The notes under the pieces: generated by a model
The model's input: the letters and a program-made list of their open reading frames with translations, nothing else
The model's database searches: none
What the model was told of the DNA's origin: nothing
Source: Caballeronia sp. TF1N1
Lineage (GTDB): Bacteria > Pseudomonadota > Gammaproteobacteria > Burkholderiales > Burkholderiaceae
Direction: 5' to 3'
NCBI RefSeq assembly: GCF_022878925.1
Contig: NZ_CP084627.1
Location: 62,001-126,000 of the forward strand
Length of the DNA stretch: 64,000 bases
Position numbers and translations under genes: made by a program
In this document: piece after piece, positions 1 to 64,000 of the stretch
How the letters are laid out: every line of letters starts with the position of its first letter
How positions within the stretch are numbered: the first letter of the stretch is position 1

Positions 1-268
1 CGTGCATCGACCAGTTCATCGAGAAGCGTTGGGCGATGGGTTCGAACTCGCGCTGCAGCATCGGCAGATCGAGCGTGTCGTCTCGGCTTGCGCCATGAAA
101 CACGCAGCGCACGAAGAAGCGTTCGCTCAGGTCGTCGTCGAACACGGTGAGTTCGTCGATATAACCATGATGGCGTTCGAGAAAGCCGACGATGGCGGCG
201 ACTTGCCCCGCCGCGCTAGGACACGCAACGGTCAGCACCAGTTGATTGGGACGGGTTTCAGCGGACAT
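1..268 (-). CDS. purU: formyltetrahydrofolate deformylase, N-terminal part (cut by window edge)
   Basis: Translating the reverse strand from ATG at 268 gives MSAETRPNQLVLTVACPSAA and on to about residue 89, where the window ends. This is the ACT domain that opens PurU, which hydrolyses 10-formyl-THF to formate and THF; the catalytic formyltransferase-like domain would lie beyond position 1. Next to choline-sulfate and carnitine genes its likely job is to balance the one-carbon pool made when glycine betaine is demethylated, a context in which purU copies are often found. That link is inference; only the ACT domain is seen. Confidence 0.85.
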   Translation of the reverse strand, partial: MSAETRPNQLVLTVACPSAAGQVAAIVGFLERHHGYIDELTVFDDDLSERFFVRCVFHGASRDDTLDLPMLQREFEPIAQRFSMNWSMH

Positions 269-388
269 GCACGCTCCACATTCGATAAAGGTCGCCACGC
301 CGCTCGTGCGGCGAACGTTATCGCTAGTAGAGCAAATGCGCGGGCACGACGGATAGAAGCGAAGCGCCGTCGCGCTGGTATGCAAGCG

Positions 389-1297
389 TCAGGCGATCAC
401 GTCGCATTCATCGAGCAGCCAGTTGCTGAACGCGCGCACGACGGCAGACGGCTCGCGTTGCGTGACGAGCACGTAGCCGCGATCGGTGACGAGCGGAGTA
501 TCGTCTAGCGCGATGAGATGACCTTTGGCGATGAGGTCATCGACGAGCGGCGCCCAGCCAAGCGCGACGCCCTGGCCCATCACGGCCGCATGCGTGACGA
601 GCGCGTAACTGTTGAAGGTGAAGCCGCCTTGCGCCGGCGGCGCGCTCAGCCCATGCGCCTCGAACCAGCCGGCCCATGAAAGCCAGCGTTCGGGCAAGGT
701 AGCCTGCAGATGCAAGAGCGGCAAGTCGAGGAGATCGGCGGCACTCGACGGCTTGTTGCGTGCCACGAGCGCCGGGCTGCATACCGGCACGACGCTTTCA
801 GGAAAGAGCCGGATGGCGTGCGGCGAACTCCACTGCGCGCGCGAGCTGCCGAATGCGATCACCACGTCCGCCGGTTCGCCGTCGGCATCCGATACATTTT
901 GCGAGGTGACGATCTTCACGTCGACATCGGGCATCAGCGCCTTGAATTGCGGCAGGCGCGGCATGAGCCAGTAAGTCGCGAAGCCAAAATCGGTCAACAG
1001 CGTGAGCGTGCGCTGAGCGTTACGCGCGCGAATCTCGCCGGTAGCCGTGCGGATGATATCGAGGCCTTGACGGACCGCTTCGAAGAGACGCGCGCCGTCT
1101 TCAGTCAAGGTGACGCCCCGGTGCCCGCGCTCGAAAAGCGGCACGCCGAGCGCTTCTTCGAGTTGCACCACGCGCTGGCTCACGGCGGGCTGTGTCGAGC
1201 CGAGTTCACGCGCGGCGGCAGTGAAGCTCGCGAGACGCGCGGCGGACTCGAACATCGAGAGCGCCTGCATGGGCGGTAGACGGTCCTGGCGCGGCAT
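389..1297 (-). CDS. LysR-family regulator, probably of choline-sulfate use
   Basis: 302 aa. An N-terminal winged helix (residues about 8-67, with FTAAARELGSTQPAVSQRV as recognition region) is followed by a LysR substrate-binding domain resembling the GcvA-like group. The ATG at 1297 has a good ribosome site (AGGGGGATTT). It is divergent from betC, 129 bp away, matching the arrangement of the choline-sulfate-utilisation transcription factor found beside betC and a choline binding protein. The family call is firm. The role in controlling betC and the downstream binding protein is inferred from position and from the TTAT-N6-ATAA dyad at 1307-1320. Confidence 0.85.
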   Translation of the reverse strand: MPRQDRLPPMQALSMFESAARLASFTAAARELGSTQPAVSQRVVQLEEALGVPLFERGHRGVTLTEDGARLFEAVRQGLDIIRTATGEIRARNAQRTLTLLTDFGFATYWLMPRLPQFKALMPDVDVKIVTSQNVSDADGEPADVVIAFGSSRAQWSSPHAIRLFPESVVPVCSPALVARNKPSSAADLLDLPLLHLQATLPERWLSWAGWFEAHGLSAPPAQGGFTFNSYALVTHAAVMGQGVALGWAPLVDDLIAKGHLIALDDTPLVTDRGYVLVTQREPSAVVRAFSNWLLDECDVIA

Positions 1298-1306
1298 AAA
1301 TCCCCC

Positions 1307-1320
1307 TTATGGGCGCATAA
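1307..1320. promoter_or_regulatory. candidate LysR operator (TTAT-N6-ATAA)
   Basis: Perfect dyad TTAT-GGGCGC-ATAA, which also satisfies the T-N11-A pattern of LysR boxes. It lies 10 bp before the LysR start codon and about 107 bp before betC, so it could serve both autorepression and activation of betC. Prediction from pattern and position only. Confidence 0.45.
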
Positions 1321-1426
1321 CGATTTGCTCTCTTCACAGCGGCCATTTGAACGGCAATAGTCACATGAAGCGAACCCGCATCGCCATGCGCGTGTCCGCT
1401 GTCGATTCTATTCGAGGTATGCATTC

Positions 1427-2962
1427 ATGCTTGAGACAAAACAAAATATCCTTATTCTCATGGCCGATCAGCTCACGCCGTTCGCGCTTGCGGCATACGG
1501 CAACGGAGTGACGAAGACGCCGTGCATCGACGCGCTCGCGCGTGAAGGCGTGGTGTTCGAATCGGCCTACTGCGCGAGTCCGCTCTGCGCGCCGTCACGC
1601 TTTTCGTTGCTCGCGGGTAAGCTGCCTTCGCAAATCGGCGCTTATGACAACGCGGCCGAGTTCCCTTCGGAGACGCTCACGTTCGCGCACTACTTGCGCG
1701 CCGAGGGATATCGCACGATTCTTTCCGGCAAGATGCATTTCTGCGGCGCGGACCAGTTGCACGGCTTCGAGGAGCGGCTGACGACCGACATCTATCCCGC
1801 CGATTTCGGCTGGACGCCCGACTGGGAGAATTTCGAGGCGCGTCCCTCGTGGTATCACAACATGAGTTCCGTGATCGACGCAGGTCCGTGCGTGCGCACG
1901 AATCAACTCGACTTCGACGACGAAGTGACCTTCACCACGCGTCAGAAGCTGTTCGATATCGCGCGCGAGCGCAATGCGGGCAAAGACGTACGACCGTTCA
2001 TGATGGTCGCGTCGCTGACGCATCCGCATGACCCGTATGCCATTCCGAAAAAATACTGGGACCTGTATGGCGATGACGACATCGACATGCCTTCGTATCG
2101 CGATTCGCTCGAAGCCAGCGATCCGCATTCGCAGCGCCTGCGTCATGTCTGCGAGACGGATCGCACGCCGCCAACCGAGAGACAGATTCGCAATGCTCGC
2201 CGTGCGTATTACGGCGCGGTGTCGTATGTGGACGATCAATTCGCATCGATACTCGAAGCGCTGGAACAGGCGGGTCTCGCAAATGACACAACCATCGTCG
2301 TGACGTCGGATCACGGCGAGATGCTCGGCGAGCGCGGCCTCTGGTACAAGATGACGTTTTTCGAGGGCGGCTGCCGTGTGCCCTTGATCGTGCATGCGCC
2401 GAAGCGTTTCGATGCGCATCGCGTGAGCGCTTCGGTATCGCATCTCGATGTGTTGCCCACGCTCGTCGATCTTGCGCGCGGCGATGCGCCTTCAGCGTGG
2501 CCGGATAGCCTCGATGGGCAAAGCCTCGTGCCGCATCTCGCGGGCGCGGACGGCCATGACGAAGCCATCGGCGAGTTCCTCGCGGAAGGTGCAATCGCGC
2601 CTATCGTGATGATCCGGCGGGAGCGCTACAAGTTCATCCATACGAGTGTCGATCCCGATCAACTCTACGATGTCGCCGCCGATCCCCTCGAACGCAATAA
2701 CCTCGCGAGCGATGCGCGGCACGCGTCGCAGGTCACCGCGTTCCGCGATGAGATCGCGCGACGCTGGGACCTGGAAGCGCTGCATCGCGATGTGCTCAAG
2801 AGTCAGCGCCGCCGCCATTTCCATTTCGCCGCGACCACGCAAGGTGCGATCCAGTCGTGGGACTGGCAGCCGCATGTCGATGCGAGCCAGCGCTACATGC
2901 GCAATCACATCGACCTCGATACGCTCGAAGCCATGGCGCGCTTCCCAGCGGTCGAGCGCTAG
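1427..2962 (+). CDS. betC: choline-sulfatase
   Basis: 511 aa, the usual length. It hydrolyses choline-O-sulfate to choline and sulfate in the cytoplasm, feeding glycine-betaine synthesis and sulfur supply. The type I sulfatase signature C-A-P-S-R is at residues 54-58; Cys54 is the residue converted to formylglycine, as at position 54 of the Sinorhizobium enzyme. Metal-site elements MADQLTP near the N-terminus and TSDHGEMLGERG in the middle are present, and the C-terminal end has the choline-sulfatase-specific extension. The start ATG is preceded by GAGG. The binding-protein gene follows 42 bp later, probably co-transcribed. Confidence 0.95.
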   Translation: MLETKQNILILMADQLTPFALAAYGNGVTKTPCIDALAREGVVFESAYCASPLCAPSRFSLLAGKLPSQIGAYDNAAEFPSETLTFAHYLRAEGYRTILSGKMHFCGADQLHGFEERLTTDIYPADFGWTPDWENFEARPSWYHNMSSVIDAGPCVRTNQLDFDDEVTFTTRQKLFDIARERNAGKDVRPFMMVASLTHPHDPYAIPKKYWDLYGDDDIDMPSYRDSLEASDPHSQRLRHVCETDRTPPTERQIRNARRAYYGAVSYVDDQFASILEALEQAGLANDTTIVVTSDHGEMLGERGLWYKMTFFEGGCRVPLIVHAPKRFDAHRVSASVSHLDVLPTLVDLARGDAPSAWPDSLDGQSLVPHLAGADGHDEAIGEFLAEGAIAPIVMIRRERYKFIHTSVDPDQLYDVAADPLERNNLASDARHASQVTAFRDEIARRWDLEALHRDVLKSQRRRHFHFAATTQGAIQSWDWQPHVDASQRYMRNHIDLDTLEAMARFPAVER

Positions 2963-3004
2963 TCCCGCGCTAGTCACCCGCAACTCCAACGACAGGAACG
3001 CCCC

Positions 3005-3952
3005 ATGAAAAAGCCCTTGTTTCATGCGCTCATTGTTGCCGCGCTCGTCGCCGTGGTCTCGCCCACATTCGCCGCCGATCCCTCGACCTGCACGCAGGTG
3101 CGCATGGCAGGTCCGGGATGGACAGACATCGACGCCACCAATGCGATGAGCGGCGTCATTCTGAAAGCGCTCGGCTACAGGCAGAACGTGGCGAACCTGT
3201 CTGTGCCGATCACGTATCAAGGCCTCAAAAAAGGCCAGATCGACGTGTTTCTTGGCAACTGGATGCCGGCGCAGGCGCCGCTCGTGAAGCCGTTCATCGA
3301 CGACAAATCGGTGCAGGTGTTGCGCGCCAATCTATCCAACGCGAAGTTCACGCTGGCCGTGCCCGACTATGTCGCCGCAGCCGGCGTGCATTCGTTCGCC
3401 GATCTCGCAAAGAACGCCGACAAGTTCGATGACCGCGTCTACGGTATCGAGCCGGGCGCGCCCGCGAATCAGAACATCAAACGCATGATCGACGACAAAG
3501 CCTTTGGGCTGGGCGGATGGAAGCTCGTGGAATCGAGCGAGACGGGCATGCTCACGCAAGTGGATCGCGCGGTGCGGGACAAGAAGTGGATCGTGTTTCT
3601 GGGCTGGGAGCCGCATCTCATGAACACCAAGTTCAAGCTCGCCTACCTCGATGGCGGGGATCGATACTTCGGCCCGAACTTCGGCGGCGCGACGGTCAAC
3701 ACGGTGGCTCGTAACGGCTACGAGCAGCAATGCCCGAACGTCGGCCGCCTGTTCAAGCAGATGGCGTTCAACGTAGATCTGGAAAACGGCGTGATAACCG
3801 ACGTGCTGGAGAAGAAGACGCGCGTCGATACAGCCGCCACGGACGCATTGAAACGGCATCCGGAACTGCTGAAGACGTGGCTCGATGGTGTGACGACTGC
3901 GAGCGGCGGGAACGGCCTGGAAGCCGTTCAGACCGCGCTCGGGGTGAAGTGA
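3005..3952 (+). CDS. choline/quaternary-amine ABC transporter periplasmic binding protein (ChoX/OpuAC family)
   Basis: 315 aa with a Sec signal peptide (residues 1-23, cleavage after TFAA) and an OpuAC-type fold. Aromatic residues placed like the ChoX choline cage are visible: GPGW-TD, GNW-MPA, the Tyr of VPDY and the Trp of LGWEPH. It follows betC, so it should deliver choline or a related trimethylammonium compound. No permease or ATPase gene is near. In Pseudomonas, binding proteins of this family share one core transporter (CbcWV), and the same is likely here. About 316-residue homologue caiX lies 4 kb downstream. Confidence 0.9.
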   Translation: MKKPLFHALIVAALVAVVSPTFAADPSTCTQVRMAGPGWTDIDATNAMSGVILKALGYRQNVANLSVPITYQGLKKGQIDVFLGNWMPAQAPLVKPFIDDKSVQVLRANLSNAKFTLAVPDYVAAAGVHSFADLAKNADKFDDRVYGIEPGAPANQNIKRMIDDKAFGLGGWKLVESSETGMLTQVDRAVRDKKWIVFLGWEPHLMNTKFKLAYLDGGDRYFGPNFGGATVNTVARNGYEQQCPNVGRLFKQMAFNVDLENGVITDVLEKKTRVDTAATDALKRHPELLKTWLDGVTTASGGNGLEAVQTALGVK

Positions 3953-3962
3953 TCGAAAACGT

Positions 3963-5279
3963 TCAGTTGAGTTGCAAGCTGACGCGTTCCTGCTGCGACA
4001 TCAGCATGGCGCGCATGGGCGACTGGATGGCGAGGAAGTGGACCATCAGGCTGGAAGGCTGCTGAAAATACCACGGCGTATTGATGCCGATGCAGTCCAG
4101 TCCGTCCTCGAGCGCCCAGTCGAGACGTTCGCGCAAGAGGTTTGCAATGATCGTCTGATCGCCGCCGTTCGCATACGTGCTCGACTTGTCGGGCGCGGCG
4201 CTCACGGCGCGATAGATCTCTTCGACGAACTCGACATTGTGGTCCGTGCGTTTGAAACCGAGCACGCCTGCATTGATGATCCAAGGACCGATGTCGTGCG
4301 CGGCGAGAAGATCGCGATTCGCGAAGAGCGGTTCGAGCGGCTTGGATTGATCGACGAAAAGAATGTCGGCATCGACCCACATGACCCATTCGTGATGCGG
4401 CAGATATTTGCGCAGGAACCACGGCTTGAGCCAGGTGCCCGTCGTGCCTGGTTCCACCTCGGCGGGCGTATCGCGATAGACGTAGAGCGTGTAGCCGTGA
4501 CGCTCGCAATAACGCTTGAAGTTCAACTCGGCGATTGCGCCGTACTCGCGCACGTTAGCCGTGTAGTAGGTCACGAGCGCGATGGGCTGGCCGGGGTTGT
4601 AGACGCTGAAGGGTTCGGCGGGCACATTCGCATGGGCCGAAAAATCGAGCAGGCGCGCGCCTTTTTGCTGGCAATCGTTGATGTGCTCGGCGAGCGCGTT
4701 GCGAAAGCTCGGATGAATGTAGCCGTACATCTTCTCTTCGTCCATCACGATGGTCCACAGATTCGGATACGTAGCCCAGACAGGCGTGAAGCGTGGATTG
4801 CAGAACATGGCGCACGTGACACCACCGCGCTCGCCCATCGGTTCGATGACGTCGAGCGGGGCGAGCAAGGTTTCTTCGTCATCGGTTGCGCCGCCGATCT
4901 TGCATTCGCCGATGCAACGAACGATGAAGTTGCGAATGTCCTTCGTGTTACGCCAGACCTGCACGGCGGCCTGATGACTGCCCGTGTTGCCGTTGAGCGA
5001 AGGAAGCAGATGTTGCCTTCCTTCGGCCATGGGTTCGACGGGATACATGTTCAGCACGAGGCAGTCTTCGCTGAAGCAGACGAGCAAAGCCATTTCAGGC
5101 ATCTGCCGCAAGTAATGCAGCACGAGTTCGTACTTGAGAAGCGTTCGTTGGGCTTTGCCCTGCATACCCGCCATGGAAACAGCGGTGTGCTCATAGCCCA
5201 TGCGAGAGCTGTAGTGCTTGTGATTGGCAAGAACGTGAGGGGCGTCGACGTGGAAGATGCTCAGGCAGCGAGTGGTCAT
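3963..5279 (-). CDS. glycosyltransferase-like protein, GT34/GMA12-type C-terminal domain, possibly two tandem GT-A units
   Basis: 438 aa, no signal peptide or membrane segment visible. Residues about 230-410 have the look of a GT-A glycosyltransferase of the galactosyl transferase GMA12/MNN10 group: DxD motif WVDADILF (Asp303, Asp305), then IINAGVLGFKRTDHNVEF and GGDQTIIANLL. Residues about 45-125 seem to repeat this plan in degenerate form (LLVCFSEDCLVL, then GSHQAAVQVWRNTKDIRNFI). It is convergent with the choline binding protein (stop codons 10 bp apart) and stands alone with no polysaccharide genes near. Acceptor and donor are unknown. The family call is from motifs only. Confidence 0.65.
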   Translation of the reverse strand: MTTRCLSIFHVDAPHVLANHKHYSSRMGYEHTAVSMAGMQGKAQRTLLKYELVLHYLRQMPEMALLVCFSEDCLVLNMYPVEPMAEGRQHLLPSLNGNTGSHQAAVQVWRNTKDIRNFIVRCIGECKIGGATDDEETLLAPLDVIEPMGERGGVTCAMFCNPRFTPVWATYPNLWTIVMDEEKMYGYIHPSFRNALAEHINDCQQKGARLLDFSAHANVPAEPFSVYNPGQPIALVTYYTANVREYGAIAELNFKRYCERHGYTLYVYRDTPAEVEPGTTGTWLKPWFLRKYLPHHEWVMWVDADILFVDQSKPLEPLFANRDLLAAHDIGPWIINAGVLGFKRTDHNVEFVEEIYRAVSAAPDKSSTYANGGDQTIIANLLRERLDWALEDGLDCIGINTPWYFQQPSSLMVHFLAIQSPMRAMLMSQQERVSLQLN

Positions 5280-5601
5280 GTTCGATCAGTGGTTGATGCA
5301 GATGTTGCGATGTAGCGCTTTTTTACAGATTCAGAAGTATGGGTAGGAGCAGAGGAATCCGATATCGGGCATGTCCGAAATAGAAGGGCTGCAAATGAGC
5401 GCGAGTCGCAACTGGACATGTTTGCGTCGCACCGGGTCGAGCCGTGGCTTATATGTGGCCTTACTTTTACGACGTTGGCGCACGCACGCCGATGCATCGA
5501 AATGCAGCGTTTCAGCGGCAGTCTTCAGCACTTTCAGCAGGACACGACGAACGATCAGCAACCTTCAACGACACGACAACCCACAAGAAGAGGAGCAGCA
5601 G
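5280..5601. other. 322-bp intergenic region between divergent glycosyltransferase and porin genes
   Basis: The composition is AT-richer than the genes on either side, as expected for a double promoter region. I see no strong sigma-70 match, dyad or RNA gene. The long reading frame continuing upstream of the porin lacks coding character. The porin ribosome site AAGAAGAGGAG lies at its right end. Confidence 0.5.
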
Positions 5602-6786
5602 ATGAGACGAGGACATGCCGCACGAAGCGTTTCGAGACTCGCCCGCGGCCGTCGTGCCAGTCTTGCGGGACTCGCGCTCGCGGCGAGCGCGGCAGGCGCG
5701 CCGGCCCTATCGCACGCGCAGAGCAGCGTGACGCTCTACGGCATTCTCGATGCAGGCATCACCTATGTGAACAACACCGGTGGCTCGCATGTCGTGAAGT
5801 TCGACGATGGCGTGTCCTACGGCAACCGCATCGGCTTTCGTGGCGTGGAAGATTTGGGCGGCGGACTGCAGGCGATCTTCGCGCTGGAATCGGGCTTCCG
5901 CCTCGGGACCGGGCGCTATGCATTCGGCGGCGCGGAGTTTGGACGGCAAGCCTATGTAGGCCTCAAGAACCCGTGGGGGCAAATCTCGTTCGGTAATCAG
6001 CTCGATATGACCGAGGAGATGGTCTACCTCTACAACATCTCGGCATGGGGAAGCGGCTATGCCATCCACCAGGGCGACTTCGACCGGATGAACGGCGACC
6101 GCTTGCCGAACTCGGTCAAGTTCCTCTCGAACAATATCGCGGGCTTTACCTTCGGCGGCATGTATTCGTTCGGCAATAACGCGGGCGACTTTCATCGCAA
6201 CAGCGCGTGGAGCGTGGGCGCGCACTATGCGGCCAACACCTTCAACGTGGGCGCGGCCTATACGCAATTGAACAACCCGTTCGGCATTTACGCGTTCGAT
6301 CCCTACGCGATGATCGGCGCGCGCACGTTCTTGGGCCAGCCGACGGTATCGGTCGATCCGGCCACGGGCGCAGTCACGGACCTCTACAGCACGAATTCGT
6401 TTCCCGTCGATAAACAAGGCGCCTTTGCAGTCGGCGGCGCGTGGACGCTCGGCGACCTGATGCTCTCGGGCAACTTCACGTACACGACCATCAAGGGCCT
6501 CGGCGTGACCTCGCATATGCAAGTCTACGAAGGCGGCGCGTCGTATTCGTTCAGGCCGGATCTCGCGCTTTACGGCGGTTATCAGCACACGCGCTTCGAA
6601 GGCAATCACTGGAACCAGGGTTCGCTCGGACTGCACTATCTGCTTTCGAAGCGTACCGACGTCTATGTATCCGGCGATTATCTGCGTGCGTCGGGTCCGA
6701 TCGATGCCGTCATCGGTTATAGCTTCACGCCGTCGACTTCGAATACGCAGTCGGATGTGCGCATCGGCATGCGGCACTCGTTCTAG
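5602..6786 (+). CDS. outer-membrane porin (general trimeric porin, OmpC/Omp32-like)
   Basis: 394 aa from ATG 5602, chosen because AAGAAGAGGAGCAG precedes it and a long Sec signal peptide follows (cleavage near SHAQ/SS). The mature start SSVTLYGILDAGITYVNN, the loop pattern NRIGFRGVEDLGGGLQAIF and a C-terminal strand ending in Phe (MRHSF) are hallmarks of Burkholderia trimeric porins. It lies between the choline and carnitine genes, so it may be the outer-membrane entry route for these cations, but that is inference. Confidence 0.92.
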   Translation: MRRGHAARSVSRLARGRRASLAGLALAASAAGAPALSHAQSSVTLYGILDAGITYVNNTGGSHVVKFDDGVSYGNRIGFRGVEDLGGGLQAIFALESGFRLGTGRYAFGGAEFGRQAYVGLKNPWGQISFGNQLDMTEEMVYLYNISAWGSGYAIHQGDFDRMNGDRLPNSVKFLSNNIAGFTFGGMYSFGNNAGDFHRNSAWSVGAHYAANTFNVGAAYTQLNNPFGIYAFDPYAMIGARTFLGQPTVSVDPATGAVTDLYSTNSFPVDKQGAFAVGGAWTLGDLMLSGNFTYTTIKGLGVTSHMQVYEGGASYSFRPDLALYGGYQHTRFEGNHWNQGSLGLHYLLSKRTDVYVSGDYLRASGPIDAVIGYSFTPSTSNTQSDVRIGMRHSF

Positions 6787-6798
6787 GCGAGACGAAGA

Positions 6799-7764
6799 TC
6801 ATGCGGCGGCAGGCACGGCGCGCAACGCGCTGCGGTCCTGCCGCGGACTCGCATTGAAGCGCGCGCGATACGTCCGCGAAAAGTGCGACGGCGATTCGAA
6901 CCCGCACGCGACACACACGGCAAGTATCGACATATCGGTTTGCTGCAGCAGCTCGCGTGCGCGCGTGAGACGCAGCCCGAGATAAAAATGCGTCGGCGTG
7001 TCCTTTAGCGCGGTGCAGAACAGGCGTTCGAGCTGACGTCGCGTGACGCTGATGGATTGCGCGAGCTCATCGGGCGAAAGCGGCTCTTCCATATGCTGCT
7101 CCATCACGCCGATCACCTGAATCAACTTGCGATTGTGAATGCCATAGCGCGCCGCGATCTTCATGCGCTGATGGTCCGAGCGCTGCCTGATGCGCCCCAG
7201 CACGAACTGCTCCGACACTTGCGCCGCGAGTTCCGCGCCATGATCGCGCGCGATCAGATCCAGCATGAGGTCGATGGACGCAGTGCCGCCCGCGCACGTA
7301 ATGCGCCGCGTATCGATCTCGAACAACTCCTGGCTCGTTTCTATCGCGGGATAGCGCTCGGCGAAGGCCGCCGCCGCTTCCCAGTGCAACGTCGCGCGCT
7401 TGTCCGCGAGCAGGCCGGCTTCGGCGAGAATGAAGCTGCCCGTATCGATGCCGCCAAGCGTCGCGCCCGCGCGATCCAGCCGCTTCAACCACTCGCCGAT
7501 GCCGCGTGTATAGCGCGCGAGCGGCTCGAATCCCGATACGACGAACACGGTATCCGCGTGCGTCACGCTGTCGAACGCGCTTTCCGCATTCAGCGAGATG
7601 CCGTTGCTCGCGGCCACCGGCCCGCCATCGGGCGACAGGATATGCCAGCGATACAACTCGCCGCTGAAGCGATTTGCAACCCGCAAGGGCTCGATCGCCG
7701 ACATGAAGCCAATGGACGAGAACTCGGGCAGCAGCAGGAAGTGGAAGTCTTGGGGAACGGGCAT
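6799..7764 (-). CDS. cdhR: carnitine catabolism activator, AraC family with GATase1-like sensor domain
   Basis: 321 aa. Residues 1-200 form a DJ-1/PfpI (GlxA-type) class I glutamine-amidotransferase-like domain and residues about 215-315 an AraC DNA-binding domain (PLSPDELAQSISVTRRQLERLF and the second helix-turn-helix CGFESPSHFSRTYRARF). This architecture is that of CdhR, GbdR and ArgR-type activators. It is divergent from caiX-cdhCAB, as in Pseudomonas aeruginosa, where CdhR activates the operon in response to carnitine. Its target may be the direct repeat at 7866-7899. Confidence 0.88.
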   Translation of the reverse strand: MPVPQDFHFLLLPEFSSIGFMSAIEPLRVANRFSGELYRWHILSPDGGPVAASNGISLNAESAFDSVTHADTVFVVSGFEPLARYTRGIGEWLKRLDRAGATLGGIDTGSFILAEAGLLADKRATLHWEAAAAFAERYPAIETSQELFEIDTRRITCAGGTASIDLMLDLIARDHGAELAAQVSEQFVLGRIRQRSDHQRMKIAARYGIHNRKLIQVIGVMEQHMEEPLSPDELAQSISVTRRQLERLFCTALKDTPTHFYLGLRLTRARELLQQTDMSILAVCVACGFESPSHFSRTYRARFNASPRQDRSALRAVPAAA

Positions 7765-7865
7765 CGAATGGCGTGTGGCACTTTGGACGAACGCTCCACG
7801 CTAGCAAGCACAAAAAGCCCGCGCAATCCGGCGTGGCCCGTATTCGCAGGCCTTTCTTCTAGCAC

Positions 7866-7899
7866 GTCGCATGCGGTCAAGTCGCGGTCGCAAGCGGTC
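7866..7899 (+). promoter_or_regulatory. candidate CdhR operator: two 13-bp direct repeats 21 bp apart
   Basis: GTCGCATGCGGTC (7866-7878) and GTCGCAAGCGGTC (7887-7899) differ at one base of 13 and start 21 bp apart, two helical turns on the same face. This is the usual geometry of AraC-family half-sites. They sit about 90-120 bp upstream of caiX and 100-135 bp upstream of cdhR. Pattern-based prediction. Confidence 0.6.
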
Positions 7900-7986
7900 G
7901 TTCGTTTGCCTTTATGCGGCGTTACTTTTGATGCACGCCGGCACGACGAACCGGCATCCAATGAACCCTCACCGGAACAGCACGCC

Positions 7987-8946
7987 ATGAGACATCGCCT
8001 GGTTTCGAAACTGCTCCTGACCGGCGTCTGTGCCGCGACCGCACTGACTCACGGCGCCTTCGCGCTTGCCGCCGATGACGCGAGCTGCCGCAACGTCCGC
8101 TTCGTGGATATCGGCTGGACGGACATCACGTCGACGACCGCGCTCGCTTCCGTCGTCTTCGAAGGGCTCGGTTATGCGCCGAAGACCACGGTCGCCTCCG
8201 TGCCCATTTCGCTCGCGGGTCTGAAGAGCAAGCAGATCGACGTGTCGCTCGGCTACTGGTGGCCGGTGCAGGAAAAGGCGGTCGAGCCGTTCCTCGAATC
8301 GAAGAGCATTCAGAAGCTCGATCCGCCGAATCTCTCTGGCGCGAAGGCCACGCTTGCCGTGCCGAGCTATGCGTATGACGCGGGCATCAAGTCGTTCGCG
8401 GATATCGCCAAGCATCGCGATGAGCTCGACGGCAAGATCTACGGCATCGAACCGGGCAGCAGCGCAAACGCCAAGATTCAGAAGATGATCGACACGAATC
8501 AGTTCGGGCTCGGCGGATTCAAGCTCGTGCAATCGAGCGAGGCGGGCATGCTGGTGACGGTGGAACGCGCCATTCGCGACAAGAAGCCGGTCGTGTTTTT
8601 GGGCTGGGAGCCTCATCCCATGAACATTCAGATGAAGATCAACTATCTAGCCGGCGGCGATGAAGTCTTCGGCCCCAACTATGGCGAAGCGCGCGTCTAC
8701 ACGCTCACGAATACCGACTTCCTCACGCGCTGCCCGAACGCCGGCAAGTTCGTATCGAATCTCAAGTTCAATACCGATCTCGAAAACCGTCTCATGGAAC
8801 CGGTGATGAACAAGGAACGCCCCGCCGAAGCGGCAAAGGCGTATCTCAAGAAGAATCCGCAGGTGCTCGATTCATGGCTTGCGGGCGTGAAGACCGTCGA
8901 TGGCAAGGATGGTCTGCCAGCGGTGAAGCAATACCTCGGACTTTGA
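7987..8946 (+). CDS. caiX: carnitine ABC transporter periplasmic binding protein
   Basis: 319 aa from ATG 7987, chosen because a signal peptide (cleavage near ALAADD) begins there; the reading frame stays open far upstream but reads through the cdhR region without homology. OpuAC-type fold with aromatic cage elements DIGWTD, LGYWWPVQ, VPSYAY and LGWEPHP. First gene of the carnitine operon, as in Pseudomonas. It supplies carnitine to a core ABC permease/ATPase encoded elsewhere. Clearly paralogous to the choline-type protein at 3005-3952. Confidence 0.92.
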   Translation: MRHRLVSKLLLTGVCAATALTHGAFALAADDASCRNVRFVDIGWTDITSTTALASVVFEGLGYAPKTTVASVPISLAGLKSKQIDVSLGYWWPVQEKAVEPFLESKSIQKLDPPNLSGAKATLAVPSYAYDAGIKSFADIAKHRDELDGKIYGIEPGSSANAKIQKMIDTNQFGLGGFKLVQSSEAGMLVTVERAIRDKKPVVFLGWEPHPMNIQMKINYLAGGDEVFGPNYGEARVYTLTNTDFLTRCPNAGKFVSNLKFNTDLENRLMEPVMNKERPAEAAKAYLKKNPQVLDSWLAGVKTVDGKDGLPAVKQYLGL

Positions 8947-8969
8947 ACTGAATAAGGACAAGCGCCACC

Positions 8970-9899
8970 ATGAACCATGACGTGATCGTGACCTGCGCGG
9001 TAACGGGAGCAGGCGACACAACGGCCAGACATCCGGCAATACCCGTCACGCCCAGGCAGATTGCCGAAGCGGCTATCGAGGCCGCGCGTGCGGGCGCGAC
9101 CGTGGCGCATTGCCATGTGCGCGATCCGCAAACCGGGCGCGGCAGCCGCGACCCGGCGCTGTATCGCGAAGTAGTGGATCGCATTCGTTCATCGGATGTC
9201 GATGTCATCATCAACTTGACGGCGGGCATGGGCGGCGATCTGGAAATCGGCGCGGGCGAAGAGCCGATGCGCTTCGGCAAGGGCACCGATCTCGTCGGCG
9301 GTCTCACGCGTCTTGCGCATGTCGAGGAACTGCTTCCGGAAATCTGCACGCTCGATTGCGGCACCCTCAATTTCGGCGATGGCGACTACATCTACGTCTC
9401 GACGCCCGCGCAACTCCGAGCCGGGGCAAAGCGCATCCAGCAGCTTGGCGTGAAGCCGGAACTCGAGATTTTCGATACCGGTCATCTCTGGTTCGCGAAT
9501 CAGTTGCTGAAGGAAGGCCTGCTCGATGCGCCGCCGCTCTTTCAGCTTTGCATGGGCATTCCTTGGGGCGCGCCGCCCGACACGGGCACCATGAAGGCCA
9601 TGGTCGATAACCTGCCGCCTGGCGCGCATTGGGCGGGCTTCGGTATCGGCCGCATGCAGATGCCGATGGTCGCGCAAGCCATGCTACTCGGCGGTCATGT
9701 GCGCGTGGGTCTCGAAGACAATCTGTGGCTCGATCGCGGCGTGCATGCGAGCAACGGTTCGCTCGTGCAGCGCGCGGTGGAGATCATCGAACGTCTTGGC
9801 GGACGCGCGCTCACGCCGGCGGAAGGGCGTCGCAAGCTCGGTTTGCCGGCGCGCGGCGAACGCTTGTTGGAGCGTCGCGCACTCGGGCAGTTGGCATAG
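8970..9899 (+). CDS. cdhC: 3-dehydrocarnitine:acetyl-CoA trimethylamine transferase (betainyl-CoA forming, BKACE family)
   Basis: 309 aa. BKACE enzymes cleave beta-keto acids with acetyl-CoA; CdhC converts 3-dehydrocarnitine plus acetyl-CoA into betainyl-CoA and acetoacetate. The zinc-ligand pair in AHCHVRDP (His47, His49), NLTAGMGG and the C-terminal VGLEDNLWL (catalytic/metal Glu region) are all present. Ribosome site and start lie 23 bp after caiX. Second gene of a caiX-cdhC-cdhA-cdhB operon. Confidence 0.93.
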
Positions 9900-9920
9900 G
9901 TTCAGGATCACTACATTCGG

Positions 9921-10877
9921 ATGGACGATATGCAAGTCAGGCAATTCGCCGCGCTCGGCGCGGGTGTGATCGGCAGCGGCTGGGTGGCGCGCGCGCTTGC
10001 GCATGGGCTAGATGTCACCGCGTGGGACCCGGCGCCTGGCGCTCAAGCGCAGTTACGCGCGAACGTCGCCAATGCGTGGCCGGCGCTGGAACGCGTGGGA
10101 CTGGCGAAAGGCGCGTCGCAGGATCGCCTGCGCGTGGTGGAAACTGTCGAGGAGTGCGTCGCCGATGCGGATTTCATTCAGGAGAGCGCGCCCGAACGCG
10201 AGGAACTGAAGCTCGCGCTGCACGAACGCGTGAGCCGCGCGGCGAAGGCCGATGCGATTATCGCGTCATCCACTTCGGGCCTTCTGCCCAGCGATTTTTA
10301 CGCACGCGCCGTACATCCCGAGCGCTGCGTGGTCGGGCATCCGTTCAATCCGGTTTATCTTTTGCCGCTCGTCGAAGTGCTTGGCGGCGAGTTGACTTCC
10401 GGCGACGCGATCGATACCGCGATGAGCTTCTACGCATCCATCGGCATGAGGCCGCTTCGCGTAAAGAAGGAAGTGCCGGGCTTTATCGCGGACAGATTGC
10501 TCGAAGCGTTGTGGCGCGAGGCGTTGCATCTGGTGAACGAAGGCGTGGCGACGACCGGCGAGATCGACGATGCAATTCGGTACGGCGCGGGCATTCGCTG
10601 GTCGTTCATGGGCACGTTCCTGACCTATACGTTGGCGGGCGGCGAGGCGGGCATGCGACACTTCATGCAGCAATTCGGCCCCGCGCTCGAATTGCCGTGG
10701 ACGAAGCTCGTCGCGCCGACGCTCACCGATGAACTCATCGACCGCGTGGTGGACGGCACGTCGCGGCAGACGAACGGACGCGGCATCAAGGAACTGGAGC
10801 GGTATCGCGACGACTGCATCACGAGCGTGATCGAGGCGATTGCGCAGGCGAAGGCACGGCACGGTATCGAAGACTAA
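9921..10877 (+). CDS. cdhA: L-carnitine 3-dehydrogenase
   Basis: 318 aa. Oxidises L-carnitine to 3-dehydrocarnitine with NAD, the first step of the pathway. Rossmann motif GAGVIGSGW at residues 13-21, then the 3-hydroxyacyl-CoA-dehydrogenase-like catalytic domain ([20 protein letters not shown], with the catalytic His-Glu relay region, and [20 protein letters not shown]). Starts 21 bp after cdhC. An in-frame ATG three codons later is an alternative start. Confidence 0.93.
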
Positions 10878-11318
10878 CGGGGCGAGATTCATGAGCACGA
10901 TTTATCGCGACAGCGTGAAGGCCGAATGGGTCGATTACAACCGCCATCTGCGTGACGCGTACTACATGCTGATCTATAGCCTCGCGACCGATGCGTTCAT
11001 GGACGGCATCGGTCTGGACGACGCGGGCAGACGCGCGCGGCAGCGCACGCTCTACACGCTCGAAGCCCATGTGAGCTATCTGCGCGAGATCAAGGAAGGC
11101 GCGGCGGTGCGAGTGGACGCGTGGGTTGTCGCGCGCGACAGGAAGCGCGTGCATCTTTATCTGGAGATGTTTGAAGCGGACGAGGCGGAGCCGGTATCGG
11201 CATGCGAGCAGATGATGATGCACATCGATTCGAGCGGCGCGCCGAAGTCGGCTTCGTTCGATGAGGACGTGGCGCGAAGTATCGATATGCACGCGGTGAT
11301 TGCCGCGTGCGATGCGCG

Positions 11319-13583
<2,265 letters not shown>

Positions 13584-13616
13584 GATGAAACGCTCCTTCT
13601 GGCCACGCATGAAGCC

Positions 13617-13647
13617 AGTATCGACCTTCCAACGATTGGAAGGTCAA
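13617..13647 (-). promoter_or_regulatory. CueR-type copper-responsive promoter of copA
   Basis: On the minus strand TTGACC (13647-13642) is followed by a 19-bp spacer and GATACT (13622-13617). The spacer holds the perfect dyad ACCTTCC-N7-GGAAGGT (13624-13644), the same arms as the Escherichia coli copA CueR box. The over-long 19-bp spacer is the signature of MerR-family promoters, which the activator untwists. It lies about 35 bp upstream of the copA start. Confidence 0.9.
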
Positions 13648-13656
13648 GAGCGCATT

Positions 13657-14304
13657 TCAGTCGCGAGGCGGTTCGATCGAGCCGAACATGGCGTCGGCGA
13701 GCGCGCCGGCTTCCTCGCCGCCGCGCTGACGCAAGCCCTCGACCGCGCCGATGCGGTCCGCTTCAGCCTTGTTCTGCGACAGTTTTGCCTTGCCGACCAG
13801 CCGCGTCACCTCGATTTCGATGCCGACGATCGCGCCCAGCAATTGATCGATGAAATCGCGCGGCGCGTCGCCCATTTTCCACGGCATTGCTTCGCCCGCT
13901 TCCATCTTGCGCGTGAGTTTCGCAACGACGCCGCGCACGTAGGCTTCGTCGTCACGCACGGTGATTCGGCCATGCGCATGCACGACGAGGTAATTCCACG
14001 TCGGCACTTGACGGTGGGTTTCCTGCTTGCTCGGATAGAAAGTCGGCGAGATATAACCTTCCGCGCCCTGAAAGATCACCAGCACGTCCTCGCGCGCCCC
14101 GACTTCGCGCCACACGGGATTTGCACGCGCCACGTGCGCGCGCAAGGTGCCGTGTTCGCCGATGGCGGGATCGAGTTCGAAAGGAATGTGATTGGCGTCA
14201 AGCCCATTCGGGCCACGCGTGACCAATGCGCCAAAAGGATGCGCGGCGATCAGCGCGCGCAGGGCTTCCGGGCGGTTTTCCTCGAAATGGGCGGGAATAT
14301 ACAT
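13657..14304 (-). CDS. FMN-binding split-barrel protein, PaiB-like
   Basis: 215 aa from ATG 14304; the family normally begins MYIPAHFEE, so I prefer this start to the ATG twelve codons upstream (14340). Features of the PaiB/transcriptional-regulator family: ALVTRGPNGLDANHIPFEL, the central VIFQGAEGYISPTFYPSK, and VPTWNYLVVHAHG. Bacillus PaiB is a negative regulator of sporulation/protease genes; whether proteobacterial members bind DNA or act as flavin enzymes is not settled. Same strand as copA, but the CueR promoter separates them. Confidence 0.8.
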   Translation of the reverse strand: MYIPAHFEENRPEALRALIAAHPFGALVTRGPNGLDANHIPFELDPAIGEHGTLRAHVARANPVWREVGAREDVLVIFQGAEGYISPTFYPSKQETHRQVPTWNYLVVHAHGRITVRDDEAYVRGVVAKLTRKMEAGEAMPWKMGDAPRDFIDQLLGAIVGIEIEVTRLVGKAKLSQNKAEADRIGAVEGLRQRGGEEAGALADAMFGSIEPPRD

Positions 14305-14553
14305 GCGTCGGACTCGTTCGAAAGGTTCCAAAACATTCATGTTACGCGATGCCGTGAAGCGAGTCTCGACGAGTGGTCAGACGTATTTGCGCGACGAGTA
14401 GCGCCTTTTATGCGTGTTGTCTTGCCTATCATCAGCGGATACGTTAAAACCCCAATTTCGAGATCGAATTTTCGGCGCGCTACCTCGGGGATCAGGACGG
14501 CGGCGGGCTGCTCGTCTGCGAACCCATCGAAATAAAACCGGATTTCCATTCGA

Positions 14554-16017
14554 ATGAATAAGCACCGACGCTGGACGTTTCCGCTCAACGCCGCTTTATG
14601 GGTCAGCACGAGCCTTTCTGCCGCGGCCTTGCTCGCCGGCTGCGCGGGAACCGCGACGCCCGAGGCGGCAAATACGGGCGGCTGGGTAAAAAACCAGGTC
14701 GTCGATGCCTACACGTTCGGCTTTCCGCTCGTCGCGTCGGACATCGCGCGGGAACGTGCAAGCGGGGCGGCGCGGCCGGGTCAGGCGCCGCTCAACACGT
14801 TCCGCCACGCCATCGCGTTGCCGCCCGCGGGCGCGACCGGCTGGCCGAGCGTCGATACGCTCGATTCCTCCGCGTGGCTCGATGTCTCCGCCGATCCCGT
14901 GATCGTGACCGTGCCCGCCGCGCCGCGCGCACGCTATCTCGATACCCGCGCGTTCGATGCATGGAGCAACGCGCTGTATTCGAGCGCCGACACGACGCCG
15001 TTTCCGAAGGCGCAACTCATCGCCTTCGTGCCCGCCGGCTTTACGGGCACGCTGCCCGCCGGTGCAACGCGCGTCGAAACGCGCACGCGCTACGTCTGGC
15101 TTTCGGTGCGCGTGCGGGTGAACGGCATGCGCGACGTGCGCGAAGTCAGAAAGCTGCAGACGTCGATGCGCATCGATACGCTTACGCCCACCAAGGGCTC
15201 GCTCGCCGATCCTACTTCGACCGTGACGGGCGCGTGGCCGGGCAATGCCACGGGCCAGACGCCTAGCGTGCCGCCTTTGCCGAGCGCGGCGCCGACGGCA
15301 TCGCCCGGCGCGCAGGCCGAAGCGCTCGACGCCAATGCGTTTTTCGCGCGCCTTGCCCGCTCGCTCGACGACAATCCGCCCGCCGCCGACGATGCGCCCG
15401 CGATGTCCCGCCTCGCCGATCTCGGCGTGAAGCCGGGCGAACCGGTGCAGTTCAAGAAGGCCGATGCGCCGCTTCTGGCGTCCGGTGTCGCGGATGGCCG
15501 CGCGCATCTCGCGACGGCGCCATCGAACGCGATCACGAAGAACGGCTGGACGTGGTTCGGCGACGATGTCGGCAACTACGGCACGGATTACATTCTGCGG
15601 GCTTATCTCGCGCGCCATCAGCCGTTTTCGGGGACGAAGGCGGGCGAAGCGAAGCCGGTTGCGCGCGTGGACAGCGACGGCCATCCGCTCAACGGCGCGA
15701 ACACCTACGTGCTGCACTTCGCGCCGAACCAGTTGCCGCCGGTGCGCGGTTTCTGGACGCTCGCGGCCTACACGAAAGATGGCGCGTTTGCCAACGGCAA
15801 GCTGCCGCGTCTGTCGCTAAGCGACCGCGACCGCCTCAAGAAAAACCGCGACGGTTCGGTCGATGTCACCGTATCGGCCGAAGCACCGCCGCGTGCGCGC
15901 GCATCGAACTGGCTGCCCGCGCCCGACGGCGACTTTCAGCTGACGATGCGCCTCTACGCGCCCAAACCGCAGGCAAGCGACGGCACGTGGACGCCGCCGG
16001 CCGTCGAACGGCAGTGA
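14554..16017 (+). CDS. DUF1254/DUF1214 lipoprotein
   Basis: 487 aa. A lipobox LLAGC at residues 27-31 suggests an envelope lipoprotein. The N-terminal half (VVDAYTFGFPLVASDIAR, then a beta-rich part) matches DUF1254 and the end (NTYVLHFAPNQLPPVRGFWTLAAY, LPAPDGDFQLTMRLYAP) matches DUF1214. Between them is an Ala/Pro/Ser/Thr-rich linker (residues about 210-255). The biochemical function of this family is unknown. Its neighbour downstream is the AsmA-like giant protein on the same strand, 97 bp away. Confidence 0.82.
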   Translation: MNKHRRWTFPLNAALWVSTSLSAAALLAGCAGTATPEAANTGGWVKNQVVDAYTFGFPLVASDIARERASGAARPGQAPLNTFRHAIALPPAGATGWPSVDTLDSSAWLDVSADPVIVTVPAAPRARYLDTRAFDAWSNALYSSADTTPFPKAQLIAFVPAGFTGTLPAGATRVETRTRYVWLSVRVRVNGMRDVREVRKLQTSMRIDTLTPTKGSLADPTSTVTGAWPGNATGQTPSVPPLPSAAPTASPGAQAEALDANAFFARLARSLDDNPPAADDAPAMSRLADLGVKPGEPVQFKKADAPLLASGVADGRAHLATAPSNAITKNGWTWFGDDVGNYGTDYILRAYLARHQPFSGTKAGEAKPVARVDSDGHPLNGANTYVLHFAPNQLPPVRGFWTLAAYTKDGAFANGKLPRLSLSDRDRLKKNRDGSVDVTVSAEAPPRARASNWLPAPDGDFQLTMRLYAPKPQASDGTWTPPAVERQ

Positions 16018-16114
16018 AGCATTTGATGAACGTTTGCGCGATGCCTCGTCGTATACTCGAAGCATCCTCTACCTGACAGGGCGATGCGCCGCCGCGCGTC
16101 GCAGCGCGCATCGA

Positions 16115-19100
16115 ATGGCAAGCGTCACCAAGTCTTCACTGGCCTCGGCCGGGCAAACCCTGCGCGGCGTCGTGCATGCACGGCGTACGCGGCGAATCGC
16201 GATTGGCCTGATCGTCTTCGTGGTGGTCATCGGCCTTCTCGGCTTCTTCGTCGCGCCGCCGGTCATTCGTCATATCGCCGAGCAACAGCTTGGCAAGCAA
16301 CTCGACCGGCCGGTGACCATCCGGCGCATTTGGCTCAATCCCTATTCGCTCGATTTCGAAGCCGATGACGTGCATATCGGCGAAGCGCCCGCGAATCTCG
16401 CGAAAGCGCCCGGCGCGGCGGCCGGTTTCGTCGATGTGTCGCGGCTCGTCGTGCGCACGTCGTGGTCGTCCATCTTCCGGCTCGCGCCCGTCGTCAATGA
16501 ACTGAAGATCGATTCGCCGCGCATCAGCATCGTGCGATTCGACGGCGAGCATTTCAATTTCTCCGATCTGATCGAGAAATTCTCGAAGCCTTCGTCGCCT
16601 CCATCGGACAAGCCGGCGCGCTTCTCCGTGTCGAACATTCGCGTGGAGAACGGCCGGATCGTGTTCGACGACCGGCTCCTGAAGGCGAAGCACACCATCG
16701 ACCAGTTCGCGCTCGGTATCCCCTTCATCGCGACGCTGCCCTCGGCCACCGATATTTTCGTGACGCCGTTATTGCAGGCGCACATCGACGGCTCGCCGCT
16801 CGTCGTGAAGGGCCGCACGAAGCCGTTTTCGGAGTCGCGCGAGTCGGAGATCGCGCTCACGCTCGACGGGCTCGACGTGCCGCAGATGGCGTCTTACGCG
16901 CCGGCTTCCGTGCCCGTCGCGGTGAAGAGCGGCAAGCTCACGACCGACCTCAACGTGCGCTTTGCCATTGCCGGCGATGCACCGACCATTCGTATCGACG
17001 GCACTGCGGATCTGGCCGATCTCGCCGTCACCGATAAAGCGAACGCACCGCTCGTCGCCGCGCGCGCGTTGCATGTGAAGATTGCCAACGCCGAGCCGTT
17101 GCGCGATATCTATCATCTCGACGAAGTGACGCTTGCGGGCCCGGATGTACGGCTCGCGCGCGATCCGTCCGGCACGCTCAACGTGCAGAAACTCGCGCCG
17201 CCGCCCGCGAAGGCCGAGGTGAAGAAGCCCGAAGCGAAGGACACGCCGCCGCTCGATCTGGCCATCAAGCACGTTGCCATCGACGACGGCAAGATCGCGT
17301 TCGATGACCAGTTGATGAAGCAGCGCGTGCAGGAAACACTGACAGGTCTAGCCGTCACGCTCGATGGTTTTTCGACGCTCGACAAGACGCCCGCGCGCTA
17401 CACGCTCAAGACGGCGTTCGGTCACGGCGGTTCGCTCGGTGCTTCCGGCAACGTCGCGCTGGCCGCCAAGACCGCCGACGTCAAGTTGGCGCTCGAAGCA
17501 TTGGCGCTGCCGCCGTTGCAGCCTTATATCGCGAATTCGCTGGCGGCGCGCGTGACGAGCGGCACGCTCGGCGCGAATCTGCCGGTGTCGGTCGATTGGT
17601 CGAAGCCGGATGCCAACGTGCAGGTCGGCGCGGGCGATGTGAAACTCGACGCGCTCACGCTCGTGCCGAATGCATCGAATGGCGCGGATGCCGCCGCGCC
17701 CATCAAGCTCGATGCCGCGCTCGCGAAGATCGTCAAGGTGGATGTGCCCGCGCGTCAGGTCGCGCTCGACAGCGTGCAGTTGAAGGGACTTTCGCTCGAT
17801 GCCACGCGCCGCAAGGACGGCAGTATCGACCTGGCCGCGCTCGCTGGAGCGCATGAGGTTGCGCCGGAGCCGAGCGCCACGCGCAAGATTCAGAAGGCGC
17901 AGGAAGCGGGACCGGCGTGGCGCTATCAAATTGGCCAGATCGCGCTCGATAACGCCTCGGCTAATGTCACCGACTTGACGCCCACGACGCCCGTGAAGCT
18001 GCGCATTGCGCCGATGTCGGTTGCCGTGAAGCAGTTCAGCGACGATCTTTCAAAACCGCTCGATGTTACCGGCAAGCTCACGCTCAACGGGCGTGGCGCG
18101 CTCGATATAAATGGCACGGTCACGGTCACACCGCTCAAGCTCGCGCTGCATGTGAAGGGCGATCAGGTCGATGCCGCCGCCTTCGAACCGTATTTCGGCG
18201 ACAAACTCAACGTCGATATCGCAAGCGCGTTCCTCAACGCCAATGGCGATGTCGGCTTGTCGGGCAGTGGCAAGACGCTCGCGGCTTCCTACAAGGGCGA
18301 TGTTTCGCTGACAGACGTGCGCATGCAGGACAAAGCGACGTCCGACCGTTTCGCCGGCTGGAAACTGCTCGGCCTCACCAACGTAAAGGTGAATTATGGC
18401 GAGCGCGGCACGGACGTTGACGCGGCGCGCGTGACCTTCGCGAACTTCTACGGCCGCGTGTTGCTCGACGCGCAAGGCAAGCTGAACCTGAAGAGCGTCG
18501 TGGCAAGCGACAACGGCCCGCGGCAATCGGTGACGCGCGATCAGTCGAAGCCCGAGGCATCGGCGGCGGCATCCGCGCCGGTCGCGGCGAGTGCGCCGGT
18601 CAAGACGGCGGCTGCCTCCGGTCCTCCGGTGAACATGCGCTTCGGTCAGCTCGTTCTGCAGAACGGCCGTGTCACCTACACCGACAACTTCATCAAGCCC
18701 AACTTCACGGCGAATCTCGTGTCGATCAACGGGACCATCGGCGCATTCGGCACGCATTCGACGACGCCCGCGCCCGTCGATGTCGCCGCCAAGCTCGCCG
18801 CGAACGGACCGGTTTCGATCAAGGGACAGGTGAATCCGCTCATCGAAAAGCCCGCGCTCGACTTGACCGCGAGCGCGCACGACGTCGAACTCACCAACCT
18901 CACGCCGTATTCGTCGAAGTATGCGGGCTATCCGATCACGAAGGGCAAGCTCAACGTCGATCTGCATTACATGCTCGGCGACGACAAGCTCACGGCGAAC
19001 AATCACCTGTTCATCGACCAGTTGACGTTCGGCGATCACGTCGACAATTCGACGGCGACGAAGTTGCCGGTGCGGCTCGCCGTGTCGTTGCTGAAGAATT

Positions 19101-19819
19101 CGCGCGGCGAGATCGACGTGAACATTCCCATTTCGGGATCGCTTTCGAATCCGGAGTTTTCTATTGGCGGGCTCGTCTGGCAGGCCATATTGAATCTGGT
19201 GCAAAAGGCGGTGACCGCGCCGTTCTCGCTGCTCGCACATGCGTTCGGCGGCAGTGGCGAGGAGCTGAATTACGTCGAATTCGACGCAGGCTCGGCGACG
19301 CTCAACGATGCCGCGCAGAAGAAGCTGGAGACGATTTCGAAGGCGCTCGCGGACAAAACGTCGATCAGGCTGGATGTGACGGGGCGCGTCGATCCGAAAG
19401 TCGATGAACCCGCGTTACGCAGCGCTTGGCTGGATGGCCAAATCAAACGCGCGAAGGTCCGCGACATGTCGGATGGCGGCGAGAATGTGGACTGGCAGTC
19501 GGTGAAGGTATCGGATGCGGATTACGACAAGTATCTGACGAAGGTTTATAAGTCGGCGGATTTCAAGAAGCCGAAGAACTTCATCGGCTTGACGAAGTCG
19601 GTGCCGGACGCGGACATGAAGAGCGCGCTGACTGAAAACGCACCGGTCGATGAAGGCGCGTTGCGCGATCTGGCGCAGCGCCGCGCGCAGGCGGTGAAGG
19701 AGTACTTCGACGGAAAGATCGACAGCAGCCGGATTTTTGTCGTCGCGCCCAAGCTGAACGCGGACGGGATCAAGGATAAGGGCGCGGGGGAGCGGGTGGA
19801 GTTGGGGTTGAAGGGTTGA
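16115..19819 (+). CDS. AsmA-like DUF748 envelope protein
   Basis: 1234 aa from ATG 16115 (27 codons inside the longest frame; the upstream part is not conserved-looking). One N-terminal membrane anchor (IAIGLIVFVVVIGLLGFFV, near residue 30) followed by a long periplasmic repetitive beta-rich region typical of AsmA/YhdP/TamB-like proteins, with DUF748 features such as LDRPVTIRRIWLNPYSLDF. The last 180 residues (YVEFDAGSATLNDAAQKKLETI) look OmpA-C-like. An Ala/Pro/Val low-complexity linker lies near residues 810-840. AsmA-clan proteins are implicated in phospholipid transport to the outer membrane; the role of this one is unknown. Confidence 0.85.
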   Translation: MASVTKSSLASAGQTLRGVVHARRTRRIAIGLIVFVVVIGLLGFFVAPPVIRHIAEQQLGKQLDRPVTIRRIWLNPYSLDFEADDVHIGEAPANLAKAPGAAAGFVDVSRLVVRTSWSSIFRLAPVVNELKIDSPRISIVRFDGEHFNFSDLIEKFSKPSSPPSDKPARFSVSNIRVENGRIVFDDRLLKAKHTIDQFALGIPFIATLPSATDIFVTPLLQAHIDGSPLVVKGRTKPFSESRESEIALTLDGLDVPQMASYAPASVPVAVKSGKLTTDLNVRFAIAGDAPTIRIDGTADLADLAVTDKANAPLVAARALHVKIANAEPLRDIYHLDEVTLAGPDVRLARDPSGTLNVQKLAPPPAKAEVKKPEAKDTPPLDLAIKHVAIDDGKIAFDDQLMKQRVQETLTGLAVTLDGFSTLDKTPARYTLKTAFGHGGSLGASGNVALAAKTADVKLALEALALPPLQPYIANSLAARVTSGTLGANLPVSVDWSKPDANVQVGAGDVKLDALTLVPNASNGADAAAPIKLDAALAKIVKVDVPARQVALDSVQLKGLSLDATRRKDGSIDLAALAGAHEVAPEPSATRKIQKAQEAGPAWRYQIGQIALDNASANVTDLTPTTPVKLRIAPMSVAVKQFSDDLSKPLDVTGKLTLNGRGALDINGTVTVTPLKLALHVKGDQVDAAAFEPYFGDKLNVDIASAFLNANGDVGLSGSGKTLAASYKGDVSLTDVRMQDKATSDRFAGWKLLGLTNVKVNYGERGTDVDAARVTFANFYGRVLLDAQGKLNLKSVVASDNGPRQSVTRDQSKPEASAAASAPVAASAPVKTAAASGPPVNMRFGQLVLQNGRVTYTDNFIKPNFTANLVSINGTIGAFGTHSTTPAPVDVAAKLAANGPVSIKGQVNPLIEKPALDLTASAHDVELTNLTPYSSKYAGYPITKGKLNVDLHYMLGDDKLTANNHLFIDQLTFGDHVDNSTATKLPVRLAVSLLKNSRGEIDVNIPISGSLSNPEFSIGGLVWQAILNLVQKAVTAPFSLLAHAFGGSGEELNYVEFDAGSATLNDAAQKKLETISKALADKTSIRLDVTGRVDPKVDEPALRSAWLDGQIKRAKVRDMSDGGENVDWQSVKVSDADYDKYLTKVYKSADFKKPKNFIGLTKSVPDADMKSALTENAPVDEGALRDLAQRRAQAVKEYFDGKIDSSRIFVVAPKLNADGIKDKGAGERVELGLKG

Positions 19820-19923
19820 AGTGAGCGTTGGCTGTATGGACGACCTTTGCCTGCTGCAAGTATTGTTTATTATTTCAATGTCCGGTTCGAACCGGATAAC
19901 CGCTGAAGAACGGGAGTCAGCCG

Positions 19924-20361
19924 ATGGGAACGAGTTACGAGCAAGACGTGGTGGCATGGGCCGAGGAACAGGCCGCGCTGCTGCGTGAAGGAAAGCTCTC
20001 GGCCATCGATATCGAGCATATCGCAGAGGAAATCGAAGACGTGGGCAAGAGCGAGCAACGAGAACTGGCAAGCCGCATGTCGGTGCTGCTAGCGCATTTG
20101 TTGAAGTGGCGGTTTCAGCCGGAGAGGCGTAGCACAAGCTCGCGATTTACGATCCGCACGCAGCGCAAAGACGTAATGTATGTTTTGCGAGAAGCACCGA
20201 GCCTTAAAGCTAAGTTCGATGACGCGGATTGGATCGACCTTATTTGGTCCAAGGCTAAAAATCTGGCGCAGGCGGAGACGGGAATCGATATCGACGTATT
20301 TCCGGAATTGTGTGCTTGGCCAATGATCCAGGCACTCGAACCAGAGTTCTACCCCGGCTGA
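19924..20361 (+). CDS. DUF29 family protein
   Basis: 145 aa, with GGGAG upstream. The sequence YEQDVVAWAEEQAALLREG, IDIEHIAEEIEDVGKSEQREL and LLAHLLKWRFQPERRS is the DUF29 pattern, a small mostly helical cytoplasmic protein found in proteobacteria and cyanobacteria. Function unknown. No obvious operon partner: the next gene is convergent. Confidence 0.85.
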   Translation: MGTSYEQDVVAWAEEQAALLREGKLSAIDIEHIAEEIEDVGKSEQRELASRMSVLLAHLLKWRFQPERRSTSSRFTIRTQRKDVMYVLREAPSLKAKFDDADWIDLIWSKAKNLAQAETGIDIDVFPELCAWPMIQALEPEFYPG

Positions 20362-20371
20362 CTTCCCGATG

Positions 20372-20392
20372 CGCGGGCTTTCTCAGCCCGCG
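20372..20392. terminator. GC-rich hairpin between convergent genes, possible terminator
   Basis: CGCGGGCT (20372-20379), 5-nt loop, AGCCCGCG (20385-20392). It lies between the ends of the DUF29 gene and the convergent exporter gene. No T-run follows on either strand, so intrinsic termination is uncertain. Confidence 0.4.
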
Positions 20393-20401
20393 AGCCACCA
20401 T

Positions 20402-21985
20402 CTAATGCGCCCCCGCCGCCGCCCCACCGCCGCCACCCTTCGCCACCTTCGTAATCCAAATCAGCGGAATGATCAGAATGAAGATGACCGCTGAAATGAG
20501 GAAGATATCGTTGAGTCCCATCATCGCGGCTTGAGTGTTGACGGTGAAGTTGAACATCCCACGCGCCTGGGCTTCACCGATATTCAGCGTCGATTGCGAC
20601 ATGCCGAGCGACTGCAAGAACGCCGGGTTATAAATATTCGCCTGCTCCGTCAGCCGCTCGTGATGCAGCGCGATCCGATGATCCCACTCGTTGCCCGCAA
20701 GCGATGTCCCCACCGCGCCGCAAAACACCCGCGCGAAATTCGACAAGCCTGCCGCCGCCGGTATTTTCGATGGCGGCAAGCCCGACAGCACGATGGCCGT
20801 GAGCGGCACGAAGAACATCGCCATCGGAATGCCTTGCAGGAGCGTCGGCAGCACGAGATGCCAGGTATCGATCTCGATCACATACTTCGAGCGCAGCCAG
20901 AATACGAACGCGAAGCCGACGAATGCCATGGTCGCGATCACGCGTGCGTCGCTGCGCGGCAGCACCTTGCCCATTACCGGCGCGAGAATCACGGCGAAGA
21001 TGCCGAGCGGCGCGGTGACGAGACCCGCGTCGACGGAACGGTAGTTCAAATACTGCTGCATCCATTGCGGCAACAACACGAGATTGCCGAAAAACACGCC
21101 ATAAGCGACCGAAATGGCCACCGTGCCGCCGAAAAAATTGCGTCCCGCGAAGAGCCGCAAATCGACGACCGGATTCTCCGCCGTCAGCTCCCACACGACA
21201 AAAAACGCGAATGAAATGGCTGCCGTTATCGCGAGAATGACGATGACCGGCGACTGGAACCAGTCCAGATCGCGTCCCTTGTCGAGCATGATCTGCAAGG
21301 ACGCGACCCACGCGATCAGCAGCCCGAGCCCGACGATATCGATAGGCGCCTTGCGGCTCGGCGACTCGCGGTTGCGGTAGATGATCCACGTCACGCCCGC
21401 CGCGAAAATGCCGACCGGGATGTTGATATAGAAGATCCACGACCAAGAATAACTATCCGTGATCCAGCCGCCGAGCGCGGGACCGGCGATCGGGCCGACG
21501 GTCGCGGTCATCGCCCAGAGCGAGAGCGCCATCGACGATTTCTCTTTCGGATACGAGCCGAGCAGAATGGCTTGCGAGAGCGGAATCAGCGGCCCGGCCA
21601 CCGCGCCCTGCAAGACGCGCGCGAAAAGCAGCACAGGCAAATTGGGCGCAAGACCGCACAACCACGAGGAGAGCACGAACATGAGGATCGCGCCGACGAA
21701 CAGATGAATTTGCCCGAGTCGCTGCGTGAGCCAGCCGGTCAGCGGAATGGAAACCGCGTTCGACGCGGCGAACACCGTAATGACCCAGGTGCCTTCGTTG
21801 ACCGAGACGCCGAGATTGCCGGAGATGGTCGGAATCGCGACGTTGGCGATCGACGAATCCAGCACGTTCATGAACGTAGCGAGCGCCACGGCGAAAGTGG
21901 CGAGCACCAGTTGCCCGCCTTGCAGTGGCGCGGGCGCGGCCGGTTGTCCAGGCGCGGCGGGGTTCGTTCGAGGCGGCGTGCTCAA
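20402..21985 (-). CDS. DHA2-family multidrug exporter, EmrB/QacA type (14 membrane segments)
   Basis: 527 aa. Starts with TTG at 21985, supported by AGGAA seven bases upstream and by lack of any other start before the first membrane segment. MFS motif A/antiporter elements: LDSSIANVAIPTISGNL, NEGTWVITVFAASNAVSIPLTGWL, RVLQGAVAGPLIPLSQ, PIAGPALGGWI. A Gly/Ala-rich tail ends the protein. EmrB normally works with a periplasmic adaptor EmrA and an outer-membrane channel, but neither gene is beside it; the upstream gene is an unrelated binding protein. Confidence 0.9.
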   Translation of the reverse strand: MSTPPRTNPAAPGQPAAPAPLQGGQLVLATFAVALATFMNVLDSSIANVAIPTISGNLGVSVNEGTWVITVFAASNAVSIPLTGWLTQRLGQIHLFVGAILMFVLSSWLCGLAPNLPVLLFARVLQGAVAGPLIPLSQAILLGSYPKEKSSMALSLWAMTATVGPIAGPALGGWITDSYSWSWIFYINIPVGIFAAGVTWIIYRNRESPSRKAPIDIVGLGLLIAWVASLQIMLDKGRDLDWFQSPVIVILAITAAISFAFFVVWELTAENPVVDLRLFAGRNFFGGTVAISVAYGVFFGNLVLLPQWMQQYLNYRSVDAGLVTAPLGIFAVILAPVMGKVLPRSDARVIATMAFVGFAFVFWLRSKYVIEIDTWHLVLPTLLQGIPMAMFFVPLTAIVLSGLPPSKIPAAAGLSNFARVFCGAVGTSLAGNEWDHRIALHHERLTEQANIYNPAFLQSLGMSQSTLNIGEAQARGMFNFTVNTQAAMMGLNDIFLISAVIFILIIPLIWITKVAKGGGGGAAAGAH

Positions 21986-22004
21986 TGCTTTTCCTGTGAG
22001 GGCG

Positions 22005-22028
22005 CCGCGGCGCTTCGACGCGCCGCGG
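22005..22028 (-). terminator. strong GC hairpin between binding-protein gene and emrB-like gene
   Basis: A 9-bp stem (22005-22013 with 22020-22028) and a 6-nt loop lie between the stop of the binding-protein gene and the TTG start of the exporter, ending about 20 nt before that start codon on the minus strand. There is no U-run, so it may act as an attenuator or mRNA-stabilising hairpin rather than a full terminator. Confidence 0.4.
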
Positions 22029-22091
22029 GTGGTGAATCAAGCCGCCAGTGTGCCTGTGCCGTGGGAAAGTTGCTGAACGCCCGCTCATCCC

Positions 22092-22874
22092 TCACTTCGC
22101 CGAAATATCGATTTCCCCCAAATACTTCTTCGCGAACTTGTCGATCGTGCCGTCGGCCTTCACCTTCGCGATGGCCGCGTTGAGTTTGCTCTTCAGCGCA
22201 TCGTCGCCCTTGCGCACGCCGTACGCAATGCCGCTGCCGAGAATCTTGTCATCCCGCACCGGCGCGCCGACGAACGCAAAGCCGTTGCCGTCGGGCTTCG
22301 ACAGAAAGCCGGTTTGTCCCGCAGGCGCGAGCACCAGCGTGGCATCGAGCCGGCCGGACTTGAGGTCCGTGTAGACCTGGTTCTGATCCTGATACGGCAC
22401 GACCTTCACGCCTTCGTTTTCCCAATGCGCCTTGGCAAAGGTCTCCTGGATCGAACCCTGCAACACGCCCACGCTCTTGCCCTTTAGCGACGCGGGCGTC
22501 GGTTCGAGTCCACTGCCCGTTTTCGCGATGAGTTGCGTCGGCACGCGATACACCACCGTCGTGAAGTCGATGGCCTGACGGCGCTGGTCGGTCGCGTTCA
22601 TCGCCGAATTGATGGCGTCGAACTTGCGGCCCTGCAGCGCGGGAATCAACCCGTCGAAAGAGGTCTCGACCCACTTGCAGCTCATCTGCGCCGCCACGCA
22701 CACGGCGTTGCCGACATCGATATCGAGTCCTTGCAGTTCGCCCGTCGACGCCTTCGACTCGAACGGCGGGTACTGCGCTTCGAGCCCGAAACGCAAGGTA
22801 TCGGCGGCGAACGCCGCGCCGCTCGCGAACGAGCAGGCAAGGAATAGGGCGGTGGCGGCGTATTTGATCTTCAT
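22092..22874 (-). CDS. polar amino-acid ABC transporter binding protein (HisJ/ArgT-like)
   Basis: 260 aa with a signal peptide (cleavage after AAFAA). Family 3 extracellular solute-binding fold: LRFGLEAQYPPFESK, GLDIDVGNAVC, WVETSFDGLIPALQGRKFDAINSAM, VGVLQGSIQETFA. The pattern resembles lysine/arginine/ornithine binding proteins. No permease or ATPase adjacent. The aminotransferase gene ends 21 bp upstream, so the two are probably co-transcribed, which suggests uptake and transamination of the same amino acid. Confidence 0.87.
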   Translation of the reverse strand: MKIKYAATALFLACSFASGAAFAADTLRFGLEAQYPPFESKASTGELQGLDIDVGNAVCVAAQMSCKWVETSFDGLIPALQGRKFDAINSAMNATDQRRQAIDFTTVVYRVPTQLIAKTGSGLEPTPASLKGKSVGVLQGSIQETFAKAHWENEGVKVVPYQDQNQVYTDLKSGRLDATLVLAPAGQTGFLSKPDGNGFAFVGAPVRDDKILGSGIAYGVRKGDDALKSKLNAAIAKVKADGTIDKFAKKYLGEIDISAK

Positions 22875-22895
22875 CGTGTCGTGTCTCGAATGTTT

Positions 22896-24050
22896 TTAGA
22901 TGGAGCAAAGGCGGCGCGCGCCTTCGATCAGCGTGTCGTCGTCCTTCGCGAACGAAAGCCGGATCACGCGGTTGTCGGTGCCGTCGGTATAAAACGCGGA
23001 CAACGGAATGGTCGCCACGCGCGCCTCGCGAATGAGGCGCAGCACGAAGTCGCTGTCGCTTTCATCCGAAATCGCGCTGTAGCGTGCGAGCATGAAGAAA
23101 CTGCCCGCGCTCGGCAGCAACTCGAAGCGCGATTCCGCGAGCGATGTCGCCAGCAAATCGCGCTTGTGCTGATAGAACGGTCCGAGGTTGAGATAGCTCG
23201 ATTCGTCGGCGAGCGCTTCGGCGAAAGCCATTTGCATCGGCGTATCGGCGGAAAACGTCATGAACTGGTGAATCTTGCGGATCTCGGCAGTCAACGCGGC
23301 TGGCGCGAGACAGTAGCCGACGCGCCAGCCCGTCACGTGATACGACTTGCCGAACGACGACACGATCACGCTGCGCTCGGCCAGTTCCGGGTAGCGCGCC
23401 ATGCCGTGATGCGGCGCGCCGTCGAAAACTACGTGCTCGTAGACTTCGTCCGAAAGCACGATGATCTTCGTGTCACGCGTGAGCGCCGTGAGACGCGCGA
23501 TGTCTTCATCGGCGAAGGAGCTGCCGGTCGGATTGTGCGGCGTGTTGACGAGGATCATGCGCGTTTTCGGCGTGATGGCCGCCGCGACTTCGTCCCAGTC
23601 GATCTGAAAATTCTCCGCCGATAGCTGGATGGCGATAGGCGTCGCACCCTGAAGCTGCACGATCGGCGCGTAACTGTCGAACGACGGCTCGAAGTAAATT
23701 ACCTCGTCGCCGGGATGCACGAGCGCGCTAATGGTCGCGTAAAGCCCCTCGCTCGCGCTCGCCACAACCGTCACTTCCGTGCCCGGATCGTACTGCGCGC
23801 CATACAGCTTGTGCGTCTTGTCGGCGATGGCTTCACGCAGCGCCAGCACGCCCGACATCGGCGAATACTGGTTATGTCCTGCTCGCATGGCTCGCTCGAC
23901 GCCTTCGATCAGGCGCGGATCGCATGCGAAGTTCGGCGCGCCTTGAGAAAGATTGAGCGCGTGATGTTCGTCGGCAAGCTGGCCGATCACGGTGAAAATA
24001 GTCGTGCCGACGCTCGGCAGCTTCGACTCGGGGATGCAGGCGCTTTGCAC
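22896..24050 (-). CDS. pyridoxal-phosphate aminotransferase, methionine aminotransferase (YbdL) type
   Basis: 384 aa if started at GTG 24050, which has GGAG nine bases upstream and gives the length of E. coli YbdL (386 aa) with the SKLP-GTTIF start in register; a TTG at 24095 is the longest alternative. Class I/II aminotransferase: NLSQGAPNF, NTPHNPTG, LSDEVYEHVVF and the PLP lysine in SSFGKSYHVTGWRVGY. YbdL-type enzymes transaminate methionine, histidine and phenylalanine using 2-oxo acids. Upstream of and probably co-transcribed with the amino-acid binding protein. The divergent LysR gene 126 bp away may control both. Confidence 0.85.
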   Translation of the reverse strand: MQSACIPESKLPSVGTTIFTVIGQLADEHHALNLSQGAPNFACDPRLIEGVERAMRAGHNQYSPMSGVLALREAIADKTHKLYGAQYDPGTEVTVVASASEGLYATISALVHPGDEVIYFEPSFDSYAPIVQLQGATPIAIQLSAENFQIDWDEVAAAITPKTRMILVNTPHNPTGSSFADEDIARLTALTRDTKIIVLSDEVYEHVVFDGAPHHGMARYPELAERSVIVSSFGKSYHVTGWRVGYCLAPAALTAEIRKIHQFMTFSADTPMQMAFAEALADESSYLNLGPFYQHKRDLLATSLAESRFELLPSAGSFFMLARYSAISDESDSDFVLRLIREARVATIPLSAFYTDGTDNRVIRLSFAKDDDTLIEGARRLCSI

Positions 24051-24176
24051 GGCAAATGTCTCCGGTATTGCAGTTCGTCGATTGAACCGCGGCAATAAAG
24101 CCGGAACAATCGAAACTTTGTCATACTAGCCATGCTTCGAATTCATGGCTACGTAGATAAACCCGCGAACGACCAC

Positions 24177-25106
24177 ATGAAACCTTTGCCATCCCTGGAC
24201 GTGCTGAAGACCTTCCTCGTGGTCGCGCGCAAGCTCAATTTCACGCGCGCCGCCGATGTGTTGAACGTGACGCAAGGCGCGGTGAGCCGCCAGATTGCCG
24301 GACTGGAGGCGCATCTCGGCTATGCGCTCTTCGTGCGGCAGGCGCGCGGCCTCGCGCTCACGCATCATGGCGCGTTGCTCATTGCGCCGTTGCAGCAGGC
24401 TTTCGAACAGATCGCCGATGCGCTCGCGAAAGGTGGCGCACAGTCCGGAACACTGCGTCTGAAGTGTCCGACCTGCGCCATGCGCTGGGTCTTGCCGCGT
24501 GTCATTCGTCTGCAGAACGAGCGTCCGGAACTGGTGATCGAAGTGACAGCAGCCGTGTCGCACAGTGTCGAGTTCAACGCCGAACAGTTCGATGCAGCCA
24601 TCGTGTTTGGCGCGCCGGCGCCAGCGCAGAAGGGTGTCAGCTCGCACCATCTGTTCGATGAAGTGTTGACGCCCGTCTGTGCGCCCGAGCAGTTCAAGGT
24701 TCGGCGGGACCGCGCACCGACGCCCGACGATCTGGCCGGCAAGACGCTTTTGCATCCCACACGCGACCGGCGCGACTGGCTCTTGTGGCTCGGCGCTTAT
24801 GGTTACGCCGGCCTTCCTTCGATGAAGGCGCAGCATTTCGACACGCTCGATCTCGCCATCACATCGGCGATGCAGGGTCTCGGCGTAACCATCGGCGACT
24901 TGTCGCTGATCGAGGACGACTTGCGCGCGAAACGCGTGATCGCGCCGTTTTCGCTGTGTGTGCCGAGCGGCGCGGCGTACTACCTCGTCTACCCCGAGCG
25001 GCCCGCGCCGTCGCCGACCTTGCAGCAGTTCGCGACATGGCTGGAAGGGGAGGCGGCACAGACGCGTGAGACGCTCCAGGCTTACACGAACGCCGTGCAA
25101 GCCTGA
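24177..25106 (+). CDS. LysR-family transcriptional regulator (GcvA-like)
   Basis: 309 aa from ATG 24177, the usual start point (MKPLPSLDVLKTFLVVARKLNFTRA); 15 extra codons upstream are not conserved-looking. N-terminal winged helix with AADVLNVTQGAVSRQIAGLE, then the substrate-binding domain. It is divergent from the aminotransferase and amino-acid binding-protein pair, its most likely target. Confidence 0.88.
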   Translation: MKPLPSLDVLKTFLVVARKLNFTRAADVLNVTQGAVSRQIAGLEAHLGYALFVRQARGLALTHHGALLIAPLQQAFEQIADALAKGGAQSGTLRLKCPTCAMRWVLPRVIRLQNERPELVIEVTAAVSHSVEFNAEQFDAAIVFGAPAPAQKGVSSHHLFDEVLTPVCAPEQFKVRRDRAPTPDDLAGKTLLHPTRDRRDWLLWLGAYGYAGLPSMKAQHFDTLDLAITSAMQGLGVTIGDLSLIEDDLRAKRVIAPFSLCVPSGAAYYLVYPERPAPSPTLQQFATWLEGEAAQTRETLQAYTNAVQA

Positions 25107-25119
25107 GCACGTGCAACGC

Positions 25120-26265
25120 TTACATGCCGTGCTTCGTCACCACGGTGTCCCACTGGCCGTTCTTCACCTGATAGAGCGTCGATGACGCGTTCTTCAACGC
25201 GCCGTTGTCATCGAATGCGATCGGACCGGTGATGCCATCGAAGGAAATCTTCTTTAGCGCCGGCCGATACACCTTGGGATCGGCGGAACCGGCCTTCTCC
25301 ATTGCGTTGATCGCGGCCCACGCGGCGTCGTAGCCGAACGGCGCATACGAGAGAATCGCCACGCCGAAGCGCTTCTGGAACTTGTCGCTGAACGCCTTGC
25401 CTTGCGGCAGCTTGTCGAGCGGGCTGCCATATTCCCACGCCTGCGCGCCTTCGGCCGCGTCGCCGGCGAGCTTGAGGAAGTCGGCATCCATCACGCCGCC
25501 GCCGCCCACGAACTGCGCGGTCATGCCGAGCTGCTTCATGCGCTTGACCACGGCTGCCGCTTGCCGATCCAGTCCGCCGAAGAAAATCAGATCGGCGTTG
25601 GCCGCCTTCAGACGCGTGAGCTGCGCGCTGAAGTCGACCGTCTGGTTGTCGCTGAATTCGCGCGCGACGATCGTGCCGCCTTTCGCTTTCACCGCTTTCT
25701 CGAACTCGTCGGCTTCGCCCTGACCGAAGGCCGTGCGGTCGTCGATGATGCCGATCTTCTTCGCCTTCGTCGTCGTCACCGCGTAGGCGCCGGCGTTGCC
25801 CGCGTTCTGCGCATCGCTCGAAATGACCGTGAAGACGTTTTCCAGGCCACGCGTGGTAATGGTCGGGTTAGTCGCCGCGGGATCGATCAGCGGAATGCCG
25901 GCGGTGTTGTAGATCGGCGATGCAGGCAGCGTCGTGCCCGAGTTGAAGTGTCCGACGACCACGGCCACGCCGTCATCCACGAGCTTCTGCGCGGCCTGCA
26001 CGCCGATGCGCGGGTCGGCCTGATCGTCTTCCGCCGCGATTTCGAACTTCGCCGTCTTGCCGCCGATGCTGATCTTTTTGGCGTTCGCTTCATCGAGCGC
26101 GAGCTGCACGCCGTTCTGGAGATCTTTGCCGTAGCCCGCGTTTGCGCCGGTGAGCGGCGCGGCAAAGCCGACTTTCACCGTCATGTCCTCGGCGGCCGCG
26201 GCGAACGGCAGCGCGGCAAGCGCGACGGCGGCGCAGACTAGCTTGAGGCTCGTGTGGATACGCAT
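25120..26265 (-). CDS. branched-chain amino-acid ABC transporter binding protein (LivK-like)
   Basis: 381 aa, start supported by GGAGAGGAAACC. Signal peptide cleaved near AAAAED; the mature protein has the periplasmic type I leucine-binding fold (VKVGFAAPLTGANAGYGKDLQNGVQLALDEAN, AVVVGHFNSGTTLPASPIYN). No LivHMGF partners nearby, so it is another orphan binding protein using a transporter encoded elsewhere. The ligand may be leucine/isoleucine/valine or another amide; sequence alone cannot decide. Confidence 0.9.
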   Translation of the reverse strand: MRIHTSLKLVCAAVALAALPFAAAAEDMTVKVGFAAPLTGANAGYGKDLQNGVQLALDEANAKKISIGGKTAKFEIAAEDDQADPRIGVQAAQKLVDDGVAVVVGHFNSGTTLPASPIYNTAGIPLIDPAATNPTITTRGLENVFTVISSDAQNAGNAGAYAVTTTKAKKIGIIDDRTAFGQGEADEFEKAVKAKGGTIVAREFSDNQTVDFSAQLTRLKAANADLIFFGGLDRQAAAVVKRMKQLGMTAQFVGGGGVMDADFLKLAGDAAEGAQAWEYGSPLDKLPQGKAFSDKFQKRFGVAILSYAPFGYDAAWAAINAMEKAGSADPKVYRPALKKISFDGITGPIAFDDNGALKNASSTLYQVKNGQWDTVVTKHGM

Positions 26266-26579
26266 GGTTTCCTCTCCTTGTTGGTCTGACTGACTGTTTC
26301 GACTATCGAATGGGACATCGCCACAAGTGCGCCGGCAAGAAGGGCTTTCCCCTCGCGCGCATCCGGCGCACGGTGAACGAGGCGGGACATGCGCAATTTA
26401 GGGAGCCAAATTCGCCGCGTCTTGTTGTTAAGTCGCGTGACGGATGCGGATTTCGGCATAGCGTCGGCGGACCGAATACCCAAGCGGGATGCGGCACTGC
26501 GGGATTTGGAGCAAGTCGCGCCACGACGATTCGCGCCGCGTCCCGAGAGCCTCCTGTCGCGTCGATGAAAACGCGGCCC
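26266..26579. other. intergenic region between divergent livK-like and marR-like genes
   Basis: About 315 bp. The left end holds the livK-like ribosome site. I see no RNA gene or repeat. Open frames here have no coding character. The marR promoter starts at its right edge (26580). Confidence 0.5.
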
Positions 26580-26608
26580 TTGACAGAGTGCATATGCACA
26601 AATATGCT
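26580..26608 (+). promoter_or_regulatory. strong sigma-70 promoter with palindromic operator inside the spacer
   Basis: TTGACA (26580-26585), a 17-bp spacer and TATGCT (26603-26608). The spacer contains the perfect 12-bp palindrome GTGCATATGCAC (26588-26599), well placed for autorepression by the MarR-type protein encoded immediately downstream. A transcript from this promoter would start at about 26614-26617, coinciding with the ATG at 26616. Confidence 0.7.
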
Positions 26609-26615
26609 GAACGGC

Positions 26616-27050
26616 ATGGCTACGAATCCGAACTCTTCCCTCTTCGATTGCAACTGCTTTGCAATCCGTCAGGCCGCGCGCTATGTCTCGCAGTTGTACG
26701 AGCGGCATCTGAACGTGGCCGGCATCACGGCCGCGCAATACACGCTCATGTTGGCTATCGCGCGCCGGCCCGATGTGTCGATGGCGGATCTCGCCGACGC
26801 CATGGTCATGGACCGCACCACGCTCGTTCGCGCGCTCAAGCCTTTGCAACGCGATGGCATCGTCGAAGCGGAGCAGCAGGCGGCGAGTTCGCGTGCAGTC
26901 GGGCTGCGGCTGACGTCGCAAGGCAAGGAGACGCTCAAGAAAGCGGTCGAGCAATGGCGCATCGCGCAGGCCGAGTTCGAAGCGAAGTTCGGAGAGAAGC
27001 GCGCGAAGGCCTTGCGTCAATCGCTATTCGAACTGACCGCGACGGCTTGA
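26616..27050 (+). CDS. MarR-family transcriptional regulator
   Basis: 144 aa from ATG 26616. Winged-helix elements FAIRQAARYVSQLYERHLN, ITAAQYTLMLAIARRPDVSMADLADAM, VMDRTTLVRALKPLQRDGIVEAE. The start is unusual: the only good promoter ends eight bases before it, so the message would be leaderless, and no ribosome site is present. An in-frame ATG at 26604 lies inside the -10 box and cannot be used from that promoter. Divergent from the livK-like gene, which it might also control. Confidence 0.85.
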   Translation: MATNPNSSLFDCNCFAIRQAARYVSQLYERHLNVAGITAAQYTLMLAIARRPDVSMADLADAMVMDRTTLVRALKPLQRDGIVEAEQQAASSRAVGLRLTSQGKETLKKAVEQWRIAQAEFEAKFGEKRAKALRQSLFELTATA

Positions 27051-27079
27051 GGCGAAAGCACGAGTGCTGCAAGTCTGGC

Positions 27080-27496
27080 TCAAGAGCGCGGCTTGTTGTG
27101 CGCTTCATCGAAGCCCGCCGCCGCTTCCTGCACGTCGGGCGGAAAGTCGCCGAACTCCATGACTTGCCGCACTTCGATCACCTCGTTGTCCGACGCGGGA
27201 CAACGCTTCGCCCATTCGATCGCCTCTTCGCGCGATTTGACCTGCAGCATCCAGTAACCGCCCAGCACTTCCTTGGCTTCGGCGAAAGGGCCGTCGACGA
27301 CGCGCGGCTTGCCGCCTTCGAACGAAACGCGCGCGCCCATCGAAGGGGGATGCAGTCCGTCGAGCGCGAGCAACACGCCTGCCTTCTGCAGTTCTTCGTT
27401 GTACTTCATCATTGAGGCGACGGCTTCGGCGGAGGGCAGCGTGCCCGGTTGCGCGCTTTCGTAGCCGCGCGGGATCATCAGCATCATGAAACGCAT
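27080..27496 (-). CDS. YCII-related (DGPF-domain) protein
   Basis: 138 aa from ATG 27496, preceded by GAGGAGC. MRFMMLMIPRGYESAQPG at the start and VVDGPFAEAKEVLGGYWMLQVKS in the middle are the YCII/DGPF domain signature; the conserved Asp and His-type residues suggest an enzyme or ligand-binding role, but function is unknown. Members are often paired with an ECF sigma factor; none is here. The protein ends in an extended Glu/Ala-rich tail. Confidence 0.87.
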   Translation of the reverse strand: MRFMMLMIPRGYESAQPGTLPSAEAVASMMKYNEELQKAGVLLALDGLHPPSMGARVSFEGGKPRVVDGPFAEAKEVLGGYWMLQVKSREEAIEWAKRCPASDNEVIEVRQVMEFGDFPPDVQEAAAGFDEAHNKPRS

Positions 27497-27641
27497 GGAA
27501 TGCTCCTCGATAAGTTGCAAGCGTGGCATTTCCCCGCTCACACCATACGACGAGCCAGCCGCAAGCAAATCGACAGACGCGCGCCTTAAGCGTTTATCCC
27601 TAGCCGATTCCGGTTGCTTTAAGCGCGTCTCGCGCCGAATA

Positions 27642-27657
27642 ATGTAATCCATTACAT
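27642..27657. promoter_or_regulatory. candidate LacI-family operator
   Basis: Perfect palindrome ATGTAAT-CC-ATTACAT, 26 bp before the LacI-family start codon at 27683. Length and symmetry fit a LacI-family site with an even centre. It probably mediates repression of the regulator-transporter operon. Confidence 0.65.
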
Positions 27658-27682
27658 CTCGTTCGCCGCGGTGGCGCGCAGC

Positions 27683-28705
27683 ATGTCGGATACGGTTCGT
27701 ACACGCGAGGAAGTATCGATAGCGGATGTCGCCGAGCGCGCGGGCGTGTCGGTGGCGACGGTATCGCGCGTGCTCAACGGCCATGCGAACGTGCGCGAGA
27801 CGACGCGCGAAAAAGTGCGCGTGGCGGTCGCTGCGAGCGGTTACCGCATCAACGAACTTGCGCGCAATCTCCGCACGGCGGAAAGCCGTCTGCTGCTCAC
27901 CATGGTGCCGGACTTCGGCAATCCGTTTTATGCGGCTATCGTACGTGGCATCGACAGCGTGGCGCGACAAAACGGCTATTTCATGCTGATGTGCGATACC
28001 GGCGCCGACCCCTTGCGCGAGCGCAGTTACTTCGACCTGTTACGCGGACGCCGCGCGGATGGCGCAATCTGTCTCGACCCCGCCGCCGTGCAAAAGGCGC
28101 TTGCCGAAGAGGCCTCGACCTTGCCGTGGGTAGCGTGCTGCGAATTCGATCCGGGCGCGGGCGTGCCTTACGTGGGCATCGACAATCATCTTGCAGCGGG
28201 CGATGTCGTGCGGTATCTGCTTGGCAAGGGACACGAACGCATCGCGCTCATCAACTCGGGACACGGCTATCTGTACGGACGCCAGCGGCTGGCCGGTTAT
28301 CGCGATGCGCTTCGGGACGCGGGTATCGAAGCCAATCCGGCGTGGCAGGTCGAACTCGAAAGCCTCGATTACGACGCCGGCGAACGCGCGGCCACGCAGC
28401 TTGCCTCGCTTGGCGAGCGCACAAGACCGACCGCGATCTTCGCCGTTTCAGACACGCTCGCCATCGGCGTGATGAACGGTCTGCGCGGCGTCGGCTTGCG
28501 CGTACCGGAAGATGTCGCGGTAGTGGGCTTCGACGATATCGCGGTGGCCGCACATGTCTATCCGCCGCTTACCACTGTCTCGCAGCCTATGCAGGCGCTC
28601 GGTGAAACGGCGGCGGAACTGCTGCTCAAGCGCCTGCGCGATCCACGCGCGGACGTGCCGGGCGTGCTGCTGCCGCATCGACTCATTCAACGAAGGAGCG
28701 CGTGA
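27683..28705 (+). CDS. LacI-family repressor of the downstream sugar operon
   Basis: 340 aa from ATG 27683 (a GTG four codons upstream is an alternative). N-terminal helix-turn-helix VSIADVAERAGVSVATVSRVLNGHANVRETTREKV with hinge helix AGYRINELARNLR-like segment, then a periplasmic-binding-protein sensor domain. The stop overlaps the start of the ABC ATPase gene (ATGA at 28702-28705), so regulator and transporter are translated from one message. The ligand is probably the sugar carried by that transporter. Confidence 0.92.
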   Translation: MSDTVRTREEVSIADVAERAGVSVATVSRVLNGHANVRETTREKVRVAVAASGYRINELARNLRTAESRLLLTMVPDFGNPFYAAIVRGIDSVARQNGYFMLMCDTGADPLRERSYFDLLRGRRADGAICLDPAAVQKALAEEASTLPWVACCEFDPGAGVPYVGIDNHLAAGDVVRYLLGKGHERIALINSGHGYLYGRQRLAGYRDALRDAGIEANPAWQVELESLDYDAGERAATQLASLGERTRPTAIFAVSDTLAIGVMNGLRGVGLRVPEDVAVVGFDDIAVAAHVYPPLTTVSQPMQALGETAAELLLKRLRDPRADVPGVLLPHRLIQRRSA

Positions 28706-30195
28706 AAATGAGCCTTGCCGTGCGCTTCGAGGGGATCGAAAAGCAGTTCGGGCCGGTGCGCGTGCTGCACGGCGTGAGCTTCGATCTGAAGCCGGGACGC
28801 ATCCACGGCTTGCTTGGCGAAAACGGCGCGGGCAAGTCCACGCTCATGAAAATCCTCGCTGGCTACGAGCGCGCCAACGCAGGCGAGATGGTGATCGACG
28901 GAAGACGAGCCGACTTCAGAAGTTCGCGTGAAGCGGAACATGCCGGCATCGTGCTGATCCACCAGGAACTGAACCTCGCGGATCATCTCAGCATCACGCA
29001 GAACATGTTTCTCGGGCACGAGTTGCGGCGCGGCTTTTTTCTCGATGAACCGGCCATGCGCGATGCCGCCCGCGACGCGCTCACCGAAGTCGGCCTGCAC
29101 AAGAACCCGGACACGCGCGTGCGCGACTTGATCGTCGCGGAAAAGCAGTTGGTCGAGATTGCCAAGGCGATGCTGCGCAATGCGCGCCTGCTCATCATGG
29201 ACGAGCCCACCGCGACGCTCACGCCTTCGGAAACGCAGCGTCTTTTTGCGCTGATGGCACGGCTGAAGGAAGCGGGCGTGACCATCGTCTATATCTCGCA
29301 CAAGCTCGACGAAGTGGAGCGCGTGACCGACGAAGTGATCGTCATGCGCGATGGCCGCTTCGTCGCGCGCTCGCCGACCGATGAAATCACGCGTCATCAG
29401 ATGGCGAACCTGATGGTCGGCCGCGAAGTCTCTGACATGTTCCCGGACAAGCCGCCGCTCGCCGCCGATGCGCCCGTCGCCTTCAAGGTCGATCAAGCGT
29501 CGGTGCCGGGCTGGGCGGAAGGCGTGAGCTTCTCGGTGCGCGCGGGCGAAGTGTTCGGCTTCGCGGGTCTCGTCGGCGCGGGACGCACGGAACTCTTCGA
29601 AGCGCTCGTGGGTTTGCGGCCGCTGAGCGCGGGAACCATCGCGATTGAAAATGGCACCGTGAAGCTCAAAAGCCCGCGCGACGCCATGCGCCACGGCATC
29701 ACTTACTTGAGCGAAGACCGCAAGGGACGCGGCCTGCATGTCGACATGGCGTTGAAAGACAATCTCACGATGATGACGCTGGAACGCTACGCGCATCCGC
29801 TCGTCGACATGCACGCGGAACGCGTGGCGCTCGATGTCGCCGTGAAGGACTTCGGCATACGCACGGGCAACGCGAAGAGCCGCGCGCGCATGCTCTCGGG
29901 CGGCAATCAGCAGAAGCTCGCGCTCGCCAAGTTCCTGCATCCCGATCCGCGCGTGATTGTGCTCGACGAGCCGACGCGCGGCGTCGATGTCGGCGCCAAA
30001 CGCGACATCTATTTCCTGATCCATCGCCTGGCCGCCGAAGGCCGCGCGGTGATCGTGATCTCTTCCGAGCTGATCGAACTCATCGGGCTTTGTCATCGCG
30101 TCGCGGTGATGCGCGCGGGTGAGCTCGTCGCGACGCTCGGCATGGAACTCCTGACCGAAGAGAGGTTGATCGCGCATGCGACCGGCACACACTGA
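28702..30195 (+). CDS. sugar ABC transporter ATP-binding protein (RbsA-like, two ATPase domains)
   Basis: 497 aa. N-terminal ATPase with Walker [13 protein letters not shown] and Walker [16 protein letters not shown]. The C-terminal half has a degenerate Walker A ([16 protein letters not shown]), intact [15 protein letters not shown] signature and [16 protein letters not shown], as usual in CUT2 importers for ribose, xylose, galactose or inositols. Overlaps the LacI gene by 4 bp and the permease gene by 20 bp. Confidence 0.93.
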
Positions 30196-31192
30196 AGACA
30201 CCGCGCAGGAAAGCCGCCTCGCCGCCTACTCACGCATACTGTTCGGCGTCGGGCCGCTGATCGGGCTGATCGCGCTTTGCGTCGGCGGAACCATGCTCAA
30301 CGGCGACTTCGCCACTTTCGACAACGCCATGAACGTGCTCACGCGCACATCGTTCATCGGCATCATCGCGGTGGGGATGACCTTCGTCATCATCTCGGGC
30401 GGGATCGACCTGTCGGTCGGGTCAATGGCCGCGCTCATCGCGGGCAGCATGATCTACATGATGAACGGGCTGCTGCAGGGCGTGCGCGGACATGCCGTGC
30501 CGCCGCTCGCGATTCTCGCGCTCGGCATCGTGCTGGCGCTCGTGCTCGGTGCGTTGTTCGGGCTCGCGCATGGCTTGCTCGTGACCAAGGGGCGCATCGA
30601 GCCGTTCATCGTCACGCTGGGAACGCTCGGCGTGTTTCGCGCGCTTCTGACATGGCTCGCGGATGGCGGCGCGCTCACGCTCGACAATTCGCTCGTCGAT
30701 CTCTACGGCCCGGTCTATTACGCGAGTCTCTTCGGCGTGCCCGTGCCGATCTGGGTGTTCCTGATCGTCGCGGCGGGCGGCGCTATCGTGCTCAATCGCA
30801 CGGTGTTCGGGCGTCACGTGCAGGCTATCGGCTCGAACGAACAGGTTGCGCGTTATGCGGCCATTCGCGTGGATCAGGTGAAGATCGCGACCTACGTGCT
30901 GCTTGGACTGTGCGTCGCGGTCGCGACCGTGCTCTACGTGCCGCGGCTCGGTTCGGCCACGCCGACCACCGGCCTCTTATGGGAGCTCGAAGCCATCGCG
31001 GCCGTGGTGGTGGGCGGCACCGCGCTCAGAGGCGGCGAAGGGCGCGTGATCGGCACGGTCATCGGCGCGATTCTGCTTTCGGTCATCAACAACATCTTGA
31101 ACCTGACGAGCATCATCAGCGTGTATCTGAATGCGGCGGTGCAGGGCGCCGTGATCATTTTCGTGGCCTTCCTGCAGCGTGGACGTCGATAG
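30176..31192 (+). CDS. sugar ABC transporter permease (RbsC-like)
   Basis: 338 aa, about ten hydrophobic segments, with the CUT2 permease signature [23 protein letters not shown] and [24 protein letters not shown]. Its start overlaps the end of the ATPase gene by 20 bp, indicating translational coupling. Part of a complete CUT2 importer with the genes on either side. Confidence 0.92.
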
Positions 31193-31220
31193 AAGTATCT
31201 AAAACACAGGAGACATCGTC

Positions 31221-32183
31221 ATGAAACTCGTGCTTCGCGCGCTCGCCGCGCTTACCTTGACGGCGAGCGCGTTCGCCGTTTCCACGTCCGTATCCGCTGC
31301 CGATAAAGTCGTGCTCGGCGTCGCCATTCCGACCGCGACGCACGGCTTCACGGGCGGTATCGTCTGGTGGGCCAACGAAGCGAAGAAGGAACTGGAGAAG
31401 GCGCATCCCGACCTCAAAGTGATCGTGAAGACGGCGGCCGGCGCGCCCGAACAGGCCAACCAGTTGCAGGATCTCGTGACGGTCAACAAGATCAATGCGC
31501 TCGTGATTTTCCCGTTCGAATCGGCGTCGCTCACGCAGCCGGTCGCGCAGGTGAAGAAGAAAGGCGTGTACGTGACGGTCGTGGATCGCGGCTTGACCGA
31601 CACCAGCGCGCAGGACGCGTACGTCGCCGGCGACAACACCGCGTTCGGCAAGCTGCCCGCCGAATATCTCGCGAAGACGCTGGACAACAAGGGCGATATC
31701 GTCGCGTTGCGCGGCATTCCGACGACCCTCGACAACGAACGCTGGGCCGCGTTCGAAGGCGTGATCAAGCAGCATCCGGACATGAAGATTCTCGATGCGA
31801 AATACGCCAATTGGAATCGCGATGACGCCTTCAAGACCATGCAGGACTATCTCACGCGCTTCAAGCACATCGACGCCGTGTGGGCCGCCGACGACGACAT
31901 GATGATCGGCGTACTGAAGGCGATCGAGCAGGCAAAGCGCACCGATATCAAGGAAGTGTTCGGCGGCGCGGGATCGAAGGAAGCGGTCAAGCGCATCATG
32001 GATGGCGACAAGCTCGTAAAGGCCGACGTCTCGTACTCGCCGAAGTTCATCTACGACGCGATCAAGCTCACCGCCGAAGCGCGCCTGAAGGGCGACAAGC
32101 TGCCGCCGACCACGATCATTCCCTCGGTGCTCATCACGAAGGAGAACGCCAAGCAGTTCTATTACCCGAACTCGCCGTTCTGA
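31221..32183 (+). CDS. sugar ABC transporter periplasmic binding protein (RbsB-like)
   Basis: 320 aa, start supported by CAGGAGA. Signal peptide cleaved near VSAADK. Periplasmic type I fold of family 4 ([66 protein letters not shown]). The ligand cannot be read from the sequence; the following isomerase and dehydrogenase suggest a cyclitol or an oxidisable sugar. A UUCG-loop hairpin just after the stop probably boosts its mRNA level. Confidence 0.92.
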
Positions 32184-32188
32184 GTGGC

Positions 32189-32208
32189 GGGCCGGTTTCG
32201 ACCGGCCC
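32189..32208 (+). terminator. intra-operon hairpin with UUCG tetraloop after binding-protein gene
   Basis: GGGCCGGT (32189-32196), TTCG loop, ACCGGCCC (32201-32208), six bases after the stop codon and followed by only two Ts. Such hairpins after binding-protein genes commonly act as partial terminators or 3-prime stabilisers, giving more binding protein than catabolic enzymes. Confidence 0.65.
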
Positions 32209-32237
32209 TTCGCGTTGTTCAAATATCGAGGCGAAAG

Positions 32238-33299
32238 ATGAAGACCATCAAGGGCCCCGCGATCTTTCTCGCGCAATTCATGGGCGACGACGTGCCGTTC
32301 GACTCGCTCGCGCATCTCGCGTCGTGGGCGAAAGGACTCGGCTACGCGGGCATTCAGGTGCCGGCGGATCCGCGTCTGATCGATCTGGAGAAGGCCGCAT
32401 CCAGCGATGCGTATTGCGACGACATTCGCCGCACCGTCGAGGATGCGGGCGTCGCGATCACCGAACTGTCTACGCATCTGCAAGGGCAACTGGTCGCGGT
32501 GCATCCGGCCTACGACACCTTGTTCGATGGCTTCGCCGCGCCCCATGTGCGAGGCAATCCGGCCGCGCGCACCGAATGGGCGACCGGGCAATTGAAGTAC
32601 GCGGCGGCGGCATCGAAACGGCTCGGGCTCGCCGCGCATGTGACCTTTTCGGGCGCGCTCGCGTGGCCGTATTTCTATCCGTGGCCGCAGCGTCCGGCGG
32701 GTCTCGTCGAAGCCGCATTCGAGGAACTTGCCGCGCGCTGGCGACCGATCCTCGATGAGTTCGAGCACGCGGGCGTCGACGTGTGTTACGAACTGCACCC
32801 CGGCGAAGACCTCCACGATGGCGTGACCTTCGAGCGCTTTCTCGCGGCGGTGGATGACCATCCGCGCGCGAATATCCTGTTCGATCCGAGTCACTTCGTT
32901 TTGCAGCAACTCGATTATCTGGCGTTCATCGACATCTATCACGCGCGCATCAAGGCGTTTCATGTGAAGGACGCGGAGTTCCGGCCGAATGGCCGCCAAG
33001 GCGTGTACGGCGGATATTCGGGATGGGTCGAGCGCGCCGGGCGTTTTCGCTCGTTAGGCGACGGGCAGATCGACTTCAAGGCGATCTTCTCGAAGATGGC
33101 GCAATACGATTTCCCAGGCTGGGCCGTGCTTGAATGGGAATGCGCGTTGAAGCATCCGGAAGACGGCGCGCGCGAAGGCGCGGTGTTTATCCGCGATCAC
33201 ATCATCCGCGTGGCCGAACGCGCCTTCGACGACTTCGCGGGCAGCGGCGCGAATCGCGAGCAGTTGCGCGGCGTGCTCGGCATGGGAGAAACGCGATGA
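32238..33299 (+). CDS. sugar phosphate isomerase/epimerase-family TIM-barrel protein
   Basis: 353 aa from ATG 32238 (GAGGCGAAAG upstream). Xylose-isomerase-like AP-endonuclease-2 fold: LGYAGIQVPADPRLIDLEKA, VCYELHPGEDLHDG (metal Glu/His region), ILFDPSHFVLQQLDY and IKAFHVKDAEFRPNGRQGVYGGYSGW, followed by VLEWECAL. Longer than simple isomerases, like proteins of inositol or keto-sugar catabolism. It stands between the transporter and a Gfo/Idh/MocA dehydrogenase (4-bp overlap), so it probably acts on the dehydrogenase product. Exact reaction unknown. Confidence 0.85.
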   Translation: MKTIKGPAIFLAQFMGDDVPFDSLAHLASWAKGLGYAGIQVPADPRLIDLEKAASSDAYCDDIRRTVEDAGVAITELSTHLQGQLVAVHPAYDTLFDGFAAPHVRGNPAARTEWATGQLKYAAAASKRLGLAAHVTFSGALAWPYFYPWPQRPAGLVEAAFEELAARWRPILDEFEHAGVDVCYELHPGEDLHDGVTFERFLAAVDDHPRANILFDPSHFVLQQLDYLAFIDIYHARIKAFHVKDAEFRPNGRQGVYGGYSGWVERAGRFRSLGDGQIDFKAIFSKMAQYDFPGWAVLEWECALKHPEDGAREGAVFIRDHIIRVAERAFDDFAGSGANREQLRGVLGMGETR

Positions 33300-34420
33300 A
33301 GCGCGTGCGGCTGGGCATGGTAGGCGGCGGCGAGGGCGCGTTCATCGGCGCGGTGCACCGGATCGCGGCGCGGCTCGACGACCGTTATGAGTTGGTGGCG
33401 GGCGCGTTGTCATCGGACCCGCAGCGCGCGGCGGCGAGCGCATCGGCAATCGGTTTGCCGCGCAGCTATGGCGATTATCGCGAAATGGCGCGAGTCGAGG
33501 CGGGGCGTTCGGACGGCGTGGAAGCGGTGGCTATCGTCACGCCGAATCATCTGCATGCGCCCATTGCCACGGCGTTTCTCGAAGCCGGCATCCACGTGAT
33601 CTGCGACAAGCCGCTCGCGGTATCGCTGGCCGAAGGCGAGGCGCTGCAAAAGCTCGCGCGCGACAAGGGGCTGGTGTTCGCGGTGACATACACGTACACG
33701 GGCTATCCGCTCGTGCGGCATGCGCGCGGCATGGTGCGGCAGGGATTGCTCGGCGATATCCGCGTGGTGCAGGTCGAATATGCGCAGGACTGGCTTTCGT
33801 TGCCGGTGGAAACGCAGGCGAACCGTCAGGCCGTGTGGCGCACCGATCCCGCGCTCGCGGGGCCGGCGGGATGCCTCGGCGATATCGGCACGCACGCGTA
33901 TCAGCTTGCCGACTACGTGACGGGGATGCGGCCGTCGGAGTTGGCGGCGGAAGTGACGACGTTCGTGGCGGGGCGGCGTATCGACGATCACGTGCAAGCG
34001 ATGCTGCGCTACGCGAACGGCGCGCGCGGCATGTTGTGGGCGAGCCAGGTCGCGGCGGGCGAAGAGAACGCGTTGCGCCTGCGCGTTTATGGCACGAAGG
34101 CCGGTTTAATGTTCGATCAGCAGGAGCCGAACGAATTGTGGTTCACGCCGGTGGGCGGCGCGTCGCAGCGAATCACGCGCGGACGCGTGCAAAGCGCCGA
34201 GGCGCTGCACGCGACGCGGGTTCCGGCGGGGCATCCGGAAGGGTATCTAGAGGCGTTCGCGCAGCTTTATACGGATGCGGCGGCGTGTATCGCTAGCGGG
34301 ACGACGCAGGGGGATGACTGGTTGACCACGGTCGACGATGGCGTCGCGGGGTTGAGGTTCGTGGAGGCGGTGTTGAGGAGTAGTGGGAGGGATGGGGCTT
34401 GGGTGGGGGTATCTGACTGA
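33296..34420 (+). CDS. Gfo/Idh/MocA-family NAD(P)-dependent dehydrogenase
   Basis: 374 aa; ATG at 33296 overlaps the previous stop (ATGA). Rossmann start VRLGMVGGGEGAFIGAVHR, the conserved EKP-like motif as CDKPLAVSLAEGE, and the catalytic-region GDIGTHAYQLADYVTG (His and Asp in the family positions). Likely oxidises the imported cyclitol or sugar. Last gene of the LacI-controlled operon; the substrate is unknown. Confidence 0.88.
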   Translation: MKRVRLGMVGGGEGAFIGAVHRIAARLDDRYELVAGALSSDPQRAAASASAIGLPRSYGDYREMARVEAGRSDGVEAVAIVTPNHLHAPIATAFLEAGIHVICDKPLAVSLAEGEALQKLARDKGLVFAVTYTYTGYPLVRHARGMVRQGLLGDIRVVQVEYAQDWLSLPVETQANRQAVWRTDPALAGPAGCLGDIGTHAYQLADYVTGMRPSELAAEVTTFVAGRRIDDHVQAMLRYANGARGMLWASQVAAGEENALRLRVYGTKAGLMFDQQEPNELWFTPVGGASQRITRGRVQSAEALHATRVPAGHPEGYLEAFAQLYTDAAACIASGTTQGDDWLTTVDDGVAGLRFVEAVLRSSGRDGAWVGVSD

Positions 34421-34581
34421 AGCGGTGTGCCTGCTTCAAGTCAACGACACAGTGCTATTTCCAATGGTAGGCTCTTGTCATTCATTCCCGAATGACGATC
34501 AAGGCGTTTCCTTAGCGGCCGGACCTTGAGCATCGTTTGACGCTATCGAGGTGGCAGCAGGTGGCAGCGACACTCCCTGTA

Positions 34582-35748
34582 ATGACCGAGGCACGAATCA
34601 ATCCCGCGATACTTTCCTGGGCGCTCGAGCGTTCGGGTATCGACGCGCCCGCACTGGCCGACAAGCTGGGAACACCGGCTGCACGCGTCTCTTCGTGGGA
34701 AGCCGGCGTGCGAATGCCTACTTTCAGGCAGGCCAAGCGGATTGCGGAGCTTACGCATATACCCTTTGGCTACCTCTATCTTGCCGAGCCGCCTGAAGAA
34801 CCCCTGCCCATTGCAGATTTCCGGACTGTCGGCGATGGTCCGCTCAAGCCGCTCAGCACGAATTTCCGCGAGTTGATAAACGACGTCTTGAGGAAGCAAG
34901 CGTGGTTCAGGGAATACCGGCAGCAGCAGGGCGAGCCAACGCTAGATTTTCCCGGACGGCTCGACATGCGCAGCGCCGCCACCACCGTCGCGGCCAATAT
35001 GAAACGCGCGCTCAAGATAACCGCGCAGGACCGCGCCGAAAGCGGCAACTGGGAAGACTACTTGCGCTTGTTGATCGGGCGCATCGAGGCGGCGGGCGTT
35101 CTCGTCATGCGTTCGGGAATCGTCGGGAACAATACGCATCGTCCGCTTTCGGTCGATGAGTTTCGTGGCTTCGCCATTGCCGATGAACTTGCGCCCGTCA
35201 TCTTCCTGAATGCGAGGGACGCAAAGGCCGCCCAGATCTTCACGGTGATACACGAACTGGCTCATATCTGGCTCGGGGCGAGCGGTATATCCAACGAGCG
35301 GCTCGGGGACGTCAAGGCGCGCGATAGCGACATCGAACGTCAATGCAACGCTGCCGCGGCCGAATTCCTCGTTCCCGCCGAGGAGCTTCGCGGCCGCTGG
35401 ACGCCGCGTCAGGACTTCGCAGCGCAAGTGCGCGAGCTCGCGCGAATGTTCAAGGTAAGCGGAATCGTGATCGGTCGTCGCGCGGTCGAACTGCGCTTCG
35501 CGACGTGGGACGAATTCAGCCGCTTCTACGAATCCGAACGTCGAGACTGGGCCGCGGCCGGAGCGCGCAGGACTCGCGGCGGCAATGCCTACAAGACGCT
35601 GGCGGTCAGAAACAGCAAGTTACTCACGAAGGCGGTACTGGAATCGGCTCTCGAAGGCCGCATGCTGCTGCGCGACGCAGGCAGCATGCTTGGAATCAGT
35701 CCTGCAAAGCTCAGACAACTCGCGGACAGTGTGTACGGGGAAAAGTAA
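34582..35748 (+). CDS. XRE helix-turn-helix plus ImmA/IrrE metallopeptidase-like protein (probable antitoxin)
   Basis: 388 aa from ATG 34582; a TTG 15 codons upstream is possible. N-terminal helix-turn-helix (ALADKLGTPAARVSSWEAGVRMPT, residues 22-47) joined to an ImmA/IrrE (M78) domain with the zinc motif HELAH at residues 224-228 and a downstream Glu in ERQCNAAAAEFLVP. Such HTH-ImmA/IrrE proteins are commonly encoded before DUF4411 proteins, as here with a 2-bp gap, and are considered the antitoxin/regulator of that pair. Whether the peptidase is active is unknown. Confidence 0.85.
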   Translation: MTEARINPAILSWALERSGIDAPALADKLGTPAARVSSWEAGVRMPTFRQAKRIAELTHIPFGYLYLAEPPEEPLPIADFRTVGDGPLKPLSTNFRELINDVLRKQAWFREYRQQQGEPTLDFPGRLDMRSAATTVAANMKRALKITAQDRAESGNWEDYLRLLIGRIEAAGVLVMRSGIVGNNTHRPLSVDEFRGFAIADELAPVIFLNARDAKAAQIFTVIHELAHIWLGASGISNERLGDVKARDSDIERQCNAAAAEFLVPAEELRGRWTPRQDFAAQVRELARMFKVSGIVIGRRAVELRFATWDEFSRFYESERRDWAAAGARRTRGGNAYKTLAVRNSKLLTKAVLESALEGRMLLRDAGSMLGISPAKLRQLADSVYGEK

Positions 35749-35750
35749 GC

Positions 35751-36251
35751 ATGTATCTGTTGGACAGCAACATTTTTATCGAGGCGCAGAATCGGTATTA
35801 TGCAAGCGATATTTGCCCCGGCTTCTGGGATTGGCTGGACGACGCGAATGCGAAGGGGCTGATTGCGAGCATCGGCGAAGTCTACGACGAACTCGCGGGC
35901 AAGGGAGACAGTCTTGCGGAATGGATCGAGGCGCGGCGCGGAACCGGTTGGTTCGTGGATGTGACAGACGAAGAAACTCAATCTTCTTTTATCGAAATCG
36001 TTCAGCATATCGAATCAATTGACCGATACACCCGGCCGAGCAGAGATCAGTTCCTTGGCGGCGCGGACCCGTGGCTCATTGCGAAAGCCCGAACGATGGG
36101 TTGCGGCGTTGCGACCCACGAACGTTTCCACGAGCACACGACCAAAGTAAAGATTCCGAATGTCTGCGTCAATTTCGGCGTGCCGATTCGCGACACGTTC
36201 GACATTTTGCGCGAGCTTCGAATTTCTTTTGGCTGGGCGCGTGCGGCCTGA
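35751..36251 (+). CDS. DUF4411 PIN-like protein, probable toxin of the pair
   Basis: 166 aa from ATG 35751. The start MYLLDSNIFIEAQNRYY with an acidic residue at position 5, SIGEVYDELAGKGDSLAEW in the middle and GGADPWLIAKARTMGCGVAT near the end give the spaced acidic residues of a PIN-type ribonuclease; this layout is DUF4411. Lying two bases after the HTH-ImmA/IrrE gene, it fits a type II toxin-antitoxin module. The toxin role is inferred from family and context, not shown by sequence. Confidence 0.82.
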   Translation: MYLLDSNIFIEAQNRYYASDICPGFWDWLDDANAKGLIASIGEVYDELAGKGDSLAEWIEARRGTGWFVDVTDEETQSSFIEIVQHIESIDRYTRPSRDQFLGGADPWLIAKARTMGCGVATHERFHEHTTKVKIPNVCVNFGVPIRDTFDILRELRISFGWARAA

Positions 36252-36258
36252 ACCATCG

Positions 36259-36286
36259 AAAAAAAAAGCGGCTCCAAAAGAGCCGC
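36259..36286 (-). terminator. rho-independent terminator of gnd
   Basis: On the minus strand GCGGCTC, loop of 5, GAGCCGC (36286-36268) followed by nine Ts (36267-36259). It lies 26 bp past the gnd stop codon. On the plus strand it lacks a T-run, so the toxin gene has no clear terminator of its own. Confidence 0.9.
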
Positions 36287-36311
36287 CCCGCTTCAACTCA
36301 AACCAGCACCC

Positions 36312-37718
<1,407 letters not shown>

Positions 37719-38049
37719 TGCTTGATCTCCGGATGGCCGAAGCCCGCGGCTCGTGGCGCAAGGCTTCGGGGATGAAACGTATCGATAAATGCGGCGTTCG
37801 CAGGATGAAGAGATCGTCTTCACGCGCGGATCGCGCCGGGGCCGGCTGAAGGCCCGGTGCGACGCGCTGCGGCGCGGCCGGAATTCTACCGGCGGCGCGG
37901 CCGCTGACGCGAACGCAGACCGACCCGAATTTACCACTTTGAGCGCCATCCGGCAGGGAAAGCGCGCTCTCGGCAGGGCGTTCGGGCAGCGCACGCGGCG
38001 TCGTCATAGAATGACCAGCCCAACGAGCACGCCGCGAGGCAATTCATTC

Positions 38050-38391
38050 ATGGCGCAGGCCCGGCGCGCGCGAGCGCATCATTATTCGGTCTACGTCGTC
38101 GAGCTGGCGGACGCAGTCTGGAACGAGGCGCGCTTTCGTCGTGCGAATCCGGATTACGTGTTGGGCAAGCCGTTCGTCTATGTCGGCATGACGGGAATCG
38201 ATCCCGACGTGCGCTTCGACAAGCACAAGGCGGGCATTCAGTCGAACCGCTTCGTGCGCGATTTCGGCTTGCGGCTCTTGCCGCATCTGTATGAGATGTA
38301 CAACCCGATGCCCTACGAGGGCGCGCGCGACATGGAAGTGGAACTTGCAATCGGCTTGCGCGAAGCGGGTTATGGCGTCTGGCAGGCGTGA
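38050..38391 (+). CDS. small GIY-YIG-like protein
   Basis: 113 aa from ATG 38050 (GAGG ten bases upstream); ATG 38011 would add 13 residues. YSVYVVELADAVW and PFVYVGMTGIDPDVRFDKHKAG resemble the paired GIY and YIG strands with the following Arg and His of a compact GIY-YIG nuclease, then YNPMPYEGARDMEVELAIGLREAGYGVWQ with a Glu in the metal position. Function unknown. It stands alone between gnd and a reductase gene. Family assignment rests on motif reading only. Confidence 0.65.
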   Translation: MAQARRARAHHYSVYVVELADAVWNEARFRRANPDYVLGKPFVYVGMTGIDPDVRFDKHKAGIQSNRFVRDFGLRLLPHLYEMYNPMPYEGARDMEVELAIGLREAGYGVWQA

Positions 38392-38436
38392 AGAACGATC
38401 ACGAACACGAGCACCATCAACGACACGGAGCGTGAC

Positions 38437-39369
38437 ATGCGGATTCTGGTAGTGGGCGCGGGCGCCATCGGCGGATACTTCGGCGCGCGGTTACTCGAAG
38501 CAGGCAGGGACGTGACCTTTCTGGTGCGCGAACGCCGCGCGCAAAAGCTGCGCGAGAGTGGCCTCGTGGTGAAAAGTCCGGCCGGCGATCTCCATTTCGA
38601 CGCGCCGCCGCTCGTGCTGGCAAGGGACATCGATAAGCCGTTCGATCTCGTCATCCTGAGCTGCAAGGCTTATGACCTGGCCAACGCCATCGATTCGTTC
38701 GCGCCCGCGGTCGGACCGGACACCGCCATCCTGCCGCTTCTGAACGGCATGGGCCATCTCGACGTGCTCGATGCGCGCTTCGGCGCCGCAAAAGTGCTCG
38801 GCGGGCAGTGCGTGATCGGCGCGACGCTCGGCGCTGAAGGCGAAGTGCTCCATCTGAACGAGATGCAGTCGATGACCATCGGCGAGCGCGCGGGCGGGCG
38901 TTCGGCGCGCATCGACACAATCGCCGCGCAATTGAGCGACGCGCGGTTCGATCTGCAGGTGAGCGAGGACATTCTCCAGGCGATGTGGGAGAAGTGGGTC
39001 TTTTTGGCGACGCTCGCCACGGGAACGTGCCTGATGCGCGCGCCCGTTGGCGACATCGTGAGCGCGCCGGGTGGCGATGATGTGTTGCGTCGTCTCTTCG
39101 ACGAATGCAGCGGGATCGCGGCCGATAACGGTCATTCGCCGGGCGAGGCGCTCGTCACGCGTGCACGCGGTTACTTCACGGACCGCGGTTCGCTGATGAC
39201 GGCGTCGATGCTGCGCGATCTGGAAAACGGCGCGCGGATCGAAGCGGATCATATCGTCGGCGACTTGCTGGCGCGGCGCAAGACGCCGGTGGATGGCGCT
39301 TCCGTGCTGGCAATCGCGTTTGCGAATCTGAAGGCTTACGAAGCGCGGCGGGCGCGGCTGGCTGGCTGA
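38437..39369 (+). CDS. 2-dehydropantoate 2-reductase (ketopantoate reductase) family protein
   Basis: 310 aa. Rossmann start MRILVVGAGAIGGYFGARLLEAG, NADPH region VRERRAQKLRESGLVV, and LLNGMGHLDVLDARFG; the catalytic Lys lies in MWEKWVFLATLATGTCL and the substrate region in SMLRDLENGARIEADHIVGDLL. It reduces ketopantoate to pantoate for CoA synthesis if it is the true PanE. This family has many paralogues in Burkholderia, and no pantothenate gene is near, so another 2-keto acid substrate is possible. Confidence 0.87.
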   Translation: MRILVVGAGAIGGYFGARLLEAGRDVTFLVRERRAQKLRESGLVVKSPAGDLHFDAPPLVLARDIDKPFDLVILSCKAYDLANAIDSFAPAVGPDTAILPLLNGMGHLDVLDARFGAAKVLGGQCVIGATLGAEGEVLHLNEMQSMTIGERAGGRSARIDTIAAQLSDARFDLQVSEDILQAMWEKWVFLATLATGTCLMRAPVGDIVSAPGGDDVLRRLFDECSGIAADNGHSPGEALVTRARGYFTDRGSLMTASMLRDLENGARIEADHIVGDLLARRKTPVDGASVLAIAFANLKAYEARRARLAG

Positions 39370-39530
39370 GGACGGCGATGCCGCCGCCTTCGCCTTCGCC
39401 TTCGGAGCGGCGAACCGCCATGCGTACGGCATCGCTTTCAATCAACCCACAACGATAAACACCTCTTCTGGCGCACATCGGGACGCTGTACCCTTTCGGC
39501 TTTCCCGATGAACGTTCACGCTCGCGCCTC

Positions 39531-40097
39531 ATGTCATCCGATCCCGCTCTCACCGGCCGCACCGCCGCGCCGCCCACCGTCTCGCAGATCTTCACCGGCT
39601 TTCTCACGCTCGGCCTCACCGCGTTCGGCGGCGCGTTGCCGCTCGCGCGGCGCGAGATCGTCGAACGCCGTAAATGGCTGACTGCCGACGAGTTCACCGA
39701 TCTCCTCGGCCTCTGCCAGTTCCTGCCGGGCGGCAACGTGATCAACCTGTCGGTGGCTATCGGCATGCGCTTTCGTGGCCTGGCCGGCGCGTTCGCGGGC
39801 CTGCTCGGGCTGATCGGCGGGCCGTCGCTGATCGTGATCGCGCTGGGCGTGATCTATCAGCGCACGCATCAGGACCCTCGTATCGCGCATCTGTTCGCGG
39901 GGCTTGCGGCGGCGGCGGCCGGGCTGCTGATCGCGATGGCCATCAAGATCATGTGGCCGCTGCGCAAGAAGCCCGAGGCGGCAGTCATCGCGCTCGTCAT
40001 GCTCGCGGCCATCGCGTTCCTGCGCACGCCCTTGCTTCCGTCGATGCTCGTGCTCACGCCGATCTCGGTCCTCATTGCGTGGAAGGTGCGCCGATGA
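39531..40097 (+). CDS. chromate transporter, N-terminal-type half protein (CHR family)
   Basis: 188 aa. FLTLGLTAFGGALPLARREIVERRKWLTADEFTDLLGLCQFLPGGNVINLSVAIG is the CHR domain signature; five to six membrane segments. It overlaps the next gene by 4 bp (ATGA 40094-40097). The pair forms a short-chain CHR system in which two half proteins of opposite topology replace one long ChrA. Substrate chromate is by family name; other oxyanions are possible. Confidence 0.88.
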   Translation: MSSDPALTGRTAAPPTVSQIFTGFLTLGLTAFGGALPLARREIVERRKWLTADEFTDLLGLCQFLPGGNVINLSVAIGMRFRGLAGAFAGLLGLIGGPSLIVIALGVIYQRTHQDPRIAHLFAGLAAAAAGLLIAMAIKIMWPLRKKPEAAVIALVMLAAIAFLRTPLLPSMLVLTPISVLIAWKVRR

Positions 40098-40621
40098 TCG
40101 CGAATCTGCTTTCGCTCGCCGCCATCTTCAGCCAGCTCTCGCTGCTCGCGTTCGGCGGCGGCAACACCATTCTTCCCGAGATGCAGCGGCAGGTCGTGCA
40201 AGTACACGACTGGATGACGAAGGCCGACTTTTCCGCGCTCTTTGCGCTGGCGCAGGCGGCGCCCGGGCCGAACATGATGGTCGTCACGCTGATCGGCTGG
40301 CATGTCGCGGGCTGGCCGGGCGTGCTGGTCACGTCGATCGCGAAGTTCGGGCCGTCATCGCTCGTGACGATTGCCGCGCTGCACGCGTGGGAGCGGTTCA
40401 GGGACCGACCGTGGCGGCGCTATGTGCAACTCGGTCTCGTGCCGATCACGGCGGGCCTCGTGGCGGCGAGCGCGCTGCTGATCGCCGAGGCATCCGATCA
40501 GACGTGGATGCTGGTCGCGATCACCGCTGTCGTGGCGGTCGTGTCGTACAAGACGAAACTGCATCCGCTGTGGTTGCTGGCGGGCGGAGCGCTGATCGGG
40601 CTGACGGGAATCGGGCAGTGA
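40094..40621 (+). CDS. chromate transporter, C-terminal-type half protein (CHR family)
   Basis: 175 aa. FSQLSLLAFGGGNTILPEMQRQVVQVHDWMTKADFSALFALAQAAPGPNMMVVTLIGW is the second CHR domain signature; about five membrane segments. Translationally coupled to the first half. Together they should export chromate or a related oxyanion. Confidence 0.88.
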   Translation: MIANLLSLAAIFSQLSLLAFGGGNTILPEMQRQVVQVHDWMTKADFSALFALAQAAPGPNMMVVTLIGWHVAGWPGVLVTSIAKFGPSSLVTIAALHAWERFRDRPWRRYVQLGLVPITAGLVAASALLIAEASDQTWMLVAITAVVAVVSYKTKLHPLWLLAGGALIGLTGIGQ

Positions 40622-40716
40622 ACCGGGCTAGAAGTGCGGTTCCGCAAAGGCCGGCTCAAGCACGCGGGCGCACTTTCTGCTGAAATCGAACCGGACAAGA
40701 CAGCCAGGACGAAGCC

Positions 40717-41055
40717 ATGACCATGACCACCGAATACGCGAAAACCGCGCCCGAGCGCGCTGAACTCGATGCATCGACGGCGCCCGTCGTCATCGAATTC
40801 GGCACCGACTGGTGCGGCTTCTGCCGCGCCGCGCAGCCGCTGATCGCACAGGCGTTCCAGGAACATCGCGATATCCGTCACATGAAGATCGAGGACGGCA
40901 GCGGCCGACCGCTCGGCCGCTCGTTTCGCGTCAAGCTGTGGCCGACGCTCATTTTCATGACAGGCGGCAAGGAAGTCGCGCGGCTCGTTCGTCCCGGCGA
41001 CGCGTCCGAAATACGCGATGCGCTGGCGCTGATCGACGATCCTCTGGAGCAGTAG
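40717..41055 (+). CDS. thioredoxin-fold protein with WCGFC active site
   Basis: 112 aa, no signal peptide, so cytoplasmic. VVIEFGTDWCGFCRAAQPLIAQAF carries the CXXC in the form CGFC, and the cis-Pro is in LWPTLIFMTGGKEVARLV. The CGFC dipeptide differs from the CGPC of thioredoxin. Role in disulfide reduction is likely, but the partner is unknown. ATG 40717; an ATG two codons on is equally possible. Confidence 0.88.
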   Translation: MTMTTEYAKTAPERAELDASTAPVVIEFGTDWCGFCRAAQPLIAQAFQEHRDIRHMKIEDGSGRPLGRSFRVKLWPTLIFMTGGKEVARLVRPGDASEIRDALALIDDPLEQ

Positions 41056-41095
41056 CCGCTTCCCGGCTAGGGGTTAAAGCTGATACGATCTCGGC

Positions 41096-41111
41096 CATGC
41101 AAACTTGTATG
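41096..41111. promoter_or_regulatory. candidate operator of the GntR regulator (copy 1)
   Basis: Imperfect palindrome with half-sites CATNCAA and TTGNATG separated by two bases, ending nine bases before the GntR start codon. Its core ATGCAAACTTGTAT (41097-41110) recurs with one difference at 46688-46701. The TTGNAT-type half-site resembles operators of FadR-group GntR proteins. Confidence 0.55.
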
Positions 41112-41119
41112 ATGACCCG

Positions 41120-41851
41120 ATGACCGTACAAGAGCCGTCCATCCGTATGTTCGAAAAGATTCCGTCCCGCGCCCTGAGTGATACGGTCGCGCAGCAATTG
41201 CAAAAGCTTATCGAGAAAGGCAGTTTCACTGCCACCGGCAAGTTGCCGACCGAAGCCGTGCTCGCGCAGGAGTTCGGCGTGAGCCGCACGGTGATTCGCG
41301 AGGCCATTTCGCGGCTGAAAAACGAAGGCATGGTCGAACCTCGGCAAGGCAGTGGCGTCTTCATCGTCGAGCGCGCGGGCATTCGGCCGTTGCGGATCGA
41401 CTACGCGCAGGCCGTCGAGCCGGGCTCCGTGCTGCATATCCTCGCGCTGCGCCGGGCGATCGAAGCCGAAGTCGCGTCCGAAGCCGCGATGCGCCGCACC
41501 GACGAGCAAATGGCCGCCATCGACGCCGCGCTCGTTCGTATCGATGAAGCCGTGCGCGCCGGCCAGAACGGCGTGGCGGAAGACGTGGCGTTCCATCGCG
41601 AGATCGCGACTGCCACGGGCAATCCTTATTTCCTCAAGACGCTCGCTTTCCTGAGCCAGTACCTCGAAGCCGGAACCATCGTCACGCGCGGCAACGAAGC
41701 GCTGCGCGAAGACTTTTCGCGACAAGTCCGCGAGGAACACGCCGCCATCGCCGAGGCCATTCGCGCCGGCGACCCCATGGCCGCGCGCAACGCCGCTCAG
41801 ACACATCTCTACAACGCCGCGCGCCGACTGGCGGAAGCGGGCCTTTGCTAA
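41120..41851 (+). CDS. GntR-family (FadR/FCD group) regulator of the acid-sugar operon
   Basis: 243 aa from ATG 41120 (a TTG five codons upstream is possible). N-terminal winged helix (LPTEAVLAQEFGVSRTVIREAISRLKNEGMVEPRQGSGVFI) and a C-terminal all-helical FCD ligand domain with metal-type residues (DVAFHREIATATGNPYF, REEHAAIAEAIRAGD). It precedes and probably represses ltnD-otnK-otnC-otnI-denD; the effector is likely a four-carbon acid sugar or a derivative. Confidence 0.9.
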   Translation: MTVQEPSIRMFEKIPSRALSDTVAQQLQKLIEKGSFTATGKLPTEAVLAQEFGVSRTVIREAISRLKNEGMVEPRQGSGVFIVERAGIRPLRIDYAQAVEPGSVLHILALRRAIEAEVASEAAMRRTDEQMAAIDAALVRIDEAVRAGQNGVAEDVAFHREIATATGNPYFLKTLAFLSQYLEAGTIVTRGNEALREDFSRQVREEHAAIAEAIRAGDPMAARNAAQTHLYNAARRLAEAGLC

Positions 41852-41879
41852 CCGCTTCATCGAAAATCAAGAGAACGCT

Positions 41880-42773
41880 ATGTCAAGAAACGTGGGAGTC
41901 ATCGGGCTGGGCGCAATGGGTCTGGGCGTCGCGCGCTCGCTATTGCGCGCGGGCTTCGCCGTGCATGCATGCGATGTCCGCCAGCAAGCGCTCGATTCGT
42001 TCGCGGCCGAAGGCGGCATTACATGCGCGTCGCCGGCCGAAATGGGCGGCAAGTGTGAGGTCGTCGTCACGCTGGTCGTGAACGCCGCGCAAACCGAAGC
42101 CGTTCTGTTCGGCGATAACGGCGCGGTCCCGGCGATGAAACCGGGCAGCGTCGTGCTCGCCTGCGCGACGGTCGCGCCGGGTTTCGCGGTGGAGCTCGGC
42201 AAGCGCGTCGCGGCAACCGGCGTGCTGATGCTGGACTCGCCGGTATCGGGCGGCGCCGCCAAGGCGGCATCCGGCGAAATGACGATGATGACCTCCGGCC
42301 CCGCCGATGCCTACGCCGCCTGCGAAGACGTGCTCGATGCCATCGCGGGCAAGGTTTATAGGCTGTCGGAGGAGCACGGCGCGGGCTCGAAGGTAAAAAT
42401 CATCAACCAGTTGCTGGCGGGCGTGCATATCGCCGCCGCCGCCGAGGCCATGGCGCTCGGCCTGCGCGAAGGCGTGGACCCGGACGCGCTCTACGACGTC
42501 ATCACGCACAGCGCGGGCAATTCGTGGATGTTCGAGAACCGCGTGCCGCACATTCTCTCGGGCGACTACACGCCGCTATCCGCCGTCGATATCTTCGTGA
42601 AGGACCTGGGCCTCGTGCTCGATACGGCCCGCACGTCGAAGTTTCCGCTGCCGCTTTCGGCGGCCGCGCATCAGATGTTCATGATGGCCTCGACTGCCGG
42701 ACACGGCGGCGAGGACGATTCCGCAGTCATCAAAATTTTTCCGGGCATCGAAGTCCCGAAGGGAGCGAAATAA
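41880..42773 (+). CDS. ltnD: L-threonate dehydrogenase
   Basis: 297 aa, beta-hydroxyacid dehydrogenase family: nucleotide site GVIGLGAMGLGVARSLLRAG, substrate site DSPVSGGAAKAASGEMTMM and catalytic Lys in GSKVKIINQLLAG. In the pathway described for DUF1537 kinases, LtnD oxidises L-threonate to 2-oxo-tetronate. The neighbouring otnI, otnK and otnC genes support that assignment over other beta-hydroxyacid dehydrogenases. Its stop shares one base with the otnK start. Confidence 0.9.
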   Translation: MSRNVGVIGLGAMGLGVARSLLRAGFAVHACDVRQQALDSFAAEGGITCASPAEMGGKCEVVVTLVVNAAQTEAVLFGDNGAVPAMKPGSVVLACATVAPGFAVELGKRVAATGVLMLDSPVSGGAAKAASGEMTMMTSGPADAYAACEDVLDAIAGKVYRLSEEHGAGSKVKIINQLLAGVHIAAAAEAMALGLREGVDPDALYDVITHSAGNSWMFENRVPHILSGDYTPLSAVDIFVKDLGLVLDTARTSKFPLPLSAAAHQMFMMASTAGHGGEDDSAVIKIFPGIEVPKGAK

Positions 42774-44059
42774 TGGCGCAGGCCTTGCTTGGCTGCATCG
42801 CAGACGATTTCACCGGCGCGACCGATCTCGCCAACATGCTCGTGCGCGGCGGCATGCGCACGGTGCAAAGCATCGGCGTTCCGGCAGCCGGGACGAAGAT
42901 CGAAGCCGACGCGTTGATCGTCGCGCTGAAATCGCGCACGATTCCCGCCGAGGACGCCGTGCGTCAGTCGCTCGAAGCGCTCGAATGGCTGCGCGCGCAA
43001 GGCTGCCGCCAGTTCATCTTCAAGTATTGCTCGACCTTCGATTCCACCGACAAGGGCAATATCGGCCCGGTCGCGGACGCCTTGCTCGAAGCGCTGAACG
43101 ACGACTTCACCATTGCCTGCCCCGCGTTTCCCGAAAACGGCCGCACGATCTTTCGCGGCAACCTCTTCGTCGGCGACGTGCTGCTGAATGAATCGGGCAT
43201 GGAGAACCATCCGCTCACGCCAATGACCGATCCCAACCTCGTGCGCGTGCTGCAACGGCAAACGAAGTCGAAGGTCGGCCTGATTCGCTACGACACGGTC
43301 ATGAAGGGCGCGGATGCGGTACGCGCGCGCATCGCCGAACTGAAGAAGGATGGCGTGCGCCTGGCTATCGCGGATGCCATTTCCGACGCCGATCTCTTCG
43401 TACTCGGCGACGCCCTCGGTGACCTCAAACTCATCACGGGCGGCTCGGGTATCGCGCTTGGACTGCCGGAAAATTATCGCGCGGCGAATCTGCTTGCTCA
43501 TGCGGAAGATGCGGGCGAGCTGCCGAAGATCGAAGGCAGGTCGGTGGTGCTCGCGGGCAGCGCGTCGAAGGCCACGAATGCGCAGGTCGCGGCGTGGCGC
43601 GCGTCGAAGCCGAGTTTTCGCGTCGATCCGCTGGCGCTGTCGCGCGGCGAAGCGGTCGTCGATCAGGCGCTGGAATTCGCGCGCAGTCATGGCGATGAAA
43701 CCGTGCTCATCTACGCAACGTCTTCGCCGGATGACGTAAAGGCCGTGCAGAAGGAACTGGGCGTGGAGAAGGCGGGACAGCTGGTTGAAGACGCGCTCGC
43801 CGCGATTGCGCGGCAACTGCGCGACGCAGGCGTGCGCAAGTTCGTGGTCGCGGGCGGCGAGACATCGGGCGCGGTCGTGCAGGCGCTCGACGTGCGTTCG
43901 TTGCGTATCGGACCGCAGATCGATCCGGGTGTGCCCGCGACGCAATCCATCGGCGCCAATGCAGACGATGCGCCGCTCGCGCTTGCGCTCAAGTCGGGCA
44001 ACTTCGGCACGACGGATTTCTTCGCGAAGGCCTTGAAGGCGCTGGACGGGGTGGCATGA
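42773..44059 (+). CDS. otnK: 3-oxo-tetronate 4-kinase (DUF1537 family)
   Basis: 428 aa from ATG 42773. LLGCIADDFTGATDLANMLVRGGM is the N-terminal signature of the DUF1537 acid-sugar kinases (substrate domain), and VAGGETSGAVVQAL with PLALALKSGNFG near the end is the nucleotide-binding domain. Phosphorylates 3-oxo-tetronate made from threonate or erythronate. Overlaps ltnD by 1 bp and otnC by 4 bp. Confidence 0.93.
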   Translation: MAQALLGCIADDFTGATDLANMLVRGGMRTVQSIGVPAAGTKIEADALIVALKSRTIPAEDAVRQSLEALEWLRAQGCRQFIFKYCSTFDSTDKGNIGPVADALLEALNDDFTIACPAFPENGRTIFRGNLFVGDVLLNESGMENHPLTPMTDPNLVRVLQRQTKSKVGLIRYDTVMKGADAVRARIAELKKDGVRLAIADAISDADLFVLGDALGDLKLITGGSGIALGLPENYRAANLLAHAEDAGELPKIEGRSVVLAGSASKATNAQVAAWRASKPSFRVDPLALSRGEAVVDQALEFARSHGDETVLIYATSSPDDVKAVQKELGVEKAGQLVEDALAAIARQLRDAGVRKFVVAGGETSGAVVQALDVRSLRIGPQIDPGVPATQSIGANADDAPLALALKSGNFGTTDFFAKALKALDGVA

Positions 44060-44700
44060 TGTCGTCGAACGAAAACCGTATCCGCGAGGAAATCTGCGTG
44101 ACGGGCGCGAGCCTGTACGAACGTCGCTATACCGTGGGCAGCGCGGGCAATATCAGCGCGCGTCTCGACGATGGCTGGCTCATCACGCCGACCGACGCGT
44201 GCCTCGGCCGGCTCGATCCGGCGGATATCGCGAAGGTGGATCTGGAAGGCAAGCATGTGTCGGGCGGACGTCCATCCAAGACGCTGGCGCTGCATCGGCG
44301 CATCTACGAGAACAATGCGGATGCGCACGGCGTCGTGCATACGCATTCGACGCATCTCGTCGCGCTGACGCTCGCGGGCGTCTGGAAAAACGAGGACGTG
44401 TTGCCGCCGATCACGCCGTACTACGTCATGAAAGTCGGCCATGTGCCGCTGATTCGCTATCGACGTCCGGGCGATCCGGCCGTGGCGGAAGAAGTGGCGG
44501 CGCTGGCATCGACGGTGCGCGCGGTCTTGCTTGAGCGGCTCGGACCGGTGGTGTGGGAAAAGTCGGTGGCGCATGCGTCGTATGCGCTGGAGGAACTGGA
44601 GGAGACGGCGCAGCTTTACTTATCGACGATGCCGAGGCCTGCGCCGTTGCCCGACAGCGCGCTCGAGGATTTGCGCACGACGTTCGGTGCGCGTTGGTGA
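44056..44700 (+). CDS. otnC: 3-oxo-tetronate 4-phosphate decarboxylase (class II aldolase/adducin family)
   Basis: 214 aa. SLYERRYTVGSAGNISARLDDGWLITPT and VVHTHSTHLVALTLAG hold the class II aldolase Zn ligands. It decarboxylates 3-oxo-tetronate 4-phosphate to dihydroxyacetone phosphate, which enters glycolysis. Starts within the end of otnK (ATGATG at 44056), coupled translation. A 138-bp gap with no recognisable signal follows. Confidence 0.92.
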   Translation: MMSSNENRIREEICVTGASLYERRYTVGSAGNISARLDDGWLITPTDACLGRLDPADIAKVDLEGKHVSGGRPSKTLALHRRIYENNADAHGVVHTHSTHLVALTLAGVWKNEDVLPPITPYYVMKVGHVPLIRYRRPGDPAVAEEVAALASTVRAVLLERLGPVVWEKSVAHASYALEELEETAQLYLSTMPRPAPLPDSALEDLRTTFGARW

Positions 44701-44838
44701 GAGCCGTGCGAGGTTGCGAAGGCCGCGTGCGGTAACGACGCCGCAGCGGCACTCGGCGACCGCAACCAAGAGCAAGTAACGCGCTGACTTTAGTGGTCAA
44801 TACCCGGAATCGAACGCATTGAAAAGGAGACAACCGCA

Positions 44839-45627
44839 ATGCCCCGCTTTGCAGCCAACCTCACGATGATGTACCCGGAACACGAGTTCCTCGACCGCTT
44901 CGGCGCAGCCGCGAAAGACGGTTTCAAGGCGGTCGAATTCCTGTTTCCCTATGACTTCTCGGCATCGGACATCAAAACCCGATTGCAGGACAACAACCTC
45001 ACGCAAGCGCTTTTCAACGCGCCGCCGGGCGACTGGGCCGCGGGCGAACGCGGCATCGCGTCCTTGCCGGGCCGCGAGGACGAATTCAAGAAGAGCGTGG
45101 ACAAGGCGCTCGAATACACCGCCGCGCTCGGCAACAAGAAACTGCACTTCATGGCGGGACTCATCAAGCCCGGCGAGTCGCGCGAGGAGCGCAAGGCGAT
45201 CTACCTGAAAAATCTCGCGTATGCGGCGAAGCAGGCGGAATCGGCGAACGTGGATGTCGTGATCGAGCCGATCAACACGCGCGACATTCCCGGCTTCTTC
45301 CTCAATCGTCAGGACGAAGCACAGGCTATCTGCGATGAAATCGGCGCGCCGAATCTGCAAGTGCAATTCGACATCTATCACTGTCAGATCGTGGAAGGCG
45401 ATATCGCGGTCAAACTCAAGCGCGACATGAAACGCGAGAACGCGGGCATCGGCCATATTCAGATTGCGGGCGTGCCGGATCGACACGAGCCGGATCTGGG
45501 CGAACTCAACTACCCGTATCTGTTCGATCTCATCGATTCGCTGGGCTACGAAGGCTACATTGGCTGCGAGTATCGCCCGAGAGCAGGTACGTCCGCGGGC
45601 CTCGGCTGGCTCAAGCCTTACCTATAA
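44839..45627 (+). CDS. otnI: 2-oxo-tetronate isomerase (hydroxypyruvate-isomerase family)
   Basis: 262 aa, preceded by AAAAGGAG. TIM barrel: [56 protein letters not shown] (metal Glu), [16 protein letters not shown] and [18 protein letters not shown]. Annotated elsewhere as Hyi, but next to otnK/otnC the expected reaction is 2-oxo- to 3-oxo-tetronate, linking the LtnD product to the kinase. Confidence 0.92.
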
Positions 45628-45640
45628 AAAAGGAGACGAC

Positions 45641-46606
45641 ATGAAGGTTCTCATCACGGGAGGCGCAGGCTTCCTCGGGCAAAAGCTCGCCAAACGTCTG
45701 CTGGAAAAAGGCGAACTCGACGGCAAGCCGGTCACCGAACTCGTATTGCTCGATGTCGCGCGCCCGAGCGATGCCGCGCTTCTCGACGACAAGCGCGTCA
45801 AAGCCGAAACCGGCGACATCTCGGACAAGGCCACGCTCGAGCGCTACATCGATACGAAGACGGAAGCGATTTTTCATCTCGCGGCCATCGTGAGCGGCCA
45901 GGCGGAAGCCGACTTCGACCTCGGCATGAAGATCAATCTCGATGCCTCGCGCGCGCTGCTCGAAGTGTGCCGCGCGCGGGGCCACGTGCCGCGCGTCGTG
46001 TTCACGAGTTCGGTCGCGGTGTATGGCGGAACGCTGCCGGAAGTCGTGCAGGACGACACCGCGCTCAACCCGCAATCGTCGTATGGAACGCAGAAGGCCA
46101 TCGCGGAATTGCTGCTGTCCGATTTCTCACGGCGTGGTTTTGTCGATGGCCGCGTGCTGCGCCTGCCGACCATCAGCGTGCGGCCGGGCAAGCCGAACGC
46201 GGCGGCGTCGTCGTTTGCGAGCGGCATCATCCGCGAGCCGCTCAATGGCGAGCGCTCGGTATGTCCCGTCGATGGCGACACGCGCGTCTGGCTGCTCTCG
46301 CCGAAAAGCGCGGTGGACGCGCTCATCGCCGGATGCGAGATCGAGCGCGCGAAGCTGGGTCTTCGGCCAGTGATCAATCTGCCGGGGCTTTCGGTGAGCG
46401 TGAACGAGATGGTCGCGGCGCTGCGTGAAGTCGCGGGCGATGAAGTCGTGGCGCGCATCGACTTCGAGCCGGAGCCGCGCATCGAGAAGATCGTGGGAAG
46501 CTGGCCGGGCGCGTGGAATCCAGCGCGTGCTGAAGAACTCGGGCTCACGGGCGACAAGTCTTTCGCCGATGTGATTCGCGCGTATATCGCCGATCAGCGC
46601 GTTTGA
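45641..46606 (+). CDS. denD: D-erythronate dehydrogenase (extended SDR)
   Basis: 321 aa from ATG 45641 with AAAGGAGACGAC before it. Nucleotide site MKVLITGGAGFLGQKLAKRLL and the SDR active site SSVAVYGG with Tyr/Lys in SSYGTQKAIAELLL. DenD oxidises D-erythronate to 3-oxo-tetronate, entering the pathway at the kinase. Having both LtnD and DenD, this operon should handle L-threonate and D-erythronate. Last gene; a hairpin follows 8 bp after the stop. Confidence 0.92.
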   Translation: MKVLITGGAGFLGQKLAKRLLEKGELDGKPVTELVLLDVARPSDAALLDDKRVKAETGDISDKATLERYIDTKTEAIFHLAAIVSGQAEADFDLGMKINLDASRALLEVCRARGHVPRVVFTSSVAVYGGTLPEVVQDDTALNPQSSYGTQKAIAELLLSDFSRRGFVDGRVLRLPTISVRPGKPNAAASSFASGIIREPLNGERSVCPVDGDTRVWLLSPKSAVDALIAGCEIERAKLGLRPVINLPGLSVSVNEMVAALREVAGDEVVARIDFEPEPRIEKIVGSWPGAWNPARAEELGLTGDKSFADVIRAYIADQRV

Positions 46607-46614
46607 ATGAGGCA

Positions 46615-46638
46615 GGGCGCCGTGTTTTCACGGCGTCC
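46615..46638 (+). terminator. hairpin after denD, probable operon terminator
   Basis: A 10-bp stem with one G-U pair (46615-46624 with 46629-46638) closed by a TTTT loop, eight bases after the denD stop. There is no U-tail, so it may need Rho or serve as a 3-prime stabiliser. It separates the acid-sugar operon from the DedA gene. Confidence 0.55.
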
Positions 46639-46686
46639 GCGCGAGCCAACCCGCAGCGCACCCGGCAACCGCCCCAAAGGTTGCAC

Positions 46687-46702
46687 GATGCAAGCTTGTA
46701 TC
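46687..46702. promoter_or_regulatory. candidate operator (copy 2) upstream of the DedA-rhodanese operon
   Basis: GATGCAAGCTTGTATC, half-sites GATNCAA and TTGNATC. Its core differs at one base of 14 from the element just before the GntR gene at 41097-41110. It lies 175 bp before the DedA start and just upstream of a possible -10 box TACACT (46715-46720). The -35 for that box is weak, as expected if the operator covers it. Confidence 0.5.
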
Positions 46703-46876
46703 CCCTTTCCGCGCTACACTCCTCCCTTAAATGTGACGAACGCCGGTCCGGCGCCGCGTGCACCGCAGTGAACCACGAGCGGTAGCCTGCTCGTTTCTCA
46801 TTCCAGCGCCGATCTGCGCTGCCGCCACGCGCAAAACCCGTCGTCTCGTCAGGCTGCCCCTTGCGCGGAGAATCCC

Positions 46877-48004
46877 ATGTTGCTCCACCAGCTCGTCGAT
46901 CGATTCGGCCCGTTGATCGTATTCGTCAATGTGATGGGCGCGGCGCTCGGGCTGCCCGTGCCCGCCATGCCAACGATGATCGTCGTCGGCGCGTCCATCG
47001 CGCTGATGGCGGTGAATGGCGCGGCGTTCTGGCCACCGCTCATCGGTGTTCTGTGCGTGGCGGTCGCGGGCGGCGTGATCGGCGATCTCGTCTGGTTCCA
47101 AGGCGGCCGCAAATACGGCGACCGCACGCTCAAGACCATCTGCAAGCTCTCGCTGTCGCGCGATACCTGCGTCAAGAAAACCGAGCGCTTCTTCGGCCGG
47201 TGGGGCGTGCGCATTCTGCTCGTGGCGAAGTTCATTCCCGGTTTGTCGCTCGTGTCCGTGCCGCTCGCGGGCGCCATGGGCGTGAAGCTGCGCAGCTTCA
47301 TTACCTGGGACGGTCTTGGCATTGCGCTGTGGGGCACGGTTGGCCTTACGGTCGGCGTGCTGTTCGCGGCCGAACTGGAAATGGTCTTCGCCATGATTTC
47401 GCAACTCGGCCGGCAGGCCATCATGGTCGTCGCGGTGCTGCTCGCGGTGTATGTGGCGTATCGCTGGTGGCGTCGCCGCGCGCTCATGGCGACGCTGGAA
47501 AAAGCGCGCATCAGCGTGGACACGCTTTACACGATGATGCGCGACGAACCCGTGCCGGTGATCTTCGATATCCGCTCGCCGGAAAAGCGCATGCTCGATC
47601 CGTTCACGATTCCCGGCTCCGTGTTCGCCGATGAACGCGAGTTGGCGAAGATCATTGAAAACTACGACAAGTCGCGCAAGATCGTCATCTACTGTTCGTG
47701 CCCGAATGAAGTGTCCGCTGCGTGGATGGCGAAGACCATGCGCAACGCGGGCTTCAACGATGTCGTGCCGCTCACGGGCGGGCTCGATGCCTGGCGTCTC
47801 GCCGGCTTCGATGTCGCGAAGCTGACCGAGTTCGGCCAGATCGTCGCGGCCACGCCGGAAGAAGTCGCCGAGATGGCGGCAATGTGCCCGTGGCCCGTGA
47901 AACAGGCGCCGGGCGCATCGGCTGCGGCGTCTTCCGCGACGGCGGCATCCACGGGCTCCGCATCCTTGCATGAAGCTGGTTTTCCACACGGAGATCGCGC
48001 ATGA
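46877..48004 (+). CDS. DedA-family membrane protein fused to a rhodanese domain
   Basis: 375 aa. Residues 1-200 form a DedA/VTT membrane domain with about four to five hydrophobic segments and the motif RFFGRWGVRILLVAKFIPGLS (103-124). A basic stop (YRWWRRR, 195-201) is followed by a cytoplasmic rhodanese domain (about 215-315): VIFDIRSPEK, then the active loop IYCSCPNEVSAA with Cys273 and a second Cys275, and LTGGLDAWRLAGF. A disordered Ala/Ser tail ends the protein. Translationally coupled (ATGA) to the flavoprotein that follows. DedA proteins act as lipid or undecaprenyl-phosphate translocases; the fused sulfur-carrier domain suggests redox or persulfide sensing, but function is unknown. 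Confidence 0.88.
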   Translation: MLLHQLVDRFGPLIVFVNVMGAALGLPVPAMPTMIVVGASIALMAVNGAAFWPPLIGVLCVAVAGGVIGDLVWFQGGRKYGDRTLKTICKLSLSRDTCVKKTERFFGRWGVRILLVAKFIPGLSLVSVPLAGAMGVKLRSFITWDGLGIALWGTVGLTVGVLFAAELEMVFAMISQLGRQAIMVVAVLLAVYVAYRWWRRRALMATLEKARISVDTLYTMMRDEPVPVIFDIRSPEKRMLDPFTIPGSVFADERELAKIIENYDKSRKIVIYCSCPNEVSAAWMAKTMRNAGFNDVVPLTGGLDAWRLAGFDVAKLTEFGQIVAATPEEVAEMAAMCPWPVKQAPGASAAASSATAASTGSASLHEAGFPHGDRA

Positions 48005-49803
48005 GTACAACCCCGAACAACGAGCACGGCGCGGATATGCCCAATGTCGTGGCATGGAGCGCGCGCGTGCCGTCGTCGGAAGATCCGAACGTCGTTCCGT
48101 CGACGACCGTCGTCGAGCCTGCGGCAGCGGATGAAAACGCGCCATATTCGCCGCTGAATTCGCGCATGCATCAGATGTTCCCCATCCTCACGGCGAACGA
48201 GATCGAACGCATGAGCCGCTTCGGCAGCGCGGCGCGCTGGCGCAAGGGCGAGTGGCTCTTTCGCACGGGCGATCTCGGGCGCGGCATGGTGATCGTGCTG
48301 AGCGGTTCGGTGCGCGTGACGCGGCGCGATGCGCTCGACCGCGTGCATCTGGTTGTCGAGCATGGTCCGGGCAATTTCCTGGCGGAAGTGGCGCAGCTTT
48401 CGGGCAAGCCGTGTCTCGTCGATGGCATGGCCGCCGAGGATGTCGAAGGCGTGGTGATCCCGCCCGAGCGTCTGCGCGCGCTGCTCGTCGCGGAAGCGGA
48501 ACTGGGCGAGCGCATCATGCGGGCGCTGATTCTGCGGCGCGTCGGCTTGATCGAAAAAGGCAGCGGACCGGTGCTGCTCGGCCAGTCCGACGATGGGCGT
48601 CTGGTTTCGCTGCAAGGTTTCTTGCGGCGCAACGGCCATCCGCACACGGTAATCGACGCGTGTACCGATCCCGATGCCATCGCGCTGCTCGAACGCATCT
48701 CGGCTTCGAAAGCCGACTTTCCCCTGGTGATCTGTCCGGACGGCACCGTATTGCGCGCGCCGACCGAGAACCAGGTGGCGACGCAACTCGGCTGGCTGCC
48801 GGAATTCGATCCGAGCCATGTCTACGATGTCGCGATCGTCGGCGCGGGACCGGCCGGGCTCGCCACGGCGGTGTATGCGGCGTCGGAGGGATTATCGGTT
48901 GCCGTGTTCGACTGCCGCGCGCCGGGCGGACAAGCGGGCGCGAGTTCGCGTATCGAAAACTATCTCGGCTTTCCGACCGGTATTTCAGGGCAAGCGCTTG
49001 CCGGACGCGCGTTCGTGCAGGCGCAGAAGTTCGGCGCGCATATCGCCATTCCCACGCGCATCAAGGCGCTGCATTGCGGTGCGACGCCCATTCGGATCGA
49101 ACTCGAGAACGGCACGTGCGTGGCGACGCAGACGGTGGTGATTGCATCGGGCGCGGCGTATCGGCGGCCAGCCATTGCCGGGCTCGAAAAGTACGAAGGG
49201 CATGGCACGTACTACTGGGCGTCGCCGGTCGAGGCCAAGTTGTGCAAGAACTCGGAAGTGGTGCTGGTCGGCGGCGGTAACTCGGCGGGACAGGCGGCCG
49301 TGTATCTCGCTTCGCACGCAAAGCACGTGGATGTGCTGATTCGCGGCGCGGGGCTCGCGGCCAGCATGTCGCATTATCTGGTCGAGCGCATTGCGTCCTT
49401 GCCGAACGTGACGGTGCGCACGCATACGGAGATCGCCTCGCTCGAAGGCGACGATCGCATGTTGAGCGCCGTCGTCTGCAAGACGCCGGAGGGGCCGTGG
49501 CGGCTCGAATCGCGGCATCTGTTTCTCTTCACGGGCGCGGACCCGAACACGGACTGGCTGACCAATTGCAACGTCAACACGGACGAGAAGGGTTTCGTGC
49601 TGACCGGGCCGGAAGCGCACGAGGGCCGCACGCAAGGCGTGATGATGCTGGAGACGAGCGTGCAGGGCGTGTTCGCCATCGGCGATGTCCGCTCGAGTTC
49701 GACCAAGCGCGTGGCGGCCGCGGTCGGCGAGGGTGCGGCGGTCGTCGCGCAGATACACGGCTTGCTCGCCCGGCGACAGGCGGTGCCTGCACCGGTTGCT
49801 TGA
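48001..49803 (+). CDS. three-part flavoprotein: CNMP-binding-like domain, thioredoxin-like linker, thioredoxin-reductase-like domain lacking CXXC
   Basis: 600 aa. Residues about 55-170 are a cyclic-nucleotide-binding-like beta barrel; the phosphate cassette reads NFLAEVAQLSGKPCLVDG, so the usual Arg is a Cys (138). Residues about 190-265 look like a thioredoxin fold without a CXXC. From 275 on it is thioredoxin-reductase-like: FAD site GAGPAGLATA (281-290), NAD(P)H site GGGNSAGQAA (424-433), GDVRSSSTKRVAAAVGEGA near the end. Where thioredoxin reductase has CATC the sequence is YWASPV (405-410), so thioredoxin cannot be the substrate by the normal route. Coupled to the DedA-rhodanese gene. Confidence 0.88.
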   Translation: MSTTPNNEHGADMPNVVAWSARVPSSEDPNVVPSTTVVEPAAADENAPYSPLNSRMHQMFPILTANEIERMSRFGSAARWRKGEWLFRTGDLGRGMVIVLSGSVRVTRRDALDRVHLVVEHGPGNFLAEVAQLSGKPCLVDGMAAEDVEGVVIPPERLRALLVAEAELGERIMRALILRRVGLIEKGSGPVLLGQSDDGRLVSLQGFLRRNGHPHTVIDACTDPDAIALLERISASKADFPLVICPDGTVLRAPTENQVATQLGWLPEFDPSHVYDVAIVGAGPAGLATAVYAASEGLSVAVFDCRAPGGQAGASSRIENYLGFPTGISGQALAGRAFVQAQKFGAHIAIPTRIKALHCGATPIRIELENGTCVATQTVVIASGAAYRRPAIAGLEKYEGHGTYYWASPVEAKLCKNSEVVLVGGGNSAGQAAVYLASHAKHVDVLIRGAGLAASMSHYLVERIASLPNVTVRTHTEIASLEGDDRMLSAVVCKTPEGPWRLESRHLFLFTGADPNTDWLTNCNVNTDEKGFVLTGPEAHEGRTQGVMMLETSVQGVFAIGDVRSSSTKRVAAAVGEGAAVVAQIHGLLARRQAVPAPVA

Positions 49804-49806
49804 TGA

Positions 49807-49832
49807 AAAAGCCCCGCATTCGCGGGGCTTTT
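49807..49832. terminator. bidirectional rho-independent terminator
   Basis: AAAAGCCCCGC, loop ATTC, GCGGGGCTTTT between the ends of the convergent flavoprotein and porin genes. T-runs are present on both strands, so it serves both. Confidence 0.92.
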
Positions 49833-49857
49833 CGTTTGAGGCAGGCTCGAAAGCCGG

Positions 49858-51027
49858 TCAGAACCGATGCCGCAAGCCGACGCGCGTGACGAACTGCGTG
49901 TTCGCTCCGGCACTCTGGCCGATAAAGGCCGTCGACGAGCCAATTTCCGCTTGCACCGGCACATTGCGGCCGGCAACCGTGTTGCTGCCCGACGCCTTCT
50001 GATAGATGCCGAGCAAATACACATCGGTGCGCTTGGACAACGCGTAATCCACCGCGCCGTTGATCTGATGCCATTTGCCTTCGAAGTTGTCGTCGAGCTT
50101 TGAGAACGTATAGCCGAGACCCGCGCTGAACGCCGGCGTGATGTTGTACTTGCCGCCGATTTCGTAGTTGTTCAACTTCGACGATGCCGCGACCAGCGGT
50201 TCGAACGTCGTATGCGTCCAGTTCGCCCAGACCGTGGCCGCGGAGAACGTGTAGCGCGCGCCGACGCCATAGGTTTCGAGATCGCGCAGGCCGCCCGTGG
50301 CGATGTTCGCGATGTTCGTGCTGAATGCAGGCGTCGCGCCATTCGGGAAGCGGATGTTGGTGTACGCCGCGCCGATGCCGAACGGTCCCTGGTTGTAGTT
50401 CAAACCGAAGCTGTACGTGCTCGACGAACCTTGCGTCGCGCCCGCGCCCGTGGTGGTCGGCGTGCCCGCGAATTGCGTCGAATTGGAAAAGCCGTACATG
50501 GCGCCGAAGGTTACGCCATAGAAGCTCGCGCTGTTGAACTTCACCGAGTTGTTGATACGGCTCGAAGTCAACTGATCCAGATCGTTGATGTGGTACGCGT
50601 AATTGCCGGCGGGCGTTTGGCTGCCCATCGTGTAATTGCCGCCGATGACATCGGTGGAGAACGAATACTGGCGACCGAAGGTCAGCGCGCCGACATCGTT
50701 CTTCGACAGACCGACGAAGGCTTGCCGGCCGAATTCCGCGCCGCCTTGGCCGAGCGTGCCATCGCCGCTATTGAAGCCGCTTTCCAGGACGAAGATGGCC
50801 TTGAGCCCGCCGCCCAGATCTTCCTGTCCGCGCAGACCCCAGCGGCTGCCTGATGCAACGCCGTCGCCGTACTTCACGAGGCTGTCGTGGCTATTCGGTC
50901 CGGTCGAAACCTTGTTCGCATAGGTGATACCGGCGTCGATCAGGCCGTAAAGCGTGACGCTGCTTTGCGCATGCGCGGCCATGCCGAAGGTCCCGAGGAT
51001 GGCGAGCGCCAGGATTTTCTGCTTCAT
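49858..51027 (-). CDS. outer-membrane porin (general trimeric porin)
   Basis: 389 aa from ATG 51027, with AAGGAAAG before it and a signal peptide (MKQKILALAILGTFGMAAHA) after it. Mature start QSSVTLYGLIDAGITYANK, SRWGLRGQEDLGGGLKAIF and final strand ending RHRF. Same family as the porin at 5602-6786 but not a close copy: loops differ and this one has an extra Gly/Ala/Thr-rich loop. Substrate preference unknown. Confidence 0.94.
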   Translation of the reverse strand: MKQKILALAILGTFGMAAHAQSSVTLYGLIDAGITYANKVSTGPNSHDSLVKYGDGVASGSRWGLRGQEDLGGGLKAIFVLESGFNSGDGTLGQGGAEFGRQAFVGLSKNDVGALTFGRQYSFSTDVIGGNYTMGSQTPAGNYAYHINDLDQLTSSRINNSVKFNSASFYGVTFGAMYGFSNSTQFAGTPTTTGAGATQGSSSTYSFGLNYNQGPFGIGAAYTNIRFPNGATPAFSTNIANIATGGLRDLETYGVGARYTFSAATVWANWTHTTFEPLVAASSKLNNYEIGGKYNITPAFSAGLGYTFSKLDDNFEGKWHQINGAVDYALSKRTDVYLLGIYQKASGSNTVAGRNVPVQAEIGSSTAFIGQSAGANTQFVTRVGLRHRF

Positions 51028-51249
51028 CGATCTTTCCTTGTTATTTGCTGTTCGCGAGTGACGATTTGCCATGCGAAGCGGCGCCGCTTGTGCGGCTGTT
51101 GTGTTCACGCCGAAGGGTTTCGTCGGACATACCGTTGCGCGATGAACGCCATCGTTATGTCGCGTGGAATATAGCGAAATGTCAGCTAGCGGTAAACGCT
51201 TCGAGGGGAAGCTGTAGCCTTTCTTCCACAATACTTGCTATAAGAATTT

Positions 51250-52689
51250 TTATAGCTTGAGCAAGGATGAGGCAGGAAAGCGCAGTTCAAATTCGATCCA
51301 GCCGTCCTGCGTGCAACGCGCCGACGCGCTGCCGCCATGCATGCGCATGATTGCCTGGACGATGGAAAGGCCGAGCCCGCTGGACTCCGTGAACTCGCTA
51401 CGAGCCGCATCGCCACGATAGAAGCGGTCGAAGAGACGCGCCAGTTCGGCGTCTTCTATACGCGCGCCGCGATTGCCCACGACGATGCATGCGCCGTCCG
51501 CATCCGCGTGACCCGACAGGCGCACGACCGTGCCTGCGCTCGCGTAACGCACCGCATTGACGACCACGTTGCCGATCGCGCGGCGGCACATGATTGCGTT
51601 TGCAACTACCTGGCCGCTTGCCTCGATATCGAAGCTGATGTGCCGTTCTTCCGCGATGCCTTCGAAGTAAGCGGCGAGGTTGTCGAGTTCGTCCCGGATA
51701 TCGAGCTTCTCGCATTCGATGCGTTGCGTTTCGTGATCCGCCTGCGCCAGAAACAGAATGTTCTGCGCAATGCGCGCGATTCGCTCCAGTTCCTCCAGAT
51801 GCGATTCGAGCACGGTGCGATACTCCGCCACGCTGCGTTCATGCGCGAGCGTTACCTGCGTCTCGCCGATCAACACGCCAATCGGCGTACGCAGTTCGTG
51901 CGCGAGATCGGCGGAAAACTGCACGAGGCGCGCATAGCCGTGTTCGAGCCGGTCGAGCATGGCGTTGAACGAAGCCGCGAGGCTTTGGAGTTCCTGCGGC
52001 GCGTGCGCGACGTCGAGTCTCGCCGACATGCTGTCCGGCGCGATCTCGGCGGCTTTGTCCGCCATGAGCCTGAGCGGCATCAACCCGCGGCTCGTGACCC
52101 AGTAAGCGAGCAGCATCGTAACGAGCACGGCGGCGATCACGGTGATCCAAACGCGCACGAGATACGCCGACAACACGTGCGCTTCCTGCGTCATCACGTG
52201 CGCGGCCATGATCTCAACCACTTCACCGCTTTCGCCGATACGCGCCTGCGCACCGAGCCAGCGCATGCGCACACCATCGGCGCGCGTGCCTTCGAAGAGA
52301 TCGTCGAGCGCGACTGCGCGTGTCACGGGCACGGTCTGCAGCGGCGGCAGCGGCATGTTCTCGGGATTGACGGCGATGAACGGCGCCGCGCCCGCACGCC
52401 GGAAGATGATCACGTCCTGCCGGTCGCCGAGCATGGTTTCGAAAAGCCGCGGCCGCGCTTCGATTTCCTTGATCGTGTAGAGGTCGTGCAGCAGCGCGCG
52501 ATAGTGTTCTACACGGGCGATCAACTGATAATCCGCACGCGTGGAGAGGGCGGAGTTGGTCGCGTGATAGAGCGATGCGCCGACCATGCCGACCACGACG
52601 CACACGATCAGCACGAACGACACGGCAATACGCACGGCAAGCGAGCGCGACGGCTGCGGCGGCAGCCAGCGCAAGACGGCGTCGTTCAA
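51250..52689 (-). CDS. sensor histidine kinase, heavy-metal sensor (CusS/IrlS/HprS) type
   Basis: 479 aa. Membrane helix near residues 22-40, periplasmic domain to about 178, second helix about 179-197, HAMP, then the H-box [14 protein letters not shown] with His264 and the ATPase boxes ([35 protein letters not shown]). The 4-bp overlap with the response-regulator gene shows coupled expression. The divergent cytochrome b/molybdoenzyme operon makes oxidative or metal stress a likely signal. Confidence 0.9.
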
Positions 52690-53366
52690 GGCTCTTCCCC
52701 AAACGAATAGCCGATACTGCGCACCGTATGAATCAGCTTAGGCTCGAACGGATTGTCGATCTTCGCGCGCAGACGCTTGATGGCGACATCGACCACGTTG
52801 GTGTCGCTATCGAAATTCATGTCCCACACTTCCGAGGCAATCTGCGTGCGCGACAACGCCTCGCCCTGATGCTTGCAAAAGAGATGCAGCAGCGCGAATT
52901 CCTTGTTCGTCAACGCGATATCCATGCCCTTGCGCGTCACCTTGCGGCGCAGCACATCGACGTGGAGATCGGCAATCTGGAACATGTCCGATTCGCGCAT
53001 CACGCCGCGACGCAAGAGCGTGCGAATGCGCAGCACGAGTTCGGTGAAGGAAAAGGGCTTGACGAGATAGTCGTCCGCGCCGAGTTCGAGACCGTGGATA
53101 CGGTCCGTGACGTGGTCGCGGGCCGTGAGAAAGATGACAGGCAAGTCACGTTTCGCGCGCAACGCCGACATGACCTGCCATCCGTCGATGCCGGGCAGCA
53201 TCACGTCGAGCACGATCAGCTCGTAAGGGTTCGCCAGCGCCTGATGCAGACCGTCGGTGCCGTTGCGCACGAGATCGACCTGATACCCGGACTCGATAAG
53301 CCCTTTTTTCAGGTAGTCTCCGGTCTTGCGATCGTCTTCTATAACGAGGATGGTCATGCGCGGCAT
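52686..53366 (-). CDS. OmpR-family response regulator, CusR/IrlR/HprR type
   Basis: 226 aa (an ATG three codons in, at 53357, is the start position usual for this group). Receiver with Asp54 ([10 protein letters not shown]), acidic pocket EDD and Lys in DDYLVKPF; C-terminal winged helix [51 protein letters not shown]. The phrase [21 protein letters not shown] is characteristic of the metal-responsive subgroup. Divergent from the cytochrome b gene (138 bp), its probable target. Confidence 0.92.
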
Positions 53367-53503
53367 TCTTGCTTTGTATTGCCGTCATTTTGCCAGTGCG
53401 CTCGAACGGTCCGTCGAAAATGACAAAAAAGTCATCGATGCGTCATGGATCGATCAGAGCGGGCTGGCTACCATCGGTCCTGTGTTTGCTCCGTGAGAAA
53501 GAC

Positions 53504-54106
53504 GTGCAGAACAATTCGCGACATTCCGTGCAGCCGCTTTGGCTTCGCATCACACATTGGGTCAACGCCTTCGCCATACTCATCATGGTGACGAGCGGCT
53601 GGCAAATCTACAACGCATCGCCGATCTTCAAAGCGTTCACGTTTTATCCGGCCATCACGCTCGGCGGCTGGCTCGGCGGTGCGCTGCAATGGCATTTCGC
53701 GGCCATGTGGCTGCTCGTGGCGAACTTCATCGTCTATGTCGGGATGAACGTTGCGACGGGCCGTCTGCGCGAGCGCATGTTTCCGCTCAGCATCAAAAGC
53801 ATCATTGCCGATGGCATTGCCGCCGTGCGCGGCAAGCTCGGTCACGACGATCTCACGCGCTACAACGCCGTGCAAAAGTTCGCGTATCTGGCGGTCATAG
53901 TGGATATCGTCGTCATCATTCTGTCGGGCCTCGTCGTGTGGAAGTCGGTGCAGTTCCCGCTTTTACGCGCGCTGATGGGCGGCTACGACAACGCACGCGT
54001 CGTGCATTTCCTCGGCATGAGCTTTCTGGTGGCGTTCTTCGTCGTGCATGTCGCCATGGTCGCGCTCGTGCCGCGTTCGCTCGTGTTGATGATCAAGGGA
54101 CGTTGA
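53504..54106 (+). CDS. cytochrome b561-type membrane haem protein
   Basis: 200 aa from GTG 53504, preceded by GAGAAAG; the reading frame is open upstream (ATG 53438) but starts there lack a ribosome site. Four membrane segments with candidate haem His in RITHWVNAF, LQWHFAAMWL, RVVHFLGMSF and FFVVHVAMVAL. It precedes the sulfite-oxidase-fold gene by 3 bp and most likely hands it quinol electrons, the role MsrQ has for MsrP, although MsrQ is of a different protein family. Confidence 0.85.
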   Translation: MQNNSRHSVQPLWLRITHWVNAFAILIMVTSGWQIYNASPIFKAFTFYPAITLGGWLGGALQWHFAAMWLLVANFIVYVGMNVATGRLRERMFPLSIKSIIADGIAAVRGKLGHDDLTRYNAVQKFAYLAVIVDIVVIILSGLVVWKSVQFPLLRALMGGYDNARVVHFLGMSFLVAFFVVHVAMVALVPRSLVLMIKGR

Positions 54107-54109
54107 TTC

Positions 54110-54883
54110 ATGTCGCTCAAGCTTTTTAAAACACGAACGGACGCCGAACTCATCGTTAAAGATGCGGCGAAGGAATTAAAGGCCCCCGCGCGCCGTTTAT
54201 TCGGCAAGCGCATTCTTTCGCTCGGCGGTCTCGCGATGCTGTCCGGCTGCAACATCACCGACGACAAATCCGTCAACGCGATGCTGCGCAAGATCTCGTC
54301 CTTCAACGACGACATGCAGGCGTTGCTCTTCGATCCCAAGCAACTCGCGCCGACTTATCCCGATTCGATGATTACGCGTCCGTTTCCCTTCAACGCGTTC
54401 TACGACATCGACGAAGTGCCCGAAGTGGACGCTTCGAGCTACAAGCTGCAGGTCGGCGGCCTGGTCAAAGGCAAGCGGGTCTGGACGCTCGACGAGCTTC
54501 ATGCCATGCCGCAAGAGAGCCAGGTGACACGGCACATTTGCATTGAAGGATGGAGTGCCATAGGCAAGTGGGGCGGCGTGCGCTTCGCGAATTTTCTGCT
54601 GCATGCAGGCGCGGATACGACCGCGAAATACGTGGCCTTTCACTGTGCGGACAATTACTCGACCAGCATCGACATGCCGACCGCGCTGCATGCACAAACC
54701 TTGCTCACGCTCAGCTACGACGGTCAGACCTTGCCGCCCAAATACGGTTTTCCGATGAAGCTGCGCATGCCGACCAAGCTCGGCTACAAGAATCCGAAGC
54801 ATATCGTCGCGATCACCGTGACCAACGATTACCCCGGCGGCTACTGGGAGAACCAGGGCTATAACTGGTTCGGCGGTTCCTGA
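54110..54883 (+). CDS. molybdopterin-dependent oxidoreductase, sulfite-oxidase fold (MsrP/YedY-like)
   Basis: 257 aa. The N-terminal ARRLFGKRILSLGGLAMLSGC looks like an export signal with a lipobox-like LSGC (Cys47), so probably periplasmic and maybe lipid-anchored. The molybdenum-cofactor core is present: FYDIDEVPEVDASSYKLQVGGLVKGKRVWTLDEL, the Mo-ligand Cys144 in RHICIEGWSAIGKWGGVRFANFLLHAG, and PLKYGFPMKLRMPTKLGYK-like end. Lies between a cytochrome b and a DUF5666 protein. Substrate unknown; methionine sulfoxide in periplasmic proteins is an attractive guess by analogy with MsrPQ. Confidence 0.87.
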   Translation: MSLKLFKTRTDAELIVKDAAKELKAPARRLFGKRILSLGGLAMLSGCNITDDKSVNAMLRKISSFNDDMQALLFDPKQLAPTYPDSMITRPFPFNAFYDIDEVPEVDASSYKLQVGGLVKGKRVWTLDELHAMPQESQVTRHICIEGWSAIGKWGGVRFANFLLHAGADTTAKYVAFHCADNYSTSIDMPTALHAQTLLTLSYDGQTLPPKYGFPMKLRMPTKLGYKNPKHIVAITVTNDYPGGYWENQGYNWFGGS

Positions 54884-54927
54884 AGAAGTCTCTTCGCTTG
54901 ACCCTTATCGATACCAAAGGAGAATCC

Positions 54928-55539
54928 ATGTCGATTCGCATGAAACTCGGCGTCAGCATCGCGGCGCTCGCACTCACGAGCGCGGCCTTCGCGCAGACGC
55001 CCGCTGCCAAACCCACGCGTATTCGCGGCGATATCGTGTCCCTGTCCGGCGACACGATGACGGTGCATCGGCGTAGCGGCGACACGGTCAAGGTCGCGGT
55101 GAAGGCCGACACGCCCGTCACGGCGCTCAAGAACATCAAGCTCGAAGACATCAAGCCGGGTCAGTTCGTCGGCACGGCCGCGACCACGGGCACCGACGGC
55201 AAGATGACCGCAACCGAGGTGCTGGTGTTTCCGGAAGCGGCACGCGGCACGGGTGAAGGCCACTACGCGTGGGACCTCGGCCCGCAAAGCTCGATGACCA
55301 ACGCGAACGTCGATCAGGTCGTGCAAGGCACGAGCGGACGCGATCTCAAGCTGTCGTACAAGGGCGGCTCGAACGCTGTCACCGTGCCGCCGAACGTGCC
55401 GGTCGTGACCTTCGCGCCCGCTTCGCATGACGACCTGAAGCCTGGCAAGAAGGTGTTCGTCGTGGCGAGTCCGGCAGGTGGCGACTTTGCCGCGCAGCGT
55501 ATCGTGGTGGAAAAGGACGGCGTCGCTCCGCCGATGTAA
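54928..55539 (+). CDS. exported DUF5666-type protein
   Basis: 203 aa from ATG 54928 with AAAGGAG before it and a signal peptide cleaved at AFAQ. Repeated short beta modules (TRIRGDIVSLSGDTMTVHRRSGDTVKVAVKADTPV, then LEDIKPGQFVGTAAT) have the DUF5666 pattern of small OB-like units. Function unknown. Third gene of the cytochrome b/molybdoenzyme operon, ending at a clear terminator. Confidence 0.82.
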   Translation: MSIRMKLGVSIAALALTSAAFAQTPAAKPTRIRGDIVSLSGDTMTVHRRSGDTVKVAVKADTPVTALKNIKLEDIKPGQFVGTAATTGTDGKMTATEVLVFPEAARGTGEGHYAWDLGPQSSMTNANVDQVVQGTSGRDLKLSYKGGSNAVTVPPNVPVVTFAPASHDDLKPGKKVFVVASPAGGDFAAQRIVVEKDGVAPPM

Positions 55540-55562
55540 GCTTCGATGTAACGTAAGACCCG

Positions 55563-55586
55563 CGCCCGCTTCAGAGCGGGCGTTTT
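55563..55586 (+). terminator. rho-independent terminator
   Basis: CGCCCGCT (55563-55570), TCAG loop, AGCGGGCG (55575-55582), then TTTT. Ends the DUF5666 operon; the convergent MarR gene stops within its last base. Confidence 0.88.
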
Positions 55587-56002
55587 CATTCCAGACTCGC
55601 GCGCACGTCTCTCACGTTCGACACCGTCTCGTCGAAGTGCGCGGACCCGAGCTTGCGCCTCATGCGCTTCGTGACCTCCGAGCTCATCGAGCCTATGCGC
55701 TTCATCAGCGCAGGCGCCGCGGCTGTCGGATGAATCGATGCCTCGCGTCCATCCCTGTCGGTCGACCAGCGTTCGACCAAGCCGAGCTTTTGTAAGCCGT
55801 CCAGCGTGCGCGTGGCCGTGGGTCGCGAAATGGCGAGCGCATCGGCAAGCTCGCCCTGCAGCAAGCCGGGATGCTCGACGATCGCGCGCAGCATGAAGCC
55901 TTGTGACGGCGTAAGGCCGAACGGCTTGAACGCTTTCGTCCACTCGCGCTCCAATGTGCGTGCAAGCGCCGTGGTGTTGAAGTAAAGGCATTGGTCGAAC
56001 AT
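55586..56002 (-). CDS. MarR-family transcriptional regulator
   Basis: 138 aa, AAAGGAAAG before the ATG. Winged helix with FGLTPSQGFMLRAIVEHPGLLQGELADALAISRPTATRTLDGLQKLGLVERWSTDRDGREASIHPT. Divergent from the aldehyde dehydrogenase gene (130 bp), which is a plausible target. Ligand unknown. Confidence 0.88.
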   Translation of the reverse strand: MFDQCLYFNTTALARTLEREWTKAFKPFGLTPSQGFMLRAIVEHPGLLQGELADALAISRPTATRTLDGLQKLGLVERWSTDRDGREASIHPTAAAPALMKRIGSMSSEVTKRMRRKLGSAHFDETVSNVRDVRASLE

Positions 56003-56132
56003 GCGGCTTTCCTTTGAATCGAATTGATTTGCTCTGCAACTATCCGTGTGTCGTCGACGGACGGGTCAGCAGATTTTACGGGCTCGGGTTAACATCGTCG
56101 TTTGCCGCGAACCACTCGTCAGGAGAACATGC

Positions 56133-57584
56133 ATGAGCAATACGCGTTCCGACCTTCCGTCATATCCGAACACACAGCTTTATATCGATGGCGAATGGCG
56201 CGCCGGCTCGCGCGACACCGCCGTGATCAATCCCGCGAGCGAAGCGGAAATCGGCCGTCTCGCGCTCGCGGGCATCGACGAACTCTCGCTTGCCGCCGAT
56301 GCCGCCGCGCGTGGCTTCAAGGAATGGCGCAAGGTTTCGCCGTACGAGCGCAGCAAGCTGATGCGTCGCGCCGCGCAGAACATCCGCGACCGCGCGGAGC
56401 AGATCGCCGCCATTATGTCGATGGAGCAGGGCAAGCCGCTCGGGGAAGCGCGCATCGAGACGCTGTCGGCTGCGGACATCATCGAATGGTTTGCCGAAGA
56501 AGGGCGCCGCACGTATGGCCGCGTGATTCCGTCGCGTTCGGACGCGGTGCGCCAGATCGTGACGCGCGAGCCCGTCGGTCCCGTAGCCGCTTTCACACCG
56601 TGGAACTTCCCGATCAATCAGGCGGTGCGCAAGGTGTCGGCGGCGCTGGCCTCGGGCTGCTCGGTCGTGTTGAAGGGACCGGAGGAAACGCCCGCGAGTT
56701 GCGCGGCGCTCGTGCAGGCTTATGCCGATGCGGGTTTGCCCAAGGGCGTGCTGAATCTCGTGTTCGGCGTGCCGGCGGATGTATCGAAATATTTGATCGC
56801 GCATCCGGCCATCCGCAAGATTTCGTTCACGGGTTCCACACCGGTGGGCAAGCTGCTCGCATCGCTGGCGGGCGAGCATATGAAGCGCGTGACCATGGAG
56901 CTCGGCGGACATGCGCCCGCTATCGTCTTCAAGGACGCGGACGTGCCGCGCGCGGCGAAGATGCTGGCATCGGCCAAGTTCCGCAACGCCGGTCAGGTGT
57001 GTATCTCGCCTACGCGCTTTCTCGTCGAAGAAGCGGCGTATGAAGAGTTCGTGCATCACTTCGTCGCGACGGCGAGCGCGGTGAAGGTCGGCAACGGTCT
57101 CGACGACGGCGTGCAAATGGGCCCGCTCGCCAACGGCCGCCGTCTCGAAGCCATGGAACGCCTCGTCGCCGATGCCCGCGAGCACGGCGCAAAGGTGCTG
57201 ACGGGCGGCGAACGCGTGGGCCGCGAAGGTTACTTCTTCGCGCCGACCGTGCTGGTGGACGTGCCCATGAACGCGCGCATCATGACCGAAGAGCCGTTCG
57301 GCCCGATTGCGCCTATCGCGTCGTTCAAGTCGTACGACGAAGTCATCGCCGAAGCGAATCGCTTGCCTTACGGTCTCGCCGCTTATGCGTACACGAGTTC
57401 GGCGGCGACTGCGGCGGCGGTATCGGACGATATCGAAAGCGGCATGCTGTCGATCAACCATCACGGGCTTGCCTTGCCTGAAACGCCGTTCGGCGGTGTG
57501 AAGGATTCGGGCTACGGTTCGGAAGGCGGCAGCGAGGCGATGGAAGCGTATCTCGTCACCAAGTTCGTGACCGAGCATCGTTGA
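56133..57584 (+). CDS. NAD(P)-dependent aldehyde dehydrogenase, succinate-semialdehyde-dehydrogenase type
   Basis: 483 aa from ATG 56133, with AGGAG upstream. Catalytic elements [30 protein letters not shown], Glu in TMELGGHAP and Cys in [12 protein letters not shown]. Similar in length and pattern to GabD-like enzymes but also to other semialdehyde dehydrogenases. Followed 51 bp later by an NAD(P)-binding dehydrogenase gene on the same strand, suggesting a short pathway from an alcohol or hydroxy acid through an aldehyde. Substrate not determinable. Confidence 0.85.
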
Positions 57585-57635
57585 TGGAAACGCGCGGGCG
57601 TTATCACGACGCTCGCGCATCGACAGGAGAAGCAG

Positions 57636-58442
57636 GTGACGCGAACGGTCGTGGGTTTGCTCGGCGCGGGCAGCATGGGCGCGGCTGTCGGACACAGGCT
57701 GACGCAGAAGGGCGCGCGTGTCTTGACGACGCTCGAAGGGCGCAGCGAGGCCAGCATCGCTCGCGCGCGCGAGGCGGGGATCGAAGACGCAAGTCCCGAC
57801 CGCTTCGCCGAGTGCGATTTCATTCTATCGATCGTGCCGCCCGCGGTGGCGGTCGAATCGGCGCACCGTCTGGCGCCCGTGCTTGCGCGGGCCGCCCGTA
57901 AGCCTCTCTACGTCGATTGCAACGCGGTCAGTCCGGCGACGGTCAAGCGCGTGGCAGAAGCGCTCGACGTTCCGTTCGTCGATGGCGCGATCATCGGTTT
58001 GCCATCCGCGCCAAAGTTCTATGTGTCGGGACCGCAAGCGCACCGTACGCTCGCACTCGCCGATGCGGGCCTCGACGTACACGTGCTCGATGGTCCTGTC
58101 GGCGCGGCATCGGCGCTCAAGATGTCGTATGCGGGAATCACGAAGGGATTGACCGCGATCGGCGCGGCCATGTCGCTCGCCGCGCTTCGCAATGGCGCGG
58201 GCGATGCGCTCTTCGACGAGTTATCGGCGAGTCAGCCCGAGCTCGCCAAATGGCTTGCGAATAGCGTGCCGCGCATGCCGCCCAAGGCGTATCGATGGGT
58301 CGCGGAGATGGAAGAGATCGCGGGCTTTATCGGTGACGAACATGCCGAGCATCGCATCTATGAAGGCGCGGCCGGTCTCTACGAACGCCTGGCCCAGGAC
58401 AAGGACGCCACCGACGCGCTCAAGCAGTTCTTCGAGCGTTAA
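57636..58442 (+). CDS. 6-phosphogluconate-dehydrogenase-like NAD(P)-binding protein (DUF1932 type)
   Basis: 268 aa, GTG start with AGGAGA before it. Rossmann start VVGLLGAGSMGAAVGHRLTQKG and LYVDCNAVSPATVKRVAEAL, then the catalytic-Lys helix GAASALKMSYAGITKGLTAIGAAM; the C-terminal domain matches DUF1932. Related to beta-hydroxyacid dehydrogenases; substrate unknown. Probably co-transcribed with the aldehyde dehydrogenase. Its stop overlaps the convergent MocR gene by 4 bp. Confidence 0.82.
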   Translation: MTRTVVGLLGAGSMGAAVGHRLTQKGARVLTTLEGRSEASIARAREAGIEDASPDRFAECDFILSIVPPAVAVESAHRLAPVLARAARKPLYVDCNAVSPATVKRVAEALDVPFVDGAIIGLPSAPKFYVSGPQAHRTLALADAGLDVHVLDGPVGAASALKMSYAGITKGLTAIGAAMSLAALRNGAGDALFDELSASQPELAKWLANSVPRMPPKAYRWVAEMEEIAGFIGDEHAEHRIYEGAAGLYERLAQDKDATDALKQFFER

Positions 58443-59857
58443 GCCCTGGCCGTCTGCGTCATGTGTTCGAAAAAGCGTGCGGCGCGCCGGTCGCCTGCGT
58501 ATGCCGAATTGATGCGCACCCACGCGCACGCCTCGCCGTTCGGCCGATAGTAATTCCCCGGCGCCAGCGTCACGCCGAACTTCAGCGCTTCACTCACGAG
58601 CTTCGTCGAGTCTTCGATACCCGGTACCTTCGCCCAGACGAAATTTCCGCCGCTCGGTTGATCGAATACGTCCCAGCCGTAGCTCTCCAACTGCTGCACC
58701 GCGCTCGAAAGCGAATCGCGCACGCGCTTGCGCAGCCGTTCGAGATACTTCCTGTACGTGCCGCGTTCCAGCAGACTTGCCGCAACGCTCTCGGCGAAGC
58801 GCGTGCCGCCAAGACTCGTCAGCACTTTCACATCGACGAGATTCTTCACGAGCTCGCGATTGGCCGCGAGATAGCCGATTCTCAGCGACGACGACAGCGT
58901 CTTCGACAAGCCGCCCACATAAATCACGCGGTCGAACTGATCGAGCGATGCGAGCCGTTGCGTCGGCACGGTCTGAAAATCCGCATAAATGTCGTCTTCC
59001 ACGATAGTGAAACCGTGCTGCGTCGCAAGTTGCAGCAGCCTGAAAGCGACTTGCGGCGCGATGTTGGTCGCCGTCGGGTTCTGGAACACGGTGTTCATGA
59101 AGAACAGTTTGGGCGTGTGCTGCTTCAGAAGCGCTTCGGCCATCTCGACATCCGGCCCGTTGGCCAGACGCGGCACGCCGACGAGCCGCACGCCTTGCAG
59201 TTTCAGCAAGCCAAACAGATTGTAGTAGCCGGGATCTTCGACGAATACCGTATCGCCGGGCTTGAGCATGTAGCGCACGACGAGATCGAGCGCCTGACTC
59301 GCGCCGCTCGTGATCATCACATTGGGCAAATCCGCGTTGATGCCGAGCGTGTTGAGGCGCATCTGGATCTGCTGGCGCAGGTTCGTGTCGCCGTGCGGAA
59401 TGGCGTAATCGATCACGCTTGCGATGTCCGCGCGCGACGCCTGCCGCACCGCCTGCGTGAGGCCATCGACATCGCGCCATGCCTCGGGAATGAAGCCGCT
59501 CGACAGCTTGAGCGTCTCGCCGGGATAGTTGAACTGCGCGAGGATCTGGCTTGACTCCTCTTCCGCGAGACGCGGGTCGCAATTGCCGGCATCGCGCGCG
59601 TGTTCGTCCACATGATTCGCCACGTAAAAGCCCGAACCGTGACGCGGCTGAATCAGCCCGCGCGACGCAAGACGGTCGTACGCTTCGATTACCGGAAAGC
59701 GGCTGATGCTCTGTTCGGTCGCGAGTTGCCGGATCGACGGCAGTTTCGCGCCCGCCAGCACGCGGCGCGAACGGATCATGGTTTCGATCTGGCTGACGAT
59801 CTGCTCGGTCAGCGGCACGCCTGTGGCGCCATCGATATTTAGCGGAAGTGCGTTCAT
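58439..59857 (-). CDS. MocR-type GntR regulator with aminotransferase-like domain
   Basis: 472 aa. N-terminal GntR winged helix (PLTEQIVSQIETMIRSRRVLAGAKLPSIRQLATEQSISRFPVIEAYDRLASRGLIQPRHGSGFYV) joined to a fold-type I aminotransferase domain with the PLP Lys in VGGLSKTLSSSLRIGYLA and NPTATN. PLP-dependent regulators of this class (GabR, PdxR, TauR) bind direct repeats near their own promoter, and repeats of this sort are present upstream (59864-60082). Target genes unknown. Confidence 0.92.
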   Translation of the reverse strand: MNALPLNIDGATGVPLTEQIVSQIETMIRSRRVLAGAKLPSIRQLATEQSISRFPVIEAYDRLASRGLIQPRHGSGFYVANHVDEHARDAGNCDPRLAEEESSQILAQFNYPGETLKLSSGFIPEAWRDVDGLTQAVRQASRADIASVIDYAIPHGDTNLRQQIQMRLNTLGINADLPNVMITSGASQALDLVVRYMLKPGDTVFVEDPGYYNLFGLLKLQGVRLVGVPRLANGPDVEMAEALLKQHTPKLFFMNTVFQNPTATNIAPQVAFRLLQLATQHGFTIVEDDIYADFQTVPTQRLASLDQFDRVIYVGGLSKTLSSSLRIGYLAANRELVKNLVDVKVLTSLGGTRFAESVAASLLERGTYRKYLERLRKRVRDSLSSAVQQLESYGWDVFDQPSGGNFVWAKVPGIEDSTKLVSEALKFGVTLAPGNYYRPNGEACAWVRINSAYAGDRRAARFFEHMTQTARA

Positions 59858-59863
59858 CGTTTT

Positions 59864-60082
59864 AAGTGTTCGGTCGAACAGAGTGAACAGTTGCGATCAA
59901 GTGTTTGCGGAGTGATTTGAAGTATTCGAACGCATCCGAAAATCGCCGTCAACTAGGCCAAACGGCCATCCACACTGTTTTGAGCGAATACCGACAAAAT
60001 TATTCACTTAGAAGTGTTCGGTATTTCTGGCTATACAGTTCCTGTGTAACTGTACGCAAGTGTTCATTCTAGATGTTCGGCA
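59864..60082. promoter_or_regulatory. regulatory region with repeated AAGTGTTC motif and a 7-7-7 dyad
   Basis: The region between the divergent MocR and DUF2917 genes (59858-60175) carries AAGTGTTCGG at 59864-59873 and 60012-60021, AAGTGTTC at 60058-60065, and variants AAGTGTTTGCGG (59899-59910) and AAGTATTCG (59920-59928). It also has a perfect dyad TACAGTT-N7-AACTGTA at 60034-60054. It is AT-richer than its surroundings. Likely MocR binding sites and divergent promoters; no RNA gene or other coding sequence seen. Confidence 0.6.
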
Positions 60083-60175
60083 CTGGCCGAATAATACGCT
60101 TAACGGCTGCGACACGCTTTTACATTCGCAGCATCCATCAAGCGATCAGGCGATCGAGCGACAGGGAGCGGCATC

Positions 60176-60502
60176 ATGCGTGAAATCAGGACTTTTGAAC
60201 TCGACGGGCGCGATGCGCCGACTAGCTGGTTTATCGACCGGCCGCAAACGCTGCGCGCTACGCGTGGCCAGATCTGGCTGACCATCGAGGGCGACGCCGG
60301 CGATTTCTGGCTCGATGCGGGCGAGTGCGTCGAACTTCAGCCGTTCTCGACGATCTGGGTAAGCGGCGCGCGGGACGAAAGCGCTTTTTCGCTGGCGGCG
60401 GTTTCCACGCCGACGACCACATCGAGGCGCTTGATCGACGCAGCCCGCGCGTGGCTCGCGCGCCGCACGGCGCCTTCCGGTGCGGCGATCTCGAAGGCAT
60501 AG
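60176..60502 (+). CDS. DUF2917 family protein
   Basis: 108 aa, start preceded by GGGAG. The cupin-like strand pattern LRATRGQIWLTIEGDAGDFWLDAGECVELQPFSTIWVSG is the DUF2917 signature, a small protein common in Burkholderiales. Function unknown. Divergent from the MocR gene, so possibly controlled by it. Confidence 0.83.
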   Translation: MREIRTFELDGRDAPTSWFIDRPQTLRATRGQIWLTIEGDAGDFWLDAGECVELQPFSTIWVSGARDESAFSLAAVSTPTTTSRRLIDAARAWLARRTAPSGAAISKA

Positions 60503-60505
60503 TCG

Positions 60506-60530
60506 AAAAAAAACCCGGCCGAGGCCGGGT
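60506..60530 (-). terminator. rho-independent terminator of acnA transcript
   Basis: On the minus strand ACCCGGC, short loop, GCCGGGT followed by eight Ts. It lies about 57 bp past the acnA stop. On the plus strand it lies just past the DUF2917 stop but has no T-run there. Confidence 0.85.
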
Positions 60531-60586
60531 CCAATGTTCCCGCGCTCTTTCGAGCGCGGTCACCTGCAAAGCTACAGACTACTCGC

Positions 60587-63304
<2,718 letters not shown>

Positions 63305-63409
63305 GGTTATTTTCCTTGGGCTGATCTGGGTTTGATGCAACGTTTCCTGAATCTGAAACCGGGTCGTGCCTGGTTTGACGCGCCGGCACGCGCGCACCGG
63401 CTCCAGGCG

Positions 63410-64000
63410 CTAGATCACATACAAATCGACGTATTCATTGACCGGCATGGCTTCGAGCTTTGCCTGATCGAGCGATACCGCGAGGATCGCCTGTTGCTGT
63501 TTTTGCGGGAACCGGCGCGCGAGATTGGTCTTGAACTTCTCGACGAGCAGCGGAATGCCGTCCTCGCGGCGGCGCTTGTGACCGATCGGATATTCCACCG
63601 CGATTTCATCGAGCTTCGAACCGTCCGTGAACTCGACGGTGAGCGCGTTCGCAATCGAGCGCTTCTCAGGGTCGTGGTAATCGGTCGTGTATTGCGGGTC
63701 TTCCACGCATTCCATCTTCGCGCGCAAGGTGTCGATGCGCGGGTCCTGCGCGATCGAATCTTCGTAATCGGCGGCGGTGAGACGGCCGTGGATGAGCGGC
63801 ACGGCGATCATGTACTGAATGCAGTGATCGCGGTCGGCCGGATTGTTGAGCGGTCCCTTCTTGTCGATGATGCGGATAGCCGCTTCGTGCGTGCGAATGG
63901 TGATCTTCGCGATATCTTCGACACTCTTGCCCGCTTCCTTCAGCTTGCCGTGCAGCGTCATGGCGGCTTCGACGGCGGTTTGCGAATGGAATTCGGCCGG
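63410..64000 (-). CDS. prpD: 2-methylcitrate dehydratase, C-terminal part (cut by window edge)
   Basis: The frame is open from the window end (starts PAEFHSQTAVEAAMTLHG) to TAG at 63410, giving 196 residues of the MmgE/PrpD family. IRTHEAAIRIIDKKGPLNNPADRDHCIQYMIAVPLIHG and the end FPQKQQQAILAVSLDQAKLEAMPVNEYVDLYVI match the C-terminal domain of PrpD, which dehydrates 2-methylcitrate during propionate catabolism. The true start is beyond 64000. Upstream prpB/prpC-type genes are expected there. Confidence 0.93.
   Translation of the reverse strand, partial: PAEFHSQTAVEAAMTLHGKLKEAGKSVEDIAKITIRTHEAAIRIIDKKGPLNNPADRDHCIQYMIAVPLIHGRLTAADYEDSIAQDPRIDTLRAKMECVEDPQYTTDYHDPEKRSIANALTVEFTDGSKLDEIAVEYPIGHKRRREDGIPLLVEKFKTNLARRFPQKQQQAILAVSLDQAKLEAMPVNEYVDLYVI

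Follow-up and report, generated by a model that had tools for sequence, protein, structure and literature searches.

A conserved gene pair in Burkholderiaceae encoding a DedA-rhodanese fusion and a CXXC-less flavoprotein: a possible membrane-anchored persulfide reductase

The gene pair, its surroundings and its conservation

In the window, the whole stretch of 64,000 nucleotides from Caballeronia sp. TF1N1 that was analyzed, two genes read in the same direction and overlap by 4 bp (ATGA). Both open reading frames had been described in an earlier note on this DNA, and their coordinates, strand and overlap were found again in the sequence.

46877..48004, + strand: gene A, a DedA (VTT)-rhodanese fusion of 375 aa (open reading frame and Pfam)
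48001..49803, + strand: gene B, a flavoprotein of 600 aa with CNB-like, Trx-like and TrxR-like parts (open reading frame and Pfam)
49807..49832, no strand assigned: perfect 11-bp hairpin, terminator-like, 3' of B and before a convergent porin gene (sequence)

The region of the hairpin (49800-49842) folds with a minimum free energy of -22.5 kcal/mol and a z of -3.94; a simple terminator scan did not report the hairpin itself. No sigma-70-like promoter was found within 46560-49900, and no RNA element reached gathering scores within the window. The three neighbours scanned by Pfam encode an isomerase-like barrel, an epimerase and the porin; they hold no pointer to sulfur, and none could be recognised as a transport or sulfur gene. 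A defence-system reading of the locus was set aside, PADLOC having given no credible match.

It is clear that the adjacency of A and B exceeds chance. In 72 of 80 loci, by design those of the closest relatives of B (80 of 354 matched), A directly precedes B, and in genome surveys for A, B, zf-UBP and NF041203, all conducted on evenly drawn samples, A adjoins B in 35 of the 52 Burkholderiaceae genomes that carry B (a count made by reading coordinates, with no script) and in all 15 sampled B-carrying genomes of the window's own genus. The genome-neighbourhood search that the earlier note had proposed as a check therefore came out in its favor: because the two genes are conserved as a unit within the family, the lack of adjacency that was to count against a joint system is not what is seen, and the linkage of A and B is well supported. 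B stands without an adjacent A in 17 of the 52 family genomes, 11 of them from one genus, and an A-type gene (E<=1e-45, distant paralogues included) occurs in 102 of 150 genomes, as against 35 with the pair. Among 274 genomes of the class, strict cut-offs recovered B in 6 and A in 3, with both only in the window's own genome. Many Burkholderia-family bacteria from soil carry the pair, and in P. xenovorans LB400, a laboratory strain of Paraburkholderia, it stands at locus L093.

That either gene is also found in the absence of the other, and that some A-less B genes have oxidative-stress genes nearby (OYE and OsmC at locus L052, Dps and a redoxin at L185), would fit an adjacency with no joint function, in which separately useful stress proteins were simply inherited as neighbours. 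This explanation is on balance unlikely, since the pair is retained while its flanks change: at least three kinds of flanking region were seen, differing between groups, and the two genes overlap in most Caballeronia. Also against it, the A-adjacent label changes 5 times on a B tree of 42 rows, compared with an average of 14.3 after shuffling, a difference that common descent could produce by itself; the tree was reduced from 129 rows by removal of near-copies, and B matches covering fewer than 450 residues were left out.

Gene A: a rhodanese on an altered DedA domain

47000..47356, + strand: VTT/DedA membrane domain, A residues 42-160 (PF09335, E 2.7e-12)
47141..47170, + strand: near-invariant Cys89 and Cys98 (CX8C) in a polar DedA loop (alignment of 114 fusions)
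47516..47797, + strand: rhodanese domain, A residues 214-307 (PF00581, E 3.5e-11)
47693..47701, + strand: CxC active loop, Cys273-Ser-Cys275 (alignment of 114 fusions)

Gene A belongs to the DedA/VTT family (PF09335, 47.7 bits against a gathering cut-off of 33.9) and carries a rhodanese domain (PF00581, 43.9 bits against a cut-off of 22.2). Such fusions are already known: NCBI calls the relatives of A 'DedA family protein/thiosulfate sulfurtransferase GlpE', and they are in print as unexplained, a 2023 DedA survey calling it unclear, in its passages on the subject, how the fused rhodanese domains relate to undecaprenyl phosphate (PMC10127716). What is new here is that A has four near-invariant cysteines and that two flippase residues are missing from all 114 different fusions. 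This mostly Burkholderiaceae set comprised 115 sequences that held the window's A twice, and thus 114 different ones; sequences with internal stops and short sequences were left out.

The active-site Cys273 is present in 114/114 different fusions and Cys275 in 113/114, so that the two-cysteine loop reported in the earlier note stands. Cys89 is kept in 111/114 and Cys98 in 110/114, and all four positions are Cys together in 110/114. The loop bearing Cys89 and Cys98, a pair that the earlier note overlooked, is probably on the cytoplasmic side. CX8C occurs in none of 14 control VTT proteins, which are those of 30 loci with a frame matching the profile (16 were lost, and the D51 column of the controls is unreliable). 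A Tyr at the Cys98 position in locus L041 results from a reading frame cut short. The CxCP motif was found in 0 of 17 rows from short open frames spanning the rhodanese loop, two of which are one gene, and a search for rhodanese-only proteins returned 40 matches, pieces of fusions possibly among them. The predicted models of A and B are of moderate confidence (pLDDT 76 and 72, respectively); that of A matches 3ilm, GlpE 1gmx, CoADR-RHD 3ict and Npsr 3nta through its rhodanese domain, which fills the PDB matches listed, with the DedA part absent from them. A selenoprotein link was considered and rejected: the rhodanese domain scores 74.7 bits against NF041203 'rhodanese_LYCAU', below the cut-off of 115, and it is the name of that profile alone that suggests a selenocysteine at the Cys275 position. 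No member above that cut-off was found in 150 genomes, and a literature search on NF041203 and the selenoprotein link gave nothing of use.

The DedA domain does not bear out the label 'lipid-translocase-type' that the earlier note gave it. Undecaprenyl-phosphate flippases of COG0586 carry acidic residues at E39 and D51 and Arg at R130 and R136 (E. coli YghB numbering), at the reentrant tips, and the window's A has Ala, Met, Lys and Ser at these positions. Among the 114 different fusions, position 39 is Glu in 12, position 51 is acidic in none, position 136 is Arg in none, and position 130 is Lys in 105 and Arg in 9, and hence basic throughout; of the four residues that DedA flippases reportedly require, two are thus found in no fusion. 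This loss makes it highly improbable that A is a redox-gated undecaprenyl-phosphate flippase, with its rhodanese and B sensing thiol stress and tuning cell-wall lipid recycling, although the survey's pertinent passages place rhodanese fusions among the COG0586 DedA proteins proposed as flippases (PMC10127716).

Another possibility is that the DedA domain imports a sulfur or selenium oxyanion or a sulfane-sulfur compound, which the rhodanese captures on the inner face while B only recycles thiols. A DedA protein is reportedly linked to selenite in Cupriavidus, and the invariably basic position 130 would be a retained substrate-site residue. The resemblance of DedA domains to transporters, as the survey presents it (PMC10127716), favors import as well, but the window's A lacks the two acidic residues with a proposed proton-binding role, and the scanned neighbours include no recognised transport or sulfur gene; an importer is accordingly unlikely.

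Gene B: a flavoprotein without the usual disulfide

48235..48486, + strand: CNB-like domain, B residues 79-162, phosphate-binding Arg absent (PF00027, cNMP_binding, E 4.3e-15)
48571..48786, + strand: thioredoxin/glutaredoxin-like linker, B residues 191-262, CXXC absent (model secondary structure)
48823..49734, + strand: FAD/NAD(P)H TrxR-like core, B residues 275-578
49216..49245, + strand: lost-CXXC site (W406-A-S-P-V410), with the acid Glu411 retained and Cys415 relocated (aligned to E. coli TrxB)

B is a member of the CNB-Trx-TrxR-like 'FAD-dependent oxidoreductase' family, which combines a CNB domain, a CXXC-less Trx-like domain, a TrxR-like core and the motif E-A-x-x-C. The 130 B rows include 17 duplicates or contained pieces, and residues were recounted on the 113 different proteins, mostly from Burkholderiaceae. 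Residue 138, which by the motif of cAMP-binding domains stands at their phosphate-binding Arg position, is Arg in 0/113, in keeping with the earlier description of a CNB-like domain devoid of that residue; it is Cys in 35/113 and Ala in 61/113, and a position so little conserved gives no support for any role of Cys138. The linker runs beta-alpha-beta-alpha-beta-beta-alpha in the predicted model, an order that fits a thioredoxin-like domain, and its first helix holds a CXXC in 0/130 rows. The core (Pyr_redox_2, E 2.3e-34) shows the TrxR fold and carries both FAD and NAD(P)H motifs, and W406-A-S-P-V410 occupies the place of the redox CXXC, so that B retains its nucleotide motifs yet lacks the usual TrxR disulfide, as had been claimed. 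A CXXC at the TrxR position is found in 0/130 rows, the sole nearby one, at locus L053, starting at residue 415 and thus after that position, and B scores 195.5 bits on the thioredoxin-disulfide reductase profile TIGR01292, below its curated cut-off of 343.45.

Beside the lost disulfide, Glu411 is kept in 113/113 and Cys415 in 112/113 different B proteins, and both recur in actinobacterial, alphaproteobacterial and Nostoc relatives. The Phe-Phe Trx-binding motif, named in the relevant part of PMC9025218, is replaced by Lys-Leu in the alignment of B. Cys245, Cys359, Cys415 and Cys523, together with Glu411, had escaped the earlier note. The conserved cysteines are not marks of pairing, because B proteins without A have them as well.

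Ferredoxin-NADP reductases of the TrxR-like type are not known to carry a CXXC. By the same route B might pass flavin electrons directly to a non-thiol acceptor (a quinone, a ferredoxin or a small electrophile), A then being an independent sulfurtransferase, placed next to B for regulatory reasons. The family-wide loss of CXXC and the change of Phe-Phe to Lys-Leu are consistent with this, and the existence of such reductases is recorded in the passages concerned of PMC10294844. It is nevertheless decidedly unlikely, given the retention of Glu411 and Cys415 and the thioredoxin gene that Rhodococcus and Nocardia have two genes upstream of B.

In those two genera TrxA precedes a zf-UBP gene, and zf-UBP is found just upstream of B in 6 of the 16 annotated B regions from other lineages (by Pfam at locus L175) and is absent from that place in the other 10. 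As a partner in Burkholderiaceae it was rejected: zf-UBP is present in 13/150 genomes of the family, and in none of the 13 does it adjoin B when coordinates are compared by eye. A broader and speculative proposal, itself unlikely in its full extent, is that B represents a widespread, partner-swapping flavoreductase family that gave up its own disulfide, its active site being completed by a thiol or zinc-thiolate protein encoded directly upstream. Actinobacteria would supply thioredoxin plus zf-UBP as the partner, rhizobia zf-UBP, and Burkholderiaceae a CxC rhodanese on a repurposed non-flippase DedA, which with B would form a two-protein membrane persulfide reductase whose Cys89/Cys98 and Cys273/Cys275 relay would link cytoplasmic NAD(P)H to membrane sulfur chemistry.

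A possible joint function and its known counterparts

As the earlier note had stated, no described function for the pair was found, in our case in open-licence literature. By analogy, A and B are best read as a two-gene, membrane-anchored counterpart of the flavoprotein-rhodanese persulfide reductases Npsr and CoAPR. That together they reduce sulfane sulfur (persulfide) at the expense of NAD(P)H, as an enzyme system anchored in the membrane, is a real possibility, if somewhat short of probable, and from the features of the two proteins we infer their physical interaction, the persulfide chemistry and the electron path. Cys273 of the A rhodanese would take the sulfane sulfur as a persulfide, which Cys275 would resolve with release of sulfide, leaving a disulfide between Cys273 and Cys275 (or Cys89 and Cys98). 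Once reduced by NAD(P)H, B would then dock via its N-terminal domains and reduce this disulfide from its flavin, the CxC of its partner replacing the CXXC that B has lost, with Glu411 as the putative acid; Cys415 may be a lone thiol relay. In this scheme the DedA domain would fix the protein in the membrane and bear the second dithiol, and would not be a canonical undecaprenyl-phosphate flippase.

The pair offers a concrete, testable answer to the question of the fused rhodaneses, in that the fused DedA lacks flippase residues, bears a pair of cysteines and is accompanied, in one bacterial family, by a flavoreductase of its own. Members of the B family that bear the name 'thioredoxin-disulfide reductase' can be disulfide-less and keep one relocated cysteine, and such a family calls for new enzymology.

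PA1209 of P. aeruginosa and the NCBI DedA-GlpE fusions share the two-domain architecture of A; the literature passages on PA1209 give no function for it. A 311-aa P. aeruginosa plasmid protein (L191) has CX8C and CxC as in A and is as long as PA1209, and in the three plasmid regions viewed no B-type gene lies beside the DedA-rhodanese fusion. The convergent oxidoreductase at L191 was dismissed as a B counterpart, being monooxygenase-like, without a CNB domain and with a best local match to B of E 0.039. YghB and YqjA (COG0586) have the VTT domain and the basic residue at position 130 in common with A; the fusions differ in the D51 and R136 positions (acidic and Arg, respectively, in 0/114) and in their extra cysteines and rhodanese. 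In contrast to low-Mr thioredoxin reductase and AhpF, B has no CXXC in either its core or its Trx-like domain, has lost the Trx-binding Phe-Phe and has gained a CNB-like domain. The CNB-fused 'FAD-dependent oxidoreductase' family shares the domains and E-A-x-x-C motif of B, and elsewhere has zf-UBP (6/16 regions) or unrelated genes upstream, not a DedA-rhodanese; some members are named 'cyclic nucleotide-binding domain-containing thioredoxin-disulfide reductase'. The rhodanese-flavoprotein fusions Npsr, CoADR-RHD and CoAPR reduce persulfides, according to the pertinent part of PMC9405070. CoAPR (8a56), Npsr (3nta) and CoADR-RHD (3icr) are each a single soluble fusion built on another flavoprotein family with CoA as the arm, whereas the one chain is here divided between two genes with a 4-bp overlap, which bring together a membrane domain, a TrxR-like core and a CxC rhodanese loop.

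Conservation and spread of the gene pair

The window belongs to a 7.07 Mb genome, and its nearest relatives in both protein and contig searches are Caballeronia. Gene A, a fusion of a DedA (VTT) domain to a rhodanese domain, and gene B, a flavoprotein related to thioredoxin reductase, overlap by the four bases ATGA and are followed by a hairpin:

46877-48004, forward strand, gene A, DedA-rhodanese fusion, 375 aa
48001-49803, forward strand, gene B, flavoprotein, 600 aa
49807-49832, perfect 11-bp hairpin directly 3' of gene B (MFE -22.5 kcal/mol, z -3.94)

Beyond the hairpin lies a convergent porin gene. A simple promoter/terminator scan did not report the hairpin and found no sigma-70-like promoter around the locus.

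The earlier note regarded the two genes as coupled, and their adjacency is indeed conserved in relatives: at 72 of 80 loci collected by similarity to B, gene A lies directly upstream on the same strand, with spacing that ranges from a 4-bp overlap, as most Caballeronia have it, up to roughly 370 bp at L070, and it is missing upstream at the other eight (L052-L056, L058-L060). In an evenly drawn sample of 150 Burkholderiaceae genomes, B is present in 52 (E<=1e-90) and some A-type gene in 102 (E<=1e-45). A is directly upstream in 35 of the 52 B-bearing genomes, comprising 15/15 in Caballeronia and 12/12, 3/3, 3/3 and 2/2 in four other genera, and the 17 genomes with B but no adjoining A carry the genus labels g224 (11 genomes, perhaps Cupriavidus), g246 (five) and g232 (one). 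Outside the pair, the neighbouring gene clusters are not the same from group to group: at least three such groups can be told apart (two of Caballeronia, differing upstream, and one of Paraburkholderia with its relatives), and several individual loci have none of these clusters. Mapped on a tree of B with 42 rows, adjacency to A requires 5 changes, as against a shuffled mean of 14.3, and a single ancestral pairing followed by later losses would fit this tree. Among 274 genomes of the Gammaproteobacteria, B was found in six and A in three, with both only in the genome studied here, and the pair was not seen outside the family in this sample.

In the plant symbiont Candidatus Burkholderia humilis (L041, about 6979-9786) both genes look broken; the open frame of A is shortened and B is matched as two pieces, so that the pair may, on these frames, be decaying jointly.

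Active site and relatives of the flavoprotein

In an alignment with TrxB of E. coli (MG1655 record, precursor numbering), the CXXC at 136-139 becomes W406-A-S-(P)-V410 in B with one residue inserted, Asp140 becomes Glu411, Phe142-Phe143 become Lys413-Leu414, and Tyr144 becomes Cys415. The role of the acid at the Asp140/Glu411 position is familiar from work on thioredoxin reductases. CXXC occurs at this position in none of 130 B rows, which bears out the earlier statement that B is without the usual disulfide. Over 113 different B proteins conservation is high for Glu411 (113), Cys415 (112), Cys245 (112), Cys359 (107) and Cys523 (102), and since most of the conserved cysteines are also common to B proteins without an adjoining A, they mark the flavoprotein and not the pair. 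Glu411 and Cys415 extend to relatives in Rhodococcus, Nocardia, rhizobia, Novosphingobium and Nostoc; with CXXC lost and these two residues kept, the name 'thioredoxin-disulfide reductase' carried by the Novosphingobium protein is mismatched to its active site.

The genome also encodes a 58% paralogue of B (L002/L163, C4:644977-646623), whose 4.6-kb locus contains no A. In this paralogue Cys359, Cys415 (here Val) and Cys523 are lost together and Glu411 and Cys245 are kept.

Other lineages offer a different upstream neighbour. Among 16 annotated B regions, a zf-UBP gene is directly upstream of B in six; the gene tables of the other ten, which are incomplete, list none there, and some of these ten have Dps, redoxin, ferritin-like or OYE genes nearby. 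One more zf-UBP neighbour occurs in a genome of the class (L175). In the family sample zf-UBP is found in 13 of 150 genomes, never adjoining B, and the A-less locus L052 has OYE and OsmC upstream. TrxA and ClpB precede zf-UBP in both actinobacterial regions, those of Rhodococcus and Nocardia, and plasmids of these two (L275, L276) have one gene order in common, J-domain, CbpM, ClpB, TrxA, zf-UBP and B-type flavoprotein, which suggests that the B family is tied to thiol and protein-folding stress.

Conserved residues of the DedA-rhodanese fusion

In YghB of E. coli, the residues Glu39, Asp51, Arg130 and Arg136 have been shown to be essential, and the same source mentions rhodanese fusions of DedA, whose connection to UndP it calls unclear (PMC10127716). 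When 114 different fusion proteins were aligned with YghB and YqjA, the Asp51 position was acidic in none, the Arg136 position was never Arg (Ser 103, Ala 6, Gly 4, Asn 1), Glu39 was retained in 12 but is Ala in the protein from the window, and at position 130 there was Lys in 105 and Arg in nine. The fused DedA domains are thus without the flippase residue set, and the label 'lipid-translocase-type' given earlier to the domain is not supported.

What the fusions do conserve is cysteine. Cys89 (111/114) and Cys98 (110/114) form a CX8C motif in the loop preceding the second reentrant helix, found in none of 14 control VTT proteins. The rhodanese loop C273-S-C275-P-N-E is near-invariant (C273 114/114, C275 113/114), CxCP being found in none of 17 comparison rows from short open frames, and all four cysteines occur together in 110 of 114 fusions. 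By position Cys273 corresponds to the usual persulfide cysteine, and we infer that Cys275 acts as a resolving thiol. Two fusions, L228 (own genome) and L243, keep CxC and are missing CX8C; L244 is missing Cys89, Cys98 and Cys275 together. One control, L245 (373-aa open frame), has a weak rhodanese match and is perhaps an independent fusion; as it is without CX8C, rhodanese fusion alone may not bring that motif.

Contig C1 of the genome studied here carries two more fusions (L011 and L012, 45% and 36% identical), the latter with the CxC loop and without the Cys89/Cys98 pair. At L177 (3952-5949) a DedA-rhodanese gene lies 45 bp 3' of a glutathione-transferase-family gene (GST domains by Pfam), which we take to resemble glutathionyl-hydroquinone reductase.

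Relation to known flavoprotein-rhodanese systems

DedA-rhodanese fusions are already named by NCBI and include PA1209 of P. aeruginosa (PMC12893004), with no function assigned to them in the text consulted. In the open-licence literature we found no description of the A-B pair nor, by the names searched, of the CNB-fused flavoprotein. That A and B function jointly is a prediction we consider likely. The closest parallel is CoAPR of E. faecalis, which joins a flavoprotein and a rhodanese in one chain and reduces the persulfide of CoA. It requires two cysteines, Cys508 in the rhodanese and Cys42 at the flavin, and CoA spans the roughly 27 A between them (PMC9405070). In the A-B pair these ingredients are divided over two proteins, and this likeness favours a membrane-anchored reductase of persulfide or sulfane sulfur, for which the CxC of A would provide the disulfide that B is without; this chemistry, proposed by analogy, is offered tentatively, as a possibility we rate at somewhat less than even. 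What would be new is a two-gene, membrane version of the flavoprotein-rhodanese couple with its DedA domain repurposed.
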